In this document: piece after piece, positions 1 to 64,000 of the stretch
How the letters are laid out: each line of letters opens with the position of its first letter
Numbering within the stretch: the stretch's first letter is position 1
Assembly: GCF_016595235.1 (NCBI RefSeq)
Contig: NZ_JAENHL010000008.1
Location: 292,390 to 356,389, forward strand
Source of the DNA: Taklimakanibacter albus
GTDB lineage: Bacteria > Pseudomonadota > Alphaproteobacteria > Rhizobiales > Aestuariivirgaceae
Length of the DNA stretch: 64,000 nt
Direction of reading: 5' to 3'
Made by a program: the position numbers and the translations under genes
Notes under the pieces: generated by a model
Told to the model about the DNA's origin: nothing
The model's input: only the letters and a program-made list of their open reading frames with translations
Database searches by the model: none

Positions 1-776
1 TCGGGCGAGAAGATCGTGCCGTGGGTACCGCCCGGGACGACGACCATTTGTTTGGGCTCGTTGGCGGCGGCGAAGAGCTTCCGGCCCTCGGCGATGGGTA
101 TGACATGGTCCTGGTCGCCATGGATGACGAGGAGCGGCGCGTGGACCCGGCCGATAAAGGCGAATGAATCGAACCTGTCCTTCATGAGCCAGTGCACCGG
201 CAGCCACCAATAGGCCGCGGCGGCGATATCGGCGGCCGAATAATACGGCGCCTCGAGCGCGACCGCGCCGACCCGGCGCTCGGCGGCAAGCTGCACCGCG
301 ACGCCGCTGCCCAGCGACTCGCCCACCAGCATGATCGTCTCGGACTTCACCCCTTGCGCGATGAGCCAGTCATAGGCGGCGCGGGCATCCTTCACCAATC
401 CGGCTTCCGAGGGTTTTCCGGAGCTCGCGCCATAGCCGCGATAGGACACGAAGAGCACGCCAAAATCTCCGGCCTGATAGGCGGCAAACCGTTCACTTCG
501 GCCAGATATCTCACCGCCATTGCCATGAAAATAGAGAATGACCGGCCTTCCCGGCTTCGGCACCGTGTACCAGGCTTGCAACGTTTCGCCGTCTTCGGTC
601 ACCAGTCTCAGATCCGCCACGCCGACGAGGCCCGCGGCGGTGGCCGACAATCCCCGATGAGAGGGAAAATACTGATAGCTCCGTTGGCTCGCATACATGA
701 AGAGGGCGGCGAGCAGATAGAGCGATATGGCGGCGATGGCGGCCAGCCGCAGAACGGGAATCAGGCCGGCGCTCAT
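1..776 (-). CDS. Alpha/beta hydrolase, membrane-anchored, C-terminus beyond window
   Basis: A serine hydrolase of the alpha/beta fold (BEM46/ABHD13-like), of unknown substrate. I translated it by hand from the minus strand; 258 codons are visible and the C-terminus lies off the left edge. Residues about 5-28 form one hydrophobic segment, so it is probably anchored in the inner membrane. The oxyanion-region HGNGGE motif, the nucleophile elbow GESLGSG (Ser154), an acidic GDQDHVIP and the late His in GGTHGTIFS make a complete catalytic triad. The ATG overlaps the TGA of the upstream cupin gene by four bases (ATGA), so the two should be translationally coupled. Its place at the end of the DMSP-lyase-like cluster hints that it may act on an ester or thioester from the same pathway, but nothing in the sequence proves that. 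Confidence 0.85.
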   Translation of the reverse strand, partial: MSAGLIPVLRLAAIAAISLYLLAALFMYASQRSYQYFPSHRGLSATAAGLVGVADLRLVTEDGETLQAWYTVPKPGRPVILYFHGNGGEISGRSERFAAYQAGDFGVLFVSYRGYGASSGKPSEAGLVKDARAAYDWLIAQGVKSETIMLVGESLGSGVAVQLAAERRVGAVALEAPYYSAADIAAAAYWWLPVHWLMKDRFDSFAFIGRVHAPLLVIHGDQDHVIPIAEGRKLFAAANEPKQMVVVPGGTHGTIFSP

Positions 777-1390
777 GCGCCCTCCACCAGCCGGGCGGGT
801 GAGCCGACATCGCGCGTCCACGCCCAGACGGCGAGCAACGGGCTGGCATCGGTACGGGTTGCATGGCTCATGCGCGGCGGGTGCCAGACCGTCTCCCCAG
901 GGGAACGGCGGGTGAAGGCGCCGGCGTCCTTGCGCCAATCGCTCGGGCCGGTCAGGAGCCAGTAAAGCTCCGGCGCCTTATGCCAGTGATCGCGATAGAG
1001 CCGCCCCGGCCCCAGAAGCAGGAGCCCCATCAGGAAATCATCGCCGGGAAAGAATCCGTCGGGACCGACGATCTCGGCATAGGCGTAGTTGTCCATATAG
1101 CCTTCGCCCATCACGTCGTCGGAGTAGTTCGGATTCTGCTTCCAATGCAGGAACTCGTCGACCCCGGCGAGCGCGGCGGCGACCTCGGGAACGAGGAACA
1201 TGGATGTCGCAACGCATTCGGCGAAATGGCGCGTGGCGGGAAGCCGGCGCGAGCCTGGATCGATAGCCGCTGCCGGCGACAGGTCCTGAACGGCGAGGCG
1301 CGCCTTGACCTCAGCGGCTCCCTCGCCCTTGAGCGACGTGCGGATGGTGTCGATGACCCAGATGGCGGGACCGTAAATGTTGTCGTTCAA
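773..1390 (-). CDS. Cupin protein of the dimethylsulfoniopropionate (DMSP) lyase family (DddQ/DddL/DddW-like)
   Basis: 205 residues, about the length of DddQ. The cupin metal site is visible: Tyr132, His135, His137, Glu141 and Tyr143 in a YxxHxHxxxExY run, then His170 and His176 in HPPxxxH. This pattern is the hallmark of the DMSP-lyase cupin family, whose characterised members cleave DMSP to dimethyl sulfide and acrylate with Zn, Fe or Mn. The apparent start is a TTG preceded by a G-rich stretch, and no better in-frame start lies before the conserved core. It follows the iron-alcohol-dehydrogenase gene after a 213-bp gap and is fused by a 4-bp overlap to the alpha/beta hydrolase. Family membership is clear; activity on DMSP rather than another substrate is inference. 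Confidence 0.75.
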   Translation of the reverse strand: MNDNIYGPAIWVIDTIRTSLKGEGAAEVKARLAVQDLSPAAAIDPGSRRLPATRHFAECVATSMFLVPEVAAALAGVDEFLHWKQNPNYSDDVMGEGYMDNYAYAEIVGPDGFFPGDDFLMGLLLLGPGRLYRDHWHKAPELYWLLTGPSDWRKDAGAFTRRSPGETVWHPPRMSHATRTDASPLLAVWAWTRDVGSPARLVEGA

Positions 1391-1603
1391 CTACCCGCCC
1401 CCAACAACGCGGATCGGATAAAGCGATATCCACCCGATCGCGTCCCAGTTCTCAGACTCCACACCCATACATCACCAAAGGCAGAAGCGTTCCCAGGTGA
1501 CCCGATCCAAGCCCACCCGGATCGGATCGGCACTTTGTCCATTCTGCGTCGATTCCGAAACGCCATTCGCGCCGGTCGGTTAACGGCACGCGCCCCTCGC
1601 CCG

Positions 1604-2749
1604 TCATCGGAGGGCGTATACATTCTTCGCCAGCAGCAAGAGGTCGGCATCGCTCACATCGCGCACCGTGTTCCGCCGCATGGGCGCATGGGCAGCCGAC
1701 GCCATGCGCTCGGCCAGGAGTTCCGGCCGCTCGAGTTCGAGCCCATCGCCCGCGAAATCGACCTTGATGCGCGAGCGCCGCACCAGCCCCTCGAAGGCGC
1801 CCGCCACATTTCCGTCGGCCCCCATGGATCGCGCCACTTCGGCAAAAGCCTCCGGATTGCCGTCCTTGACCCAGTCGATCGTGGCCAGCATGGCCAGTCC
1901 GGTTGCCCGTCCATGTGGAACCGGTGCCAGCTCGGCCATGGCATGGGAGATATTATGCGCCAGCGCCGTACCGCAATTGTCGATGCCGATGCCGGCATAG
2001 CAGCTGCCGAGCAACAAGGCTCCCCTGGCCTCGAGATCGCCCGGCGTCGTCACCGCCCGCTCCAGCGCCCCCGAGATCAGCATGATCGCCTGGTGACAAT
2101 AGAGATCGTTGGCGGCATGCCGGTTACGGTTGGTGCAGGCCTCGATCGCATGAACCAGCGCGTCGAGACCGGTAGCCGCCGTAACGGCGGCCGGTACGCC
2201 CACGGTCAGCTCCGGATCGAGCAGCGCCAACATCGGCTTGAGCTCCGTGCCCCAGGCCCAGACCTTCCGGCCTTCCCTGTCAGTGAAAATACACGTGCGC
2301 GTCACTTCGGCCCCGGTGCCGGCCGTGGTCGGCACTGCGATGAGCGGCAGAGGATCGGCAGGCAACGCTGTCTCACAGAACCGATAGGCTTCGACCGCCA
2401 GGCCCGAGACGGCGCAGGCGGCGACGAGCTTCGCCGTGTCGAGCGCCGTGCCTCCGCCCAGCCCGATCACCACTCTGGCGTGGATCTCCCGCGCCATGGC
2501 GGCGGCGCGGTCGATGTCGCTGTATTTGGGTTCCCCTTTGAAACCGTCATAGAGGCTCGCGGCATGGCCGGCTTCCGCCAGAAGGCCGACGAGCTTGAGC
2601 GCCACGCCCGATGCGGTCATCGCCGGATCGGCAATGATCATGACCGCCGTCCCCTTGCCGGCAAAGCCGGTGACGCGGCCGGGCAACTCGGCCAACCGGC
2701 CATTGCCAAAAGCGATTTCAGGAACCGGGGCGAGAGAGAAGCTTTGCAT
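1604..2749 (-). CDS. Iron-containing alcohol dehydrogenase family protein
   Basis: 381 residues from the ATG at 2749, which has AGAGG eight bases upstream; a longer reading frame from 2785 lacks this and adds a non-family leader. NAD-binding GGGTALDTAK (about 98-107) and TTAGTGAEVT (141-150) are present. The metal ligands Asp196, His200, His265 and His279 keep the spacing known from E. coli FucO, so the enzyme should be an active Fe- or Zn-dependent NAD(P) alcohol/aldehyde oxidoreductase. It lies 80 bp downstream of the DddP-like gene on the same strand. Fe-ADH genes occur in known DMSP catabolic clusters (dddB), so oxidation of a C3 alcohol such as 3-hydroxypropionate is a plausible role, not shown here. 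Confidence 0.88.
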   Translation of the reverse strand: MQSFSLAPVPEIAFGNGRLAELPGRVTGFAGKGTAVMIIADPAMTASGVALKLVGLLAEAGHAASLYDGFKGEPKYSDIDRAAAMAREIHARVVIGLGGGTALDTAKLVAACAVSGLAVEAYRFCETALPADPLPLIAVPTTAGTGAEVTRTCIFTDREGRKVWAWGTELKPMLALLDPELTVGVPAAVTAATGLDALVHAIEACTNRNRHAANDLYCHQAIMLISGALERAVTTPGDLEARGALLLGSCYAGIGIDNCGTALAHNISHAMAELAPVPHGRATGLAMLATIDWVKDGNPEAFAEVARSMGADGNVAGAFEGLVRRSRIKVDFAGDGLELERPELLAERMASAAHAPMRRNTVRDVSDADLLLLAKNVYALR

Positions 2750-2829
2750 GCCTATGCCTCTAGATAGGCATTCCCGGGCGATCAAGCGTCAAACCGCTTC
2801 ACCTTTTCACAAAGCGAGCGCGACAGGCC

Positions 2830-4092
2830 TCACACCCAATCCTCGAAGGGGAAATTGTCCAGCCGCTCGGTGCCGGTCTCGGTGACGACGACCTGGATCT
2901 CGAGCTTCACCGTCTCGCCGGCGCGTTTCGAGCCGGTGCAGCTTTCGACGCACAGACACATTCCGGGCTCGAAGACCCCGTCATAACCTTTGCCCTTGTC
3001 CATATCGACATGGGTCGGCACGGATGGATACTCATCGCAAAGCCCCACCCCGTGCAGCGCCACGCCGTAGCGGTTCTCGTGATACTCCTCCGGCATGCGC
3101 AATGACTTGTCGTTGAACTCGCGGAAACTCATGCCGGGCTTGATGATCGACCAGTTGTGCATGATCTGCTCGAGCGCGAAGGCATAAAGCTCCTTCTGCA
3201 TCGGTTTCGGCTTGACGAGGCCGACGGTCCAGGCGCGCGACAGATCGGCGCAATAGCCGTAAGGCCCGATCAGATCGGTGTCGAAGGAGAGCATGTCGCC
3301 CTCCTTGCCGACATGGCCGGAGCATTCCTTGAACCACGGATAGGTGCGCTCGCCGATCGCCAGGAGCCGCGTCTCGATCCATTCGCCGCCATTGCGGATG
3401 TTCTCGTAATGAAGCTCGGCCCAGACCTCGTTCTCGGATTTTCCGGGCAGCGAATTCTCGCGCATGCGCCACATGCCGGCCTCGCAGACCTTGATCGTCC
3501 AGCCCATGAGCTCCAGCTCGTCGGGCGACTTGATCATGCGCGCGGTCTCGGTGAGCTCCTGGCCCTCGACCAGCGTGAAACCACGGGCGCGCAGGAGATC
3601 GACGCCCAAGGGTTCTATCTTGTCGACGGCGAGGCGTTTGTTGCCGCCGCCATGCTGGCGCATGAGATCGGCGATTTCGTCGGCCCATTTGCCGGCGCTT
3701 TCGGTCAATCGGGGGCCGCTCGCGAAATAGAACCAGCTGGTGCAGGGCCGGACCTCGTCCACCATCGGCAGGCCCTCGGCCAGATGCAGCGCTTGCGCAT
3801 ATTCGAAACAGATGGTGGGACCATCGGCAAAGATCAGCGCGTATCGCGACGGATTATGCATGGTCCAGATCTGCATGTCCGAGCAGTCCGTCGCATAGCG
3901 GATATTGAGCGGGTCATAGACCAGGATGGCCGCACAATCATGCTCGACGAGCTTCTGCTTGATGCGGCCATGGCGATAGGCCCTGACGCGCGCCAGAGTC
4001 GCGGGGCTGATCGGGTCCTTCAGCGGCTTGCTGCCGGCGTCGAAGTTCAGATAGGCCGGCTTGCGGGGATCACTGAAGACCTTCACGTCCAT
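2830..4092 (-). CDS. dddP: DddP-like M24-family enzyme (putative DMSP lyase)
   Basis: 420 residues, creatinase N-domain followed by an M24 'pita-bread' domain. DddP is a metallopeptidase-fold enzyme that cleaves DMSP to dimethyl sulfide plus acrylate. Compared from memory with Roseovarius and Ruegeria DddP, whole stretches match (DPLNIRYATD, ENIRxGGEWIETRLLA, SFDTDLIGPYG, HGVGLCDE). The six dinuclear-metal ligands appear as Asp271, Asp273, Asp283, His347, Glu383 and Glu398, at a near-constant offset from the published ones. Asp353 sits where the reported catalytic base Asp377 should be. A good AGAGG lies before the ATG, 11 bp after the cyclodeaminase-family gene. The alternative is another M24 lyase or ectoine-hydrolase-like enzyme, but the motifs fit DddP better. 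Activity is untested. Confidence 0.75.
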   Translation of the reverse strand: MDVKVFSDPRKPAYLNFDAGSKPLKDPISPATLARVRAYRHGRIKQKLVEHDCAAILVYDPLNIRYATDCSDMQIWTMHNPSRYALIFADGPTICFEYAQALHLAEGLPMVDEVRPCTSWFYFASGPRLTESAGKWADEIADLMRQHGGGNKRLAVDKIEPLGVDLLRARGFTLVEGQELTETARMIKSPDELELMGWTIKVCEAGMWRMRENSLPGKSENEVWAELHYENIRNGGEWIETRLLAIGERTYPWFKECSGHVGKEGDMLSFDTDLIGPYGYCADLSRAWTVGLVKPKPMQKELYAFALEQIMHNWSIIKPGMSFREFNDKSLRMPEEYHENRYGVALHGVGLCDEYPSVPTHVDMDKGKGYDGVFEPGMCLCVESCTGSKRAGETVKLEIQVVVTETGTERLDNFPFEDWV

Positions 4093-4103
4093 TGATTTTC
4101 CTC

Positions 4104-5021
4104 TCAGCTCAGATTGCGCCAGATGAACATTGCCGTGAACAGATCGAGATGTGCGCCGCCGCCGTTCTTGAACAGCGTGATTTCATCGGGTTGGCGCTTG
4201 ACGTCATATCCATCGCGGCAAAGCTCGAACAAATCGGCTTCGATATCTTCGCGCGTTATCACACCGCGGCGCAAGGGATCGCCCAAATCACCAGGCTGTT
4301 CGATGGCGAACCAGCGGCTGTCGACGAAGAGCCGGGCGCGGCGCACCGCCTCGTCGTCGCATTCGCGCATTTCAGGCGTGAAGCCGCCGACGAGATCGAG
4401 ATGGGCGCCGGGCTTGAGCCATGCGCCCTTGATCACCGGCACGGTCGCGGACGTGGCGCAGCTGATGATGTCCGCTTTGCCGGCCACATCCTCCAGATCA
4501 TCGGCGATCCGCCCTTTTACCTCATGCGCCAGTCTCTCGGCCTTGGCGCGGTCGCGGTTCCAGACATAGACCTTTTCGATCCCGGGACGGATGGCCCGAT
4601 GCGCATCGATCAGATAGGGGGCGAGGCTGCCGGCGCCGACCATCAGCAGGATGCGGGCGTCCGGATTGGACAGAAGGCGCGATCCCAAGGCGGAGTCGGC
4701 GGCCGTCTTGCGATAGGTCAGCGCCGTTCCGTCCAGCACGCCCAGCGGCTCTCCGGTCGCCCCATCGAACAAGGGATAGAGCGCCTGCACCGCCGGCAGA
4801 TCACGGTTCCCCGGGAACACCGTCACCACCTTGGTTCCCATGGCGACGCCCGGCTGCCAGGCCGGCAGGTTGAAATAGGTCTCCCGGTGCCCATCCCGCT
4901 CCCAATGGATCTCGGAGCGATCGACCTTGGGCTCCGGGCCCTTATGGGCTTCCGCCAAGGCATCACAAAGGTTCGTCCAGGCGCAGAGGCGGTGGACGTC
5001 TTCGGCAGAAACAAATCGCAT
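4104..5021 (-). CDS. Ornithine cyclodeaminase / mu-crystallin family oxidoreductase
   Basis: 305 residues. Enzymes of this family bind NAD(P) and act as cyclodeaminases, imine or ketimine reductases or amino-acid dehydrogenases. The Rossmann nucleotide site is seen as VGAGSLAPY (about 128-136), followed by the family's YVWNRDRAKAERLA strand-helix and the C-terminal KNGGGAHLDLFTA. The substrate cannot be named. It starts inside the stop of the DUF1194 gene (TGATG, one shared base) and is 11 bp ahead of the DddP-like gene, so all three should be one transcript. A cyclodeaminase (EutC) also accompanies an M24 hydrolase in ectoine catabolism, which is the main competing reading of this neighbourhood. 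Confidence 0.85.
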   Translation of the reverse strand: MRFVSAEDVHRLCAWTNLCDALAEAHKGPEPKVDRSEIHWERDGHRETYFNLPAWQPGVAMGTKVVTVFPGNRDLPAVQALYPLFDGATGEPLGVLDGTALTYRKTAADSALGSRLLSNPDARILLMVGAGSLAPYLIDAHRAIRPGIEKVYVWNRDRAKAERLAHEVKGRIADDLEDVAGKADIISCATSATVPVIKGAWLKPGAHLDLVGGFTPEMRECDDEAVRRARLFVDSRWFAIEQPGDLGDPLRRGVITREDIEADLFELCRDGYDVKRQPDEITLFKNGGGAHLDLFTAMFIWRNLS

Positions 5022-5728
5022 CAGGAGATTCCGGGTCCGGTGATTTCGCGCAGGAGCTTCTTATAGATCGCCTGGGTATAGGCCGCATAGTCGTCTGCCG
5101 GGATGACAAAATTACCCTGACCGCCGACGACATTCTCCTCGAAATATTTATCGAGCGTCGGCCATTCATTGAGGATGGTCAGCGCATTGATGGTGATGCC
5201 CATCTTGACCACCTTGTTGCGCGACAGAGCGACCGGCGGGCCGATATTGTTGCGCCCGTCGGAAGAGACGTCGATCACCTGACGCAGGCTCGGCGGCGCC
5301 TGCGGGAAAAGTGCCGCGGCATATTCGAGCGCCATCGAGATGGAGGTGCCGCCCTCGGCCAGGCGGCGCGGGATCTCGGCGAGCGAGGCCCCCAGCCGGT
5401 CGGCGTCCTTTTCATTCGCGATGATCATCCAGGGGATGATCACCATCTGATTGGCCTCGTCAGACCATTGCATGGCGAGGACGGCGATGCGCCCGTTCGG
5501 CCCCTTGGTGATCGCCTCCTTGACCTCAGGGCGCCTGAAGGCATCGCCGAGCCCTTGCATCTGCAGGCGGAACTCATTGGCATCGACGCTGAAGGAGCAA
5601 TCGATGGCGAGGATAAGGGCCAGGTCGACCTCGGGCTGCTGGGCATAAAGGGGGGTGCGGCCGGGGCCGGCCACCCAGGTAAGGCCAAGCAGCAGGCACA
5701 AAAGCGCCAGCAGACGACGTATGGGCAT
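5021..5728 (-). CDS. DUF1194 (VWA-like) secreted protein
   Basis: 235 residues from the ATG at 5728, which has GAGG six bases upstream. A longer open frame exists but is an unlikely leader. Residues 1-29 are a signal peptide ending PLYA. The mature protein begins with a von Willebrand A-like fold: a MIDAS-type DCSFS (D-x-S-x-S), then a WSDEAN strand and an EGGTSI segment. DUF1194 proteins are common in alphaproteobacteria and their function is unknown; a periplasmic protein-binding role is the usual guess. It is the first gene of the minus-strand cluster and overlaps the cyclodeaminase gene by one base. The 195 bp up to divergent moaA should hold promoters for both directions. Confidence 0.85.
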   Translation of the reverse strand: MPIRRLLALLCLLLGLTWVAGPGRTPLYAQQPEVDLALILAIDCSFSVDANEFRLQMQGLGDAFRRPEVKEAITKGPNGRIAVLAMQWSDEANQMVIIPWMIIANEKDADRLGASLAEIPRRLAEGGTSISMALEYAAALFPQAPPSLRQVIDVSSDGRNNIGPPVALSRNKVVKMGITINALTILNEWPTLDKYFEENVVGGQGNFVIPADDYAAYTQAIYKKLLREITGPGIS

Positions 5729-5923
5729 CAGAACCTCGATTCGCGGCCAATGCCACCAGCCACGTAATCTTATGGCCAGCTTTGCGGCCGGGTAAAGACG
5801 CAAAGCGCTCACCCTTCCTGCTGCTGACAAAGCCGGGCGGCGGCCGCTGGTCGGCTCCAGGCTCATGGCGGGTGTGACCCTGGTGGACTTGACGAGAGGC
5901 CGCCAAAGCCCGACATCTGGGGC

Positions 5924-6955
5924 ATGAATACGCCCGTCACGCGCCCTGTCGTTTCCGGGCCGGCTTTGGTTGACCCCTTCGGCCGGCATGTGACCTATCT
6001 GCGCGTGTCAGTGACCGACCGCTGCGACTTCCGCTGTGTCTACTGCATGGCGGAGGACATGACCTTCCTGCCCAAAAAGGACCTGCTGACGCTCGAGGAA
6101 CTCGAGCGCGTCTGCGCGGCCTTTATCGGGCGCGGCGTCCGCAAGATCAGGCTCACCGGCGGCGAGCCGCTGGTGCGCCGCAATGTCATGTCGCTGATCG
6201 AAAATCTGGGCCGGCATGTGAAAGCGGGCGCGCTCGAGGAACTGACGCTGACCACCAATGGCAGCCAGCTCGCCCGTTATGCCACGGAGCTCGTGGACCA
6301 TGGCGTCCGACGCATAAACGTGTCGGTCGACACGCTGGACGAGCAGAAATTCCGTGCCATCACCCGCTGGGGCGATCTCAAGAAGGTGAAGGACGGCATC
6401 GCCGCGGCGCAGAAGGCAGGGCTGGCGATCAAGATCAATGCCGTGGCGCTCAAGGGCGTCAATGACGACGAGATCCCGGAAATGATCCGCTGGGCGCATG
6501 GCGAGGGCATGGACCTCACCCTGATCGAGACCATGCCGCTCGGCGACATCGACGGCGACCGCACCGAGCAATATCTGCCTCTGTCGGTGCTGCGCGCTCA
6601 ATTGATGGACCAGTTCACTTTCGCCGACATCCCCTACAAGACGGGCGGCCCGGCACGTTATGTCGAGGTCAAGGAGACCGGCGGGCGGCTCGGCTTCATC
6701 ACGCCCCTCACCCACAATTTCTGCGAGAGCTGCAACCGCGTGCGCCTCACCTGCACCGGTACCCTTTTCATGTGTCTCGGCCAGGAGGACGCCGCCGATC
6801 TGCGCGCCCCCCTGCGCGCGTCCGACGACAATGATCTCCTCAATACGGCGATCGACGAAGCGATCTCTCGCAAGCCCAAGGGCCATGACTTCATCATCGA
6901 CCGCCGGCACAACAAGCCGGCTTTGTCGCGCCATATGAGCGTGACGGGCGGCTGA
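5924..6955 (+). CDS. moaA: GTP 3',8-cyclase MoaA (molybdenum cofactor synthesis)
   Basis: 343 residues, the usual MoaA length. It is a radical-SAM enzyme that, with MoaC, turns GTP into cyclic pyranopterin monophosphate in the cytoplasm. The N-terminal [4Fe-4S] SAM cluster is Cys34, Cys38 and Cys41 (CDFRCVYC). The C-terminal substrate-binding cluster is Cys267, Cys270 and Cys284 (C-x2-C-x13-C). The chain ends in the conserved Gly-Gly. The SAM-binding GGEPLVRR is also present. No strong Shine-Dalgarno precedes the ATG at 5924, but a later start would remove essential N-terminal residues. No other moa gene is near. Confidence 0.97.
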
Positions 6956-6973
6956 GCCGATCGACACCCCGTT

Positions 6974-8008
6974 TCATTCCGTCAGCGAAGACCAGCCGCG
7001 CCACAGTTCGGGGTGAGTCCCGACGCAAGGGGCGAGCCGCGCGACGAAGTCCTCCGTCGCTTCCATTATTGCCGCTCGGCGGTCCGTACCGCTCATCATC
7101 AATGGGCTGCCGATGCTCACCGTGAAATGCGGCGCCTCCGGCGACGGCCGCGTAAAGACCGGCAGGATGGGACAGCCCATCTTGAAGGCGAGCGCCGGAG
7201 CACCAGTCGCCAGTTGGAGTTTCCCGCGCATGAAGGGCGTCCGAACGAGCGTCCGTCCTTCATAGGCACAGGCGAGGAGTGAGATAAGTCCGTTCTCGCC
7301 GAGCCGCTGCTCCAGTCTGCGGCGCGCATCATCGGGCCTGTCGCGGTCGAAGACGACAAATTCCCGCACATGGCGCCTGCCAACCTTCATATGAACCGGA
7401 TTGAGGCACCGCACGCCGAAGCACGTCGACGAAAAACCGTGCTCGGGGCGGATCACATGCGTCAGAGGCTGCCCCAGCTCGTGAAAGGCCTGGCGAACGA
7501 CCTCGCTGGCGAAGACGAAATCGGCGATCCAGATGACGGCGCCACGCCCGCCGGCAAGGGCTTCGGCGACATGCTCCCTTCCTTCCACGGCGATCTCATA
7601 GACTGAACTGCCGCCGAGCTGCTTGAGGAAGAAAGCAAGGGACGTCAGCTTCTGTGCGAGCTGACGGCGGCGGAGAGCAGCCGCCTCGTCACGCGAAAGC
7701 CCACCCAGAGCGACAAAGGTTTCGAGCGAAGCCTCCTGGCGGAAACCGGCCGGCAACAGCTCGGCCAGGCGCACCGCCGCGGCACGAAGCTGGCGGGCGG
7801 GCAGAAGCGACGCGACCGGCGTTGCCGCGAGCACACCGAGGGCCAACAGGTCGGCCAGGCCGAATAATTGGCGATCAACCGTGGGCGCGGGACGCGTGAT
7901 GATCCGTGCGTCTTGAGGATCGGAAACTTGGATATTGGTCGTGGTATCGGGTAGCGCTCCGCGCCTCAGGCAAGGCGGAGTGTTTGCAGGGACTGCAAAT
8001 TCGGACAT
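6974..8008 (-). CDS. HtrB/LpxL-type lysophospholipid acyltransferase-like protein
   Basis: 344 residues with a good GGAGG before the ATG. The overall layout (hydrophobic alpha-helical N-half, then a VIWIADFVFASE segment, RPEHGFS, and a C-terminal CPILPVF strand) resembles the lipid A / lysophospholipid acyltransferase superfamily. These enzymes transfer acyl chains to lipid A or lyso-lipids at the inner membrane. The hallmark HxxxxD/E is not present: an Asp occupies the expected His position. The protein may therefore be a non-canonical or inactive member. It is convergent with moaA, with only 18 bp between the stop codons. Substrate unknown. Confidence 0.65.
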   Translation of the reverse strand: MSEFAVPANTPPCLRRGALPDTTTNIQVSDPQDARIITRPAPTVDRQLFGLADLLALGVLAATPVASLLPARQLRAAAVRLAELLPAGFRQEASLETFVALGGLSRDEAAALRRRQLAQKLTSLAFFLKQLGGSSVYEIAVEGREHVAEALAGGRGAVIWIADFVFASEVVRQAFHELGQPLTHVIRPEHGFSSTCFGVRCLNPVHMKVGRRHVREFVVFDRDRPDDARRRLEQRLGENGLISLLACAYEGRTLVRTPFMRGKLQLATGAPALAFKMGCPILPVFTRPSPEAPHFTVSIGSPLMMSGTDRRAAIMEATEDFVARLAPCVGTHPELWRGWSSLTE

Positions 8009-8068
8009 GGCAAAGCCTCCAAGAACATAGCGATCTCGCGCGCAGCGAAACGATGCGCGCGTCGGATG

Positions 8069-8470
8069 CTATGCGGCTCTGGGAGGTCTCTCGGAGGGTG
8101 ACTGTTCGAAGGGAATCAGCCGGTCGAGCGGCATGGCCCGGCAGGCAAGCGAGGCCGGCTTGACGAACAACGACGCCGGGGTCGACATCACTCCCGCGCC
8201 GGAACAGGCGGCGGAGGTGCAGCAGGAAGTCTGCGCTCCCTCCTTGTCGTGATGCTCTTTACCGTCGCCGCGATGCACATGGTCGGGCTCGGCCGCTACG
8301 ACGAGTTGCGCCGTTAAGGTGGAAGTCCCTTGCGCCGCGGACGGCGCCGAAGTTTCGAAGCCAAGCAGGCAAATCAAGGCAAGGGCCATGACCATACCGC
8401 CAAACATCCGGAAACTCGCCACCATCGACGTCAACCTAGTACCCGCGCTCCAAAAACCGACATTCTTCAA
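8069..8470 (-). CDS. Small His/Cys-containing exported protein, unknown
   Basis: 133 residues. A hydrophobic segment (about 25-42) suggests a signal or membrane anchor; an internal start at residue 16 or 26 would put it closer to the N-terminus. The likely exported part has a His/acid-rich patch (EPDHVHRGDGKEHHDKEG) followed by a CCTSAAC cysteine group and a Pro/Arg-rich tail. This composition resembles small periplasmic metal-binding proteins (DUF2946 or CopL-like), but I do not recognise a family. It lies 60 bp upstream of the acyltransferase gene on the same strand. The start codon is uncertain. Confidence 0.5.
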   Translation of the reverse strand: MKNVGFWSAGTRLTSMVASFRMFGGMVMALALICLLGFETSAPSAAQGTSTLTAQLVVAAEPDHVHRGDGKEHHDKEGAQTSCCTSAACSGAGVMSTPASLFVKPASLACRAMPLDRLIPFEQSPSERPPRAA

Positions 8471-8635
8471 GACAGCAGCCCACCCATGTACCAGGATGGT
8501 CCATCACGCCTTCCCGCACGCAGGAATTGTGCCAGATGGTTCTTTATTTCCCATTGTTCTCTGACCAGGATGTCCGGCAAATTGACTGACAATTCGCAGC
8601 AAGCCTATCCTCCTTGATCCTGGCGGTGATTTGAC

Positions 8636-10951
8636 GTGACAACGAAAAAAGTGCGTTTTCAACTGGCGGACCTCGAAAAGCCGGCCCGCATCCTGATCGA
8701 CCGCTGGGGCATCCCACATATCAAGGCCGAAACCAAGGCCGATCTGTTCTTCGCGCAAGGCTTCAACATTGCGCGCGACCGCCTCTGGCAGATCGATCTG
8801 TGGCGCAAGCGCGGCCTGGGATTGCTCGCCGCCGATTTCGGGCCGGGCTATCTGGCCCAGGACCAGGCGGCGCGGCTGTTTCTCTATCGCGGCGACATGG
8901 CGGCCGAATGGCGCTCCTATGCCGAGGATGCGCAGGAAATCTGCACCGCCTTTGTCGGCGGCATCAACGCCTTCATCGCCGCCATCGACAGGAAACAAGC
9001 GCCGCTGCCGCCCGAATTCACCGTGATGGGCACGAAGCCGGAGCGTTGGGCGGCCGAAGACGTGGTCCGCGTCAGGAGCCACGGTCTCACCGCCAATGCA
9101 CAATCCGAGATCGCCCGCGCGGTTCTGCTGGCGGCCGGCCAGGACGACGCCGATCGTTTGCGCCAGGAGCGCCTGCCCGATCTCCCCCTCGACAATCCGG
9201 GCCGGATCGATTTGGCGCGGATTCCCGCCCGGATCATCGATCGCCTCAGGCTCGCCAGCGCGCCGGTCTCCTTCTCGCGCGAAAGGCTGGCGGCACGGCT
9301 CGAAGATGCCTGGCGCTGGTCGATCTTCGATGATTTCGGCGTGACCCGCGACAGCCAGCCGGAAGGCTCGAACAGCTGGGTCGTGCATGGCAGCAAAACG
9401 ACCACCGGACGGCCCATCCTCGCCAGCGATCCGCATCGGGTGCTGAGCCTGCCCTCGATCAGGTATCTCGCGCATCTCTCGGGGCCGGGCATCGAAGCGA
9501 TCGGCGCCGGTGAGCCCTGCCTGCCGGGCATCTCGATCGGCCACAATGAGCGCATCGCCTTCGGCCTCACCATTTTCGATGCCGACCAGGAAGACGTCTA
9601 TATCTATGAGACCGATCCAAAGGACCCGCTGCGCTATCGTTTCGGCGACAGTTTCGAACGGATGACCACAAGGGTCGAACGTTTCGAGGTCAAGGGCTCG
9701 GAGCCCCAGGAGCAGACCCACTATTTCACCCGCCACGGGCCGGTGGTCTTCACCGATCCCGGCAAGGCGCTGGCCATCGCTGTGCGCTCGGTCTGGGCGG
9801 AACCCGGTGCCGCGCCCTATCTCGCCAGCCTGTCCACCATGCGGGCCGGCAACTTCGCCGAATTCGACCAGGCGCTGGCGCGCTGGAAGACCCCTTCCGT
9901 CAACAAGACCTATGCCGATATCGACGGTCACATCGCCTGGACGCCTGCCGGCTATGTGCCGCGCCGGACCGGCTGGTCCGGCATGCTACCGGTGCCGGGG
10001 TCGGGCGGCTTCGAATGGAAGGACAATCTCGATCGCACCGAAATGCCGAGGCTGATCGATCCCGAGATCGGCTTCGTCGCCACCGCCAATGAGTTCAACC
10101 TGCCGGCGGATTGGGACCATCAGGCCAGACCGGTCGGCTTCGAATGGACTTCAGGGGCGCGGGCGATGCGTATCCGTGAAGTCCTCAGCCGGATATCCGT
10201 CCATGACCTCTCGCATTCCCAAGGGCTGCAGACCGACATCCGCTCGATCCCGGCGCTGAGGCTCCAGCGTCTGCTGACGCCCCTTTCACCAACGGACGCC
10301 GGAGCGCGGCAGGCCCGCGCGCTGATCCTCGACTGGAACGGTGACATGAACGCCGAGAGCGCCGCGGCGGCGCTTTACGGCCTGTGGTGGCTCAAGCACT
10401 TGCGGCCCGCCACCATAGCGGCCCTGGCGCCTGAGCTCGGCAGTCATTTGAACCTCGTCGGAATCGGCCATGCCGATGCCCTTCTCGCCGTCCTGGAGGG
10501 CAACAGCGCGCAGCTGGCGCCCGTGATGGCGGCATCGCTCGCCAGCGCCTGGCGCGAGGCGCTGGACCTCATAGGCCCCGATCCGTCGCGATGGCGCTGG
10601 GGCCAATTGCATCAGATGCTGTTCCGCAGCCCGGTTGCTGCCGTCACCGAGAAAGGTTTCACCGTCGGTCCCTTCCTCATGGGCGGCGACAACTCGACTC
10701 CGATGAACACAAGCCCGCGGGTCGCCGACTGGCGGGTCGCTTCCGGCGCCTCGGTGCGCCTGGTGATGGATGTCGGCGACTGGGACAAGAGCCTCTGCAT
10801 CAATACGCCCGGCCAATCGGGTGATCCCGCCTCCGCGCATTATGCCGACCTGGCCGCGCTGTGGGCCAAGGGCGACTATGTCCCCCTGCTCTTCAGCCCG
10901 GCGGCGGTGGAGGCTGCCACCGAGACGGTCATCGACCTGGTTCCCATGTGA
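8636..10951 (+). CDS. Penicillin acylase family Ntn hydrolase
   Basis: 771 residues from a GTG start. Family members are made as a precursor that cleaves itself into alpha and beta chains; the new N-terminal Ser of the beta chain is the nucleophile that hydrolyses amides such as beta-lactam side chains, acyl-homoserine lactones or acyl-peptides. The cleavage site is seen as EG|SNSW with Ser245. The family RWGIPHI, DRLWQIDLWRKRG and late GGDNSTPMN motifs are also present. There is no linker or second frame break, so one precursor is encoded. No signal peptide is evident, although most characterised relatives are periplasmic. It overlaps the EamA transporter gene by four bases (GTGA). Substrate unknown. 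Confidence 0.9.
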   Translation: MTTKKVRFQLADLEKPARILIDRWGIPHIKAETKADLFFAQGFNIARDRLWQIDLWRKRGLGLLAADFGPGYLAQDQAARLFLYRGDMAAEWRSYAEDAQEICTAFVGGINAFIAAIDRKQAPLPPEFTVMGTKPERWAAEDVVRVRSHGLTANAQSEIARAVLLAAGQDDADRLRQERLPDLPLDNPGRIDLARIPARIIDRLRLASAPVSFSRERLAARLEDAWRWSIFDDFGVTRDSQPEGSNSWVVHGSKTTTGRPILASDPHRVLSLPSIRYLAHLSGPGIEAIGAGEPCLPGISIGHNERIAFGLTIFDADQEDVYIYETDPKDPLRYRFGDSFERMTTRVERFEVKGSEPQEQTHYFTRHGPVVFTDPGKALAIAVRSVWAEPGAAPYLASLSTMRAGNFAEFDQALARWKTPSVNKTYADIDGHIAWTPAGYVPRRTGWSGMLPVPGSGGFEWKDNLDRTEMPRLIDPEIGFVATANEFNLPADWDHQARPVGFEWTSGARAMRIREVLSRISVHDLSHSQGLQTDIRSIPALRLQRLLTPLSPTDAGARQARALILDWNGDMNAESAAAALYGLWWLKHLRPATIAALAPELGSHLNLVGIGHADALLAVLEGNSAQLAPVMAASLASAWREALDLIGPDPSRWRWGQLHQMLFRSPVAAVTEKGFTVGPFLMGGDNSTPMNTSPRVADWRVASGASVRLVMDVGDWDKSLCINTPGQSGDPASAHYADLAALWAKGDYVPLLFSPAAVEAATETVIDLVPM

Positions 10952-11880
10952 GCGACCACGCCCTCAAAGCCGGCCTCTATATGATCCTGGCGATGGCCAG
11001 CTTCACCGCCGGCGACACGATGACCAAGCTCCTCGCCGGACAAGTGCCGGTCGGCGAGATCATTCTCATCCGCGGCATGGTCGCCACGGCCATCATCACC
11101 GTCGTCTGCATCAAGCAAGGTGTCCTCATCCATGCCGCCCAGGCCTTCAAGCGCACCATCCTGGCGCGCAGCCTCAGCGACATGGCCGGCACCTTGCTGT
11201 TCATCACCGCCCTCATGCACATGCCGATCGCCAATCTCACTGCCATCATGCAGGTGGTGCCGCTGCTGGTGATCGGTTTCGCCGCTTTGTTCCTCGGCGA
11301 GAAAGTGGGGCCGCGCCGCATCCTCGCCATTCTCGTCGGCCTCACCGGGGTGCTGTTCATCGTCAAGCCGTCGCCGGCGAGCTTCACCTTCTATGACGGT
11401 CTCTCGCTCGGCCTCATCGTCACCGTGGCGCTGCGCGATATCTTCACCCGCAAGCTCACCATCGACGTGCCGACGATGATCGTGGCCTTCGGCAACGCGC
11501 TCATCGTGATGCTGAGCGGCTTGGCGCTCTATCCGTTCGAGGACTGGATCGTGCCCAGCCCCCGCCATCTCCTCATCATCTTCTGCGGCGGCAGCTTCCT
11601 GACCATCGGTTATGTCGCGATGGTGCTCACCATCCGCCTCGGCGACATCGCGTCCACCGCCATCTATCGCTATACGGTGGTGATCTTCGCCCTCATCTCC
11701 GGCGTCTTCGTTTTCGGCGAGATGCCCGACCGCTGGGTGTTCCTCGGCATCGCACTCATCGTCATCTCCGGCATCTATGCGCTCATTCGAGAGATGAAGA
11801 TCAGCGCGGGATGCGAAAAAGTGGATGCCGGTTTTTCGCAAAAATCCCGCGCTTATCTTAAGAATCGATCACGTTTATGA
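10948..11880 (+). CDS. EamA/DMT-family transporter with repeat-derived C-terminal tail
   Basis: 310 residues from a GTG that overlaps the acylase stop (GTGA). Ten hydrophobic segments in two EamA halves mark a drug/metabolite transporter of the inner membrane; substrates are often small metabolites or amino acids. Coupling to the acylase suggests the transporter moves its substrate or product. The natural protein appears to end near residue 284 (IREMKI). The last 25 or so residues are encoded by the RIME-like palindromic repeat beginning at 11804, and the TGA falls inside the repeat's second palindrome. The start seems secure because upstream codons in this frame lie wholly inside the acylase gene. 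Confidence 0.88.
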   Translation: MSDHALKAGLYMILAMASFTAGDTMTKLLAGQVPVGEIILIRGMVATAIITVVCIKQGVLIHAAQAFKRTILARSLSDMAGTLLFITALMHMPIANLTAIMQVVPLLVIGFAALFLGEKVGPRRILAILVGLTGVLFIVKPSPASFTFYDGLSLGLIVTVALRDIFTRKLTIDVPTMIVAFGNALIVMLSGLALYPFEDWIVPSPRHLLIIFCGGSFLTIGYVAMVLTIRLGDIASTAIYRYTVVIFALISGVFVFGEMPDRWVFLGIALIVISGIYALIREMKISAGCEKVDAGFSQKSRAYLKNRSRL

Positions 11881-11914
11881 GTTTGGGTTGCTTCAACCCA
11901 AACTCATCGTGATC
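11804..11914 (+). repeat. RIME-like two-palindrome repeat, copy A
   Basis: Two successive hairpins. The first, 11804-11852, has arms GCGCGGGAT/ATCCCGCGC and inner arms GCGAAAAA/TTTTTCGC. The second, 11867-11914, has arms GATCACG/CGTGATC with an inner ATGAGTTTGGGTTG and its complement. Copies at 55167-55277 and, in reverse and partial form, 48759-48823 share the first hairpin's core GGAAAAGTG...CGGTTTTCC. The architecture matches the Rhizobium intergenic mosaic elements known from Rhizobiales. It lies between convergent genes and contains the stop codons of both, so it may also end transcription in both directions. Confidence 0.85.
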
Positions 11915-12675
11915 TAGTGATAGCGCCAGAAGGCAATCGCCGTCAGCGTGATGCTCCAGGCGAGGATGCCCCAGCGCACCCAATGCTGCGGCACGGCACG
12001 CGCCACCTTGATCATCAGATAGCCGCCGAGAAAGGCACCCGCCATCATGACGAGCGAGGGCAGCCAGCGGATGACGCCGGCATGGGCGAAGAGCGCGATG
12101 CCGATCAGGGTGATGAGGGTGATGGTGGCGTTGCGGATGGAATTCGCCTCATGGATGTCCTCATGGCCGAACATCGCATAGAGGGCGAGCAGCACGACGC
12201 CCATGCCGAGGCCGAAATAGCCGCCATAGACATAGACGATGAATTCGAGCGCGAAGGACAGCCACAGCCAGCGCTTGCCGTCGAAATTATGCCGCTGCTC
12301 GAGCCAGCGCTTGATCGTGGGGGCGAGCGCGAAGGAGACCGTCGAAAAAGTCAGAAGCCAGGGAATGGCGATACGGAAGGACGCCTCGCCCAGCCCCAGC
12401 AAAGCGAGCGAGCCCAGAGCGCCGCCGATGCCGGCGAGCGCCAGCCTGGGTTTGAGATGGAGCGTCGGGCGGCGCAATTCGTGGCGATAGCCATAGAGGC
12501 TCGCGACATTGGCCGGCAGCAGCGCCACGAAATTCGAGGCATTGGCCTCGATCTCCGACATGCCGGCGGCAACCAGAAGGGGAAAGGTCATGAAACCCGC
12601 CCCACCGGCGAGCACGTTGATGCAGCCGGCCAATACGCCGCCCGCGAACAATAGCGCCATTTCCTCCCAACCCAT
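11914..12675 (-). CDS. TauE/SafE family anion (sulfite) exporter
   Basis: 253 residues, mostly hydrophobic, with about eight membrane segments. The N-terminal GGVLAGCINVLAGGAGFMTFP is the classic TauE/SafE (4-toluene sulfonate uptake permease) repeat opening, seen again less clearly in the second half. Members move sulfite, sulfonates or other small organic anions across the inner membrane. The ATG at 12675 gives MGWEEM; an alternative ATG at 12660 has GGGAGG only two bases away, which is too close to be a clean ribosome site. The TAG stop lies at the edge of repeat copy A. The neighbours do not reveal the substrate. Confidence 0.88.
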   Translation of the reverse strand: MGWEEMALLFAGGVLAGCINVLAGGAGFMTFPLLVAAGMSEIEANASNFVALLPANVASLYGYRHELRRPTLHLKPRLALAGIGGALGSLALLGLGEASFRIAIPWLLTFSTVSFALAPTIKRWLEQRHNFDGKRWLWLSFALEFIVYVYGGYFGLGMGVVLLALYAMFGHEDIHEANSIRNATITLITLIGIALFAHAGVIRWLPSLVMMAGAFLGGYLMIKVARAVPQHWVRWGILAWSITLTAIAFWRYH

Positions 12676-12838
12676 CCGGTTTACCCTGATTTTCCAAGTG
12701 CTTCCTGTCAAAGATAAACTTTGACAAAAGACGCAAGAAGCCATGCTTGCCAAGCGTATGAGAGATGTGGCGTCGGCAAAACTTTCCGCTAGAGTAGGCC
12801 GGGAATCGCTGCACCAACCTATTGAGAAAGAGGCATAT

Positions 12839-13879
12839 ATGCGCAGCCAGCTGATGGCCGTTGCGACCGCAAGTCCCCCCTTCGAATTGCGCACCGAAGA
12901 CGTCATCGAGGAAGCGACGCGGATATTCGCCGGTCGCCACCGGGACTTCGAGCGCATGATGCCGGTATTCGCCAATACCGGGATCAGGCGGCGCCAGTCG
13001 GTCAGGCCCTATAGCTGGTTCCGTGCCGAGCAGGGCTGGCCGGAGCGGACCGACGCCTATATCGACGGGGCCACCGACCTCTTCCGCAAGGCGGCCGGCG
13101 AAGCGCTCGCGCAGGCCGGCATGGAGGCGGGCGAGATCGATACGATCGTGACGGTAAGTTCCACCGGCGTCGCCACGCCCTCGATCGAGGCGCGGGTCAT
13201 GCACGATATGGGCTTCCACAAGAATGTGAGCCGCATCCCGGTCTTCGGCCTGGGCTGCGCCGGCGGCACGACCGGCCTCTCGCTCGCGGCCCGCCTCGCC
13301 CAGACGCCGGCATCCAATGTCCTGCTGGTGGTCATCGAGCTGTGTACCCTCGCCTTCCGCCCCGACGAGATGACCAAATCCAACATCATCGCCACCGCGC
13401 TGTTCGGTGACGGTGCTGCGGCCTGCGTGCTGTCGGGCAAGAAGAAGGATGGTCTCGCGGCCATCGAATTCTCCGGCGAGCATAGCTGGCCCGACACGCT
13501 CGACATCATGGGCTGGCGCATGGATCCGCAGGGCTTCGGCGCCATTTTCTCGCAGCGTATCCCCGACTTCGTCACCCAGGAGCTGCGCGCCGCCGCCGAC
13601 GGCTTCCTCAGCCGCAATGGCCTCGCGGTCGATGATATCGGCCAGTATGTCTTCCATCCGGGCGGCGCCAAGGTGATCTCGGCGCTCGAGCAGGTCTTCC
13701 ATCTCGACCAGGGCACGCTCGAGATCGAGCGTCAGGTCCTCGCCGATCACGGCAACATGTCGGCGCCGACCGTGCTGTTCGTGCTGAAGGAGGCGTTGAA
13801 GAAACCCTTCACCGGCCGGCGCTTCGTGAGCGCACTGGGTCCCGGCTTCACCTCGAGCTTCGCCACGATGGTGAGCTGA
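12839..13879 (+). CDS. Type III polyketide synthase (chalcone/stilbene synthase family)
   Basis: 346 residues from the ATG at 12839, which has AGAGG six bases upstream. A homodimeric condensing enzyme that extends an acyl-CoA starter with malonyl-CoA and cyclises the product without an acyl carrier protein. The thiolase-fold catalytic triad is complete: Cys140 in GLGCAGG, His273 in VFHPGG and Asn306 in DHGNMSAP. The C-terminal ALGPGF loop replaces the plant GFGPG. Bacterial members of this subgroup make alkylpyrones or alkylresorcinols from fatty starters. It is followed five bases later by an Icmt-type methyltransferase, the same pairing as Streptomyces srsA-srsB and Bacillus bpsA-bpsB, so a methylated phenolic or pyrone lipid is the likely product. 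Confidence 0.93.
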   Translation: MRSQLMAVATASPPFELRTEDVIEEATRIFAGRHRDFERMMPVFANTGIRRRQSVRPYSWFRAEQGWPERTDAYIDGATDLFRKAAGEALAQAGMEAGEIDTIVTVSSTGVATPSIEARVMHDMGFHKNVSRIPVFGLGCAGGTTGLSLAARLAQTPASNVLLVVIELCTLAFRPDEMTKSNIIATALFGDGAAACVLSGKKKDGLAAIEFSGEHSWPDTLDIMGWRMDPQGFGAIFSQRIPDFVTQELRAAADGFLSRNGLAVDDIGQYVFHPGGAKVISALEQVFHLDQGTLEIERQVLADHGNMSAPTVLFVLKEALKKPFTGRRFVSALGPGFTSSFATMVS

Positions 13880-13884
13880 CCATC

Positions 13885-14391
13885 GTGATCTGGCTCAATA
13901 TCGCGATCCTCGCGCTCGTCACCTTGCAGCGCCTGGTCGAGCTCTATATCGCCCAGCGCAACACCAAGAAGCTCCTGGCGCGCGGCGCCTATGAGGCGGG
14001 CAGCGGCCACTACTGGGTGATCGTCGTCTTCCACGCCGCATGGCTCATCGGCCTGTGGATCCTGGCGCGCGACAATCCGGTCAACTGGACCTGGCTCTTC
14101 ATCTTCCTCGCCATCGAGGCGATGCGCGGCTGGGTGGTGGCGGCCTTGGGCGAACGCTGGACGACGCGCATCATCGTGCTGCCCGGCGAGCCGCTGGTCG
14201 CACGCGGCCCCTACCGCTTCCTGCGCCACCCCAATTACCTCGTGGTGGCGCTCGAGATCTTCGTGCTCCCGATGGTGTTCGGCATGTTCTGGTATGCGCT
14301 CGCCGGCACCCTCATCAATGCCGCGATCCTCTATTGGCGCATCCGGGTGGAAGAAGAGACGTTCAGGGAAGCATCGACGCCGCAAAGCTGA
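13885..14391 (+). CDS. Isoprenylcysteine carboxyl methyltransferase (Icmt)-family membrane methyltransferase
   Basis: 168 residues from a GTG five bases after the polyketide synthase stop. Four to five membrane helices are followed by the SAM-binding Icmt core: GPYRFLRHPNYLVV (RHPxY motif) and a C-terminal RIRVEEETF. In bacteria this family (SrsB, BpsB/YpbQ) O-methylates the phenolic or pyrone lipids made by a linked type III PKS rather than prenylcysteine. The close spacing supports the same role here. It acts in the inner membrane. Confidence 0.9.
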   Translation: MIWLNIAILALVTLQRLVELYIAQRNTKKLLARGAYEAGSGHYWVIVVFHAAWLIGLWILARDNPVNWTWLFIFLAIEAMRGWVVAALGERWTTRIIVLPGEPLVARGPYRFLRHPNYLVVALEIFVLPMVFGMFWYALAGTLINAAILYWRIRVEEETFREASTPQS

Positions 14392-14468
14392 GGCCGATTT
14401 CAGCCAAGACGTTGACAAGCCAGACCAGACGGCATCCAATGTGGCTGCACCGACACGGGAGGCCACAC

Positions 14469-14795
14469 ATGTGGAAGGCCGTAATGGGCTGTGTTCTGTT
14501 GCTGGCAAGCACGTCTCCAGCTCACGCCGAATACAGCCCGGCTCAGAGATTAGTGGTATTGATGGAAGCTTGGCGATTGCGTGCCGTGGATTGCCGATCG
14601 CGATATGTCAGCTTTTCCGGCCCGGAGGTCGCGGCGCTGACCGATCTGGTGATCTCCGGCGCGCAAACCGCGAAATTCGATCCTAGCGATCTGAACGAGC
14701 TCATGAGATCGATCACATTCCAGATCAGTAGCCAGACGCCGCCGACCAAGGAGTTCTGTGACGGCATGCGTCGCGCGATATTCGGAACGTTCTGA
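14469..14795 (+). CDS. Small exported protein, unknown
   Basis: 108 residues. The ATG at 14469 has GGGAGG seven bases upstream; an earlier in-frame ATG at 14439 does not. A clear signal peptide covers residues 1-20 and ends PAHA. The mature part is about 88 residues with two cysteines (in VDCRSRY and EFCDGM) that could form one disulfide. I recognise no family. It lies 77 bp after the Icmt gene on the same strand and converges with recR. Confidence 0.75.
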   Translation: MWKAVMGCVLLLASTSPAHAEYSPAQRLVVLMEAWRLRAVDCRSRYVSFSGPEVAALTDLVISGAQTAKFDPSDLNELMRSITFQISSQTPPTKEFCDGMRRAIFGTF

Positions 14796-14816
14796 TCGGC
14801 CTTCAGATACCGGCAC

Positions 14817-15419
14817 CTAAAACGGCCGTCTCGCCCGCATCGCCTGAGTGAGCGTGCCTTCGTCGAGATAGTCGAGCTCACCGCCGACCGGCACGCCATG
14901 GGCGAGCCTGGAAGTCGCGATATTGAGGTCCTTGAGCCGGTCGATGATGTAATGCGCCGTCGTCTGGCCCTCGACCGTGGCATTGACGGCAAGCACCACC
15001 TCCTTGACGCCTTCATGCCCGGCCCGCTCGACCAGGCGCGCGATCGAAAGATCCTCGGGGCGAATGCCCTCCACCGCCGACAAGGTGCCGCCGAGCACGT
15101 GATAGAGGCCGCTCCAGGCACCGGCGCGTTCTAATGCCCACAAGTCCCCCACTTCCTCCACCACGCAGATCACGCTCCTGTCGCGGCGCGGGTCGTGGCA
15201 CAGAGTGCAGGGATCGCTGGTGTCGACATTGCCGCATTCGGAGCAGACCGTCACCTTGTCGCGCGCTTCCTCCATCGCGGTGGTGAGCGGAATCAGGAGC
15301 TTCTCGCGGTTCTTGATCAGATGCAAAGCGGCGCGGCGCGCCGAGCGCGGGCCAAGCCCCGGCAATTTGGCCAGGACCTGGATCAGACGTTCGATTTCGG
15401 GGCCGGTGGTGCGCCGCAT
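14817..15419 (-). CDS. recR: Recombination mediator RecR
   Basis: 200 residues from the ATG at 15419, which gives the usual family opening before [20 protein letters not shown], the helix-hairpin-helix. A Cys4 zinc finger follows (Cys59, Cys62, Cys71, Cys74), then the Toprim domain (VCVVEE, ALNxxVEGxTTA-like strand). RecR forms a clamp with RecO/RecF that loads RecA onto gapped DNA. It is seven bases downstream of the ybaB gene in the conserved dnaX-ybaB-recR order. Confidence 0.97.
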
Positions 15420-15426
15420 GGACGGA

Positions 15427-15750
15427 TCAGAACGGAAGCTGGAATCCAGGCGGCAGCGGCAGGCCACCGGTGATCGCCTTCATTTCCTCGGCGACCTGCT
15501 GCTCGACCCGGTTCTTGGCGTCGGCATGGGCGGCGGCGATGAGGTCCTCGAGGATCTCCTTCTCTTCCGGCTTGAGCAGGCTCGGATCGATATCGGTCGC
15601 GGTGAGCACGCCCTTGCCGTTGAGCGTCACTTTCACCAGGCCGCCACCCGACTGGCCGGTCACGGTCATCTGGCCGAGCTTCGTCTGCATGTCCTGCATC
15701 TTGCTCTGCATCTCCTGCACCTGCTTCATCATGGCGCCAAGATTCTTCAT
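15427..15750 (-). CDS. YbaB/EbfC family nucleoid-associated protein
   Basis: 107 residues, the family's usual size. A coiled-coil N-half ([22 protein letters not shown]) is followed by the conserved LNGKG segment, and the C-terminus ends [12 protein letters not shown]. EbfC/YbaB dimers bind DNA with 'tweezer' helices. The ATG overlaps the dnaX stop by four bases, and recR follows seven bases later. The three genes are a conserved operon. Confidence 0.96.
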
Positions 15751-17465
15751 CGCTCGTCCGTGTCCTTCTCAATTTGCATGTCATCGACGGGGGTGACGGC
15801 GCTTTCGAAATCGCGCACATCGACGATCTCGGCACCGGGGAAACGTTTGAGGATCGCCTGGACATCGGGATGCTCGCGCGTCTCGCGATAGATCGTATCC
15901 TTCTTGTCCTGGCGCTGCTGGGCGAGCGGCTTCTCGCCGCCGTCGCGCGAGACCAGCACCATCCAGCGCTGGCCGGTCCATTCATTGAGCTTGCGGCCGA
16001 GCTCATTGACGAGACCCGGTGGTGCGGAGGCCTCGAGCGCGACCTCTATCTGGCCTGGGCTCACGCGGATATGCCGCATGAGATTCTCGATCTGGTTCTT
16101 GAGCCTTATGTCGCGCTTCTCGCCGACATAGGCGGCGACATCGCTCAGATGCGCAAAGGGCCGCGTTTCGGTGCTGCGCTCCTGCGGCCGCTCGCTTGCG
16201 GGTTCGGACGCGACCGCCAGCTGGCCATAATCGACCGGCGGCGGACCATTGTCGGGCTCGCGCTCCACACGCGGCGCCGGCCGCGCTTCGCGCGGCGCCG
16301 GCACTCCCTCGCGCACCATCCGCACCAGATCATCGCCGGAGGGGAGGCCCGCCGCATAAGCGAGCCGGATCAGCACCATTTCCGCCGCCATCAGCTGATC
16401 GGAATGAAGCTCGATCTCCTTGAGACCCTTCAGCAGCATCTGCCAAGCGCGGGTCAGATGCGGCATCGAGATCTTGGCCGCATGCTCCTGGCCACGCTGG
16501 CGCTCGGTCTCGCTGCGGGATGCATCACCCGATGCTTTGGGCGCCACCTTGAGGCGCGTCACCCAATGCACATAGTCGGCGAGGTCGCTCAATATCGTAT
16601 GGGGATCGCCGCCCGCCTCGTGCTGGGTCTCGATCTCCTTGATGGCGGCGGCCGCGTCGCCCGCCATGACGGCCTCGAAGAGCTCGATGACGCGGGTGCG
16701 GTCGATGAGGCCCAGCATGGCGCCGACCTCGGTCGCCTTCACCGTCTCGCTGCCATAGGCGATGGCCTGATCGAGCAGCGACAGGCCATCACGCGCCGAA
16801 CCTTCGGCAGCGCGCGCGATCATGCGCAGCGCGTCATCCTCGATCGCAACCGATTCCGCCTTCGCCACCTTGGCGAAGAGCTGCATCAGCACCTCGGCAT
16901 CCATGCGGCGCAGATCGAAACGCTGGCAGCGCGACAGGATGGTGACCGGAACCTTGCGGATCTCCGTGGTGGCGAAAATGAACTTCACATGCGGCGGCGG
17001 CTCTTCCAGCGTCTTCAGCAACGCGTTGAAGGCGTTCTTCGACAGCATGTGGACTTCGTCGATGATATAGACCTTGTAGCGCGCCTGGATCGGGGCGTAG
17101 CGCACGCCTTCGATGATCTCGCGCACATCATCGACGCCGGTATTGGAGGCAGCGTCCATCTCGATCACGTCGATATGGCGCGATTCGAGGATCGCCTCGC
17201 AATCAGGCGTCACTTCCGGCATATCGATCGAGGGGCCGCCCGGATAATTGAGGGCGCGGGCGATCAGCCGCGCGGTGGTGGTCTTGCCGACGCCGCGGAC
17301 GCCCGTCAGCATATAGGCCTGGGCGATGCGGCCGGTCGCAAAGGCGTTGGACAGCGTGCGCACCACCGCCTCCTGGCCGATCAAGTCGGCGAAGGTCCGC
17401 GGGCGGTATTTACGGGCGAGAACGCGATAACCGTGGGCGCTCGCGCCGCTTGCTTCTTCGGTCAC
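15747..17465 (-). CDS. dnaX: DNA polymerase III subunit gamma/tau (clamp loader ATPase)
   Basis: 572 residues from the GTG at 17465. A further 27 codons are open upstream, but that stretch belongs to the SRP RNA gene. Walker [13 protein letters not shown], Walker B DEVHML, the SRC arginine-finger motif in [11 protein letters not shown], and a tau-like C-terminal domain after a Pro/Arg-rich linker are all visible. The zinc-binding module between Walker A and the AAA core, normally four cysteines, is nearly gone: only one Cys (in DCEAIL) remains and the loop reads [13 protein letters not shown]. The same loss is known in Rhizobiales. No slippery A-rich frameshift site for a gamma form was noticed. 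Confidence 0.96.
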
Positions 17466-17525
17466 TGGCGAGCCTGCCGGTCTGTTCCAAGGGCGTTTTC
17501 TTGAGAACTTCTGGAAAGCGCTCAA

Positions 17526-17627
17526 GGCGGGAGGCTGGACGGGCAACCCGTACCAAACTCGTTAGGGCTGCTTCCTTCCGGACCTGACCCGGTTGGCGAG
17601 CGACACGTCCGCCGCCAACCTCCCGCC
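17526..17627 (-). ncRNA. ffs: Signal recognition particle RNA (4.5S, small bacterial type)
   Basis: On the minus strand the sequence carries the invariant SRP domain IV hairpin GGTCAGGTCCGGAAGGAAGC, centred near 17578. The ends pair with each other: 17526-17538 (GGCGGGAGGCTGG on plus) against 17615-17627 (CCAACCTCCCGCC on plus), giving a rod about 102 nt long. SRP RNA binds Ffh and targets membrane proteins to SecYEG. It sits upstream of dnaX on the same strand, a common alphaproteobacterial order. The exact ends are inferred from pairing. Confidence 0.95.
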
Positions 17628-17630
17628 GCC

Positions 17631-17659
17631 TATATCGGGCCTCGTCAGGCAAAAGGCAA
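17631..17659 (-). promoter_or_regulatory. Probable sigma-70 promoter of the SRP RNA gene
   Basis: On the minus strand a -35 TTGCCT (17654-17659) and a -10 GATATA (17631-17636) are separated by 17 bp. The -10 box ends four bases before the base-paired rod of the SRP RNA. This placement fits direct transcription of ffs and perhaps dnaX read-through. Confidence 0.6.
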
Positions 17660-17762
17660 GCCTGTCGGATTTAACCTGGGAACCCAGTTGACTCACCGTC
17701 ACAAAGGCCTGCTATCCTGCCGCAAGTGCGGCGCTTTAAGAGCCAATCAACAGGGGACTACA

Positions 17763-18035
17763 ATGAAACTTTCCATACTCGGACTTGCCGTCGCCGGCGC
17801 GGCGGCCATCCTGCTGCAGACCGGTATTTCGGCCCAGTCGTCCAAGGCGGTAGCCGCCGAAACCTGCATCAAGACCAATGTGACGCTGCATGTGAAGCGC
17901 TGCGGGGCCGAAGCGGCTCAGGCCAGCGCCTCGGCCGGCGGGTCTGCGGCTGAACCGACGGTGACGCCGACGGCAGGCCCGGCGCCCTCCTGCATCAAGA
18001 CCAATGTCGCGAAGCATGTGAAGCGCTGCGCCTGA
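17763..18035 (+). CDS. Small exported protein with two CIKTNVxxHVKRC repeats
   Basis: 90 residues from the ATG at 17763 (AGGGGA upstream). Residues 1-24 or so look like a signal peptide (hydrophobic, ending near ISAQ). The mature chain is two near-identical 13-residue units, CIKTNVTLHVKRC and CIKTNVAKHVKRC, joined by an Ala/Ser/Gly/Pro/Thr-rich linker of about 30 residues. Each unit has two cysteines, one His and several basic residues, so a disulfide or metal-binding minidomain is plausible. I know no family for it. A terminator follows, so it is probably transcribed alone. Confidence 0.75.
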   Translation: MKLSILGLAVAGAAAILLQTGISAQSSKAVAAETCIKTNVTLHVKRCGAEAAQASASAGGSAAEPTVTPTAGPAPSCIKTNVAKHVKRCA

Positions 18036-18057
18036 ACGCGGCCACAAGTGATACATG

Positions 18058-18087
18058 AGCCCTTTCCGGCCGCCGGGAAGGGCTTTT
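18058..18087 (+). terminator. Rho-independent terminator
   Basis: Arms AGCCCTTTCC (18058-18067) and GGAAGGGCT (18076-18084), one base bulged, then TTTTA. It lies 22 bp after the repeat-protein gene stop and before def. Confidence 0.8.
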
Positions 18088-18142
18088 ACGTTTCGGGAAC
18101 CGGCGCATTGACCCCTTCCCGGCCATCGCTTATCTGAGCGGC

Positions 18143-18664
18143 ATGGCCAAACGTGACCTCATCATCCTGCCCGATCCCCTGCTGCGCACCGTCTCCAAAC
18201 CGGTCAAAGCGGTCGATCAGGCGACGCGCAAGCTCATGGATGACATGCTGGAGACCATGTATGAGGCACCCGGCATCGGGCTCGCCGCGGTCCAGATCGG
18301 GGTTCCCCGGCGCGTGGTGGTGATCGATATCTCCAAAGAAGGCGAGGAGAAGCAGCCGCTGTTCCTGGTCAATCCGGAAGTCACCTGGTCGAGCCCGGAA
18401 GAGTCGGATTACGAGGAAGGCTGCCTGTCGATCCCGGAATTCTTCGACATGGTCACCAGGCCCAAGGAGGTCACGGTGCACTACCTCGACCGCCAGGGCG
18501 AGGCAAAGGAGATGCAATGCTCGGGGGTGCTCGCCACCTGCGTGCAGCATGAGATCGATCATCTCAACGGCGTCCTGTTCATCGACTATATTTCCAAGCT
18601 GAAGCGCGACCGGGTGGTGAAGAAATTCACCAAAGCGCAGAAGCTTGCCCGCAGCGGAGCCTGA
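18143..18664 (+). CDS. def: Peptide deformylase
   Basis: 173 residues. Removes the formyl group from the N-terminal Met of nascent proteins. All three catalytic motifs are present: GIGLAAVQIG (44-53), EEGCLSIP with metal ligand Cys94, and HEIDH with ligands His136 and His140 and catalytic Glu137. It is followed after four bases by fmt, which adds the formyl group to initiator tRNA, the usual def-fmt pair. Confidence 0.98.
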   Translation: MAKRDLIILPDPLLRTVSKPVKAVDQATRKLMDDMLETMYEAPGIGLAAVQIGVPRRVVVIDISKEGEEKQPLFLVNPEVTWSSPEESDYEEGCLSIPEFFDMVTRPKEVTVHYLDRQGEAKEMQCSGVLATCVQHEIDHLNGVLFIDYISKLKRDRVVKKFTKAQKLARSGA

Positions 18665-18668
18665 GGCG

Positions 18669-19595
18669 TTGCGGCTCGTCTTCATGGGCACGCCGGATTT
18701 CGCGGTGCCCACGCTTGCCGCCCTTCTCGACGCCGGCCACAAGATCGTCGCGGTCTATTCCCAGCCGCCGCGCCCGGCGGGTCGCGGCATGGCGGAAAAA
18801 CTGACGCCGGTGCATCACTATGCGCTCACCCACAATCTTGAAGTCCACACACCTCTGAGCCTCAAGGGCGAGGAGGAGCAGAAGCGGTTTCGCGCGCACC
18901 GGGCCGATGCGGCCATCGTCGTCGCCTATGGCCTGCTGCTCCCCAAGCCGATCCTGGACGCACCGCGCCTCGGCTGCTTCAACGTCCATGCCTCGCTCCT
19001 GCCGCGCTGGCGCGGCGCCGCCCCCATCCAGCGCGCCATCATGGCGGGTGATGCGGAAACCGGCGTCACCATCATGCGCATGGAGGAAGGCCTCGATACC
19101 GGACCGATGTGCCTCACGGGCCGCGGCCCTATCGGGGCCACGACCACCGCCGGCAGCCTGCATGACAGCCTCATGCATCTGGGGGCGGGCCTCATGGTCG
19201 AGGCGCTCAAGAAGCTCGCGGGCGACGCGCTCGAATGCCGGCCTCAGCCCGAAGCCGGCGTCACTTATGCCAAAAAGATCGACAAGGCCGAGAGCGAGAT
19301 CGACTTCGGCAAGCCGGCATCGGACGTACGCAACCATATTCATGGGCTGGCGCCCTTTCCCGGCGCCTGGTTCCTGCTCGATCAGGAAAGCCGCACCTTC
19401 CGCATCAAGGTCCATCTCTGCGAAATCGTGGATGGGAAGGGTCGGCCCGGTGAGGTGATCGACGACAAGCTCACCATCGCCTGCGGTGACGGCGCGGTCC
19501 GCCTCCTCAGCCTGCAGCGTGAGGGCAAGAGCGCCATGGGGACCGAGGAATTCCTGCGCGGCTTCTCCGTGCCGAAGGGAACCGTGATCGGGTAG
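18669..19595 (+). CDS. fmt: Methionyl-tRNA formyltransferase
   Basis: 308 residues. The TTG at 18669 gives the typical opening (M)RLVFMGTPDFAVP; a longer reading from 18645 adds eight residues that overlap def. The formyl-THF transferase domain holds the SLLPRWRGAAPIQRAI signature with its catalytic Asn/His region (FNVHASLLP). The C-terminal OB-like domain follows. It forms an operon with def, four bases apart. Confidence 0.97.
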   Translation: MRLVFMGTPDFAVPTLAALLDAGHKIVAVYSQPPRPAGRGMAEKLTPVHHYALTHNLEVHTPLSLKGEEEQKRFRAHRADAAIVVAYGLLLPKPILDAPRLGCFNVHASLLPRWRGAAPIQRAIMAGDAETGVTIMRMEEGLDTGPMCLTGRGPIGATTTAGSLHDSLMHLGAGLMVEALKKLAGDALECRPQPEAGVTYAKKIDKAESEIDFGKPASDVRNHIHGLAPFPGAWFLLDQESRTFRIKVHLCEIVDGKGRPGEVIDDKLTIACGDGAVRLLSLQREGKSAMGTEEFLRGFSVPKGTVIG

Positions 19596-19795
19596 CTTAT
19601 TCATCCTCTGGCAATCGCGGGCGCAATTGTGCAATTGGAGAATTCCAGGCGGGAGGTTCCGGCTGGGCACGATTACAGGGATCCAAAAATTTTCCCTGTA
19701 ATTCGCTGTAAATCCCTGTTCCTTCCCTGTATTTCCGACGCGCGATACAGGGAATTCCCTGTATCGGCATGATCGGGAAAAATCCGTGATCCGGA
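19596..19795. repeat. Intergenic region with multiple CAGGGA/TCCCTG direct and inverted repeats
   Basis: Between convergent fmt and the PCuAC gene. Within 19674-19765 the octamer family TACAGGGA or its complement TCCCTGTA/T occurs six times, ending in a perfect 22-bp palindrome at 19744-19765 centred on GAATTC. A related region lies at 53060-53160. Similar low-complexity 'CAGGGAA' intergenic stretches occur in Rhizobiales and often carry spurious short open frames. I see no gene here. Confidence 0.7.
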
Positions 19796-20263
19796 CTACT
19801 CGGGCCCGTCGGCGGCGACACCGCCGATCGGCACTTCGAGCTTGACCTCACCGGCTTTTTCGAACGTAAGCGTCACCGCGAGACGCTCGCCCTTCTTCAA
19901 AGGAGCCTTGAGGCCGGTCAGCATCACATGCATCTTTTGGGGCGCGAGCGTCACGGTCGCCTTCGGCGCAATGGTGATCGCCTCGACATGGCGCATGCTC
20001 ACCACGCCGTTCTCTTCGACATTCTCATGCAGCATCGCCATCTGCGCCGCGTCGGTCTGGACCGCGGTGAGCTTGTCGGCAGCATCGCCGTCATTGCGGA
20101 TGGTGAAATAGAGGGCGCCCGCTTTGGCGGCCGGCGTGGCGGAGGCGCGCGCATAGGCGCCGGTGACCATCATGTCACCAGCATGTGCGGCCGTCACGAA
20201 TGAGACGGCGGCGGCAATGGTCAGGCCGATAGCGGCGGCAAGCTCTAAGATCAGACTGCGCAT
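19796..20263 (-). CDS. Periplasmic copper chaperone PCu(A)C
   Basis: 155 residues from the ATG at 20263, with GAGG seven bases upstream. A signal peptide covers about residues 1-28 (ending AAHA). The copper site fits the family pattern H-x10-M-x21-H-x-M exactly: His79, Met90, His112, Met114. PCuAC carries Cu(I) in the periplasm to cytochrome oxidase (Cu-A assembly, with Sco). No sco gene is near. A single-gene unit, convergent with fmt. Confidence 0.95.
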   Translation of the reverse strand: MRSLILELAAAIGLTIAAAVSFVTAAHAGDMMVTGAYARASATPAAKAGALYFTIRNDGDAADKLTAVQTDAAQMAMLHENVEENGVVSMRHVEAITIAPKATVTLAPQKMHVMLTGLKAPLKKGERLAVTLTFEKAGEVKLEVPIGGVAADGPE

Positions 20264-20327
20264 GAAGCACCTCGTGCCCGGAATATGCTGCTGCGATATG
20301 GGCACGATTATGGAAGGACGGGAGCGG

Positions 20328-21920
20328 CTAACGGTCGCGCGCCGCCAGCCTGCGGTCCTCTTGCGTGGCAGGAATCCACCATTCGCGTCCGCGCGGCGTC
20401 TCGACATATTCGGGCCATGGGAACTCGATGGGCGGCGCATAGTCGCACCACGGGGCGACGTCGCCGGCTTTGGCGAGACGCTCGGCATGCTCAACCTTGG
20501 CGCGTTGGAGCGCATCCTTATCCATCATCAAATCGAGCATCGTGCCGGCAATGGTCTTCGCCGCCGTCTTGACGGTCGGATCGATGGTGGCGGGAATGCC
20601 GCCCAGCGCATTCATCACCCAGTCGGGATAGGCGAAACCCGCCGGCGCCTTCAACGTGGCGCGGCCGACATAGAAGCGCACCGCCGGCGCATGCCAGGTC
20701 ATGTCGGTGTAGTCGTCGGACGTATAATGCGTCTGCCAGGCCGGAATCGTCTGACGGATCTTGCGCTCGGCCTCTTGCGGCGCGATGAGCTCCTCGATCT
20801 CGGCAATGAAAGGCCGGTCCATCGGTGCGAGCTTCAGCTCCTTCTGGATCGCCTGCGCCACCGTGATCGCATCGGCGCCATAATGCGGCGCCCCCGCCCG
20901 CTCCATATTGCGATAGGTGACATCGGCCATCGCATGGTTGGCAAGACCCGGCCGCGACTTCGACACCCAATGCTTGCGCACCGTGCAATGGGCGGCGAGC
21001 GCGGCGCTCTCGGCATTGCGGTCGAGCACCGAGAAGATGTTCTCCAGCATGGCCCGGTCGGGGGTGCGCGCGGCATATATGATCTGCGCCATCTGGGCTG
21101 CGAGATTGTCGGCCGTCGCCTGGCCGCTCGCCAGGATCGTCTCATTCAGCGTCCAGGTGCCGGTATGGGGCAGCATATGGTCGCGCATCATCTTGGAGAG
21201 CGTGTACATGGCGACGACCGCATCATTGGCGCCGGGCGCGCGGGCCGCGGTATGGGCGGCCGGGATCGGTCCCTTCACGGCATCGGCCAGCCAGGTCTCC
21301 GGCCGCTCGCACAGGAATTCATAGATCGCTGCGTAGTAAGGCCCGCAATGCGTATCCCACCGGCAGGTGTTGCAATAAGGCAGCATGTAGAAGGGATGAA
21401 AGGACAGGAGAGCGTCGAGCCCGTCATAATAACCCTTGGCGGCATGAATGGGCTTCGATCCCCTCACCTTCTCGGCCGGCTCCCCCATGAAACGGATGGT
21501 GCCGGTGACGCCGTGCTTCTCCATTGCCGCCTTGGCCGCCAGCACGCCGACGAATGCGCCCATGCCCAGCGCCGAATGGGGATCGGTATGGCCGCCGGCG
21601 AAACGCGACAGGCCCTTGCGTGGCGCGCGATAAGTGTCGGCGACCTGGCAGTTGCCCGGCACGGCATCATATTCGGCATAGGCCATGACGGTCGGGCCCT
21701 TGCCGTTCGACCAGGTGGCGGAGAAAGCGGTCGGCATGCCGGCCGAGCCTTCCTCGACGGTGAAACCTTCGGCCCTGAGCCGCGCCACATACCATTCGGC
21801 GGAACGATATTCGCGCCACGCCGTCTCGGCGAGCGACCAGATATGGAAATTCCATTGCGACCAATCGGGCTGCCGCTCATCGACGAAAGCAAAGGCGGTC
21901 CGGGTTTCAGCGGAGATCAT
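20328..21920 (-). CDS. M20-family amidohydrolase, AbgB-like
   Basis: 530 residues, longer than the 481-residue E. coli AbgB it most resembles. AbgB with AbgA splits p-aminobenzoyl-glutamate; others in the group act on N-acyl amino acids. Similarities include an EYDAVPG catalytic-Asp strand, a GGHTDPHSALGMGAF metal motif, GEPAEKxxGSK and a DYTDMTWHAPAV C-terminal metal region. The metal motif is unusual: the Cys of the GHGCGH form is replaced by Asp (GHTDPH), closer to an M20A-type ligand. It is 14 bp downstream of the MocR regulator on the same strand, so the two are probably co-transcribed. Substrate unknown. Confidence 0.82.
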   Translation of the reverse strand: MISAETRTAFAFVDERQPDWSQWNFHIWSLAETAWREYRSAEWYVARLRAEGFTVEEGSAGMPTAFSATWSNGKGPTVMAYAEYDAVPGNCQVADTYRAPRKGLSRFAGGHTDPHSALGMGAFVGVLAAKAAMEKHGVTGTIRFMGEPAEKVRGSKPIHAAKGYYDGLDALLSFHPFYMLPYCNTCRWDTHCGPYYAAIYEFLCERPETWLADAVKGPIPAAHTAARAPGANDAVVAMYTLSKMMRDHMLPHTGTWTLNETILASGQATADNLAAQMAQIIYAARTPDRAMLENIFSVLDRNAESAALAAHCTVRKHWVSKSRPGLANHAMADVTYRNMERAGAPHYGADAITVAQAIQKELKLAPMDRPFIAEIEELIAPQEAERKIRQTIPAWQTHYTSDDYTDMTWHAPAVRFYVGRATLKAPAGFAYPDWVMNALGGIPATIDPTVKTAAKTIAGTMLDLMMDKDALQRAKVEHAERLAKAGDVAPWCDYAPPIEFPWPEYVETPRGREWWIPATQEDRRLAARDR

Positions 21921-21934
21921 TCTGGATATTCCTT

Positions 21935-23377
21935 TCAGCGCAAAGCGTCGGCGAGCTTCTTGATCGAAGCGTCGATCACCGCCTCGTCGAAACCCGCATA
22001 ACCAAGTAGCAATCCCTGACGGAAGGGCTTGCCGGCGAAAAAGTCGGAGAGCGCCGGCGCGAGCAAGCCGATGCGGGCGGCGCGTTTCGCCGCCTCGCGA
22101 TCATCCATGCCGTTTTCGAGCGTGCAGATGAGATGCATGCCGGCGGGCTCGGGGCTGGTGGCGAGCACCCCTTTCGCATGGCGGTCGATCGCCTCGCGCA
22201 AGACCAGCTGCCGTTTGGTGTAGAGACGGCGCATGCGCCTGATATGGACGGCATAGTGGCCGAGGCGCATGAAATCGGCGAGCACCGGCTGCAGGAAAAG
22301 TGAAACGCGGGCACCGCGTTCGCGCATCACGGCCGATATATCGGCGATGAGATTGTGCGGCACCACGAGATAGCCGATGCGCAGACCCGGCAGCATGGTC
22401 TTCGAAAAGGAGCCGAGCGAAATCACGACGCCCGCCTCATCGACACCCATCAAGGCCGGCAGCGGCTTGCCGTGATAGCGATATTCGCTGTCGTAATCGT
22501 CCTCGATGATCCAGGTCTTGTGCTGCCTTGCCCAGTCGAGCAGCGCCAGGCGGCGGCTGAGCGGCATGGTCATGCCGAGCGGATAATGCCGTGCCGGCGT
22601 CACCACCGCGGCGCGGGCATCTTTCGGCCCCTTGGTGATGTCGAGACCATCTCCGTCCACCGGAATAGGCGCCGTCTTGAAGCCAAGCTCGGTGAAGGTG
22701 CGGCGGATCAGGATATAACCCGGCTCCTCGATGATGATCTTGTCGCCGCGCTTCAGGATGCTCTGGCCCAGTAGCTCGAGCGCTTCACCGGCGCCGCTGG
22801 TGATCACCACCTGCTCGGGCGCGCAGCGCATGCCGCGAAAGGCACGCAGATGATCGGCGATCGCCAGACGCAAGGGCGCCCAGCCCAGGGGATCGGGCGA
22901 GGCCAGAAGCTCGCGGACCGGGTTGCGCCAGGTCTTGAGCATCAGCTTGGCCCAGATCTCATGGGGAAACAGCGCAAGCTCCGGCGCCGCGGGCTGGAAG
23001 GGACGCACCTCGTCGGGACGCGGCAAAGTCGCCTCCGCCACCGGCGTCACCTGCTGAGCGGCGCGCAGCACGTGATCCGGCAGATCGGGCGCCACGAAGA
23101 CGCCGGAGCCATGCCGGCCCTCGGCATAACCTTCGGCGATGAGCTCATCGACCGCCGCCACCACGGTGGCACGCGACACGCCGAGCTCTTCGGCATAGAT
23201 GCGGCTCGAGGGCAGCCGAGCACCTGGCGCTATGGCCTGCGCCAGGATCAGGCGCTTAAGCTCGGAGGCCAGCTGGCGATGCAGGGGCTCGCGGTCCGCG
23301 CGGTCGAGGCTGATGCTCGCCAGCGCGGCTTCGCCGAAAGTGGACTGCCGCTCTCTTCTTGATGTGGCTCTTTTCAT
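21935..23377 (-). CDS. MocR-type regulator (GntR HTH + class I aminotransferase-like PLP domain)
   Basis: 480 residues from the ATG at 23377. An N-terminal winged helix (about 20-90, LPSSRIYAEELGVSRATVVAAVDELIAEGY) is fused to a fold-type I PLP domain. The PLP lysine is in SLGSFSKTMLPGLRIGY and the phosphate/pyridine-binding IIEDDYDSEYRY precedes it. MocR proteins sense PLP or PLP-amino-acid adducts and often control vitamin B6, GABA, taurine or ectoine genes. It is divergent, with a 60-bp gap, from a PNPOx-like gene, which suggests a PdxR-like link to pyridoxal metabolism. It could equally control the M20 gene downstream. Confidence 0.93.
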   Translation of the reverse strand: MKRATSRRERQSTFGEAALASISLDRADREPLHRQLASELKRLILAQAIAPGARLPSSRIYAEELGVSRATVVAAVDELIAEGYAEGRHGSGVFVAPDLPDHVLRAAQQVTPVAEATLPRPDEVRPFQPAAPELALFPHEIWAKLMLKTWRNPVRELLASPDPLGWAPLRLAIADHLRAFRGMRCAPEQVVITSGAGEALELLGQSILKRGDKIIIEEPGYILIRRTFTELGFKTAPIPVDGDGLDITKGPKDARAAVVTPARHYPLGMTMPLSRRLALLDWARQHKTWIIEDDYDSEYRYHGKPLPALMGVDEAGVVISLGSFSKTMLPGLRIGYLVVPHNLIADISAVMRERGARVSLFLQPVLADFMRLGHYAVHIRRMRRLYTKRQLVLREAIDRHAKGVLATSPEPAGMHLICTLENGMDDREAAKRAARIGLLAPALSDFFAGKPFRQGLLLGYAGFDEAVIDASIKKLADALR

Positions 23378-23437
23378 CAGACCACTTTTGCCACATGCAT
23401 CGCCTCCTGAACAGAGCCATGTCGTGAAGGGCGGATC

Positions 23438-23884
23438 ATGCTGACCGAAGAAATGAAATCGATCATCGCGACCTATCCTTTGGGCTTCGTCGCCAGCGTC
23501 AATCGCGACGGCACGCCCAATCTCTCGCCCAAAGGCACCTTCGTCGCGCTCAACGACAAACAGCTGGTCTTCGGCCATATCCGCTCGCCCGGCACCATGG
23601 GCAATATTGCCGAGCGCCCGGTCATCGAGATCAACTTCCTCGACGTGCTGTCGCGCAAGGCGGTGCGGGTTCGCGGCCGCGCCTTCATGTTCCGGTCGAG
23701 CGTGCCCCAATTCGCCGACCTCTTCGCGGCCCTTTCCGGCTGGAAGGGGTACACCGAGATCATGAAGGCGGTGGTGCGGGTCGATGTCGACACCGCCAGC
23801 CTCATTCTGTCGCCAGCTTATGATCTCGGCCACACAGAAGCCCAATTGCGCGAACAGTACAAAGCGAAGTTCACATCGCTTTAG
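23438..23884 (+). CDS. Pyridoxamine-5'-phosphate oxidase (PNPOx)-family FMN-binding split-barrel protein
   Basis: 148 residues, a single split beta-barrel. The opening GFVASVNRDGTPNLSPKG and the FGHIRSPGTMGNIAERP segment match small FMN-binding PNPOx-like proteins. These are shorter than true PdxH and often have unknown substrates. It is divergent from the MocR regulator, so its expression may respond to PLP. The stop codon is inside a small inverted repeat, AGCGCTTCC/GGAAGCGCT (23883-23907), with no T-tract. Confidence 0.87.
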   Translation: MLTEEMKSIIATYPLGFVASVNRDGTPNLSPKGTFVALNDKQLVFGHIRSPGTMGNIAERPVIEINFLDVLSRKAVRVRGRAFMFRSSVPQFADLFAALSGWKGYTEIMKAVVRVDVDTASLILSPAYDLGHTEAQLREQYKAKFTSL

Positions 23885-23927
23885 CGCTTCCCGCGGAAGG
23901 AAGCGCTCCAGACTATGGGGTCAGGGC

Positions 23928-24914
23928 TTGCGCAAATTCCTTCGCTGGACGGCCATTGCCATCCTCGGACTTGCACTTTTCATCTTCGCCAACAACACCA
24001 ATCTGTGGTCGCCCGCCGATGACGGCAAGCCGACGCTGCTCGCCCATCGCGGTGTGGCACAGCGCTATTCGCCGGACGGCATCACCAACGACACCTGCAC
24101 GGCAACGCGCATCTTGGCCCCTAAGAGCGAGTATCTCGAGAACACCATCGCCTCGATGAAGGCGGCCTATGCGGCGGGCGCCGACATCGTTGAGTTCGAC
24201 GTCCACCCCACCACCGACGGACAATTCGCGGTCTTCCACGACTGGACGCTCGACTGCCGAACCGATGGCAAAGGCGTCACCCGCGAGCACAGCATGGCTG
24301 AGCTCAAGGCGCTCGATATCGGCTACGGCTACACCGCCGATGGCGGCAAGACCTATCCGTTCCGCGGCAAGGGCTTGGGACTCATGCCGACGCTCGATGA
24401 GGTTCTCGCGGCCTTCCCCGACAAACAGCTGATGATCAATGTGAAGAGCAATGATCCGAAAGAGGGCGAATTGCTTGCCGCGGCGCTGGCGAAGCTCGAC
24501 CCTAAGCGTCGCAAGGCGTTCATCGTCTATGGCGGCGACCGGCCGGTGATGGAAGTGAAGAAGCGGCTGCCGGAGATCGCGGTGTTTTCACAGGAGTCGC
24601 TGAAAGCCTGTCTCTATCCCTATATCGCCTATGGCTGGACCGGCATCATGCCAGGCGCCTGCCGTGACACCGCTCTGCTCGTGCCGATCAATGTCGCGCC
24701 CTGGCTGTGGGGCTGGCCCAACCGCTTCCTCGACCGCATGGAAGATGCCGGCACCCAGGTCTTCGCGCTCGGCCCGATGCGCAAGGGCGACGGCACTGCC
24801 GGCGTCGACTCGCTCGAAGAGCTGGACCGGCTTCCCCAGGATTATTCGGGCGGCATCTGGACGAATGAGATCGGCCTGATTGCCGACAAGTTACGGACTG
24901 ACGGTCGGCTCTGA
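23928..24914 (+). CDS. Glycerophosphodiester phosphodiesterase family protein, membrane-anchored
   Basis: 328 residues from a TTG at 23928; the nearby ATG at 23915 is out of frame. One hydrophobic helix (about 5-24) suggests a signal anchor with the enzyme outside the cytoplasm. GDPD catalytic motifs are present: LLAHRG, the metal-binding VEFDVHPTTDG (E-x-D) and FHDWTLD. Members hydrolyse glycerophosphodiesters from phospholipids to glycerol-3-phosphate. It is 43 bp after the PNPOx-like gene, but the frame between holds only the small inverted repeat. Start uncertain by some residues. Confidence 0.85.
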   Translation: MRKFLRWTAIAILGLALFIFANNTNLWSPADDGKPTLLAHRGVAQRYSPDGITNDTCTATRILAPKSEYLENTIASMKAAYAAGADIVEFDVHPTTDGQFAVFHDWTLDCRTDGKGVTREHSMAELKALDIGYGYTADGGKTYPFRGKGLGLMPTLDEVLAAFPDKQLMINVKSNDPKEGELLAAALAKLDPKRRKAFIVYGGDRPVMEVKKRLPEIAVFSQESLKACLYPYIAYGWTGIMPGACRDTALLVPINVAPWLWGWPNRFLDRMEDAGTQVFALGPMRKGDGTAGVDSLEELDRLPQDYSGGIWTNEIGLIADKLRTDGRL

Positions 24915-24975
24915 ACCGATCATCAGGCTCAGCCGGTTGACAGTCCTCCTGAATCCGATCAGTAATGGCCTCAAG

Positions 24976-24992
24976 AATATATTATATATTTC
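24976..24992 (+). promoter_or_regulatory. Candidate GntR operator, site 1
   Basis: The 17-mer AATATATTATATATTTC lies 12 bp before the nitrilase-family ATG in otherwise GC-rich DNA. It matches site 2 (26581-26597, opposite strand) at 15 of 17 positions, and the two sites flank the gene for a GntR/FCD regulator. Being A+T only, it may also overlap a -10 element. Confidence 0.55.
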
Positions 24993-25004
24993 TAAGGCCT
25001 CTCC

Positions 25005-25838
25005 ATGCTCATTTCGGTTCATCAGACCACCACTGGCCCCGACCTCGCCGCCAATGCCCGCTCTGTTGCCGCGGATATCGGCCGCGCCGCCGCCGCGGGA
25101 GCGAAACTTGCCTGCTTTCCCGAGGCGGTAAACATCCTGCGTGGTCACCAGCCGGATCTGCGCGAGAGCATGCCGGCCGAAGGCCATTGCCCGGTGCTCG
25201 CCGCGGCCTCGGACGCCGCCAAGGTGCACGGGCTTCATGTTCATCTGGGCTCGATCCTGATCCGGCTCGCGTCGGGCAAGATGCTCAATCGCGGCTATCT
25301 CCTGGGGCCGGACGGTGCGACGCTCGCCACCTATGACAAGATTCACCTCTTCGACGCCGATCTCGATGACGGCTCGCGGCCCGAATCGGAATTGTTCGAC
25401 TGCGGCAGTGAAAGCGCCGTGATCGAAACGCCGCTTGGCAGGCTGGGACTTTCTATCTGCTTCGACCTGCGCTTCTCGCATCTCTTCGTGGCGCTCGCCG
25501 AAGCGGGCGCCGACATCATCCTGGTACCCTCCTCCTTCTCGACCGTCACCGGGCCCGTCCACTGGCTGCCGCTCCTCAAGGCGCGCGCCATCGAGACCGG
25601 CTGCTATGTGATCGCCGCGGCGCAATGCGGCGCCCATGAGCCGCCGCTCGTCACCCACGGCCACAGCGTCGCCATCTCGCCCTGGGGCGAAGTCCTGTGC
25701 CAGGCCGGCAACAGTCCTGCCATGCTGCTTTTCGAGGCCGATCTCACAGCGGTGCGCGAGGCGCGCCGGCGCATTCCGACATTGGCATTGCGCCGACCGC
25801 TGACTGTGCGAAAGATCGCAGCAACCGTTAACGCCTGA
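25005..25838 (+). CDS. Carbon-nitrogen hydrolase (nitrilase superfamily, Nit/deaminated-glutathione-amidase-like)
   Basis: 277 residues. The catalytic Glu-Lys-Cys triad is Glu40 (CFPEA), Lys112 (YDKIHLFD) and Cys152 (SICFDLRF). The YDKIHLFD form is typical of the Nit subgroup (deaminated glutathione amidase), although amides of other acids are possible. It is the first gene of a long plus-strand unit with a GntR regulator, a peptide-type ABC transporter and an acetamidase-family gene, so a role in breaking down an imported amide is likely. A candidate operator lies just before the start. Confidence 0.92.
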   Translation: MLISVHQTTTGPDLAANARSVAADIGRAAAAGAKLACFPEAVNILRGHQPDLRESMPAEGHCPVLAAASDAAKVHGLHVHLGSILIRLASGKMLNRGYLLGPDGATLATYDKIHLFDADLDDGSRPESELFDCGSESAVIETPLGRLGLSICFDLRFSHLFVALAEAGADIILVPSSFSTVTGPVHWLPLLKARAIETGCYVIAAAQCGAHEPPLVTHGHSVAISPWGEVLCQAGNSPAMLLFEADLTAVREARRRIPTLALRRPLTVRKIAATVNA

Positions 25839-25853
25839 GGGAGTGCCTGAAGA

Positions 25854-26519
25854 ATGCCATTGCCGGGTCCGGAAACCGCCAGCAGCTTCGCCAATGCGCA
25901 GGACCTAGCTTACAGCGCGATCCGCAACTGGATATTCAACGGCCCGCTCAAGCCCGGCGAGATCATCCGCGATGTCGACGTCGCCACTCTGCTCGGCATC
26001 AGCCGCACGCCGGTGCGCGAGGCGATCATCCGGCTGGCGCAGGAAGGGCTCATCGATTTCGGCAAGGGCCGCAAGACGCGGGTGAGCATTCCCAATGTGG
26101 CGCGGGCACCCGATCTCTACCGCATCGGCGGCACGCTCGACGGGCTCGCCGCCGAATGGGCGACGCCGAAGCTCACCGCCGCCCATCTCGACCAGATGCG
26201 CGCCTGCCATGCCGCGATGAATGACGAGAAGGATGCCGGGCGCCTCGTCACCCTCGATCTCGAGCTGCATGCGGTTTTCCGCGCGCTCGCCGGCGATGTG
26301 CTGAGCGGCATGCTGGAAGGCATCGAAATGGAGATCGGCCGCTTCGAGCGCCTCGCTTTCGACGACGCCGAGATCCGCAGCCTGACCTGGGGCGATCACA
26401 GTCTGATCATCGACGCCTTCGCCTCGGGCGACCCGCAGGCCGCCGCGCAAGCGGTGAAGCAGAACTGGCTCAATGCCTGGAACCGGCTCGAGCAACGGCT
26501 GCGCGCCGCCAAAGGCTGA
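25854..26519 (+). CDS. GntR family transcriptional regulator, FCD subfamily
   Basis: 221 residues. The N-terminal winged helix (about 15-80) has DVATLLGISRTPVREAIIRLAQEGLI; the all-helical FCD domain holds metal or acid-binding residues in LDLELH and GDHSLI. FCD regulators sense organic acids or sugars' acids and usually repress the adjoining genes. It is 15 bp after the nitrilase gene. Two near-identical AT-rich 17-mers flank its neighbourhood (24976 and 26581) and are the best candidates for its binding sites. Confidence 0.93.
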   Translation: MPLPGPETASSFANAQDLAYSAIRNWIFNGPLKPGEIIRDVDVATLLGISRTPVREAIIRLAQEGLIDFGKGRKTRVSIPNVARAPDLYRIGGTLDGLAAEWATPKLTAAHLDQMRACHAAMNDEKDAGRLVTLDLELHAVFRALAGDVLSGMLEGIEMEIGRFERLAFDDAEIRSLTWGDHSLIIDAFASGDPQAAAQAVKQNWLNAWNRLEQRLRAAKG

Positions 26520-26580
26520 TCCCCCGAACATTTCGCTGGAAATGCGACTCACGCAACGAAACGGGCTTGCCTCATCATAT

Positions 26581-26597
26581 GAAGTGTATAATATATT
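26581..26597 (-). promoter_or_regulatory. Candidate GntR operator, site 2
   Basis: Minus-strand 17-mer AATATATTATACACTTC, 46 bp before the substrate-binding-protein ATG and 61 bp after the GntR gene stop. It differs from site 1 at two positions only (T to C at 12 and 14). The placement fits control of the ABC operon. Confidence 0.55.
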
Positions 26598-26643
26598 TCA
26601 TACTGAACAATCACCAATAGCATCCAGCCCGGGGGAAACGTCG

Positions 26644-28281
26644 ATGGGTTATTTCAATCATATCAATAGGCTGCGGAATATTTCGGCAATCACCGCCCTG
26701 CTGGCCTTGGGTGCGGTGCCGGCCGCCGCGGATGCGCAGAATGGCGTTCTCCGCGTCGGCACCAGCTTCAGCTGCTCATCGCTCAATCCCTATACGACGA
26801 CGCAATCCTCCTGCCTCGCCGCGCTGAGACTCATGTATCCCTCGCTCGGCCAGGCTTCCGGCAGCGAGGTCCTGCCCGATCTCGCCACGTCCTGGAGTAG
26901 CGACGACAAGGGCGCGGTCTGGACCTTCAAGCTCAAGACCGGCCAATGGAGTGACGGCAAGCCGCTCACCGCCAAGGATGCCGCCTTCACCTTCAACATG
27001 CTGCTCAAGCATGTGAACGGGCCGACGGCGCGGCGCGCCCGCGCCATCGCCAATGTCGAGAAAGCGGAAGCCGCCGACGACCAGACGCTGGTCATCACCT
27101 TCAAGCAGCCCACGTCCAATGCAGTCGGTCGCCTGGCGCAGATCCTGATCGTGCCGGAGCATGTCTGGGCGCCGCTGGCCGAAGGCGACGGCACCAAGAT
27201 CGCCACTTTCCCCAATGACGAGCCGGTGGTTGGCGGCCCCTTCAAGCTCGCCCGCTTCGCCGCCGACCAGGTCATTCTGCTTGAAGCCAATGGCGATTAT
27301 TTCGGCGCCGCCCCGGCGCTCAAGGGCGTCGGCATCCAGTTCTTCACCGACTCGACCTCGATGGTGCAGGCGCTCGTCAACAAGCAGCTCGATCTCGTGA
27401 CGCCACTGCCCGTCACCTCCGTCGAGGCGGTCAAGAAAGCTGGCATCACCGTCGCCAGCTATCCGGGCCTGCGCTTCCACAGCTGGCTGTTCAACAGCTC
27501 GGAGAACCAGAAGGCGTTCCCCGAAATCCGTGACATCAAGCTGCGCCAGGCCTTCGCCCATGCGATCGACCGCAAGAAGATCGCCGAGGTCGCTTACCTG
27601 GGCTTCGCCACGCCGGGCGACTCGATGGTGCCGAAGGTCACCGGCGACTGGTCCAATCCGAAGATCGTGCCGGAGACATTCGACCTCGATCTCGCCAACA
27701 AGCTGCTCGATGAAGCGGGCTACGCCAAGGGCGCCGATGGCTGGCGCACCACCAATGGCCGCAAGATGAGCTACAAGGTGCTGATTCCCGCCAATGTCGA
27801 GGGCGCCGAAGGCCTGCGCGCGCTCGAGATCGTCACTGCCGACTTCAAGCAGATCGGCGTCGAGCTCATCACCGAGCAGAGCGACAACGCCACCATCGCC
27901 GCGGCGATCACCGGCCCCGACAATACATTCGCCGACTCCACCATCGCGCAATGGGGCTGGATCCCGCAAATGGATCCGGACTTCATCCTCTCGGTGGTGC
28001 TGTGCAGCCAGATCGGCGGCCTCTCCGAGACGGCCTATTGCAACAAGGACTATGACGCGCTCTATGACGCGCAGGCCAAGGAAGTCGATCTCGAGAAGCG
28101 CAAGCAGACCGTGTGGCAGATGCAGGAGATCTTGGAGCGCGACCGCCCCTATATCGTCACGGTCCAGCAGAACAATGTCGAGGCCTACGCGCGGGGCTGG
28201 TCGGGCTTCATCGAGAATCCGATCGGCTTCCTCGATTACACCTCCAACCGGCCCTTCATGAGCATGAAGCCGGGCAATTGA
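26644..28281 (+). CDS. ABC transporter substrate-binding protein (family 5, peptide/nickel type)
   Basis: 545 residues from the ATG at 26644, with a GGGGGAAA ribosome site. The signal peptide covers about 1-31 (ending AAADA), with the mature protein in the periplasm. The SBP_bac_5 layout is clear: VLRVGTSF opening, DLATSWSSDDKGAVWTFKLKTG, DAAFTF, and the C-terminal LERDRPYIVTVQQNN. Related proteins bind dipeptides, oligopeptides or other amides. It starts a five-gene transporter and enzyme operon after a 124-bp gap that holds candidate operator site 2. Confidence 0.95.
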   Translation: MGYFNHINRLRNISAITALLALGAVPAAADAQNGVLRVGTSFSCSSLNPYTTTQSSCLAALRLMYPSLGQASGSEVLPDLATSWSSDDKGAVWTFKLKTGQWSDGKPLTAKDAAFTFNMLLKHVNGPTARRARAIANVEKAEAADDQTLVITFKQPTSNAVGRLAQILIVPEHVWAPLAEGDGTKIATFPNDEPVVGGPFKLARFAADQVILLEANGDYFGAAPALKGVGIQFFTDSTSMVQALVNKQLDLVTPLPVTSVEAVKKAGITVASYPGLRFHSWLFNSSENQKAFPEIRDIKLRQAFAHAIDRKKIAEVAYLGFATPGDSMVPKVTGDWSNPKIVPETFDLDLANKLLDEAGYAKGADGWRTTNGRKMSYKVLIPANVEGAEGLRALEIVTADFKQIGVELITEQSDNATIAAAITGPDNTFADSTIAQWGWIPQMDPDFILSVVLCSQIGGLSETAYCNKDYDALYDAQAKEVDLEKRKQTVWQMQEILERDRPYIVTVQQNNVEAYARGWSGFIENPIGFLDYTSNRPFMSMKPGN

Positions 28282-28328
28282 AGGATCTGCCGCTTGCACT
28301 CCTCTAGCCGGGCTTTTGCGTTCATCCG

Positions 28329-29294
28329 ATGACCAGCCGTTCGCGCTATCTTCTCGGCAAGATCGGCATCGCGATCTTCGGCATCTTCGCCACGCTGACG
28401 CTCAACTTCTTCCTGTTCCGGGTGCTACCGGGCGATGCGATCTCCAGCATGGCCCGGGTACCCGGCGGATCCGTCGAGCTCAAGGAAGCGCTGATGCGCC
28501 AGTTCGGCCTCGATAAGCCGCTATGGGGCCAATATCTCGACTACCTGGTGCAACTCGCGCAGGGCAATCTCGGCGTCTCCTATTCCTCGCTGCGCCCGGT
28601 GACCGACGAGGTTCTGCGGGCGCTCGGCAATACTGTGCCGATGACATTGCTCGGCATCCTCATCGCCATCCTGGTCGGCGTCACCAGCGGCATCATCGCC
28701 GCCTGGAAACATGACACCGCGATCGACAACGCCATCTCCAATATCGCCACCGTCGTCTATTCGGCGCCGACGCAATGGATCGCCATCATGCTGGTGCTGG
28801 CCTTCGCCAGCTATCTGCCGGTCTCGGGCGCATCCGATCCCTTCGCCTTCGCCAACGACTTCTGGTCGATCCTCGCCGATCGCGTGAAACACATGATCCT
28901 GCCGTCGTTGACGCTGGCGCTTGCCACCTTCGGTCAATACACGCTCGTCACGCGCTCGGCCGTTCTCGCCACGCTGGGAGAAGACTATGTCAGCGCCGCC
29001 AAGGCGCAAGGCTATCCGGTCAGCCGCATCCTCGCTTACCAAGCGCTGCCCAATGCGCTGGTGCCGATCGTGACGCTCATCGCGCTCTCCGCCGGTACCG
29101 TCATCGGCGGCTCGGTCGTGGTCGAGACGGCGTTTTCGTGGCCGGGCATCGGGCGCGCGATGTATGATGCCATCGTGCAGCGCGATTATCCGATGCTGCA
29201 GGGCGCGCTTCTTGTCGTCACCATCGTGGTGATTCTGGTCAATCTCCTGGCCGATCTCGTCAATATGAAGTTCGACCCGAGGATCGTCGAATGA
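28329..29294 (+). CDS. ABC transporter permease, DppB/OppB type
   Basis: 321 residues with six membrane helices. The N-terminal LNFFLFRVLPGD and the cytoplasmic EAA-like loop DYVSAAKAQGYPVSRILAY identify an inner-membrane permease of the peptide family. It pairs with the next gene to form the channel. It overlaps that gene by four bases (ATGA) and follows the binding protein by 47 bp. Confidence 0.95.
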   Translation: MTSRSRYLLGKIGIAIFGIFATLTLNFFLFRVLPGDAISSMARVPGGSVELKEALMRQFGLDKPLWGQYLDYLVQLAQGNLGVSYSSLRPVTDEVLRALGNTVPMTLLGILIAILVGVTSGIIAAWKHDTAIDNAISNIATVVYSAPTQWIAIMLVLAFASYLPVSGASDPFAFANDFWSILADRVKHMILPSLTLALATFGQYTLVTRSAVLATLGEDYVSAAKAQGYPVSRILAYQALPNALVPIVTLIALSAGTVIGGSVVVETAFSWPGIGRAMYDAIVQRDYPMLQGALLVVTIVVILVNLLADLVNMKFDPRIVE

Positions 29295-30145
29295 AGTTCA
29301 AAGCGGCGATCACGATCCTAGGTCTGTTTTTTCTGGCCGCCCTCTCGGGACCGTTGTTCGGGATCGATCCAGGGCCGATCGATGTCCAACACATCTTCGC
29401 GGCACCTTCGGCGCAGAACTGGCTCGGCAGCGATGATGCCGGGCGCGATGTGCTGATCCAGCTGGTGATCGGCGCCTTGCCGTCGCTGGTCATGGGGTTG
29501 TCGGCCGCGGCCGTCGCCATTCTGATCGGCGGCACGGTCGGCATCCTCGCCGGCTATTCGCGCGGCTGGCTCGATCTCGTGCTGCTGCGCATCATGGATT
29601 ATTTCATCGTCGTGCCGGCTTTGCCCTTCGCCATGGTGATCACCGCCATCTGGGGACCGGGTCTCGGCCACATGATCGTGGTGATCGGCATTCTCCTGTG
29701 GTCGACCACGGCACGCGTGGTGCGCGCGCAAGTCAAATCCGGACGCGAGCGGCTCTATGTGCAACGTGCCCGGGCGTTGGGCGCCAGCCATCTTCATATA
29801 TTGACGCGCCATATCCTGCCGCAGGTATTGCCGCTCATCGGCACCACCGGCTCGCTCGCGGTGGCACTCGCCATCCTCACCCAGGCGGCGCTCGAATTCT
29901 TCGGCCTCGCCGGCACCGGCGTGCTCTCCTGGGGCACGATGATCCGCTTCGCCTTCCAGCGCGATGCGATGCTGAACGATGCTTGGTGGATGGTCGTGCC
30001 GCCCGGCCTCTGCATATGCCTCGTCATCACCGCTTGCTATTGGCTGGCGCAGAGCCTCGAACAAAGATTCAATCCGCGTCTCCACACCACCGACCTGCGC
30101 ATCCGCTCCTTCGCCTTGCGCGCCCCAGCAACGGAGAAACCGTGA
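29291..30145 (+). CDS. ABC transporter permease, DppC/OppC type
   Basis: 284 residues. The N-terminal helix is followed by AQNWLGSDDAGRDVLIQLVIGA, a DppC hallmark, and the EAA loop RLYVQRARALGASHLHILTRHILPQ. Second permease subunit. Its TGA shares one base with the ATG of the ATPase gene (TGATG). Confidence 0.95.
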   Translation: MKFKAAITILGLFFLAALSGPLFGIDPGPIDVQHIFAAPSAQNWLGSDDAGRDVLIQLVIGALPSLVMGLSAAAVAILIGGTVGILAGYSRGWLDLVLLRIMDYFIVVPALPFAMVITAIWGPGLGHMIVVIGILLWSTTARVVRAQVKSGRERLYVQRARALGASHLHILTRHILPQVLPLIGTTGSLAVALAILTQAALEFFGLAGTGVLSWGTMIRFAFQRDAMLNDAWWMVVPPGLCICLVITACYWLAQSLEQRFNPRLHTTDLRIRSFALRAPATEKP

Positions 30146-30939
30146 TGCCGGTGATCGAGGTCGAGAGGCTCAATGTGTGGATGCAGGCGGGCGACGGCCG
30201 CATCATCCACGCCGTCAAGAATGCCAATCTTTCGCTCGGCAATGGCGGGCAATTGGCGATCATCGGGGAATCGGGCAGCGGCAAGTCCACCTTACTGATG
30301 GCGCTGCTCGGCCTCCTGCCGCCCAATGCCAGCGTATCGGGGCGCGTCGTCGTCAATGGCGTCGACGTGCTCGAAGGTCCGGAAGCAGCGCTCGCCGGAT
30401 TGCGCTGGCGCGAGGTGGCCATGGTGTTCCAGGCCTCATCGAACCCGCTCAGTCCGGTCCATATGATCGGCCAGCAACTGACGCGGCTCCTCGTCTTTCA
30501 CGGCTTCGACCCGAAGCGTGCCAAGGCCCGCATGCGCGAGCTTCTCGACATGGTGCGCCTGCCCACCGCGTGCGAACAACTCTATCCGCATCAGCTGTCG
30601 GGCGGCATGCGTCAGCGCGTCGTCATCGCCTTCGCCCTCGCCTGCCGACCGAAGATCCTGCTCGCCGATGAGCCGACCACGGCGCTCGATCCGATCGTCC
30701 AGGCCGAGATCATCGAGCTGATCCTGGCGCTACGCCAGTCGCTCGATCTGGCGCTCGTATTGGTCAGCCATGATCTGGCGCTGGTCGGGCGCATGCAGGG
30801 CGATCTCGCGGTGATGCTGGCAGGAGAGATCGTCGAATATGGACCGGTCAACCAGCTGATGACGAAACCCACGCACGAGCACTTACGCACGCTGCTCGCC
30901 GCCTTGCCGGATTTCGGTCTGGTGGAGGAACCGGCATGA
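30145..30939 (+). CDS. ABC transporter ATP-binding protein, DppD type
   Basis: 264 residues. Walker A GESGSGKST (about 41-49), Q-loop VFQASSNPLSP, signature LSGGMRQRV, Walker B ILLADEPTT and the H-loop VLVSHDLA are all complete. It lacks the long Cys-rich C-terminus of many DppD proteins. Energises the peptide-type importer. It overlaps the next ATPase gene by four bases. Confidence 0.95.
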   Translation: MPVIEVERLNVWMQAGDGRIIHAVKNANLSLGNGGQLAIIGESGSGKSTLLMALLGLLPPNASVSGRVVVNGVDVLEGPEAALAGLRWREVAMVFQASSNPLSPVHMIGQQLTRLLVFHGFDPKRAKARMRELLDMVRLPTACEQLYPHQLSGGMRQRVVIAFALACRPKILLADEPTTALDPIVQAEIIELILALRQSLDLALVLVSHDLALVGRMQGDLAVMLAGEIVEYGPVNQLMTKPTHEHLRTLLAALPDFGLVEEPA

Positions 30940-31733
30940 GCGCCCTTCTCGAACTCAAATCCGTGCGGGTGGAATTCGCGGCGCGCGGCCTCTTCGGCGA
31001 AGGCCCACGGGTCGTCGCCGTCGATGATGCGAACCTTATTGTCGGGCGCGGCGAGATCGTGGCGCTGATCGGCGCCTCGGGCTCCGGCAAGACGACGACA
31101 ATGCGCGCCGCCCTCGGGCTGCAGCCCATCGATGCGGGCGAGATCCTGCTGTCCGGTCAGGCCCTGAACAAGATGGCGGGGGGCGCGCTCAAGGATCTGC
31201 GCCGGCGCGTGCAGCTCATCTTTCAGGACCCGACCGAGGCGCTCAATCCGCGCATGACGGTCGATGAGATCATGCGCGAAGGCCTGAGCATCCACCACAT
31301 CGGCGCCAACGCCGCGGAACGACGTCAGATGATCGATGCGGCTCTGGGCTTCGTTGGCCTCAGCCCGCCCGGCGACTTCCTCGCCCGCCATCCACACAGA
31401 CTCTCAGGCGGCCAGCGCCAGCGCGTCGCCATCGCCGCTTCCCTCGCTCTCTCGCCTGATCTGCTCATCGCCGATGAGCCGGTCTCGATGCTCGATCCGT
31501 CGATCCGGGCCGGCATTCTCGATCTCTTCGCCAGATTACGCGCCGAGCGCCAGATGAGCACGCTGATGGTGACGCATGATCTGCCATCCGCCTACCATCT
31601 CGCCGACCGCGTCTATGTGATGAACAACGGCCGCATCGTCGAGCACGGGGCGACGCGGACAGTCTTCCAGGCGCCGCGCCACGACTACACAAAAACATTG
31701 ATCCGGGCGGCAAGCGGACGGCCCGTCGCATGA
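30936..31733 (+). CDS. ABC transporter ATP-binding protein, DppF type
   Basis: 265 residues. Walker A GASGSGKTT, Q-loop FQDPTEALNPRM, signature LSGGQRQRV, Walker B LIADEPVSMLDPS and H-loop VTHDLP are present. Second ATPase of the importer. The TGA overlaps the acetamidase gene's ATG by four bases, so transport and hydrolysis are translationally coupled. Confidence 0.95.
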   Translation: MSALLELKSVRVEFAARGLFGEGPRVVAVDDANLIVGRGEIVALIGASGSGKTTTMRAALGLQPIDAGEILLSGQALNKMAGGALKDLRRRVQLIFQDPTEALNPRMTVDEIMREGLSIHHIGANAAERRQMIDAALGFVGLSPPGDFLARHPHRLSGGQRQRVAIAASLALSPDLLIADEPVSMLDPSIRAGILDLFARLRAERQMSTLMVTHDLPSAYHLADRVYVMNNGRIVEHGATRTVFQAPRHDYTKTLIRAASGRPVA

Positions 31734-32749
31734 CGATCAGCCGTCCGCATCCCGTCCGCGTCCCGGCCGCCGCGCATCAGTTCGTCTTCGACCCCGATGC
31801 CGTGCCCGCTCTCCATATCCGCTCCGGCGACACGATCCTGGTCGAGACGCTCGATTGTTTCTCGGGGCGCCTCACTGCCGAGAGTCCGCCCCTGCGGGAC
31901 GACCAAGATGTGCTCGACCACATCGGCGGGCGCTACAATCCGGTGAACCGACCGATCTTCGTCACCGAGGCCGAACCCGGCGATGTGCTCGCGGTCGACA
32001 TCATCGACATCGCGCTGGGCGCCCGGCAAGGCTTTGCGGTGACCCATGTGGCGGATGACTGGGCGCGTCAGTTCGGCGGCGAGGATTTTGCCGGCAGCGT
32101 TGCGCCGGCGACGGTCATCGCCCGGCTCGATGGCGGCACAATTATGCTGCCACTCGATGGCGGACTCATCGCTTGTCCCGCACGGCCGATGATCGGCACC
32201 ATAGGAACAGCGCCAGCTCAATCGATCAGCTCGCTCCTCTACGGTGCATCGCATGGCGGCAATCTCGATTGCCCGCTCATCCGTCCCGGCGCGACCGTGC
32301 ATCTCCCCGTCAATGTGCCGGGTGCGCTGCTCTCTTTGGGCGATGTCCATGCCTTGATGGGCGACGGCGAGATCACCGGCACCGCGCTCGAAACCAGCGC
32401 CGATGTCACGATCCGGGTGCGAGTGGAGAAGAACCGCCGCATCTCGCTTGCGACGCCCCGTTTGAGCGACGACGATTGCCTGGGCTCACTCGGCTGCGCG
32501 GCGCGTGGGAGTCTCCAGACCAATATCCAGATCGCTGTCCGCGACCTGGCCCTCAGCCTGGAGCAGGCCTGCGGACTCTCACCGGGCGATGCGCTTCAGC
32601 TCTTCAATCTCTTCGGTCGGATCACCGTCAACCAGGCCGTCGGCAGCGATGCGGATGGCTGGTCAAGCGTTCTGGCGCATATTGCCAGAAGCGATCTCGA
32701 CCGCGTGCTGTCCGCTATTTCGCCAGCGCCGGCATCGCGGCATTCATGA
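31730..32749 (+). CDS. Acetamidase/formamidase family protein
   Basis: 339 residues. FmdA/AmdA enzymes hydrolyse short amides (formamide, acetamide) to ammonia and the acid. The family core is clear: GRYNPVNRPIFVTEAEPGD, the HGGNLD metal region, and GDVHALMGDGEITGTALE. It is the last gene of the transporter operon, coupled by ATGA to the DppF-type ATPase, so it probably acts on the imported compound in the cytoplasm. Its 3' end overlaps the convergent glutamine-amidotransferase gene by 35 bp. Confidence 0.93.
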   Translation: MTISRPHPVRVPAAAHQFVFDPDAVPALHIRSGDTILVETLDCFSGRLTAESPPLRDDQDVLDHIGGRYNPVNRPIFVTEAEPGDVLAVDIIDIALGARQGFAVTHVADDWARQFGGEDFAGSVAPATVIARLDGGTIMLPLDGGLIACPARPMIGTIGTAPAQSISSLLYGASHGGNLDCPLIRPGATVHLPVNVPGALLSLGDVHALMGDGEITGTALETSADVTIRVRVEKNRRISLATPRLSDDDCLGSLGCAARGSLQTNIQIAVRDLALSLEQACGLSPGDALQLFNLFGRITVNQAVGSDADGWSSVLAHIARSDLDRVLSAISPAPASRHS

Positions 32750-33443
32750 AGCCGCGATAGAGTGTCCGCGCATTGGCGATGAAGCCCGGCATCAAAGGCT
32801 CCGCTTCCTTGGCCAGAGCCTGCAATGCGCTAGGGCCGCGCACCTTGGCAAGCGCCTCTTCATAGGCCGGTACCTTGCCCCAGTCGGGTATGGTCGAAGC
32901 TTCGAGCTCGACATGATACTGCATCGAATAAGTGTGGCGACCGATGCGCATCGCCTGGATCGCACAAACATCGGAGCGCGCCAGGATGACCGCATCCTCG
33001 GGCGCCTGGGCCACCTTCACACTGTGCCACTGCAGAGCCTTCATCCGGTGCGGCAGGCCTGAGAAGACCGGATCGCTCTTGCCGGCCTCAGTGAGCTCGA
33101 TATCGAGAATACCGACTTCCGGCGGTCGCTGCGGTCCGCAGGTGCCGCCCAGCGCGTCGGCAAGCAGCTGATGGCCGAGGCACACGCCGAGGAATGGCCG
33201 TTTCAATTCCCGCACCCATTTGCGGATGGCGCGTTTCTCAGGGATGAGCCAGGGATGCTCCTCGACATCCCACACATCCATCGGCCCACCCATGACCCAG
33301 AGCATATCATAGGCCTCGAGCGGTGGGATGGCGTCGCCCTCGTCGAGCTCGGCGGCATCCCAGCTGATGCCGTCTTCCTTCAGAAAGCTACGCAGAACCG
33401 CCGGATGTTCACAAGCGAGATGCTGGAAGACGAGGAGTTTCAT
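32715..33443 (-). CDS. Class I glutamine amidotransferase-like protein (GMP synthase-like)
   Basis: 242 residues from the ATG at 33443 (AGGGA upstream); an in-frame TTG two codons earlier is less likely. The class I GATase nucleophile is in GVCLGHQLLADALGG, and the His/Glu end of the triad is in MQYHVELE. No synthetase domain is attached, so the ammonia acceptor is unknown; such stand-alone proteins often act on gamma-glutamyl compounds. Monocistronic, with 66 bp to the next gene. Overlaps the acetamidase gene tail-to-tail. Confidence 0.9.
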   Translation of the reverse strand: MKLLVFQHLACEHPAVLRSFLKEDGISWDAAELDEGDAIPPLEAYDMLWVMGGPMDVWDVEEHPWLIPEKRAIRKWVRELKRPFLGVCLGHQLLADALGGTCGPQRPPEVGILDIELTEAGKSDPVFSGLPHRMKALQWHSVKVAQAPEDAVILARSDVCAIQAMRIGRHTYSMQYHVELEASTIPDWGKVPAYEEALAKVRGPSALQALAKEAEPLMPGFIANARTLYRGFMNAAMPALAK

Positions 33444-33509
33444 GCCCAATCCCTGGCGCTCGAATAGCGATGACGGGTGCAGTCTATCGGGAAAGCCGCC
33501 CAGCGCAAA

Positions 33510-34289
33510 TCATTTGACGCTGACCTTATGGCGGTCGATCGCCGCGAGATCGGTGACGTAGTTGCCGTCACGATCAATGCCACTCCGGATCTCGCGTCGC
33601 ATCTCGAGGTCATGACGTTTCCGGAACTCGGCCAATTCCTCGCGCGGATCGATTCCCATCCTCGCGACCAAGTCCATATTGGGCCCCCCCACTGGTCGGG
33701 TGTGGACAACAGGGCTCTCATCGATCACCGCGATCCCACGCTCGGGATAGCCCAGCAATTTAGGAAACAGCAGATCCTGGCCCCAGGAGCTGGCCGTCGC
33801 GCCAAAATAGGGGGCACAAAGATCGAGCGCCTTGCGCGAAAAACACGCGGCCATGACCTCGACAAAACTCGTATAACGCAACCGCATATGGGGGCGGCGC
33901 ACGGTGATCTGATGCGAAATATATGAGCCTTCGTCCAGAGCCGGTTGCGCCAGATCGAGATCATATTGGGCTACGATCTCGAAGAAGCGATTGATCGTCG
34001 GCAGATCTACGGACAGATCGTCATCGGGCAACCAGAACCAGTCATAGTGGTCGATCCGGCTTCCGAGCTTCTCCAGACACTCCGCCGTGCCGATCGCTTT
34101 GGTGCCCTTCTCGAAAGACAAGGTGATGTCGGAGGCCCGGTGGCGATAAGGCCGCCGCAGGTCCCCGAAATAGCTGATATGCAAATCCCAATTGCGCTTC
34201 TGCGACGGCGGTTGCACCAGCCATTGGGGATGCAGGGATTCATCACCAGCACGCACAATGACAAGAACGCGCCGTTCACTTGCACTCAT
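33510..34289 (-). CDS. DUF707 protein, glycosyltransferase-like
   Basis: 259 residues. The opening RRVLVIVRAGDESLHPQWL, the metal-like LPDDDLSVD (Asp89-91), AQPALDEGSYISH and SSWGQDLLFP match DUF707, which looks like a GT-A glycosyltransferase fold with a DxD-type motif. Function and acceptor are unknown. It sits between the amidotransferase and the sortase gene on the same strand, with about 60-bp gaps, so linkage to surface-protein decoration is possible but not shown. Confidence 0.85.
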   Translation of the reverse strand: MSASERRVLVIVRAGDESLHPQWLVQPPSQKRNWDLHISYFGDLRRPYRHRASDITLSFEKGTKAIGTAECLEKLGSRIDHYDWFWLPDDDLSVDLPTINRFFEIVAQYDLDLAQPALDEGSYISHQITVRRPHMRLRYTSFVEVMAACFSRKALDLCAPYFGATASSWGQDLLFPKLLGYPERGIAVIDESPVVHTRPVGGPNMDLVARMGIDPREELAEFRKRHDLEMRREIRSGIDRDGNYVTDLAAIDRHKVSVK

Positions 34290-34349
34290 ATCGTCTCTCT
34301 GGATTGATCCTGTGGCGAGAGACGAACCATAGACACAAAACAGACAGTT

Positions 34350-35159
34350 TCAATAGAGATTGGCGCGGGCGATCCTCTTGCTGTCACCGAACATCGCGGA
34401 GGGCTTGAGGCGCGCATGAACGACGTAGCGCAATGGCCCGCCGAGCTGGCCGTCGAGAGGCCAGCAGGTGGCGAGTGCCAGATTGTAGCCCGGCGCACCG
34501 GCATCGATCTTCGACTGGTCCCAACGCACGATTTCGGCGCCTGTCATCTCATAGGTGAAGGTGATGCCATCATCGCGGGTGACCTTGATCTCGTCGCCTA
34601 CTTTAAGATCGCCCAGGAAGCTGAAATGCGTATCGCGATGCGCGGCGAAAACTGCCGTGCCGCGCTCGCCGGGCCTGGGTGTCTGCGCGAGGTGACCGGG
34701 GCCGAAGGCCAGCGCCTGGCCGCTGCCGCCGGCAAGCGCAATCGCCGATGCCTGAAGACGCGGCACCGCAATGCGCGCCACCGGCCAGGTATCGGCCCAG
34801 TTCCAGGGTTTGACCGGTTTGCTGGTGGCAACGCTCTCCCCGAAAGCGCGGTCGAGCAGGATCTGCGCCAATCCCGCCTTGGCCTTGATCCACAGGCCCT
34901 CGCCGAGAAGACCGATGCCGAGAACGGCGCAGAGAAGAGAAAGGACCAGGAAGAGCCTCGGAATGGCCTTGCGGGTTTCAGCTTCGCTCCCCTCCCCGGA
35001 CTTTCGCCCGGTGAGGGAGAGCGAGCCGATCGCCGTCCGTATTCCGTTCTCTTCGGCGGCCGCCTTCGCCATCCGATGGTGCAGCTCCTCGCGAGCCTTG
35101 CGGGCGCGGCGCGAGCGCCGCATCCAGAAGACCGGCATCTGGTCGATCCCGCTTCTCAT
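34350..35159 (-). CDS. Class GN (Gram-negative) sortase
   Basis: 269 residues. Sortases cleave an LPXTG-like signal and join the protein to an amine. The catalytic residues are His174 (AAHRDTH), Cys232 (LATCWPL) and Arg244 (GGPLRYVV). One membrane helix is at about 67-87, so the catalytic domain faces the periplasm. The N-terminal cytoplasmic tail of about 65 residues is long; residues 46-62 are encoded by an imperfect palindrome (34985-35023) that looks like an inserted repeat. The gene overlaps its substrate gene by four bases (ATGA), a conserved two-gene cassette in proteobacteria. Confidence 0.93.
   Translation of the reverse strand: MRSGIDQMPVFWMRRSRRARKAREELHHRMAKAAAEENGIRTAIGSLSLTGRKSGEGSEAETRKAIPRLFLVLSLLCAVLGIGLLGEGLWIKAKAGLAQILLDRAFGESVATSKPVKPWNWADTWPVARIAVPRLQASAIALAGGSGQALAFGPGHLAQTPRPGERGTAVFAAHRDTHFSFLGDLKVGDEIKVTRDDGITFTYEMTGAEIVRWDQSKIDAGAPGYNLALATCWPLDGQLGGPLRYVVHARLKPSAMFGDSKRIARANLY
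34985..35023. repeat. Imperfect palindrome inside the sortase coding region
   Basis: Plus-strand left arm CGCTCCCCTCCCCGG and right arm CCGGTGAGGGAGAGCG flank a loop ACTTTCGC. This 'CTCCCCTCCCC...GGTGAGGGAGAG' form is a familiar alphaproteobacterial intergenic repeat. Here it is read through in frame and encodes about SLTGRKSGEGSEA of the sortase's cytoplasmic tail. Confidence 0.6.
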
Positions 35160-37297
35160 GCGAGCCTCGCGCGCCGGCTGAGGAGTGCGAAGAGGATCGC
35201 CAGGAGCGACAGCAGCGCACCCAACAGCATCAGCAGCTCCGAGGGAGTCGCCGTCTGCGGCAGGTCGACCGTCTTCACCGCATTTGCATCATGGCTTACC
35301 GGCGTCTTGTTCATCGCAATCAGCGTGACATCGAGCTTGGCGTCGCGCTGGAGGATGTCCGGCGCCTGCTCCTTACCGAACACCTTGTCATAATCCCAGC
35401 CGGCCGGGAGATTGAGCGGGATATCGGCCCGGCTCAGCTTCTCGCCCGGCTGGCGCGACGGCGTTTTATCGACCGCGACGAGGCTCGACACACGGCTCAC
35501 CAGATGGTGCTCGAGGGCGAGCGCCAGGATGCGCTTGTCGGCCTCGCCGGGCGTGATCGTGCCCATGGTCTGCGCCACCTCGGCGTCGTCGATCTTGCGC
35601 CGCGCCCAGAGCTTGGCGATGCCGGCGCCAGGCTCGGCCTTGGCGAGCGGCAGGCTTACCTGCCAGTCACGTCCGGCAATCTTGGCGGTGAGCGTCAAGC
35701 TGCCTTTGCGCTCCGGCATCTTCATCAGGAAGAGCACAGGTTCGCCCTGATAGATATCGGGCAGCATGGCGGGTGTCACTTCCGCCGAAGTCTGGTCGAA
35801 ACGCGCCTTGAGGTTTGTCACGGCGGGATTTTCGAGCTTGGCGAAGAGCTCGCGCATGCGATCCTCGACCTGGCCGCCCTCGCCGATCATCGCATAGCTG
35901 CCACGGCCGAGCTCGGCGGCACGCGTCATCAGATAGGAGTTGGGCGCAGACCCGATGCCCACCATGAAGACGCGCGAGCGGCCGCGCATGGCGCTCAATA
36001 TGTCGAACATCTCCTGCTCATTGGCGATGGCGCCGTCGGTGATGAACACCACCTGGCGGAGCGTGCCCTCATCATCGGGCCGCGCATCGCGCAGGGCGGC
36101 GCGCAAGGGCGGGATCATCTCGGTGCCGCCCGATGCTTCGAGACGGCCGACGAAATTCTTCGCCGTCTCGACGTTGTCGCGGTTCGCCGTGACGGTGTCG
36201 GGAAAAAGAATATCCATCGTGTCGTCGAAACGGATGACATTGAACCGGTCGGCGGGATCGAGCCGGCCCAGCGCATAGAGAAGGCTTGCCTTCGCCTGCG
36301 ACATCGACGGACCACCCATCGAGCCCGAATTGTCGATGACGAAGACGACATCACGCGGCATGCGCTTCTCGTTCGTCGTCGCGGCAGGCGGCGTCACATA
36401 AGCGAGCGCATAGTCGGTGCCGTTCACTCTTTCGCTGAACAGGCCGATTTCGGGGGCCGCCCCTTGTGCCGGCGTCCAGGTAAGCTCGAAGTCGCGATCG
36501 GCGAATTCGGAGCGCGCCAGCGCGATCACCTTGCCGCCTTCGGGCGCCGCTTCGGCCGTCACATCGTGGAAGGAGCTTGTGACCTCGCCCAGCGCGAAGC
36601 CAGGATTGAGATGCACGGTGAGCGTCAAAGGATTGACGGGAACCGACTTGCGCGGGTCGAGCACCGGCGGCGTGATCCGGTCGCGATCCGGAATGCTGTC
36701 CCTGACGGTGTAATACTGTGCGTTCTCCGACAGCACGACCTTCGGATCGGGCACATAACGAGGGGCCACGACAGTCGGCACGCGGAGAGAGAATATGCCG
36801 CCCGACTGCGCCACCGCTTCCTGATATTCAATCTGGATGACGATGGTCTCGCCGGGACCGATATTGGCGACCTGGTTGGTGAAGACATTGGCGCGCTCCT
36901 GGTCGAGGAGCGCCGCCTTCTGGCCCTTGGCTTTCGCCTCCTCATAGATCTGCTTGGCTTCCTGGCGCTCCTTGATGTCGCCGACGATCACCCGGTCGCC
37001 GATCACCATCTTGAGCGTATCGACGGCAGCCTTCTCCGACAGTGGGAACACATAGGTGCCTTCGATCCAGCCATTGGTGGGATTCCTGAATTTCTGGGTA
37101 ACGCGCGTCCGGGCGATCGGTCCGGTCACGGTGATGTCGAAATCGGTGGCGACCCGGGGCGCCTCGACATATTTTCCAGGCTCGCTGGTAGTGAGCAGCA
37201 AGGCGCCGGTGCCCATTTGCGAGGGCGTGACGAGGCCGGCGCCGGCACTGAGTGTCATGGCGATGACACCCAGCAGGGTCAGCAACAATCGGTACAT
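35156..37297 (-). CDS. Sortase target protein with VIT and VWA domains and LPQTA sorting signal
   Basis: 713 residues from the ATG at 37297. Signal peptide about 1-24, then a VIT domain (about 40-170; KFRNPTNGWIEGTYVFPL), a VWA domain (about 320-500) with MIDAS VIDNSGSMGG, and at the C-terminus an LPXTG-like LPQTA (679-683), a hydrophobic helix and a basic RRARLA tail. This is the layout of the 'marine proteobacterial sortase target protein' (TIGR03788). It would be cleaved after LPQT by the coupled sortase. Its acceptor in a Gram-negative envelope is unknown. VIT/VWA suggests a protein-binding, inter-alpha-inhibitor-like role. Confidence 0.93.
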   Translation of the reverse strand: MYRLLLTLLGVIAMTLSAGAGLVTPSQMGTGALLLTTSEPGKYVEAPRVATDFDITVTGPIARTRVTQKFRNPTNGWIEGTYVFPLSEKAAVDTLKMVIGDRVIVGDIKERQEAKQIYEEAKAKGQKAALLDQERANVFTNQVANIGPGETIVIQIEYQEAVAQSGGIFSLRVPTVVAPRYVPDPKVVLSENAQYYTVRDSIPDRDRITPPVLDPRKSVPVNPLTLTVHLNPGFALGEVTSSFHDVTAEAAPEGGKVIALARSEFADRDFELTWTPAQGAAPEIGLFSERVNGTDYALAYVTPPAATTNEKRMPRDVVFVIDNSGSMGGPSMSQAKASLLYALGRLDPADRFNVIRFDDTMDILFPDTVTANRDNVETAKNFVGRLEASGGTEMIPPLRAALRDARPDDEGTLRQVVFITDGAIANEQEMFDILSAMRGRSRVFMVGIGSAPNSYLMTRAAELGRGSYAMIGEGGQVEDRMRELFAKLENPAVTNLKARFDQTSAEVTPAMLPDIYQGEPVLFLMKMPERKGSLTLTAKIAGRDWQVSLPLAKAEPGAGIAKLWARRKIDDAEVAQTMGTITPGEADKRILALALEHHLVSRVSSLVAVDKTPSRQPGEKLSRADIPLNLPAGWDYDKVFGKEQAPDILQRDAKLDVTLIAMNKTPVSHDANAVKTVDLPQTATPSELLMLLGALLSLLAILFALLSRRARLA

Positions 37298-37509
37298 GAT
37301 GATTTCCGCTCCATAACGGCCCGCCCGATCCCGGGTGGTCCGTGGCTCCATCATGTGGGGCCGGTCGAGGCTGCGCCGCGAGCGGGCAATCCGCCATTCT
37401 TCCGTCGCGTCTTGCCGCTACGCGGCAGAGCTTGCCTTGTTTTGGACAGGTCCTTGTGGAAATGTATGGATTTGTACGGCCCTCTTCCCCTTAAGGCTCC
37501 ATCCGCCCG

Positions 37510-38271
37510 ATGACCGACCAGACCCTCTCGGCTGAAGAAAACGACGCCGTGGCGGATATGGTGCGCGAGGCGCTCGCCCGCCGCCGCATCACAAGGCAAT
37601 ATCTCGCCGATCAGGCCAAGATCAGCCTCTCGACACTAGAGAAGGCGCTGTCGGGGCAACGCCCCTTCACGCTCGCCAGCATCGTCAGGCTCGAAGCGGC
37701 GCTGGGCCTCACCCTCAGGCGGGCGACACCCGCCAAGCTCGCGGCCGCATCACGCTTCACCGGCATCGCGCCGGAAGATCTCGGCTCCTATGCGCGACCG
37801 GCGGTGTCATGGATCGAGGGCGACTACGTGACGATCCGCCCCTCTTTCTCCAATCCCGATTCCATCTACGCCTATCTGACCTGCATCGCGTGGAACGAGG
37901 AAAAGTCGCATCTCACCTTCAAGGAGAGCGAGCGGGTCGATGCCGCCTTCACTCAGGACGGCAATGTGTCGATCCCGCATCAGTCGGGCTATATCTATCT
38001 CATCACCAACAAGCTCGGGCAATATCGCTTCGTCATCATCTCGCGTCCCACCATCGCGGGCGAAATGTTCGGCATATTGACGACGCTGCAGTCCGGCCGC
38101 GGCATGCATCTGACTCCGGTTGCGACGCCGATCATCCTGGTTCCAGCCAAGACGCTCGGCGGCAATCCCGCTTATGGCCGCGTCGAGAAGGGCCATTCGT
38201 TTTATGCCAAATACAAGGCCTATGTGACACGCGCCTTGGAAGAGCCCTTCGCGCTTTTCGTCGCGAAGTGA
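37510..38271 (+). CDS. Helix-turn-helix (XRE-like) transcriptional regulator
   Basis: 253 residues. The N-terminal HTH is at about 20-70 (RRRITRQYLADQAKISLSTLEKALSGQRPFTLASIVRLEAALG). A separate C-terminal domain of about 150 residues, with several Tyr/Phe-rich strands, is of unknown type and may sense a ligand. It is divergent from the sortase target gene across 212 bp, so it may control that cassette. It converges on the phosphate transporter gene with four bases between. Confidence 0.82.
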   Translation: MTDQTLSAEENDAVADMVREALARRRITRQYLADQAKISLSTLEKALSGQRPFTLASIVRLEAALGLTLRRATPAKLAAASRFTGIAPEDLGSYARPAVSWIEGDYVTIRPSFSNPDSIYAYLTCIAWNEEKSHLTFKESERVDAAFTQDGNVSIPHQSGYIYLITNKLGQYRFVIISRPTIAGEMFGILTTLQSGRGMHLTPVATPIILVPAKTLGGNPAYGRVEKGHSFYAKYKAYVTRALEEPFALFVAK

Positions 38272-38275
38272 TCGT

Positions 38276-39394
38276 TCAACTCCAGCCGACGAGCTCCAGC
38301 AGCCAGTGCAGGCCATAGGCGAGGCCGCCCGCCGCCGGGAAGGTCAGGATCCAGGCCCAGACGATGCGCTCGATCACCGTCCATTTGAGGGCGCGTGAAG
38401 ACTTGGCGAAGCCGACGCCCATGATCGCCGTCGAGATGCTGTGGGTGGTCGAGACCGGCATGCCGAAATGCGCCGCCACGGTGAGGATCGTCGCCGAGCT
38501 CGTCTCGGCGGCGAAGCCATGGATCGGATGCAGCTTCACCATCTTGTGGCCGAGCGTCTTGATGATGCGCCAGCCGCCGGCCGCGGTGCCCGCCGCCATC
38601 ACCAGCGCGCAGGAGACGATGATCCAGCTGTCGATGCCGTCCTTGCCGGGATCGGGCTCGAGGAAACGCGCCCATTCCGGCAGGCCTTGCAGCGCACCGG
38701 CGCTCTCCGCGCCCAGCAGAGCGAGCGCGATGATACCCATGGTCTTCTGCGCGTCATTGCGGCCATGGGCGAGTCCCATATAGGCGGCAGAAGCAAGCTG
38801 CGCCTTGCCGAAGAAGGCATTGACCCAGACCGGTCGCGCTAGCCGCCCCAGCAGGCCACCGGCTTTCGCCATGCCGGCGATGAGCGCCCACAGACCCACC
38901 ATCATGATGATGCCGAGCGTGAAGCCCGCTACCGGCGACGTCACCATGGGCAGCAGCACTTTCCACAGGAGGCCTTCGTTCTTCGTCCAGTCGCCGACTG
39001 TCTTGGACCAGATGAGCGCGCCCCAGTTGTTGTCGGCGGCGGCCAAGGCGGCGCCGCACAGGCCACCGATCAGCGCATGCGAGGAGGACGACGGAAGGCC
39101 GCGCCACCAGGTGAAGAGATTCCAGATGATGCCGCCCAGAAGCGCGCAGAGAATCACCTGCAAGCTGACATTGACGACGCCGGTGTCGACCAGGCCCGAG
39201 GAGATGGTCTTGGCCACCGCCGTGCCCCAGAAGGCGCCGATCAGATTGGTGACGGCCGCCAGCATGATGGCCTGGGCCGGCGACAGGACTTTGGTGGCGA
39301 CCACGGTGGCGATGGAATTGGCCGTGTCGTGGAAGCCGTTGATGAATTCGAAGACCAGCGCCATCAGCACGACGGTCAGAACGAGGATCAGCAT
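38276..39394 (-). CDS. Inorganic phosphate transporter, PiT family
   Basis: 372 residues with about ten membrane helices. Both PiT signatures are present: GFHDTANSIATVVAT near the N-terminus and GLAHGRNDAQKTMGIIALAL in the second half. Moves metal-phosphate driven by proton or sodium. It follows a DUF47 gene by 10 bp, the standard pit accessory pairing, and continues a minus-strand phosphate block. Confidence 0.95.
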   Translation of the reverse strand: MLILVLTVVLMALVFEFINGFHDTANSIATVVATKVLSPAQAIMLAAVTNLIGAFWGTAVAKTISSGLVDTGVVNVSLQVILCALLGGIIWNLFTWWRGLPSSSSHALIGGLCGAALAAADNNWGALIWSKTVGDWTKNEGLLWKVLLPMVTSPVAGFTLGIIMMVGLWALIAGMAKAGGLLGRLARPVWVNAFFGKAQLASAAYMGLAHGRNDAQKTMGIIALALLGAESAGALQGLPEWARFLEPDPGKDGIDSWIIVSCALVMAAGTAAGGWRIIKTLGHKMVKLHPIHGFAAETSSATILTVAAHFGMPVSTTHSISTAIMGVGFAKSSRALKWTVIERIVWAWILTFPAAGGLAYGLHWLLELVGWS

Positions 39395-39404
39395 GGGGGC
39401 GCCG

Positions 39405-40031
39405 TCAGCTGTTCTTCAACGCGACCTGATAGACGATGGCGCCCGCGTCGCGGCAGCGGTCGATCGCCTTCTCCAGGATCTCGAAGAATTCCTTGAGCAG
39501 GAACATGCGGGCGCCGTCGAGGTCACCCGAATAGAGCTCGCGATAGAGCTCGAGCAGCAGGCGATCGGCCTCGGTCTCGATCGCATGTAGACGGTCGTCG
39601 AGCGACTTGATCGTCTCGAGCTTGAGCTTCGGCAATTCCCGCACCATGTCGAGGACGATCTGCGTCGCCTTCTCCAGCATGGCGGCGCGTGGCGCGAAAT
39701 CGACACCTTCGAGCCGGTGAGCCGCAAAGGTATAGCGGTCGGCGAAGCGCTCGACCTGCTTGGAGATCTTGTAGAGCGCCACACGCAGCTCCTCGATGTC
39801 CTCGCGCTCGATGGGCGTGATGAAGCTGTCGACCAGCGCCTGGCTGATCCGGTTCGTCGCTTCCCGCTGGTGGTGGCGGGCGAGCTTGATCGCATCCAGG
39901 CTCTTGTCGCCCGAGGCAGGGTCCAGCATCTCGTGCAGGGCCTTGGCGCTGTCATGAGCCGATACGGCGGCGGCGTCCAGGAGCTCATAGAACTGCTTGC
40001 CGGAGCCGAAGATCGTCTGAAGGGAGAACAT
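39405..40031 (-). CDS. DUF47 (PhoU-like) Pit accessory protein
   Basis: 208 residues, all helical. PhoU-like helices such as RHHQREATNRISQALVDSFITPIEREDIEELRVALYKISKQVERFADRY are typical of DUF47, a cytoplasmic partner that tunes Pit activity. Ten bases upstream of the pit gene. Confidence 0.94.
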   Translation of the reverse strand: MFSLQTIFGSGKQFYELLDAAAVSAHDSAKALHEMLDPASGDKSLDAIKLARHHQREATNRISQALVDSFITPIEREDIEELRVALYKISKQVERFADRYTFAAHRLEGVDFAPRAAMLEKATQIVLDMVRELPKLKLETIKSLDDRLHAIETEADRLLLELYRELYSGDLDGARMFLLKEFFEILEKAIDRCRDAGAIVYQVALKNS

Positions 40032-40075
40032 CGCTAAGTCCTTACACCAGGAAATTGTGGGGTCATTGGCCGTCC

Positions 40076-41005
40076 TTACTTGGCGTCGGTGAGCTTGAAC
40101 AGCACGAAGCGCGTGGGTTCCACGTCTTTCTTCGTCCGATCGGTGACGATAAGGAAGAGGCTGCCGGTGAGGCGGGCCAACCCCTCGAAATTGTCAATCA
40201 GGAGGGGATCGGGGGTGGCCGACAGGTCGGGGGCGGCGCATTGACCGCCGGCCGCGCAGACCGCCAGATCGAGATAGCGCAGATGCGCCGCGCGGGCGCC
40301 GTCGGCCCCTTCCGTGCGCTCCAGCACCAGGAGATTGCCGTCAGCCATGGTCTCGATCGCCTTGATCCGGCCATCGGGCTGGGCCGCCTCGAAACCCCAG
40401 GTCGCGCCGTCGCCCGCATAGATCTTGTGCAGCGTCTCGGGCTCACCACGCAAGGGCCGTTCCGGCGCCGTCAGCACGCCATGGGTATTGTCGAAGGCGA
40501 CGGATTCGAGCCGGCTGTTCTTCTTGGCGTAGTTCTTGGCATCCGCCAGGGGGCCCGGCAGCGTGATGTCCGCGATCCATTGGCCTTGCGGCGTGAAGCG
40601 CGCGATGGCCGGCCCGTCCTCGAAGGCGACCAGCAGCTCGCTGTTGCCCGGTTTGCCGTCGTCGCCATTGAGCGCCGCCAGCCCCTCGGCATTGGTGACC
40701 GTCTTGCCGGCCGCCGGCGCCGCCAGGGGCGCCGAGAAGACATGCTCGATGCCGCTGATCCTGTCGCCTTCCAGCTGGAGGCGGAACTGATGCAGGACGC
40801 CGCCGTCGGAGACCGCATAGAGAAGCTTCTCATCCGCGTCCCAGGCGAGGCCCGAGAGCTCATTGACCAGAACGCCGTTCTTGCCGGTCGCGGGGATTTC
40901 CGTTTTGCCCAGCACCTCCAGCTTCGGCTCGGCGCCGGCCGGCGACGTCACGACAAGAGCAGCCAGCGCGAGCCCGCCCATGATCATTTTGTACTTAGCG
41001 TTCAT
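40076..41005 (-). CDS. Esterase-like activity of phytase family protein, exported
   Basis: 309 residues from the ATG at 41005, which overlaps the VTC gene stop by four bases. Signal peptide about 1-25 (ending PAGA). The mature part is a predicted beta-propeller (LSGLAWDADEKLLYAVSDGG, LLVAFEDG, LESVAFD, NFEGLARL) of the phytase-like esterase family (PF13449). Such proteins act outside the inner membrane on phosphate or other esters. It is 45 bp ahead of DUF47/pit, so it may release phosphate for the same importer. Confidence 0.85.
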   Translation of the reverse strand: MNAKYKMIMGGLALAALVVTSPAGAEPKLEVLGKTEIPATGKNGVLVNELSGLAWDADEKLLYAVSDGGVLHQFRLQLEGDRISGIEHVFSAPLAAPAAGKTVTNAEGLAALNGDDGKPGNSELLVAFEDGPAIARFTPQGQWIADITLPGPLADAKNYAKKNSRLESVAFDNTHGVLTAPERPLRGEPETLHKIYAGDGATWGFEAAQPDGRIKAIETMADGNLLVLERTEGADGARAAHLRYLDLAVCAAGGQCAAPDLSATPDPLLIDNFEGLARLTGSLFLIVTDRTKKDVEPTRFVLFKLTDAK

Positions 41006-41829
41006 TGCAACAACTCCAGTTCGGGCCGAGCGGCCGGTTTCAGGCATGTCAGACCGGGGCTCGCGAGCTTGCGCAAGGCCGGCAGGAAGCGGTTCTTCTT
41101 GGTATCGCGATTGAGCAACGCGGTCGCGGCGCAGTATTTCGAGCAATGATTGGTCGGATGCTGGTGCAACATCCGCAGCACCCGGTCGGCGAGACCATTG
41201 CCGCGCGCCGACTTCGTCTCGAGAATGAACTGGTCGTCGTCGACCGCGTAATAGGAGCCCAGATCATAGAAACGCAGTCGACTGTCGATCGTCATGCGCT
41301 CGCCGCCCTCCTTCGCCACCAGTGTCAAGCGGACATAACGCATGTCGATCACGCGCTGCAGCTCATAGGGAAAACACTCGCCATAGAGAGCACGATAGAC
41401 GTGATGCACGAAGGCAAGCGCCTCGTCATCCAGCCGGCCGAATTTCTCCGGCGCGTAAGGCAGTCTTTTCTTCACCGTCACGCCGCGTTTGTCCTTGAGC
41501 TTCACCTCGACGAAGCACAGCGCCGCATCGAGATATTTACGGATGCGCACTTTCACCCGCCGGCGGCGCCCCTGATGGTGATCGAAATAGCTGCGCCGGT
41601 CATGGTCGTCGAAGTAGCAGGTCTCGTAGGTGAAGGCGCGGCGGCCGGCGATCTCGAGGATGTCGAAGTGCCGGGCGAGCTCGGCGGCGGCAGACTGCAG
41701 CACGGCGCGCTTCACCACATATTTGTTGTCGAGTCGTTCCAGCATTTCCGCCCGGGCGTTGAGCGTGGCAAGGCTGATCGGATCGAAGCCCTGCCCCAGT
41801 GAGAGGTCAGCGTGTGCGATAATAGACAT
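41002..41829 (-). CDS. VTC-domain polyphosphate polymerase
   Basis: 275 residues. The catalytic tunnel motifs of the VTC4 family are clear: RLDNKYVVK (about 32-40), the basic RRRRVKVRIRKY, FVEVKLKDKRGVTVKKR and the late acidic DDQFILETKS. The enzyme makes polyphosphate from ATP, in bacteria an alternative to Ppk. The gene overlaps the DUF4956 gene before it by 23 bp and the phytase-like gene after it by four bases, so the three are one transcript. Confidence 0.9.
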   Translation of the reverse strand: MSIIAHADLSLGQGFDPISLATLNARAEMLERLDNKYVVKRAVLQSAAAELARHFDILEIAGRRAFTYETCYFDDHDRRSYFDHHQGRRRRVKVRIRKYLDAALCFVEVKLKDKRGVTVKKRLPYAPEKFGRLDDEALAFVHHVYRALYGECFPYELQRVIDMRYVRLTLVAKEGGERMTIDSRLRFYDLGSYYAVDDDQFILETKSARGNGLADRVLRMLHQHPTNHCSKYCAATALLNRDTKKNRFLPALRKLASPGLTCLKPAARPELELLQ

Positions 41830-42403
41830 TGAGCCTCGCCATTTCGGTGATGTAGTCGAGCTGAAGCACTTGGTAGGACAGGACCGCGACGCCGAGGCGC
41901 TCCGACAACTCGGCGCGCATCGCAGCGGGATCCGCCAGCAGATCGGTGTTGATCTTGTCGAGCGTGACCTTTGCGCCCGAGACTGATTGCAGAATCTTCG
42001 GGTGGTCGATGACGTAGGCGCCGGCGAGAACGAAGCTCACCGCCAATGCTGCGAATGGCACCGTCGTTCCTTGTACGGAAGTGATGACCGCGATGGCGAC
42101 GGCGCCGAAGAAATACGTCATCTCGGTCTTGCTCAGAGGCTCGGAACGCAAGGTGAAGAGCGCCAGGATGGCGAACAGGCCGAAGCCCGCGGCCACGCTG
42201 AAATTCACCGAGGAGAGGATGGTCAGGACCGCGAAAATGAAGACATTGAACAACGCCGCTGCGGTAACCAGCTCCTTGTCGCGATAGCGGCGATAATAAA
42301 GCCCAAAGACGAGCACACTCATCCCGACGAGATTCAATCCTATCCTGACCGCCTGCGATAGAACCGGATCCTGAAGGATCTGTTGAAGCGAGGACATGGA
42401 CAT
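41807..42403 (-). CDS. DUF4956 membrane protein (VTC partner)
   Basis: 198 residues with four to five membrane helices in the first half and a soluble tail. The conserved AALFNVFIFAVLTILSSVNFSVAAGFGLFAILALFTLRSE is the DUF4956 core. In bacteria this family is nearly always next to a VTC polymerase and probably forms its membrane platform, perhaps a polyphosphate channel. ATG at 42403 with AGGAG five bases upstream. First gene of the block. Confidence 0.88.
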   Translation of the reverse strand: MSMSSLQQILQDPVLSQAVRIGLNLVGMSVLVFGLYYRRYRDKELVTAAALFNVFIFAVLTILSSVNFSVAAGFGLFAILALFTLRSEPLSKTEMTYFFGAVAIAVITSVQGTTVPFAALAVSFVLAGAYVIDHPKILQSVSGAKVTLDKINTDLLADPAAMRAELSERLGVAVLSYQVLQLDYITEMARLNVYYRTR

Positions 42404-42576
42404 TCGAACTCCTATTCTTTCTCACGCGTTTCAGCCGCGCGAGGAGAAGAACGGAGCATTCAGGGTTCTATTCCCGGCCATTCGCCGATTATGACGACCG
42501 GATGACATTTATTTAAAGAGGCATGCCGCGGGAATGACGCGGATATTTCCGCCGAGGCCCGGCATAACCCAGGGTC

Positions 42577-42610
42577 ATTCCGACCGTTTCCGGATTGAAA
42601 CGGTCGGAAT
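42577..42610 (-). terminator. Strong hairpin downstream of the dipeptidase operon
   Basis: Perfect 14-bp inverted repeat ATTCCGACCGTTTC / GAAACGGTCGGAAT with a six-base loop, 12 bp after the stop of the 42623 gene. No T-tract follows on either strand, so it may be a processing hairpin or an intrinsic terminator of weak type. Confidence 0.6.
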
Positions 42611-42622
42611 AGGAAGGGCTAT

Positions 42623-44020
42623 TCAGCGTCCGATGGCCGCCAGGATGCGCACCCAGCTTCTGATGCCGCGATGGAAGCTGGTGAGATTGTATTTCTCGTT
42701 CGGGCTGTGCAGCGCGTCGTCATTGAGGCCGAAACCGACCAGCACGCTGTCCATGCCGAGAATGTCCTTGAAATAGCGCACGATCGGGATCGAGCCGCCC
42801 GAGCCGATGAGGGCCGTGTCGCGCTTCCATTCCTCCTTCAGCCCCTGGGCGGTCTTGCGGATCAAGGGCGAGGTTTCGGCGATCTCGGTCGCCGGGCTTC
42901 CCGAGCCATAGGCGGCGAACTCGATCTTGCAGTCCTTCGGCACCTCGGCCTTGGCGAAGGCGCGGAACGCCTTCAGGATCTTCTGGGGATTCTGCTTGCC
43001 GACGAGGCGGAAGGTCAGCTTGGCATGGGCCTCGGAGGGAATAACCGTCTTGGTGCCGGCCCCGTTATAGCCGCCCCATATGCCATTCACCTCAGCGGTC
43101 GGGCGCGCCCAGACCTGCTCCAGCACGCCCTTTCCTTTCTCCCCCGCCGGCACCGACAAGCCGACTTCCTTCAAGAACTTCTTGTCCGAGAAATTGAGCT
43201 TGCCCCACTGCGCCTTCATCTCCTTGGGAAGATCGCTGACGCCGTCATAGAATCCCGGAATGGTGACCCTGCCGTTCTTGTCATGGAGCTTCGACAAAAG
43301 CTTCGAGAGAACACGCAGTGGGTTGGCGGCAGGACCGCCATAGGCGCCGGAATGAAGATCGACGCGAGGCCCGGTGATGGTGATCTCGTCCTTGACCATG
43401 CCGCGCAGCCTGGTGGTGATGGCCGGCGTCTTCGCGTCCCACATATTCGTGTCGCAGACGAAAGCGGCGTCGCAGGCGAGCTCGGCCTTGTTCTCCTTCA
43501 GGAACGGAATGAGGCTCGGCGAGCCCGATTCCTCCTCGCCCTCGATCAGAATAGTCGCCTTGATCGGCAGCGTTCCGGTCGCGGTGATCCAGGCCCGCAT
43601 CGCCTCGACGAAGGTCAGAAGCTGGCCCTTGTCGTCGGCGGTGCCGCGGCCATAGAGGCGCACCACCCCGTCCTTGCCGGTACGTTTCTGGGGCTCAAAG
43701 GGCGGCGTGGTCCATTTGTCGAGGGGGTCGGGCGGCTGGACGTCGTAATGGCCGTAGAAAAGAAAATGCGGCAGCTTGGCAGAAGCGTCCTTAGGCTCGA
43801 AATGCGCCACCACCATGGGATGGCCGGGCGTATCGCGCAGCGAGGCGGAGAAGCCGAGGGCGGAAAGATCAGCAACGATGCGCTCGCCGGCGCGCCGGCA
43901 ATCCGCCTTGTAGGCCGGGTCGGTCGAGATCGAGGGAATGCGGACGAGATCGAACAAGCGGTCGAGACTCTGGTCGAGCGCCCGGTCGGCGGCGCCGAGG
44001 ACGGCATTGATGTCGGTCAT
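42623..44020 (-). CDS. M20-family dipeptidase (second of a tandem pair)
   Basis: 465 residues. M20/M25/M40 dipeptidase with metal and catalytic motifs GHYDVQPPDP, GRGTADDKGQL and EGEEESGSPS; the late VGFGLNDDALHSPNEKYN holds the last His ligand. Cleaves dipeptides or acyl-amino acids in the cytoplasm. It overlaps the preceding paralogue by four bases and shares long stretches with it, a recent or maintained tandem duplication. The pair may differ in substrate. Confidence 0.93.
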   Translation of the reverse strand: MTDINAVLGAADRALDQSLDRLFDLVRIPSISTDPAYKADCRRAGERIVADLSALGFSASLRDTPGHPMVVAHFEPKDASAKLPHFLFYGHYDVQPPDPLDKWTTPPFEPQKRTGKDGVVRLYGRGTADDKGQLLTFVEAMRAWITATGTLPIKATILIEGEEESGSPSLIPFLKENKAELACDAAFVCDTNMWDAKTPAITTRLRGMVKDEITITGPRVDLHSGAYGGPAANPLRVLSKLLSKLHDKNGRVTIPGFYDGVSDLPKEMKAQWGKLNFSDKKFLKEVGLSVPAGEKGKGVLEQVWARPTAEVNGIWGGYNGAGTKTVIPSEAHAKLTFRLVGKQNPQKILKAFRAFAKAEVPKDCKIEFAAYGSGSPATEIAETSPLIRKTAQGLKEEWKRDTALIGSGGSIPIVRYFKDILGMDSVLVGFGLNDDALHSPNEKYNLTSFHRGIRSWVRILAAIGR

Positions 44021-45435
44021 GATTTGGGACGCTCCTGTTGGTCGGCGAGGCCGGCAATGATGCGGGCCCAGCTCCTGATGCCTTTGCGGAAACTCGTGAC
44101 GTCATATTTCTCGTTCGGGCTGTGGGCACCGTCATCCTCACGCCCGAAGCCGATCAGCAGGCTGTCCACTTTGAGCAGCGACTTGAAGGTGCCGACGACA
44201 GGGATCGAGGCGCCCTCCGCCATAAGCACCGGCGCACGGCCCCATTCCTGCTTGAGGGCGTTCTGTGCCAGGCGCACCCAGGGGCTCGTCTCGGCCACCG
44301 TCACGGCCATCGAGTCGCCCCCTTCCGACTTGTAGCGGACCTTGCAATCAGCCGGCAGCCGCGCCTTGACGAACTGGCGCAAGCCTTTGCGGATCTGGGC
44401 CGGGGTCTGGCGGCCGACCAGACGGAAAGTGAGCTTGGCCATCGCCTCGGCGGGCAGCACCGTCTTGGAGCCCGCCCCGGTATAGCCCGAATAGATGCCG
44501 TTGATCTCGGCGGTGGGCCGACTCCAGATCTGCTCATAGACCGCATAGCCCTTCTCACCGGCCGGGATCGAAAGGCCGACGCCCTTCAGATATTTCTTCG
44601 CGGGGAAGTTGAGCGACTTCCATTGCCGGCGGGTCGAGGCCGGCACCGGGTCGACGCCATCATAAAAACCCGGCAGCGTCACCTTGCCATTGCCGTCATG
44701 CAACTCGCCGAGGATCTTGGTCAGGACCCTGATGGGGTTGCGCGCGGCGCCGCCATAATAGCCCGAATGCAGGTCCTTGGAGGGGCCCGAAATGACGATC
44801 TCCTCGGCGATGCAGCCGCGCAGCCGGGTGATGATGGCCGGCGTCTTGGCGTCCCACATGCCGGTGTCGCAGATGAAGACGACGTCGGATTTGAGCTTGG
44901 CGCGATTCTCGGCGACATAGCGGTCGAGATGGGTCGAATCGCCCTCCTCGTCACCTTCGAGCAGCACGGTGAGATGAAACGGCAAGCCGCCTTTGGCCTT
45001 GATCCAGGCCCGGCTGGCCTCCAGGAAGGTCATCAGTTGGCCCTTGTCGTCAACGGCTCCGCGGGCAAAAATGCGCTCCTCACCATCCGTACCCTTGCGC
45101 AGTTGAGGCTCGAACGGCGGGCTCTCCCACAAGTCCAACGGGTCGGGTGGCTGAACATCGTAATGCCCGTAGAACAGGATGCGAGGCGCATGGGACGGCA
45201 AGCCCTTGGGCGCATATTCAGCCACGACGACCGGCTGGCCGGTGGTCTTGTCCAGGCGCGCCTTGAAGCCCATTTCGGCGAGAAGCCGCTTGAGCCATGC
45301 CGCCGCGTCACGGCAGGCGCCGTGATAGGCCGGGTCGGTGCCGACCGAAGGGTAACGGAGCAGCTCGAAAAGGCGCGCGACACTTTCATCCAGGGCGCCG
45401 TCGATGCCCTGCAAAACATCTTCAATATTCTTCAT
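44017..45435 (-). CDS. M20-family dipeptidase (first of a tandem pair)
   Basis: 472 residues. The same motifs as the next gene: GHYDVQPPDP, ARGAVDDKGQL, EGDEEGDS, and the terminal HSPNEKYDVTSF. Here the acidic EGEEES is EGDEEGDS. Overlaps the second copy by four bases. Divergent from the DASS transporter gene across 83 bp, which fits a scheme of uptake and breakdown, although DASS proteins usually carry dicarboxylates. Confidence 0.93.
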   Translation of the reverse strand: MKNIEDVLQGIDGALDESVARLFELLRYPSVGTDPAYHGACRDAAAWLKRLLAEMGFKARLDKTTGQPVVVAEYAPKGLPSHAPRILFYGHYDVQPPDPLDLWESPPFEPQLRKGTDGEERIFARGAVDDKGQLMTFLEASRAWIKAKGGLPFHLTVLLEGDEEGDSTHLDRYVAENRAKLKSDVVFICDTGMWDAKTPAIITRLRGCIAEEIVISGPSKDLHSGYYGGAARNPIRVLTKILGELHDGNGKVTLPGFYDGVDPVPASTRRQWKSLNFPAKKYLKGVGLSIPAGEKGYAVYEQIWSRPTAEINGIYSGYTGAGSKTVLPAEAMAKLTFRLVGRQTPAQIRKGLRQFVKARLPADCKVRYKSEGGDSMAVTVAETSPWVRLAQNALKQEWGRAPVLMAEGASIPVVGTFKSLLKVDSLLIGFGREDDGAHSPNEKYDVTSFRKGIRSWARIIAGLADQQERPKS

Positions 45436-45518
45436 CTACAAAACCTGAAGGCCAATTTTCCAAAGCGGGATACCATGCAGTCTCTCATGCGCCACAATCC
45501 TTCGGCAAGGGCCGTGGA

Positions 45519-47069
45519 ATGACGCAAGCGGCTGCCACTTTCTCCCTTCCGCGCGACAGCCTGCAGGCGCATGAAGCGAGCCAGCGGCTGACCCGCTTCC
45601 AGCGCCGCGGCTACCAGCGCTATCTGATCGTCCGCCAGAATGTCGACCTCAATTTTTTCTGGACCCGACGCTGGTTCTTCATATCCATGCTGGTCGGCTT
45701 CCTCCTGATGATCGCGCCGACGCCCGAGGGCCTCACCGAGGAAGGCCAGATCGTGCTGGCGATGTCGATCATGGCGACCATCCTGTTCGTCACCGAGGCG
45801 GTGCCGCTGCCCACCGTGCCGCTGCTCATCATCATCGGCCAGGTGGTGCTCCTCAAGGTCGATCCGACCAAGGTGGCGCAGAGCCTGATGACCGATTCGG
45901 TGCTGTTCATCATGGGCTCACTGATGCTGGCGGTCGCCATCGTCAAGCAACGCCTCGACAAGCGCATCGCCTGGGCGATCGTGCAGATGACCGGCACCAA
46001 CGTCTATTGGATCAGCTTCGGCATCACCGCGGTCTGCGGCACCATCGCCGCCTTCATCGGCGAGCACACCGTCGCCGCGATGATGCTCCCGGTGGGCGTG
46101 ACGCTCATCACGCTCACCTCGCAGGACCCCAAGAAGGTCCACAATCTCGCCGCCGTCATCCTGTTCTCGATCGCCTATGGCTGCTCGATCGCGGGCGTCG
46201 CGACCCCTTCCGGCGGGGCGCGCAACGCCATCATCATCTCCTATTGGAAAGACCTGTTCTACGATCCCCTGAGCCCGGAGACCCGGCGCTATCTCATGGA
46301 TTACCTGACCTGGGCAATCTATGCCTTCCCGATGTTCCTGATCCGGCTGCCGATCGTGGCGGCGCTCCTGGTCTTCACCTTCAAGCCGGAAACGACAGAC
46401 ATGTCGCGGGCCGTCTCCAGGCTCCGGACCCAGGTCATCATGGATGGGCCGCTCAAGCCCTCGGGCTGGCTCACCATCCTGATCTTCTGCCTGACCATCC
46501 TGGGCTGGATCTTCCTGTCGGAGCAATTGGGCCTCGGCGTCATCGCGCTGCTGGGCGTCGCCGCCTTCCTGGTCCTCGGCCTGGTGCGCTGGGAGGACAT
46601 CAATTCCGGCGTCAACTGGGGCGTCGTCCTCCTTTACGCGGCGGCGATCTCGCTCGGCGTCGAAATGACCGAAACCGGGGCCGCCGACTGGGTGGCCAAG
46701 AGCTTCCTCGATCTTCTGGAGAATATCGGCGCCGGCAGCGGCCTCGGCTTCAACACCGCCATTTCGCTCCTCACCATCGGCGTTTCGAACACGATGACGG
46801 CGGGCGCCGCCGTCGCGGTACTCGGTCCGATCGTGCTCAATACCGCCCATGTGGCGGGACAGGATCCGATCATCGCCGGTTTCATCACCGCCATCTCGTC
46901 GGCTTTCGGCTACCTGACACCGGCGGCGCAGCCCGCTTTCACCATCATCTATGCCTCCGGCTACCTCAAGGGCCGCGACTTCTTCACCATCGGCTCGCGC
47001 ATGATGGTCGTCTCGGTCATCATCCTCCTGGCGCTCGCGAGCCTTTATTGGCCCTTCATCGCGCGATAG
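45519..47069 (+). CDS. SLC13/DASS family anion transporter
   Basis: 516 residues from the ATG at 45519. A 50-residue polar N-terminus is followed by about twelve membrane helices in two inverted halves. The second half has the substrate/sodium motif SNTMTAGAAVAVLGP; in the first half the matching position reads GEHTVAAMMLPVG, so the first SNT is degenerate. DASS carriers import di- or tricarboxylates or sulfate with sodium. It is followed after 32 bp by a UspA gene, probably co-transcribed. Confidence 0.9.
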   Translation: MTQAAATFSLPRDSLQAHEASQRLTRFQRRGYQRYLIVRQNVDLNFFWTRRWFFISMLVGFLLMIAPTPEGLTEEGQIVLAMSIMATILFVTEAVPLPTVPLLIIIGQVVLLKVDPTKVAQSLMTDSVLFIMGSLMLAVAIVKQRLDKRIAWAIVQMTGTNVYWISFGITAVCGTIAAFIGEHTVAAMMLPVGVTLITLTSQDPKKVHNLAAVILFSIAYGCSIAGVATPSGGARNAIIISYWKDLFYDPLSPETRRYLMDYLTWAIYAFPMFLIRLPIVAALLVFTFKPETTDMSRAVSRLRTQVIMDGPLKPSGWLTILIFCLTILGWIFLSEQLGLGVIALLGVAAFLVLGLVRWEDINSGVNWGVVLLYAAAISLGVEMTETGAADWVAKSFLDLLENIGAGSGLGFNTAISLLTIGVSNTMTAGAAVAVLGPIVLNTAHVAGQDPIIAGFITAISSAFGYLTPAAQPAFTIIYASGYLKGRDFFTIGSRMMVVSVIILLALASLYWPFIAR

Positions 47070-47101
47070 AATAAAGCGAGCCAAGAGGAGTCGGCCCCGC
47101 C

Positions 47102-48115
47102 TTGAAGATGCTGTTCACGCGCACCAAGCTCAGCGACCGGCAGGAACGCGCGGTCCAGAAGACGCTGCACAATCTGCGTCAGCAGCGGCGCAACCGTTTC
47201 CGCATCCTCGCCTGCATCGACGGTACGGAGGAATCCTTCATAACCGTCACTTTCGCCGCCCGGCTCGCGGTCAACGAGGAATGCGACATCATCGTTCTCT
47301 ATGTGCGCCCGATCGACCAGGCCTTGTGGTCGGGTGGCCTGCAGTTGCGCATCGCGCGCCAGAACATGATGGAATCGGGCTTCGAGCTGCCCGGCGTGCG
47401 CGACCTCAAGCGGTCGCTCGAGATCCTGAAAGAGGAAGGCATCGACGTCGAAAGCTGGCCGCAGGAAGCGAGCCACCAGGATGCCTGGGGCGACCCTGCC
47501 GGCGACACCAAGGTGGAATACAAAAGCCCCAAGGGCCAGAGCGTCGTGCTCAAGCTCAAGACGGCGCCCGACGCCGGCCACGGCATTCTCGATCAATATG
47601 AGCTCGGTCCTTACAATCTCATGATCCTGGGCGAGCCGTCACGCTGGCGCAGCGAGTTCAAGGCCTGGTTCGGCACCGGCGTCGTCCAGGAGGTGGTGAC
47701 GCATGCGTCCTGCTCGGTGCTGGTGGCGCGCCCCAGCCTCGACAAGGAAGGCTTCTTCATCTGCACCGATGGGTCGTCGCGCTCGATGCAGGCGGTGCGA
47801 AGAGCCGCCGTTCTCGCCCATATGCAAGGCGCTTCCATCACCCTGTTCTCCGTGGCCCCGGACGAAGCGGCGCGGCCGGCGGCGGAAGAGGCCGTCGCCA
47901 ATGCCAAGGCGCTGCTCAAGGCGATGAAGATCACCGTCACCGACACACGCACCGCGGTCGGCGATACGGTCGAGGAGATCATCGAGACCGGATCAAGCTA
48001 CCGGATCATCGTGGTGACCGATGAAGGCCGCTCGCGGCTCGAACGCATTTTCAAGGGATCGACGGCGAGCGCTGTGGTGCGTGGTGCCCGCACCAGCGTT
48101 CTTGACGTCAGATAG
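47102..48115 (+). CDS. Universal stress protein with two UspA domains
   Basis: 337 residues. The first UspA domain (about 32-205) opens RFRILACIDGTEESF and ends in GxVxxxVxTHASCSVLVARP; the second (about 215-337) ends GSTASAVVRGARTSVLDVR, a G-x2-x9-G-like nucleotide site. A 40-residue insert in the first domain (residues about 115-165) is unusual. Start is a TTG at 47102 or the ATG at 47108. Role probably in stress, binding ATP in the cytoplasm. Confidence 0.85.
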   Translation: MKMLFTRTKLSDRQERAVQKTLHNLRQQRRNRFRILACIDGTEESFITVTFAARLAVNEECDIIVLYVRPIDQALWSGGLQLRIARQNMMESGFELPGVRDLKRSLEILKEEGIDVESWPQEASHQDAWGDPAGDTKVEYKSPKGQSVVLKLKTAPDAGHGILDQYELGPYNLMILGEPSRWRSEFKAWFGTGVVQEVVTHASCSVLVARPSLDKEGFFICTDGSSRSMQAVRRAAVLAHMQGASITLFSVAPDEAARPAAEEAVANAKALLKAMKITVTDTRTAVGDTVEEIIETGSSYRIIVVTDEGRSRLERIFKGSTASAVVRGARTSVLDVR

Positions 48116-48128
48116 GACGGGTCTACGG

Positions 48129-48752
48129 ATGTCGGAATACACGCTTCATTGCTTCGGCGAGTCAGGCAACGCCTACAAGGCGGCGTTGATGCTCGAGCTG
48201 TCCCGCTGCGACTGGTCGCCGGTCTGGGTCGATTATTTCAACGGCGAGACGCGCCAGGCGGAATTCCGCGCTGGAACCAATGAAATGGGAGAGGTCCCCA
48301 TTCTCGGCCACAAGAGACTGAAGCTCACGCAATCGGGCGTCATCCTGGATTACCTCGCCGAGCAGACGCGGAAATTCGGGCCTAAGAGCGAGGACGAGCG
48401 GCGCGAGGTCTGGCGCTGGATCCTGTTCGACAACCACAAATTCACGAGCTATCTGGCGACGCTCAGATTCATGATCAATTTCACCAAGACCGGTGAAACG
48501 CCGGTGACTGAATTTCTGCGTCCACGGGTGATCTCGGCGCTGAAAATCGTCGACCAGCATCTGGCCGGCCAGCCCTTCATCATCGGCAAGCGCGCCACCA
48601 TCGCCGATTTTTCGCTATGCGGCTATCTCTTCTATGGCGAGGAGATACCGGTGCCGCTCCAAGAGCACATCCATGTGATGAAGTGGCTCGACCGGATCAG
48701 GGCGCTTCCCGGCTGGAAGCCACCCTATGAGCTGATGCCGCGCGGCATCTAA
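48129..48752 (+). CDS. Glutathione S-transferase family protein
   Basis: 207 residues from the ATG at 48129. The thioredoxin-like domain (1-80) opens YTLHCFGESGNAYKAALMLEL and has the cis-Pro and glutathione contacts in GEVPILxxxxLKLTQSGVILDYL. The helical C-domain follows. Substrate not predictable. 13 bp after the UspA gene. Confidence 0.93.
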   Translation: MSEYTLHCFGESGNAYKAALMLELSRCDWSPVWVDYFNGETRQAEFRAGTNEMGEVPILGHKRLKLTQSGVILDYLAEQTRKFGPKSEDERREVWRWILFDNHKFTSYLATLRFMINFTKTGETPVTEFLRPRVISALKIVDQHLAGQPFIIGKRATIADFSLCGYLFYGEEIPVPLQEHIHVMKWLDRIRALPGWKPPYELMPRGI

Positions 48753-48758
48753 AGCTGC

Positions 48759-48823
48759 GCATGATCCTTCCGGAAAACCGCTTCGCACTTTTCCGGATCA
48801 TGCTTAAGGCCTGAATCAGGCCT
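48759..48823 (-). repeat. RIME-like palindromic repeat, copy B (reverse orientation)
   Basis: Arms GCATGATCC (48759-48767) and GGATCATGC (48795-48803) enclose TTCCGGAAAACC...CACTTTTCC; on the minus strand this is the GGAAAAGTG...GGTTTTCC core shared with copies A and C. A second small palindrome, AGGCCTGA/TCAGGCCT, lies at 48807-48823 and contains the stop codon of the minus-strand gene. It separates convergent genes. Confidence 0.8.
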
Positions 48824-49547
48824 GCCCAGGCGACATGGCGTCGAGATATTCCTCGAGGTGCTCGAGATTCTCGAAACGCATCCAGCCATCGTCGGTTTCC
48901 GCCTCGACGGTGCCGTCCGACAGGACGCGCGCCGGACGGCCGCGGATCAAGCGCTCCTCGACGACGAAGAGCTGAGTATCCTCGACTTCCTCGGTCGCTT
49001 CGGCCGCGGCCTCGGGGGCCGGCGCCGCCGGCGGCTCGGCCGCAGGCTCGGTCTCATCGCCCAAGGCCTGCTTCAATTCGCTGTTCGCCTTGTCGATGGC
49101 GGCGATCGTCTCGCGCGTCTCGGCGACGGCGCGGTCGGTGCTCACCCGCGATTCCTCGACCAGCTTCTCGAACTTGGTCACCGAGGAAGCGGGCTCCGGG
49201 GTCGGCACGGTAAAGGGCGGCGGTGTTACGGCGTCGGCGCTGAACTCGGACGTACCTGCATCCGCCGTGACAGCGGCGGTAGCCGCGGCAGCGGCAGCGA
49301 CGACCTGACCACCGTCCTGGCCGGTCAGCCAGTCGCGCAGCTCGCGCGTGGCGGCAGTCGTCTTCTCCATAGCGGCGATCACGCCCCCCAGGCCGACGAG
49401 GCCAAGACCGCCCACCAGCAACACTGAGGCGACATCATACGTCAGTCCGCGGACCTGCATCTCGCCCGGGGAAACATAGATGAGCGCCCCCAACACCGCG
49501 CCTGCTGCGGCGACGATGATGCCCAGGATGATCATCAGTTTCGACAT
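48816..49547 (-). CDS. Membrane protein of unknown function with Ala/Glu-rich coiled region
   Basis: 243 residues. Two N-terminal membrane helices (about 5-26 and 38-60), a low-complexity Ala/Pro/Glu stretch, a short coiled coil (about 130-165) and a conserved C-terminal module ERLIRGRPARVLSDGTVEAETDDGWMRFENLEHLEEYLDAM that I have seen only in alphaproteobacterial hypotheticals. The C-module, in the cytoplasm, may bind a partner. Its stop is in the palindrome of repeat copy B. Confidence 0.8.
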   Translation of the reverse strand: MSKLMIILGIIVAAAGAVLGALIYVSPGEMQVRGLTYDVASVLLVGGLGLVGLGGVIAAMEKTTAATRELRDWLTGQDGGQVVAAAAAATAAVTADAGTSEFSADAVTPPPFTVPTPEPASSVTKFEKLVEESRVSTDRAVAETRETIAAIDKANSELKQALGDETEPAAEPPAAPAPEAAAEATEEVEDTQLFVVEERLIRGRPARVLSDGTVEAETDDGWMRFENLEHLEEYLDAMSPGQA

Positions 49548-49649
49548 GATTGGCCCTTCCCGACTGCTCTACTCGACCAGTTTATGCGAACATATGGTAA
49601 ATCTTGCGTTACCGGCCGCTAATATCAAGCTTAATCGGGACATAGAGGG

Positions 49650-50741
49650 CTAGTCCTCGATGACGATACGCGGGGTTTTCCGGCCAGTTCCAGCCTCGAT
49701 CCCGGCCCACACCTCGCGGGCGATATTCCGGAAAATGGCGGCATGCGGGCCATCCGGCAAAGTCGCCACGATGGGTTCGCCGGCATCCGAACGCGCCCGC
49801 ACCTCCATGTCGAGCGGCACCTCGCCGAGGAACGGCACGCCCAGGCGTTGCGCCTCCGCGCGCGCCCCGCCATGGCCGAAAATCTCATGACGTTCGCCAC
49901 ATTTGGTACAGATAAAGTAGCTCATATTCTCGATGATGCCGAGCACCGGCACGCTGACTTTCCGGAACATATTGAGGCCTTTGCGGGCATCGAGCAGGGC
50001 CAGATCCTGGGGCGTCGACACGATCACGGCACCCGACAAAGGCGTCTGCTGCGCCAAGGTGAGCTGCGCATCGCCAGTGCCCGGCGGCATGTCGACGATC
50101 ATGATGTCGATCTCGCCCCAGGTGACATCGCGCAACATCTGCATCAGGGCCGACATCACCATCGGGCCGCGCCAGATCATCGGCGTGTCCTCCGGCACCA
50201 GGAACCCCATCGACATCACCTTGAGGCCATAGGCCTCCATCGGCTGCATGAGCTTGCCTTCCATGTCGGCGGCCTTGGGCTTGCCCATGATGCCGAGCAG
50301 TTTCGGCAGCGACGGCCCATAGACATCGGCATCGAGAACGGCGACCCGCAGGCCATTGGCCTTGAGCGCCAAAGCCAGATTGACGGCCATGGTCGATTTG
50401 CCGACGCCGCCCTTGCCCGAGGCCACCGCCACGATATGGCGTAAGCCCGGAATTCCGGCTTTCAGATTGGCGGTCTTGGGCGGAGCCTGCTTGCGCTCGG
50501 CGGTCAGGGCCACCATCGCCTTCTCGACACCGGGCAGGCCGGCGACGATACGCTCCGCCTCGCGGCGCAACGGCTCCATCGCGGACATGTTGGCCTGGTC
50601 TGCGGTGATCGCGAACATCACCCGGTTGTTGGCGATGACGATGTCGCTGATGAGACCTGCCTCGACAATACTCCGCCCGCCGCCCGGGAGGGAGAGCTTG
50701 CCGAGTGCCGCCAGAATCTGGTCGCGTGTAATCTGTTCCAT
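49650..50741 (-). CDS. Mrp/ApbC/NBP35 family iron-sulfur cluster carrier
   Basis: 363 residues. An N-terminal MIP18/DUF59-like domain (1-85) is followed by a P-loop domain with the deviant Walker A GKGGVGKST (about 112) and a ferredoxin-type CTKC (CxxC) near residue 275. These ATPases carry Fe-S clusters to apoproteins. 50 bp downstream of the UDG gene. Confidence 0.95.
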   Translation of the reverse strand: MEQITRDQILAALGKLSLPGGGRSIVEAGLISDIVIANNRVMFAITADQANMSAMEPLRREAERIVAGLPGVEKAMVALTAERKQAPPKTANLKAGIPGLRHIVAVASGKGGVGKSTMAVNLALALKANGLRVAVLDADVYGPSLPKLLGIMGKPKAADMEGKLMQPMEAYGLKVMSMGFLVPEDTPMIWRGPMVMSALMQMLRDVTWGEIDIMIVDMPPGTGDAQLTLAQQTPLSGAVIVSTPQDLALLDARKGLNMFRKVSVPVLGIIENMSYFICTKCGERHEIFGHGGARAEAQRLGVPFLGEVPLDMEVRARSDAGEPIVATLPDGPHAAIFRNIAREVWAGIEAGTGRKTPRIVIED

Positions 50742-50791
50742 GGGTCCCGCTTAGAACAAATTCCGCCAAAGATAAAACGCCAAAGTCAGAC

Positions 50792-51412
50792 CTACCCATG
50801 CTTGCGAAAGAGGTCTGCCACGTCCCGGCGCAGCACCGGCAGAAGCTCCTCGGCAAACCAGGGATTCCGGTTGAGCCAGGCATTGTTGCGCCAGGATGGA
50901 TGCGGCAGCGGCAATATGCGCGGGGTGAGCGCATAGGCTTGCCGCCAGTTCCGCACCGCGGCGGTCAGATCGGCGCCGGCAAGCTCGCCCAAATGCCAGA
51001 GCTGCGCCGGGCGGCCCAGACACACGATCAGCTCGACGTTCTTCAGATGCGCGAGCAGCGTCGCGCGCCAGGCCGGCGCGCATTCCGGGCGCGGCGGCAG
51101 ATCGCCGCCTTTGGCGTCCTGGCCCGGGAAGCAGAAGCCCATGGGAACGAGCGCAACCTTGCGTTCATCATAAAAGAGAGTTTCGTCCATGCCGAGCCAT
51201 TGCCGCAACCTGACGCCGGAGGGATCGGTAAAGGGCCGCCCGGAGGCATGAACACGGGTTCCCGGCGCCTGCCCCGCGATCAGGACCTTGGCCGTTGAAC
51301 CGGCCTGGAAAACCGGGCGCGGCGCATGCGGCAATGGACGGCCTTTCGGCGTTTCGATGCAGATACGGCAGGCCCTCATACGGGCGCTCAACTTGGCGAG
51401 GCTCTCCGGCAT
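50792..51412 (-). CDS. Uracil-DNA glycosylase family protein (family 4/5-like)
   Basis: 206 residues. Motif 1 is GQAPGTRVHASGRPFTDPSG (48-67) and motif 2 LPLPHPSWRN (His171). Four cysteines, Cys15, Cys18, Cys94 and Cys111, are placed like the [4Fe-4S] ligands of family 4 enzymes. The motif-1 loop has an RVH not seen in standard family 4, which recalls UdgX's His-containing loop but is shorter. Excises uracil or a related lesion. Confidence 0.85.
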   Translation of the reverse strand: MPESLAKLSARMRACRICIETPKGRPLPHAPRPVFQAGSTAKVLIAGQAPGTRVHASGRPFTDPSGVRLRQWLGMDETLFYDERKVALVPMGFCFPGQDAKGGDLPPRPECAPAWRATLLAHLKNVELIVCLGRPAQLWHLGELAGADLTAAVRNWRQAYALTPRILPLPHPSWRNNAWLNRNPWFAEELLPVLRRDVADLFRKHG

Positions 51413-51550
51413 AGTTAATACATAAGCGCATTTTTAGTGTTTTCGCGAAGGGGGTTTTAAGCCGCGTTTCTTATCCTGTGCATGGGACGACGAAAGCGTA
51501 TCTCCGCCAGCGCGGAGCGACGCTCCACACTGGGTGATCGACAGGCCGCC

Positions 51551-53059
51551 ATGCAGATAACGGATGCAACGACAGCTCCTGCCACCGACGATGTCGTCAT
51601 CGCCGACGGCGAGACCCTTCCGTGGGAGCGCGATCTTCTCACTCTGTTCGTTCAGAATCAGATCAGGGTCGTTCTCGCTTTGCCGTTCTTCGCCGCGCTT
51701 TTCGCGCTGATGACGCTGCAATGGACGCCCTGGCAGCAATCATTGGCCTGGTTCGCCAGCGCGCTCGGCTGCCAGATCATCCAATATGTCCTGTGCCGTC
51801 TCTATCTGAGGGCGCAACCCAAGAAATCCCAGTTCACCGAGTGGCTCGGCATTCTGTCGGCGAGCGAATTCCTCGCCGCGGCCTGCTGGTCGACCCCACT
51901 CTTCCTGCTGTGGAATAATGCCAGCGACCTGCAGCATGTCTACATCGTCGCCAGCCTCATCGCGATGGTCGCGGCGCGCATCATGATCTCGGCGAATTTC
52001 ATGCCGATCATCATTGCCGGCACCGGTCTGATGACCTTCGCCCTGGCGTTGCGCTGCCTCACCGAGACCGGTTATCTCTATGCCGGCCTCGGCGCGCTCG
52101 CCATCGGCTGTCAGATCTTCTTCGTGCTCGTCGCCCGCAAGCTGCAGGAAACGGCGCGCGACATGCTGATCTTCAAGGCGCAGAAGGAAGAACTCGTCAC
52201 CAAGCTCATGGCCGAGCGTGACCGCTCCGAGATCGCCAGGGCCGAGGCGCTGCGCGAGAAGCTGCGCGCCGAGGAGGCGAGCAAAGCCAAGTCGCAATTC
52301 CTCGCCACCATGAGCCATGAGCTGCGCACGCCGCTCAACGCCATTCTCGGCTTCTCGGAAATCATCGGCCGCGAGATGTTCGGCCGTCACGAGGTCGCCG
52401 CCTACAAAAATTATGCCAACGACATCCATGACTCCGGCAGCTACCTGCTCAGCCTCGTCAACGACATTCTCGACCTGACCCGCATCGAAGCGGGCCGCCG
52501 GGATCTCAATGCCGAGCCGCTCGTTGTCGCCGAGACACTCGAGGACGTGCGGAACTTCGTCTCCTTCAAGCTCACCGAGAAGTCGCAGACGCTCGATTTC
52601 GACATCCCGGCCAATCTGCCGAAGGTCATGGCCGACCGCCGCGCGGTGCGGCAGATCTGGATCAATCTCTTGTCCAACGCCGCGAAGTTCTCGCCCAATG
52701 GCGGCCGCATCGGCGTCAGAGTCCGCCAGCGCGACAGCGGCGAGATCTCGGTCAGCGTCATCGACAACGGTCCCGGCATGCCGGAAGAGGAAATCGCCAC
52801 CGCCATGGAGGCCTTCTCGCGCGGCTCGCTCGCGGTGAAGAAAGCCGTCGACGGCGCCGGTCTCGGCCTGCCCATCGTCAAGGGACTGATCACCATGCAT
52901 GGCGGCTCGTTCGTGCTGCGCAGCAAGCCGGGTCTCGGCACCGAGGCGACCGTGATCTTCCCGGCGGCCCGGGTCATGAGCGGACCGCGCGCCGGTGTCG
53001 TCTCCGAGCCCGCCGCCGCCACGCCCAGCCAGCGCAAGCTGATCGCCATCACCGGCTGA
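51551..53059 (+). CDS. Membrane-bound sensor histidine kinase
   Basis: 502 residues from the ATG at 51551; an in-frame ATG at 51482 would add a basic 23-residue tail. Six membrane helices (about 30-200) sense an unknown signal, followed by a coiled coil, the H-box TMSHELRTPLNAILGF (His256), N-box NLLSNAAKFSPNGG, G1 DNGPGMP and G2 GAGLGLPIVK. No receiver or PAS domain, and no response regulator is adjacent. Resembles the PdhS/DivJ/PleC group, which in alphaproteobacteria controls cell development. That assignment is by kinase-core look only. Confidence 0.92.
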   Translation: MQITDATTAPATDDVVIADGETLPWERDLLTLFVQNQIRVVLALPFFAALFALMTLQWTPWQQSLAWFASALGCQIIQYVLCRLYLRAQPKKSQFTEWLGILSASEFLAAACWSTPLFLLWNNASDLQHVYIVASLIAMVAARIMISANFMPIIIAGTGLMTFALALRCLTETGYLYAGLGALAIGCQIFFVLVARKLQETARDMLIFKAQKEELVTKLMAERDRSEIARAEALREKLRAEEASKAKSQFLATMSHELRTPLNAILGFSEIIGREMFGRHEVAAYKNYANDIHDSGSYLLSLVNDILDLTRIEAGRRDLNAEPLVVAETLEDVRNFVSFKLTEKSQTLDFDIPANLPKVMADRRAVRQIWINLLSNAAKFSPNGGRIGVRVRQRDSGEISVSVIDNGPGMPEEEIATAMEAFSRGSLAVKKAVDGAGLGLPIVKGLITMHGGSFVLRSKPGLGTEATVIFPAARVMSGPRAGVVSEPAAATPSQRKLIAITG

Positions 53060-53160
53060 TATTCCCCTGTAAACAACAGCGGAATTTGCAGCGGATTAGC
53101 AGCGGATCTGCAGGAATCTACAGGGAATTTCGCGAAAATCGCGGAACAGCGGATTGCCGT
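53060..53160. repeat. Intergenic region with short CAGCGGA/CAGGGAA repeats
   Basis: Four CAGCGGA copies (53077, 53089, 53100, 53147) and a TACAGGGAATTT (53119-53130) lie between the kinase and cobT genes. The pattern is related to that at 19674-19765. No gene seen. Confidence 0.6.
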
Positions 53161-53215
53161 CTTCCGTACCATCCGACGATTGCGTCCGAGAATGCAAGCC
53201 GCCCGGCCCGACGCT

Positions 53216-54241
53216 CTACCCTTCCTTGTCGCTGACGCCGGCACTCTCGAAAGTCGCCATGCCGTTATGGAGATCGGCAGCGGCCTTGACGAGGGCGGCG
53301 GCCAAAGCCGCGCCCGACCCTTCGCCCAGCCGCATGCCGAGATCGAGCAAGGGCTCCTGGCCGAGGTGTTTCAGGAGCCGGCGATGGGCTGGCTCCGCCG
53401 AGCAATGGGCGGCGAGGCAATGGTCGAGAGACCGGGGATCGAGCGCATGCAGGATGGCGGCGGCGGCGCTCGCGACATAACCGTCGATGAGCACCGGCAC
53501 CTTGGAATGACGTGCCGCGAGGATCGCCCCGGCCATGGCGGCGAGCTCGCGCCCGCCGAGCCGGCGCAGCACCTCGAGGGGATCCTTCAGATGGCCGCCA
53601 TGAAAGGCGACGGCACGGCGCACCGCGTCGGCCTTGCGTTTGAGCCCTTCGCCGTCGACGCCGGTGCCGGGTCCCACCCACTCCTCCGCCGTTCCGCCAT
53701 AGAGCGCGTGGCAGATGGCGGCCGCGATGGTGGTGTTGCCGATGCCCATTTCGCCGATGCAGAGAAGGTCGGCGCCGCCGGCGACCGCCTCCATGCCATA
53801 GGCCATGGTCGCGGCGCATTCGGCCTCTTCCATCGCGGCGGCCTCGGTGATGTCGCCGGTCGGCGTCTCCAGGGCGAGTTCGAAGACCTTGAGCCCCAGA
53901 TCGAAGCTCTTGCAGATCTGATTCACCGCCGCCCCGCCGGCCTGGAAATTGGCCACCATCTGCTGGGTGACGGCCTGGGGATAGGCGGCCACGCCCTGAT
54001 TCACCACACCGTGGTTGCCGGCAAAGACGGCAACGACCGGACGCTCCACCCGGGGCGCATGGCGGCCCTGCCAGCGGGCCAGCCAGACGGCGATCTCCTC
54101 CATTCGGCCGAGCGCCCCCGGCGGCTTGGTGAGCCTGCCGTCACGCGCCCGGACCGCCGCCGCCGCTTCCTCGTCCGGGGCCGGCATATCCTCGAGAAGG
54201 CGGCGGAAATCGTCAAAAGGCAGGCCGGTCGTTGCGTTCAT
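53216..54241 (-). CDS. cobT: Nicotinate-nucleotide--dimethylbenzimidazole phosphoribosyltransferase
   Basis: 341 residues, the family's length. Activates the lower base of cobalamin. Family regions: RDGRLTKPPGALGRMEEIAVWLA, FAGNHGVVNQGVAAYP, the GEMGIGNTTIAAA phosphate site and the GMRLGEGSGAAL catalytic-Glu segment. Divergent from cobS with 66 bp between, the usual close link of the two enzymes of the nucleotide-loop step. Confidence 0.97.
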   Translation of the reverse strand: MNATTGLPFDDFRRLLEDMPAPDEEAAAAVRARDGRLTKPPGALGRMEEIAVWLARWQGRHAPRVERPVVAVFAGNHGVVNQGVAAYPQAVTQQMVANFQAGGAAVNQICKSFDLGLKVFELALETPTGDITEAAAMEEAECAATMAYGMEAVAGGADLLCIGEMGIGNTTIAAAICHALYGGTAEEWVGPGTGVDGEGLKRKADAVRRAVAFHGGHLKDPLEVLRRLGGRELAAMAGAILAARHSKVPVLIDGYVASAAAAILHALDPRSLDHCLAAHCSAEPAHRRLLKHLGQEPLLDLGMRLGEGSGAALAAALVKAAADLHNGMATFESAGVSDKEG

Positions 54242-54307
54242 CTTTTTTCCTGTCGTGGCGTATCGGGAATGTTGCGTAGCTCATAGCCGCCGCATAATGA
54301 CTACGCC

Positions 54308-55105
54308 ATGGCTTCACGTAGCTCCGGAACCGACATTGCAAAAGGCTGGGCCGCCGATCTCGTCACGTGCCTCGGCTTTCTGACCCGTCTGCCGATGCCG
54401 TCCGGCCTGCCTTTCACGACGCTCGCCGATGCGATGCGGGCCTTTCCCTGGGCCGGCGCCCTGATCGGGGCGGTGGCGGGGCTCCTGCTCGCGACCCTCG
54501 CCGCCCTCGGGCTGCCGGATCTTGTCACCGCCGGCCTGGCCCTCGCCGCCCTCGCCGTCGCTACGGGGGCGCTGCATGAGGACGGCCTCGCCGACACCGC
54601 CGACGGCTTCGGCGGCGGGCGCGACCTCGACCGCAAGCTCGCCATCATGCGCGACAGCCATATCGGCACCTATGGGGTGCTGGCCCTGGTGCTGGGGCTC
54701 CTCGTCAAGACGGCGAGCCTTGCCGCCCTGACCGACCTCTCGGTGCTGCATATCGTGGCGCTGCTGGCCGCCACGGGCGCCGTGTCCCGTGCCAGCATCG
54801 TCTGGTTCATGGCCTCGACGCCGCCGGCCCGCCGAGACGGCGTCGCCCATGCGGCCGGCCAGCCCTCCGACTTCACCGCCAGGAGCGCGCTGATCTCCGG
54901 GGGCGTTATTGCGCTGATCCTGCTTCTCCTGACCCAGGGCCTCGTCCCGGCGCTCCTGATCATCGGCGCCGGCGCCCTGGTGGCGGCACTTTTCCGGTCT
55001 CTGAGCCTGCGCCAGATCGGCGGCCATAGCGGCGACACCTGCGGAGCGCTGCAGTTCCTGAGCGAGACGGCGATGATTGTCACAGCCGCGGCAAGCCTTT
55101 CTTAA
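54308..55105 (+). CDS. cobS: Adenosylcobinamide-GDP ribazoletransferase (cobalamin synthase)
   Basis: 265 residues, integral membrane protein of seven or so helices. The family's HEDGLADTADGFGG and RDSHIGTYG motifs are present, with metal-binding acid residues. Joins adenosylcobinamide-GDP to alpha-ribazole phosphate. Together with cobT it completes cobalamin. No riboswitch was seen in the short shared gap. Confidence 0.97.
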   Translation: MASRSSGTDIAKGWAADLVTCLGFLTRLPMPSGLPFTTLADAMRAFPWAGALIGAVAGLLLATLAALGLPDLVTAGLALAALAVATGALHEDGLADTADGFGGGRDLDRKLAIMRDSHIGTYGVLALVLGLLVKTASLAALTDLSVLHIVALLAATGAVSRASIVWFMASTPPARRDGVAHAAGQPSDFTARSALISGGVIALILLLLTQGLVPALLIIGAGALVAALFRSLSLRQIGGHSGDTCGALQFLSETAMIVTAAASLS

Positions 55106-55166
55106 CCACAGAATCGCACAGGACTTTCGCCTTTACCGGTCGTTGATCAGAGGCTGCGCAAGACTA

Positions 55167-55277
55167 GCGCGTGATCAGGAAAAGTGGGCACCGGTTTTCC
55201 GTCCGATCACGCGCCATATTTAGGATTTCGATCACGTTCATCACATTAGGTCAGTCCGACCTAATGTGATCGTGATC
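55167..55277 (+). repeat. RIME-like two-palindrome repeat, copy C
   Basis: First hairpin 55167-55214, arms GCGCGTGATC/GATCACGCGC around the AGGAAAAGTGGGCACCGGTT core. Second hairpin 55230-55277, arms GATCACG/CGTGATC with ATTAGGTC and its complement inside. It has the same order, spacing and flanks (...CGTGATCTAG) as copy A. It fills the 206-bp gap between cobS and the protease gene. Confidence 0.85.
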
Positions 55278-55311
55278 TAGCCATTCCGCCTGCCACAGCT
55301 GTCGAGGAACG

Positions 55312-55863
55312 ATGATCTGGATCACCGGTTTCGCCTTGCTGACCGCCCTGCTGATCGCCACAGGCTTCATCAGCCGGCGCTCCTTGGCCTTGCCGATCAT
55401 CGCGGTGCTCGCCGCCGCCGCGGGTCTCGAAGCCTTCAGCGTGCAGCCGACGATCCAAGGCTTGCGGCCCACGCTCGACATGCCGCAGCTTCTCAGCGCG
55501 ACCGAGCTCAAAGCCGACCGCAACGGCCACTATGTCACCGAAGCCGACATCAATGGCTCAACGATCGCGGTCATGGTCGATACCGGGGCCACCGGCGTGG
55601 CGCTCTCCTATGAGGATGCCGAAAAAGTGGGCTTGCGGCCGCGCGGGCTCGACTTCGACATTCCGATCAGCACCGCCAATGGCGTGGTGAAGGCCGCCCG
55701 GGTCACGCTGCGCCGTGTCGAGGTGGACAACGTCCGCGTCCGCGACGTGGACGGGCTGGTGCTGCCGGAAGGCGCCATGCGGGGATCGCTCCTCGGCATG
55801 AGTTTCCTCGGCCGCCTCTCCAGTTTCAAGATCGAGAACGGCGTGCTCTATCTGCGCGATTAG
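55312..55863 (+). CDS. TIGR02281 family clan AA aspartic protease
   Basis: 183 residues. Two N-terminal hydrophobic helices (about 1-20, 25-42) put the domain in the periplasm. The retropepsin-like active site is [12 protein letters not shown] (about 83-94). The single lobe must dimerise to be active. Function unknown; common in alphaproteobacteria. Confidence 0.92.
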
Positions 55864-55967
55864 ATCCCCTTCAGTTGAATTCAGCCCTTGATGCGCATGG
55901 CGTTTTCCAGCAGAACGATGCCGCTTTCCATGCCTGTGGCCCCATCCGACGAGCCTATCCTGCCCCT

Positions 55968-56204
55968 ATGAACGCGCTGATATCGCAAGAGATCGAAACA
56001 CCCTGCATCAAGGTGTGTGTCATCGACCCGGAGACCGGGTTTTGCGTCGGCTGCGGCAGGACGCGCGGGGAAATCGGAGGCTGGCTCGGCATGACTTCCG
56101 CCGATCGGCTTCAGATCATGGCCGCCTTGCCGGAGCGGGTCAGCACGCTCACATTGCGCAAACGCCGGAAAGGCGGGCGGCGGGGGCGATTGGGTTTCGA
56201 ATAG
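55968..56204 (+). CDS. DUF1289 small Cys-rich protein
   Basis: 78 residues from the ATG at 55968. Four cysteines in [21 protein letters not shown], then EIGGWLGM, are the DUF1289 signature, likely a zinc or iron-sulfur site. The C-terminal tail is basic. Function unknown. Confidence 0.92.
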
Positions 56205-56284
56205 TATCGAGTTGCACTGTTCGAAAATTCCCTTATCTTAGCGCCCGTCGCAGCCCTGTGGCTGTGAAGGAGTGGAGGACGAAT

Positions 56285-56494
56285 ATGCCGGTTGGCACGG
56301 TTAAATGGTTCAACACCACCAAGGGCTTCGGCTTCATACAGCCGGACAGTGGGGGAGCTGACGTATTTGTACATATTTCGGCAGTGCAGCGCTCGGGTTT
56401 AACCGGGCTCAATGAAGGTCAGAAAATTTCCTTCGAGCTGCAACAGGATCCTAAGCGGGGCAAGAGTTCCGCCGTCAATCTCAAGCCGCTTTAA
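56285..56494 (+). CDS. Cold-shock protein (CspA family)
   Basis: 69 residues with GGAGG seven bases before the ATG. The cold-shock domain has RNP1 KGFGFI and RNP2 VFVHIS. Binds single-stranded RNA or DNA. A terminator follows. Confidence 0.97.
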
Positions 56495-56512
56495 GTACGA
56501 CTAGCACTTAGA

Positions 56513-56545
56513 CGGCAAAGTTCTCGCGCTTTGCCGGATTTCTTT
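56513..56545 (+). terminator. Terminator of the cold-shock gene
   Basis: Arms CGGCAAAG (56513-56520) and CTTTGCCG (56529-56536), then GATTTCTTT. Confidence 0.75.
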
Positions 56546-56546
56546 A

Positions 56547-56565
56547 TTGAGCCGTCAAGGCTCAA
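56547..56565 (-). terminator. Hairpin at the 3' end of the LprI-like gene
   Basis: Arms TTGAGCC/GGCTCAA with a five-base loop; the arm contains the gene's TGA (56562-56564). Convergent with the plus-strand terminator above. Confidence 0.5.
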
Positions 56566-57608
56566 TCGCATAGCGAGACCGCAATCCAACCCGAAAGCCT
56601 GGCTTCTGCGGCGATGATGGCTTGCGTCTCGTAGCAGTCCGCCGGCTTACCGCCTGGACTTGCCAGTACAATTTCAGGACGTCTTTGTCCCTGGACCGGA
56701 ACGAAAATTGCCTCGGCTTCGCCGGGCCGCGGTATCCGGCCGGCTGTCGGTGTGAAGGACGACACGGTCGCCGCCACCGCGGCGCAGTCATAGCGCCCAC
56801 GCGATCCCATCAGACGGATGATCTCGCCACCGCCGTCCGGAAAGACGTCGATGATGCGCAGATCGACATCTTCCTCGCGGCCCTTGTCGAGGCAGGCCCG
56901 GAAAGCCGGCGCGTAATCCATGACCCGTTCCGACCAATGCGGCTTGCGTCCAAGGAGCGCCGCAAGCGTCGTCAGCTCTCTCCAGGTGAGCTCGATCTGA
57001 CAGGCGATGACCCCGCCGGCCTTGTCCACCATCGGGCTCTGATTCAGCGCGGTGCATTCGGCCGTGCGCCACGCCCGGAACGTATCCTCGGCGGTTGAAG
57101 CCTGGCCACCGCCATCGGGAGCTGTGGGCGTCTGGATGTTGACTGCGGCAAGCGACGTCTCGAAGGCGCGCGCGGTTATCGCATAGACCGTGTCGGCGGC
57201 GGCGAAGAGATTGTCATAGCAGGATCCGAAGGCCTGGCCGCGGGCCGTACAGGCTTTGACCGCATCGCCAGGCAGATGCGGGCCGGCGAAGAGGCGGTTC
57301 AGCAACACCAATATGGCGATCCGCTGGGTGAGGCGCTTCTGATAGCAGGCGGCGGCATTGCCGGCCTGAGAGCAATCGTCGAGAGCCGCTTGCCATTCGT
57401 CATTCGCCGCCTCGAGCTCGCTGCGGAAGGCCTGATGCATCGCAGCCTTGGCCAGCAGTTCCTCGCGCGCCGCCAGCTCCTCATTGAGCGCCATCAAAGC
57501 AGGATCGGTGCAGACGAGACTTGTTCCGGTCTCACAGGAAACACTGGCCCCGGCCGGCGACGCGAATAACCCCCCGGCGAGTAGCATCGCCGCCACAAGC
57601 CTTTTCAT
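56562..57608 (-). CDS. Exported LprI/DUF1311-like protein
   Basis: 348 residues from the ATG at 57608. Signal peptide 1-21 (ending AGA). Two LprI-like segments: residues about 24-75 (CTDPALMALNEELAAREELL) and about 175-215 (FRAWRTAECTALN...CQIELTWRELTTL), with several cysteine pairs. LprI-family proteins bind lysozyme. The C-terminal third (about 230-348) is unassigned. Starts four bases after the outer-membrane barrel gene's stop, so the two are one operon. Periplasmic. Confidence 0.78.
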   Translation of the reverse strand: MKRLVAAMLLAGGLFASPAGASVSCETGTSLVCTDPALMALNEELAAREELLAKAAMHQAFRSELEAANDEWQAALDDCSQAGNAAACYQKRLTQRIAILVLLNRLFAGPHLPGDAVKACTARGQAFGSCYDNLFAAADTVYAITARAFETSLAAVNIQTPTAPDGGGQASTAEDTFRAWRTAECTALNQSPMVDKAGGVIACQIELTWRELTTLAALLGRKPHWSERVMDYAPAFRACLDKGREEDVDLRIIDVFPDGGGEIIRLMGSRGRYDCAAVAATVSSFTPTAGRIPRPGEAEAIFVPVQGQRRPEIVLASPGGKPADCYETQAIIAAEARLSGWIAVSLCD

Positions 57609-57612
57609 TGGC

Positions 57613-58725
57613 TTAGAACTGAATGGCGAGATTGGCTTCGCCGGCATAGCTGTCGGTCTCATCGACGATGAGGCCCGCGGTCTCGCCGGTGAGCACCAGT
57701 TGCACATTGCTGGCCAGATTGAGATTGAGACCCAATTGAAGACGCAGATCCGCCTGCTCGTCGATGCTGTCGGTGCCGAGCCCATCGGTATGCGTCTCAT
57801 TCAGGAACGTATAATCGAGAAAGGCGCCGGCCCAGGGTTCGACCGATGTCGTACCCGAAAGTGCGAAAGTGTGGCCCAGCACCGTTCCGCCGGTGAGCAC
57901 GCCGGTCTCGAAAGTCTGCGCCGGATTGATGTTGTTGGTATATTCGTCCTGCCATTCCTTCGACCAGGCGAGTGTCACGGAAGGCGACAAGCGCGTGGTG
58001 CCGAAATACCAGTAGCCGGTGAAGGCGCTGGACAATTGCACGCGGTCTGAATCCGTCTTGCCTGAGCCGAAGCCCGAATAATCGACCTCGGTTTCGATGC
58101 CGCTATAGAGCGCGATGCCGCTGAAGACGATGTTCGGCGTCACGGTGATGCCGGTATAGGCGCCACCGCCGAAGCCCTCGGTCGTCTGCTTGATCGGCAA
58201 TATGCCTTGGGTCTTGAGCCGCGAGTCCTCGTAGGTTCCGATGAGGCCGAGCACGACGCGATCGCTCAGCCGGTAATCGATGCCGGCCATGGCGTTGATC
58301 AGCGGACCTTTGCTGCCGTCGAGATCGTCGCTGCCTTCGATCCAGCTGTATTTGCCGTCGATCCAGGCATTCCATTTCCGTTGCGCGGCGGGAGCCGTCA
58401 CGACGTCGGCCGTGGGTTCGACGGCGATATCGCCGCCGGCCAGTCGGGCGGCAACATCTTCCGGCCTATCGAGCAGAAGGCCGGCAGGCTCGGGCTCGCC
58501 TTGCCCGACGAGCTCGCCGGCGACGACGCGGCGCACGATATCCGACACATTGATCAGCGAGCGGTAATTGACGACGGGCTTCAGGCAGCCGGTGACTTCG
58601 TCGTTGGAGACCTCATTCTCACCGGAAATGTTCTCACAGGATTGCGCCCGCGCTTCGCTCGCAAGCAAAGACGGCAAAAACAGCAATGCTCCCGAAAGAG
58701 CGACGAGTGAAACTTGCTTTTTCAT
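57613..58725 (-). CDS. Outer-membrane beta-barrel (autotransporter-domain) protein
   Basis: 370 residues from the ATG at 58725. Signal peptide 1-27 (ending EARA). After a short linker with two Cys (SCENI...TGCLK) the rest is an alternating amphipathic beta-barrel of the autotransporter/OMP type, about residues 110-370. It ends AIQF, the C-terminal Phe signal for BAM. No passenger domain of note. Operon with the LprI-like gene. Confidence 0.87.
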   Translation of the reverse strand: MKKQVSLVALSGALLFLPSLLASEARAQSCENISGENEVSNDEVTGCLKPVVNYRSLINVSDIVRRVVAGELVGQGEPEPAGLLLDRPEDVAARLAGGDIAVEPTADVVTAPAAQRKWNAWIDGKYSWIEGSDDLDGSKGPLINAMAGIDYRLSDRVVLGLIGTYEDSRLKTQGILPIKQTTEGFGGGAYTGITVTPNIVFSGIALYSGIETEVDYSGFGSGKTDSDRVQLSSAFTGYWYFGTTRLSPSVTLAWSKEWQDEYTNNINPAQTFETGVLTGGTVLGHTFALSGTTSVEPWAGAFLDYTFLNETHTDGLGTDSIDEQADLRLQLGLNLNLASNVQLVLTGETAGLIVDETDSYAGEANLAIQF

Positions 58726-58795
58726 GCCCCGGTCCAGCAAATAACGCCCTACCGGGGGCATTAACACCTGTTCGGGGCCTTGTGGCAAGCCAAGA

Positions 58796-59803
58796 TCACT
58801 CCGCCGCCATGAGGCGATGCGCCTGTTCCGTCACCGCCGCCAGGGCCTGATCGAGGACCTCGAGGCCGGCGCCGCGGCGATGGGCGTTCTCCGAGAGAAC
58901 CCGACGCCAGACCCGTCCGCCCGGCTCGCCATGATAGAGGCCCAGAATATGGCGTGTCATGCGCGCAAGCCCCGGCTGGCGCGCAAGCTCGGCCGAAATA
59001 TAGGGTTTTATCCGCTCCACCACATCGGCGCGGGTCAGCGAAGACGCCGGCGTGCCGAAAAAGCGCTGATCGACGCCAGAGAGGATCCAGGGCGTATGAT
59101 AGGCGGCGCGGCCCAGCATGACGCCGTCGACGTGGGCCAGATGGGCCTCCGCCTCGTCGAGCGTGACAATGCCGCCATTGATGACGATGACGAGCCCTGG
59201 CCAGGCCTTCTTGATCCGGTACACGCGCTCGTAATTGAGCGGCGGAACCTCCCTGTTCTCCTTGGGCGACAGGCCCTGGAGCCAGGCCTTGCGGGCGTGG
59301 ATGACGAAGGTCGAGCACCCTGTCGCCGAAACGGTACGGATGAACCGGTCGAGATCCTCATCCTCGTCCTGGTCGTCGATGCCGATCCGGCATTTGACCG
59401 TGACGGGAACCCGGACGGCCTGGCGCATCGCGGCCACACAGTCGGCGACGAGCTGGGGCTCGGCCATCAGGCAGGCGCCGAAGCGGCCTTCCTGAACGCG
59501 GTCCGAGGGGCAGCCGACATTGAGGTTGACCTCGCAGTAGCCGAAATCCTCACCCCACCTGGCGGCCTCCGCCAGCAATTTTGGATCGCTGCCGCCGATC
59601 TGAAGCGCCACCGGCTGCTCACGCGGGTCGAAGCCGATGAGGTGCTCGCGATCGCCATGGCGGATGGCCTGGGCCGTCACCATCTCGGTATAGAGCAAGG
59701 CATGGCGGGTCATCTGGCGGTGAAAAAACCTACACGCGCGGTCAGACCAGTCCATCATCGGGGCGACGGAAAATCGGTGTTGCGAATGACTTGCCGTTGT
59801 CAT
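58796..59803 (-). CDS. dusA: tRNA-dihydrouridine synthase DusA
   Basis: 335 residues from the ATG at 59803, giving the family opening HRFSVAPMMDWSDRACR. FMN TIM-barrel: GGSDPKLLAEAA, NLNVGCPSDRVQEGRFGACLM with the catalytic Cys, and VNGGI-like INGGIVT. Reduces U20/U20a of tRNA. The 5' end is a known integration target for genomic islands; see the scar next to it. Confidence 0.96.
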   Translation of the reverse strand: MTTASHSQHRFSVAPMMDWSDRACRFFHRQMTRHALLYTEMVTAQAIRHGDREHLIGFDPREQPVALQIGGSDPKLLAEAARWGEDFGYCEVNLNVGCPSDRVQEGRFGACLMAEPQLVADCVAAMRQAVRVPVTVKCRIGIDDQDEDEDLDRFIRTVSATGCSTFVIHARKAWLQGLSPKENREVPPLNYERVYRIKKAWPGLVIVINGGIVTLDEAEAHLAHVDGVMLGRAAYHTPWILSGVDQRFFGTPASSLTRADVVERIKPYISAELARQPGLARMTRHILGLYHGEPGGRVWRRVLSENAHRRGAGLEVLDQALAAVTEQAHRLMAAE

Positions 59804-60168
59804 TAATTCGATTGCTTGTTCCTGTTGAACCGTGTTGCGACAAACTCCAGCCAGGTTGAGAAAGCCACAACACCGGGCCCTCTTACACTGTCCGGTGGCA
59901 GATTGGGATACAGACAAATGCCCTGGGATGCAGGTATCCCACTTGGCGTCCCACGATCAAAAAGAGCCCGGTTTTAAAGGGTCTATGCCCAATCCATCAT
60001 GGGGATGGAAACCAGTTTAACTTCTTGATATTTCGTCTCTTTTTATTGGATAGGTCTTCAACGAGCCGTTCGTCAGCAGCTTGGCCGCCGTCCGACATGG
60101 ACGGCGGCCTTGCTGGAAAGGGATGACGCCGATCGAAGAGCGAAATCCTGGCCATCCCCCGGCAGAGA
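59804..60168. other. Gene-free interval upstream of dusA with a probable integrative-element scar
   Basis: No gene recognised. The dusA core CCAGTCCATCATCGGGG (59747-59763, plus-strand reading) recurs as CCAATCCATCATGGGG at 59989-60004. Between them lie four copies of the TGGGAYRC motif: two direct (59903-59913, 59923-59933) and two inverted (59933-59942, 59946-59954), placed like arm-type integrase sites. At 60083-60109 a perfect hairpin GGCCGCCGTCC/GGACGGCGGCC lies 60 bp after the YcaC-like gene. The interval is AT-rich for this genome. Confidence 0.5.
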
Positions 60169-60825
60169 TCAGCCGGCGGCGTTCGGCACCGGCGTATTGA
60201 GCAGTTGTTGTTCCCACAGATAAGCGACGCCGCTGCCGGCCGCATGCTGCACAAGCAACTCCGAAAGCTCGGCGGCATGCTCTGTGCGGGCCCAGTCGCG
60301 CTGCCATTCGGACGCGACCACCAGCCACGTCACCATGTTCGCGCCGGCCGCAATCATGCGCTGAATGGCGACCTCGTGAGCTTCGATCGAAGTGCCGCCG
60401 GACGCATCGGTGACGACCGTCACGTCCCAACCTTCGCCGAGAGCCTGAATCGTCGGCATCGCAACGCAGACCTCGGTCCACAGGCCGGCGATGATCAGCT
60501 GCTTACGGCCCGTCGCCTTGACCGCGTCCACAACCTTCTGGTCCTCCCAGGTGTTGATGAATGTCCGGTCGATCACCTTCTGGCCGGGAAACACATCCGT
60601 GATCTGGGGGAAGATGAGACCGCCCCGGTCAGCGATCACGCTCGTCAGGATGGTGGGAACGCCGAAGACCTTCGCGGCCTTCGCCAGCGCCGTCGAATTG
60701 TTGACCACCATGTGCGGATCGTGGCTGTTGAGGTTTGCGAGCTGATAAGGCTGGTGATCGATCAGAACGAGGACCGAATCTTCTGGACGAAGGAGCGAAT
60801 CAAGGCCGTTACGATGGGTCATCAT
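60169..60825 (-). CDS. Isochorismatase-family hydrolase (YcaC-like)
   Basis: 218 residues from the ATG at 60825 (AAGGAAG upstream). The catalytic triad is Asp (VLIDHQPYQ), Lys in the AKxTGRKQ/TFINTW region and Cys in AGLWTEVCV. It closely resembles E. coli YcaC (ATGxKQLIIAG, VVTDASG, MTWxxVASEWQRDW). Substrate unknown. Divergent from a LysR gene, which probably controls it. Confidence 0.92.
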   Translation of the reverse strand: MMTHRNGLDSLLRPEDSVLVLIDHQPYQLANLNSHDPHMVVNNSTALAKAAKVFGVPTILTSVIADRGGLIFPQITDVFPGQKVIDRTFINTWEDQKVVDAVKATGRKQLIIAGLWTEVCVAMPTIQALGEGWDVTVVTDASGGTSIEAHEVAIQRMIAAGANMVTWLVVASEWQRDWARTEHAAELSELLVQHAAGSGVAYLWEQQLLNTPVPNAAG

Positions 60826-60963
60826 CAAGACTTCCTTTTCTGCCGCGAGGGACGGCAATGGGTTCACAGGGGACATGCGCCAGCGGGCGACGTTGTCTGA
60901 ACGCAATTTGCCGTTCCTACTTGTGATGCGGTAGTGCCATAATCAGGTAAGCTGTGTCGCGAA

Positions 60964-61908
60964 ATGAGGAACGCGGGAATGGACATCGAAGATCTACGGA
61001 CATTCGTCGCCGTGGCAGATGCCGAGGGCGTGTCGGCCGCCGCCCGCAGGCTCGGCGTCTCCAAATCAATCGTCAGTCGGCGTCTCTTCCGGGTTGAAGC
61101 GGAACTTGGCGTCCAGCTTCTTGCACGAACGACCCGCGGTGCTGCGCTCACGGAAGCGGGAATCACGTTCAGAGACTATGCGGCCCGAGCCAGCGCCGAG
61201 ATCGATATGGCCAGGGAAACGATCCTCCCGACCGGCGAGTTGCGCGGCCGCCTGAGGGTCGCCATGCCGCTTTCTTTCGGACCGACTCACTTCGCCCGCG
61301 TGCTTGCGGACATGGCCCATCAGCACCCGCGGCTCCACATCCATACCTCCTATAGCGATCGCTTCGTCGATCTGATCGCCGAAGGTTTCGATTGCGCGAT
61401 CCGGGTTGGCTACCTTCAGGACTCCAACCTTATCGCGAAGCGCATCGGCCCGATCTATGGCAAGCTTGTTGCGAGCCCGGATTACATCAAAGCGCACGGT
61501 TCACCCGAGATAGTGGAGCAGCTCGTCAACCATCAGGCGCTCATGCAAGGAACGGAAGCCTGGCAGTTCATGGATGGCAGCAGGATTGTCACGGTTCAGC
61601 CGCAGGGCAGGTTCAAGGCCGACAACGCGACGGCGATTGCCGCTGCCGCAGCAGCAGGGCTCGGCATTGCCTGGCTGCCCGACTGCATCACACACGAATA
61701 TCTGGCCTCCGGCGCGCTCGTTCCGGTGATGACACGCTATCCGCCACCTTCGGCAGGTGCGTATGTCGTCCGACCGCCGGGTCAGCACCCTTCACGGAAA
61801 GTCCGGGTCCTCATCGAAATGCTGATCGAACACTTCGCACGAAATCCGGACGTTTGGGGTCTCGATCCTCCGCACACGGAAGGTATTCTTCGACGGGTAG
61901 ATGTCTAA
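60964..61908 (+). CDS. LysR-family transcriptional regulator
   Basis: 314 residues (ATG at 60964, or 60979 five residues later). N-terminal winged helix (about 6-65, TFVAVADAEGVSAAARRLGVSKSIVSRRL) and a substrate-binding domain. The 138-bp gap to the divergent YcaC-like gene is where LysR proteins usually bind. Confidence 0.95.
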   Translation: MRNAGMDIEDLRTFVAVADAEGVSAAARRLGVSKSIVSRRLFRVEAELGVQLLARTTRGAALTEAGITFRDYAARASAEIDMARETILPTGELRGRLRVAMPLSFGPTHFARVLADMAHQHPRLHIHTSYSDRFVDLIAEGFDCAIRVGYLQDSNLIAKRIGPIYGKLVASPDYIKAHGSPEIVEQLVNHQALMQGTEAWQFMDGSRIVTVQPQGRFKADNATAIAAAAAAGLGIAWLPDCITHEYLASGALVPVMTRYPPPSAGAYVVRPPGQHPSRKVRVLIEMLIEHFARNPDVWGLDPPHTEGILRRVDV

Positions 61909-61921
61909 TCACGGCGTCGGC

Positions 61922-62437
61922 TCAACCGACGTCCTCGAAGCAGAGGCAGGTTCCGGGTTTCGCCATGGCCAGAAATTCCAGCAGATCGTCACGCGTCAGC
62001 GAAGCACAGCCGGCGGTCGGACCGTAACCGGCGCTTGCGACATGGAGGAATACCGCGCTGCCGGCATAGGGAACGACCGGATCGTCATTCTGGCCGAGCA
62101 CGACGACGATGTCATAGAGGTCGTCCTTCCGCCACATCTCCTCATGGCTAGCCGCGAAGGGAAGACGAACCGGGCGGTTGTAGTCGGGATGGTCGGGCGC
62201 ATCGCACCAGCCGTCCTTGGGATCGATGACGGCGGTCGCGAACACCGACACCGGTGCCGCGGCAAGCTTGTCGGGACGGTACAACACCTTGCGGATAGGC
62301 CAGCAGCCGACCGGGCTGACGCCGTCGCCTTCCCGCTTCTGCCGCTGGATGCCGCCGCGGCCCACCGCCGCGCGCCAGGCCCTGTCGCCATAGCTGGCTT
62401 GCCAGCCATCACCGGCACGTTTCACGATCAAGTTCAC
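61922..62437 (-). CDS. L,D-transpeptidase catalytic-domain (YkuD) protein
   Basis: 171 residues from a GTG with GGAGAGG before it. The YkuD active site is LHVASAGYGPTAGCASL: His132 and Cys144. Such enzymes make 3-3 cross-links or anchor proteins to murein, although no signal peptide is seen here. It follows the ABC ATPase gene by 11 bp, so it is read with a dipeptide importer. Confidence 0.88.
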   Translation of the reverse strand: MNLIVKRAGDGWQASYGDRAWRAAVGRGGIQRQKREGDGVSPVGCWPIRKVLYRPDKLAAAPVSVFATAVIDPKDGWCDAPDHPDYNRPVRLPFAASHEEMWRKDDLYDIVVVLGQNDDPVVPYAGSAVFLHVASAGYGPTAGCASLTRDDLLEFLAMAKPGTCLCFEDVG

Positions 62438-62448
62438 ATTCCTCTCCT

Positions 62449-63420
62449 TCAGCTTTCAAGCGGGAAATGGCAGCTCACGAGCCGGTCGTCGATCTTGCGC
62501 GGCATCGGCTCCTCGGTCCGGCAGATGTCCTTGGCGAAAGGACAGCGGGTGTGGAACCGGCACCCCGAAGGCAGGTTCATCGGGCTCGGAATGTCTCCCA
62601 TCAGGATCGGACGCTCACGGCCGCGCTGACGCGGATCAGCGCGGGGAACGGCCGAGATCAGGAACATGGTGTAGGGATGCAGCGGACGGTCGAACAGGTC
62701 CTCCGTCAACCCGACCTCGACCAGGCGGCCAAGGAACATCACACCGACACGGTCCGCGAACTGGCGCACCACGCTCAGGTCGTGCGTGATGAAGAAATAA
62801 GTCAGCTTCAAGTCGGCCTGCAGATCGGACAGAAGATTCAGGACCTGCGCCTGGATCGAGACGTCCAGCGCCGAAACGGACTCGTCGCAGACGACGAAAT
62901 CCGGCTTGTTCGCCAGAGCCCGGGCGATGCCGATGCGCTGGCGCTGGCCGCCGGAAAACTGGTGCGGATAGTTGCGCAGATAGCGGCGGCTGAGGCCGAC
63001 CATATCCAAGAGTTCGGCGCAGCGCTCGCGGATCGCCTCGGCAGACCCAAAGCCGTGCGTGCGCAACGGCTCCGCCAGGATCTGCTCGATCCGCATGCGC
63101 GGGTTGAGTGAGGCATAAGGGTCCTGAAAGACGATCTGCAGCTTCTTGCGCTGCTCGCGCATGGCCCTCTCGTTCAATCGGGACAGGTCTTGTCCGCGGT
63201 ACAGGATCGTCCCGGAGGTGGGCTCGTGCAGCCGCAGCATCACGCGCCCGAGCGTGGTCTTGCCGCAGCCGGACTCGCCCACCAGCGCAAAGGTCTCGCG
63301 CTCGTAGATGTCGAGCGAGACGCCGTCAACGGCGCGCACCACATGACGCCGGCTGAAGAGACCGCCGCCCAGCACATAGTGCTTCGTCAGCTCGCGGGTA
63401 GAAAGCACGACCTCGCTCAT
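62449..63420 (-). CDS. ABC transporter ATP-binding protein, DppF/OppF type
   Basis: 323 residues. Walker A GESGCGKTT, Q-loop VFQDPYASLNPRM, signature FSGGQRQRI, Walker B and H-loop ITHDLS, plus the C-terminal Cys-containing oligopeptide region CRFHTRCPFAKDIC. Overlaps the next ATPase gene by four bases. Confidence 0.96.
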   Translation of the reverse strand: MSEVVLSTRELTKHYVLGGGLFSRRHVVRAVDGVSLDIYERETFALVGESGCGKTTLGRVMLRLHEPTSGTILYRGQDLSRLNERAMREQRKKLQIVFQDPYASLNPRMRIEQILAEPLRTHGFGSAEAIRERCAELLDMVGLSRRYLRNYPHQFSGGQRQRIGIARALANKPDFVVCDESVSALDVSIQAQVLNLLSDLQADLKLTYFFITHDLSVVRQFADRVGVMFLGRLVEVGLTEDLFDRPLHPYTMFLISAVPRADPRQRGRERPILMGDIPSPMNLPSGCRFHTRCPFAKDICRTEEPMPRKIDDRLVSCHFPLES

Positions 63421-64000
63421 GACGCGTCCCTCCCGCCAGCCGTCGCTGCTTGCGGCGCGTGCACCCAGCAGCGCGCGAAATGTCCTTCCGCGAGGCCGGC
63501 GAGCGCCGGTTCTTCCTGCCGGCAGACGGAGATGACGTCGCCGCAGCGCGGACTGAAACGGCAGCCCACAGGCAATCTCGCCAGATCGGGCACCCTGCCG
63601 GGGATGCTCGGCATACGGCGCCCGATGCGCTTCTCGGTCGACTTGGGAATGGAGGCGAGCAGCCCACGCGTATAGGGATGCGAGGGACGTTCGAACAGGT
63701 CGAAGACATCGGCCTGCTCGACGATCTGGCCGGCATACATCACATTCACCTCATCGCACATTTCGGCGATGATGCCGAGATCATGGGTAATCATGATGAT
63801 GGATGTTCCGACCCGGTCGCGCAGTTCGCGCATCAAACGCAGGATCTGCGCCTGCGTCGTGACGTCCAGCGCCGTGGTCGGCTCGTCGGCGATCAGAAGC
63901 TTCGGTTCGCAGATCAGCCCCATGGCGATCATCGCGCGCTGGCGCAGGCCGCCCGAAAGCTCATGCGGATAAGCGTCGAGGCGCGCCTTCGGCTCCGGAA
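63417..64000 (-). CDS. ABC transporter ATP-binding protein, DppD/OppD type (partial)
   Basis: The N-terminal part is off the right edge. Visible are the signature LSGGLRQRA, Walker B LLIADEPTT, H-loop MITHDLG and the C-terminal Cys region SPRCGDVISVC. First of two ATPases of a peptide importer whose other genes lie beyond the window. Confidence 0.95.
   Translation of the reverse strand, partial: PEPKARLDAYPHELSGGLRQRAMIAMGLICEPKLLIADEPTTALDVTTQAQILRLMRELRDRVGTSIIMITHDLGIIAEMCDEVNVMYAGQIVEQADVFDLFERPSHPYTRGLLASIPKSTEKRIGRRMPSIPGRVPDLARLPVGCRFSPRCGDVISVCRQEEPALAGLAEGHFARCWVHAPQAATAGGRDAS

Follow-up and report, generated by a model that had tools for sequence, protein, structure and literature searches.

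This study suggests that a DddP-like M24 protein and a PF16867 cupin, encoded near one end of a 64,000-nucleotide stretch of DNA (the window) from a Taklimakanibacter-like genome (Hyphomicrobiales), are probably enzymes of N-methylated betaine (quaternary or tertiary amine) catabolism, and not DMSP lyases. Judging from sequence comparisons, both proteins fall in separate branches and relatives of the M24 protein often lie beside demethylase genes, so that nitrogen betaines are likelier substrates of the pair than DMSP. Genes resembling dddP and dddQ serve surveys as a gauge of DMS-producing potential, and counts based on residues or on Pfam could credit soils and sediments with too many DMSP lyases, since a sizeable clade has the DddP residues tested, yet often occurs in nitrogen-betaine gene clusters. 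The proteins are also candidate new betaine-breakdown enzymes in root-nodule bacteria.

Gene cluster and annotation

The earlier note had described a cyclodeaminase-family (OCD) gene, an M24 gene, an Fe-ADH gene and a cupin gene in one cluster, and our annotation agrees with it on all four genes, which lie on the minus strand, and on the 1.4 kb between the M24 stop and the cupin start (Table 1). The Pfam scores were 89 bits (M24, PF00557), 137.3 bits (Fe-ADH, PF00465) and 142.9 bits (OCD, PF02423). The Fe-ADH fell below every NCBIfam equivalog cut-off, and the best match of the OCD protein was delta1-pyrroline-2-carboxylate/piperideine-2-carboxylate reductase (PRK06141, NF004793) at 316.5 bits, against a cut-off of 322. 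An ectoine pathway with an EutC/EutD-like pair was considered and rejected, as the M24 protein scored 27 bits against DoeA_2 and the OCD protein 80 of 472 bits against EutC. Over 20-23 amino acids the gap remnant is 52-55% identical (E 3e-4 and 1e-5) to the tandem cupin of three genomes of the same genus (G002, G003, G004), and over 36-37 bp the DNA is 81-84% identical. Genes for an SBP5 (peptide-type ABC) transporter and an amidase are divergent from the cluster, and a gene at 5924-6955 is, by eye, presumably MoaA-like. An Rfam scan of the window gave a single match, a bacterial SRP RNA at 17527-17623.

Table 1. Features of the cluster, with positions in the window
Feature	Position	Strand	Remarks
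alpha/beta hydrolase	3..776	-	overlap of a few bases with the cupin stop; extends past the window start
PF16867 (DMSP_lyase) cupin, 205 aa	773..1390	-	TTG start; Pfam and alignment
213-bp gap with a short remnant of another, tandem cupin gene	1391..1603	-	
iron-containing alcohol dehydrogenase (Fe-ADH)	1604..2785	-	TTG start; inner ATG at 2749
DddP-like M24 protein, 420 aa	2830..4092	-	member of a separate 76-row clade
OCD/mu-crystallin family protein, ketimine-reductase-like	4104..5021	-	Pfam and NCBIfam
DUF1194-type protein	5021..5728	-	similarity to L093:11353-12060; stop overlapped by the OCD start

Residues and phylogeny of the two proteins

By alignment, the DddP metal ligands D295, D297, D307, H371, E406 and E421 correspond to D271, D273, D283, H347, E383 and E398 of the window M24 protein, and W95, Y366 and D377 to W76, Y342 and D353, so the six ligands and the reported catalytic aspartate are present, as had been claimed. 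The position of W95 was counted on the 4RZY alignment. The tryptophan described in an excerpt of PMC5395565 agrees with the presumed role of this residue, and the DddP numbering of the metal ligands, Y366 and D377 follows an excerpt of PMC4108388. This residue set is not diagnostic, since it occurs in all 94 rows of the three groups compared (76/76 window-clade, 13/13 intermediate and 5/5 true DddP). With the NCBIfam DddP profile (NF043017), the window protein reached 425.2 bits, under the 600-bit equivalog cut-off, and the three best true DddP reached 883-903 bits (903 for L198). In a quick ML tree of 126 rows (168 rows, that is 167 found and one typed reference, reduced to 123 at 92% identity, plus 3 outgroup rows; built without fungal DddP), the protein belongs to a clade of 76 rows (support 99), outside both the five true DddP rows (100) and the 18 rows of DddP with intermediates (99). 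The possibility raised in the earlier note that two folds serve DMSP cleavage here therefore finds no support on the M24 side, where the protein has just the placement outside the DddP clade that the note had named as refuting it. Metal-poor M24 proteins are those that we took, by eye, to be creatinase-like.

The cupin scored 104.6 bits against the PF16867 DMSP_lyase profile, for which the Pfam gathering cut-off is 27. A 2018 study reportedly dealt with DMSP-lyase-like cupins. DddQ Y120, H123, H125, E129, Y131 and H163 (numbering from an excerpt of PMC4437653) align with Y132, H135, H137, E141, Y143 and H176, and the DddQ-type metal and catalytic positions that had been reported, including Y143 for Tyr131, are indeed kept. 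The equivalents of H135, H137, E141, Y143 and H176 are common to 71-72 of 72 cupins from other branches, so this set is not diagnostic either. In a tree of 107 rows (134 found and 3 PDB sequences, reduced at 88%), the three solved DddQ-type sequences fall in a 9-row clade (98/93) and the window cupin in a 30-row clade (99/98). The cupin half of the two-fold proposal is likewise unsupported in a comparison with solved DddQ-type references, those of DddL, DddW and DddK being absent from the tree; DddK and DddY chains gave weak matches to our A2 profile.

Gene neighbourhoods of the M24 clade

Genes for MttB, FAD-GcvT, Rieske and SoxA proteins were counted as demethylase genes within 8 kb. At least one was found at 42 of 74 window-clade M24 loci against 1 of 20 controls (Fisher 1.6e-5), the query families being chosen from M24 loci and the controls from cupin contigs, not M24 contigs. 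The count covers distinct loci, with the overlapping L080 region, L111 (outside the clade) and L267 (duplicate of L133) removed, and the short loci L198-L227 excluded and substituted by part of the 20 stretches around such hits (L248-L267). After removal of 12 rhizobial loci, 31 of 62 still had such neighbours (Fisher 1.6e-4). Demethylase neighbours were seen in 0/4 true dddP regions, a sample of only four, and in 2/11 intermediates (p 0.0035 for the window clade against both together), while the outer M24 lineages had them in 6/13 distinct loci (11/18 overlapping regions). This demethylase-rich context supports the suggestion in the earlier note that the enzymes really act on a related onium compound.

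A listed demethylase was absent within 8 kb in 32/74 window-clade loci, and none was found within that radius at the window cluster or at those of G002 and G004; the genome itself carries seven MttB genes. In the nearest kin outside the genus (71-72%; L069, L070, L071, L120), the M24 gene adjoins FAD-GcvT, in two of them also with MttB, and L123 and L237 combine it with genes for a corrinoid protein, DUF1638, MttB and FAD-GcvT. A Rhizobium locus (L180) holds a GbcA/GbcB-like pair, M24, PF16867 cupin, OYE, Gfa, Hyp epimerase and ProXWV; L149 has the same set without Hyp epimerase and ProXWV within its stretch, and the cupin and OYE are absent from the L105 stretch. By eye, we take genes in L149/L186 to be ETF and formaldehyde-dehydrogenase-like, and one in L083 to be fatty acid desaturase-like.

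Linkage and distribution

A PF16867 gene was detected within 10 kb of the DddP-like M24 gene in 11 of the 17 DddP-like-bearing genomes of the family, one of which (G106) lay outside the cupin search, against 0.33 expected under random placement. This linkage recurs in four genera of the family with differing layouts. Among 289 genomes sampled, 53 with M24, 28 of the 37 cupin-bearing genomes also had a DddP-like gene (Fisher 7e-17, uncorrected for kinship). Both genes also lie within 8 kb in three rhizobial loci (L149, L152, L180) and in L154, and about 13 kb apart in L237. A universal linkage was rejected: the class draw had both genes within 14 kb only in G382, besides the own genome, and a DddP-like gene occurred within 8 kb in 0/40 class-wide cupin regions (40 of 52 places fetched, leaving out 4 of the own genome, G382 and 7 by length or contig end), so strong linkage is confined to the family and a few other loci. 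The same regions showed no significant demethylase enrichment (5/40 against 1/20, p 0.34). It follows from these two counts that the proposed role of the cupin rests on linkage in the family and a few loci.

The genes had been called untypical for a soil-like Rhizobiales, which does not hold: PF16867 scored above cut-off in 49/100 related genomes, and among 72,556 plasmid records a DddP-like M24 gene (E 1e-30) was found on 181, of which Rhizobium or Sinorhizobium accounted for 153.

Proposed function and alternatives

The substrate of each protein may be a methylated-onium carboxylate whose carboxylate group sits on the metal; in the M24 protein, the onium would be held in W76/Y342. The alpha proton would be taken by D353 (M24) or Y143 (cupin) with help from the metal. 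If the onium is beta to the carboxylate, the reaction would be an elimination like that of DMSP lyases on their sulfur onium; if it is alpha, an epimerisation. Ring betaines of the kind formed by proline/hydroxyproline may be the likeliest substrate class, the weakest of our conclusions, to which the pyrroline/piperideine-2-carboxylate reductase-like gene of the cluster and the Rhizobium relatives with 4-hydroxyproline epimerase, betaine/proline ABC transporter and GbcA/GbcB-like genes point. Betaine transporters may also carry DMSP, so gene context is compatible with DMSP as well. A reading of both proteins as epimerases only is weakened by L075-L077 and L081, where MR/MLE genes, which could perform that step, accompany the M24 and cupin genes. 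Among the titles and abstract openings that literature searches listed, with few subscription journals covered, none assigns this M24 clade to betaine catabolism.

We judge it improbable that both proteins are genuine soil DMSP (or DMSOP) lyases, yielding DMS and acrylate by beta-elimination with the Fe-ADH acting on a C3 product. The kept DddP and DddQ catalytic and metal residues and the 43% identity of the M24 protein to the Ruegeria lacuscaerulensis enzyme speak for it, as does the active fungal FgDddP, just 32% identical to RdDddP according to an excerpt of PMC4108388; yet these residues are not diagnostic, both proteins lie outside the reference clades, the M24 score is under the DddP cut-off, and the four true dddP neighbourhoods lack the listed demethylases. 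It also seems unlikely that the M24 protein is a prolidase-like peptidase or amidohydrolase that cleaves a peptide or amide, imported by the neighbouring peptide-type ABC transporter, to release an N-methylated imino acid, with the cupin as auxiliary. M24 membership, the divergent SBP5 and amidase genes and the Xaa-Pro peptidase labels of relatives in plasmid records would fit, but the W95 and D377 equivalents are invariant across the clade, and Val-Pro activity is absent in RlDddP, a member of another clade (excerpt of PMC5395565).

That M24 and cupin are neighbours by locus history, in unrelated pathways, is very unlikely. In its favour, DUF1194 and a gene taken by eye as MoaA-like flank the locus in genera g1 and g5 with differing genes between, and the 40 class-wide cupin regions lack DddP-like genes; against it, the linkage returns in the four family genera in different layouts and in the loci outside the family named above.

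Beyond the betaine assignment, we tentatively raise the possibility, itself rather doubtful, that DddP-like M24 proteins and PF16867 cupins are ancestrally N-betaine enzymes acting on one class of methylated-onium carboxylates, the marine DMSP lyases being late sulfur-onium offshoots that keep the proton-abstraction machinery. This would suggest a common origin of two unrelated DMSP lyase folds in one nitrogen pathway and, if true, would explain the millimolar Km of the lyases for DMSP and the abundance of look-alikes on land.

Comparison with known systems

DddP of R. lacuscaerulensis (4RZY) and Roseobacter denitrificans (4B28) shares with the window protein the M24 family, the six metal ligands and W95/Y366/D377, and 4RZY is 43% identical to it over residues 32-417. 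The window protein differs in its separate clade, its 425 of 600 bits, its gene context and the clade-specific residues Y84, W136, W198 and Y280. With the DddQ-type lyases (4LA2, 5JSO, 5CU1, 4B29) and the PF16867 family, the cupin shares the metal and catalytic positions and the score to PF16867, but it is only 26-31% identical to the three solved sequences compared and lies in another clade; W169 is found in 29/30 window-clade cupins, and F, L or Q at that position in the five DddQ-branch rows.

Proline betaine and hydroxyproline betaine are degraded by the catabolic clusters Stc and Hpb, in which we know of no role for an M24 protein or cupin. Relatives share with these clusters genes for an OYE-type flavoprotein, an imine reductase-like protein, an epimerase and a transporter; in the window, no Rieske demethylase gene lies within 8 kb of M24. 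The unnamed M24 clade of the rhizobial Rieske (GbcA/GbcB-like) clusters ('Xaa-Pro peptidase family') shares 54-57% identity, clade and active-site set with the window protein, and L149, L152 and L180 share the PF16867-type neighbour; there the Rieske pair is adjacent, in some cases with hydroxyproline genes, whereas OCD and Fe-ADH genes take their place in the window.

Gene cluster and conservation of the M24-cupin pair

This study placed the DddP-like M24 gene and the PF16867 (DMSP_lyase) cupin gene in one run of minus-strand genes in the window (G000:C8:292390-356389, genome size 7.17 Mb), where the DUF1194 stop is overlapped by the OCD start, and the cupin stop by the hydrolase start.

Genes of the cluster and their positions in the window
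Gene	Position	Strand
DUF1194-type gene	5021-5728	minus
OCD-family gene	4104-5021	minus
DddP-like M24 gene	2830-4092	minus
Fe-ADH	1604-2785	minus
PF16867 cupin	773-1390	minus
alpha/beta hydrolase	3-776	minus

Three genomes of the same genus (G002, G003 and G004) harbor an extra PF16867 cupin in tandem between Fe-ADH and the cupin, an interval that in the window is a 213-bp gap (1391-1603) in which a short piece of a decayed second copy survives; in G003 an OYE-type flavoprotein gene also separates M24 from Fe-ADH. Above cut-off, the window's genome has four PF16867 genes, and at E<=1e-60 it has two DddP-like genes; its nearest named relatives are 'Rhizobiales bacterium Y(2018)' (99% for the M24 protein) and Taklimakanibacter lacteus (90%).

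A DddP-like gene at E<=1e-60 was detected in 17 of 69 family genomes, and in 11 of these 17, which include one genome outside the cupin search (G106), a PF16867 gene lay within 10 kb, against 0.33 expected under random placement. The linked genomes span four genera (g1, five; g2, one; g4, one; g10, four), among which the strand layouts of the pair differ. Outside the family, the pair was also observed in L154 and in three rhizobial loci (L149, L152, L180), and L237 combines M24, a corrinoid protein, DUF1638, MttB, FAD-GcvT and an SBP5 transporter, with the cupin about 13 kb off. By contrast, none of 40 class-wide cupin regions had a DddP-like gene within 8 kb; by genome, it occurred in 28 of 37 cupin-bearing genomes versus 53 of 289 overall (Fisher 7e-17, uncorrected for kinship). 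The M24-cupin pair is real and conserved in the window's family.

Placement and active-site residues

The earlier note offered, as one of two readings should both enzymes be active, that two folds here serve one reaction on DMSP, and the phylogeny went against this reading, as the M24 protein fell outside the true DddP clade and the cupin outside the solved DddQ-type clade. On the NCBIfam DddP model the M24 protein scored 425.2 bits against a cut-off of 600; in the class-wide draw of 289 genomes, 53 had a DddP-like match at E<=1e-60 and six a match above cut-off, three of these at 883-903 bits. In a quick IQ-TREE of 126 rows, supported by SH-aLRT only and without fungal DddP, true DddP formed one clade (100*) nested with intermediates in an 18-row clade (99*), and the window protein sat in a separate 76-row clade (99*). 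The root hangs on a very long branch of three distant M24 proteins poor in metal ligands, so any direction of evolution read from this tree would be tentative. In the 107-row cupin tree, referenced by three solved DddQ-type sequences, with DddL, DddW and DddK absent, those three belonged to a 9-row clade (98/93*) and the window cupin to a 30-row clade apart from it (99/98*).

The DddP-like and DddQ-like residue sets reported earlier were borne out by alignment: the M24 protein has equivalents of all six DddP metal ligands and of W95, Y366 and D377, and the cupin those of DddQ Y120, H123, H125, E129, Y131 and H163. Since the DddP set recurs in 76/76 window-clade rows, 13/13 intermediates and 5/5 true DddP, and since 71 or 72 of the 72 PF16867 cupins that belong to neither the window branch nor the DddQ branch share the metal and Tyr positions of the cupin, both sets are, as aligned, marks of families and not of DMSP lyase. 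Replacements relative to DddP that are specific to the window's clade (A103 to Y84, F155 to W136, C217 to W198, I304 to Y280), found in 75-76 of 76 clade rows, may have reshaped the pocket.

Other M24 lineages were also noticed. At the sister genus cupin locus, another M24 gene (L093 13261-14496, L094 12771-14042, L095 14125-15483) has five of six DddP metal-ligand positions changed and an adjoining PotA-type ATPase gene. A lineage 40-41% identical, at G000:C7:711849-713060 (L087) and on S. meliloti pSymA (L115 9866-11170), retains the metal ligands with W95 changed to Y and D377 to G; its S. meliloti neighbours are MttB, a glycine betaine ABC transporter and an Ldh_2 family gene. Cupins of the window's 30-row clade occur on Phaeobacter and Leisingera plasmids (L328, L329) beside genes annotated as fatty acid-CoA ligase, 3-hydroxyacyl-CoA dehydrogenase and thiolase, with no acrylate-annotated gene in that stretch.

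Demethylase neighbourhoods

Demethylase genes (MttB, FAD-GcvT, Rieske, SoxA) lay within 8 kb of 42 of 74 distinct window-clade M24 loci versus 1 of 20 control regions, each on a contig with a class-level cupin gene and about 100 kb from it (Fisher 1.6e-5), the query families having been picked from such M24 loci, which biases toward enrichment. Without 12 rhizobial loci the count was 31 of 62; it was 2/11 for intermediates, 6/13 for outer lineages and 0/4 for the small true dddP sample. Class cupin regions were not enriched (5/40, p 0.34). Annotated plasmids agree with the window-clade M24 counts, with glycine betaine/proline ABC transporter, 4-hydroxyproline epimerase, ring-hydroxylating dioxygenase, sarcosine oxidase, betaine-homocysteine methyltransferase and trimethylamine methyltransferase near clade members, and trimethylamine methyltransferase with FAD oxidoreductase just or well outside the clade. 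The Rieske-type (GbcA/GbcB-like) gene pair of Rhizobium scores 411.6 bits out of 670 on the GbcA model and 322 out of 500 on the GbcB model, and is by these scores related to glycine betaine monooxygenase, yet distinct from it.

Within 8 kb, no demethylase gene was found in the cluster of the window itself; its nearest relatives from outside the genus (L069, L070, L071 and L120) do have one, and the window's genome has seven MttB genes elsewhere. Three MttB-family genes of that genome lie together in a stretch of less than 8 kb at G000:C8:43885-51667. HalD-like 2OG-Fe(II) oxygenase-type genes were found within 8 kb of 17/74 window-clade loci versus 0/20 controls, directly beside M24 in L079, L081, L130, L132, L140 and L161 and one gene away in L080.

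Proposed substrate and comparison with DMSP lyases

Judged from sequence and gene context, DMSP is an unlikely substrate of the pair, and a related onium compound, the other branch of the earlier note, is a likely candidate. We lean toward ring betaines as the substrate class, because the OCD product reaches 316.5 bits versus 322 for the pyrroline/piperideine-2-carboxylate reductase model and hydroxyproline genes occur in Rhizobium. The mechanism proposed for DMSP lyases places the carboxylate on the metal and the onium among aromatic side chains, with the alpha proton taken by Asp in DddP (PMC4108388, PMC5395565) and by Tyr in DddQ and DddK (PMC4437653, PMC10686828). Because the parts for carboxylate, onium and proton removal are intact here, the simplest reading would be that M24 and cupin perform a DMSP-lyase-type half-reaction on a nitrogen onium, which would give elimination with the ammonium at the beta position and epimerisation with it at the alpha position.
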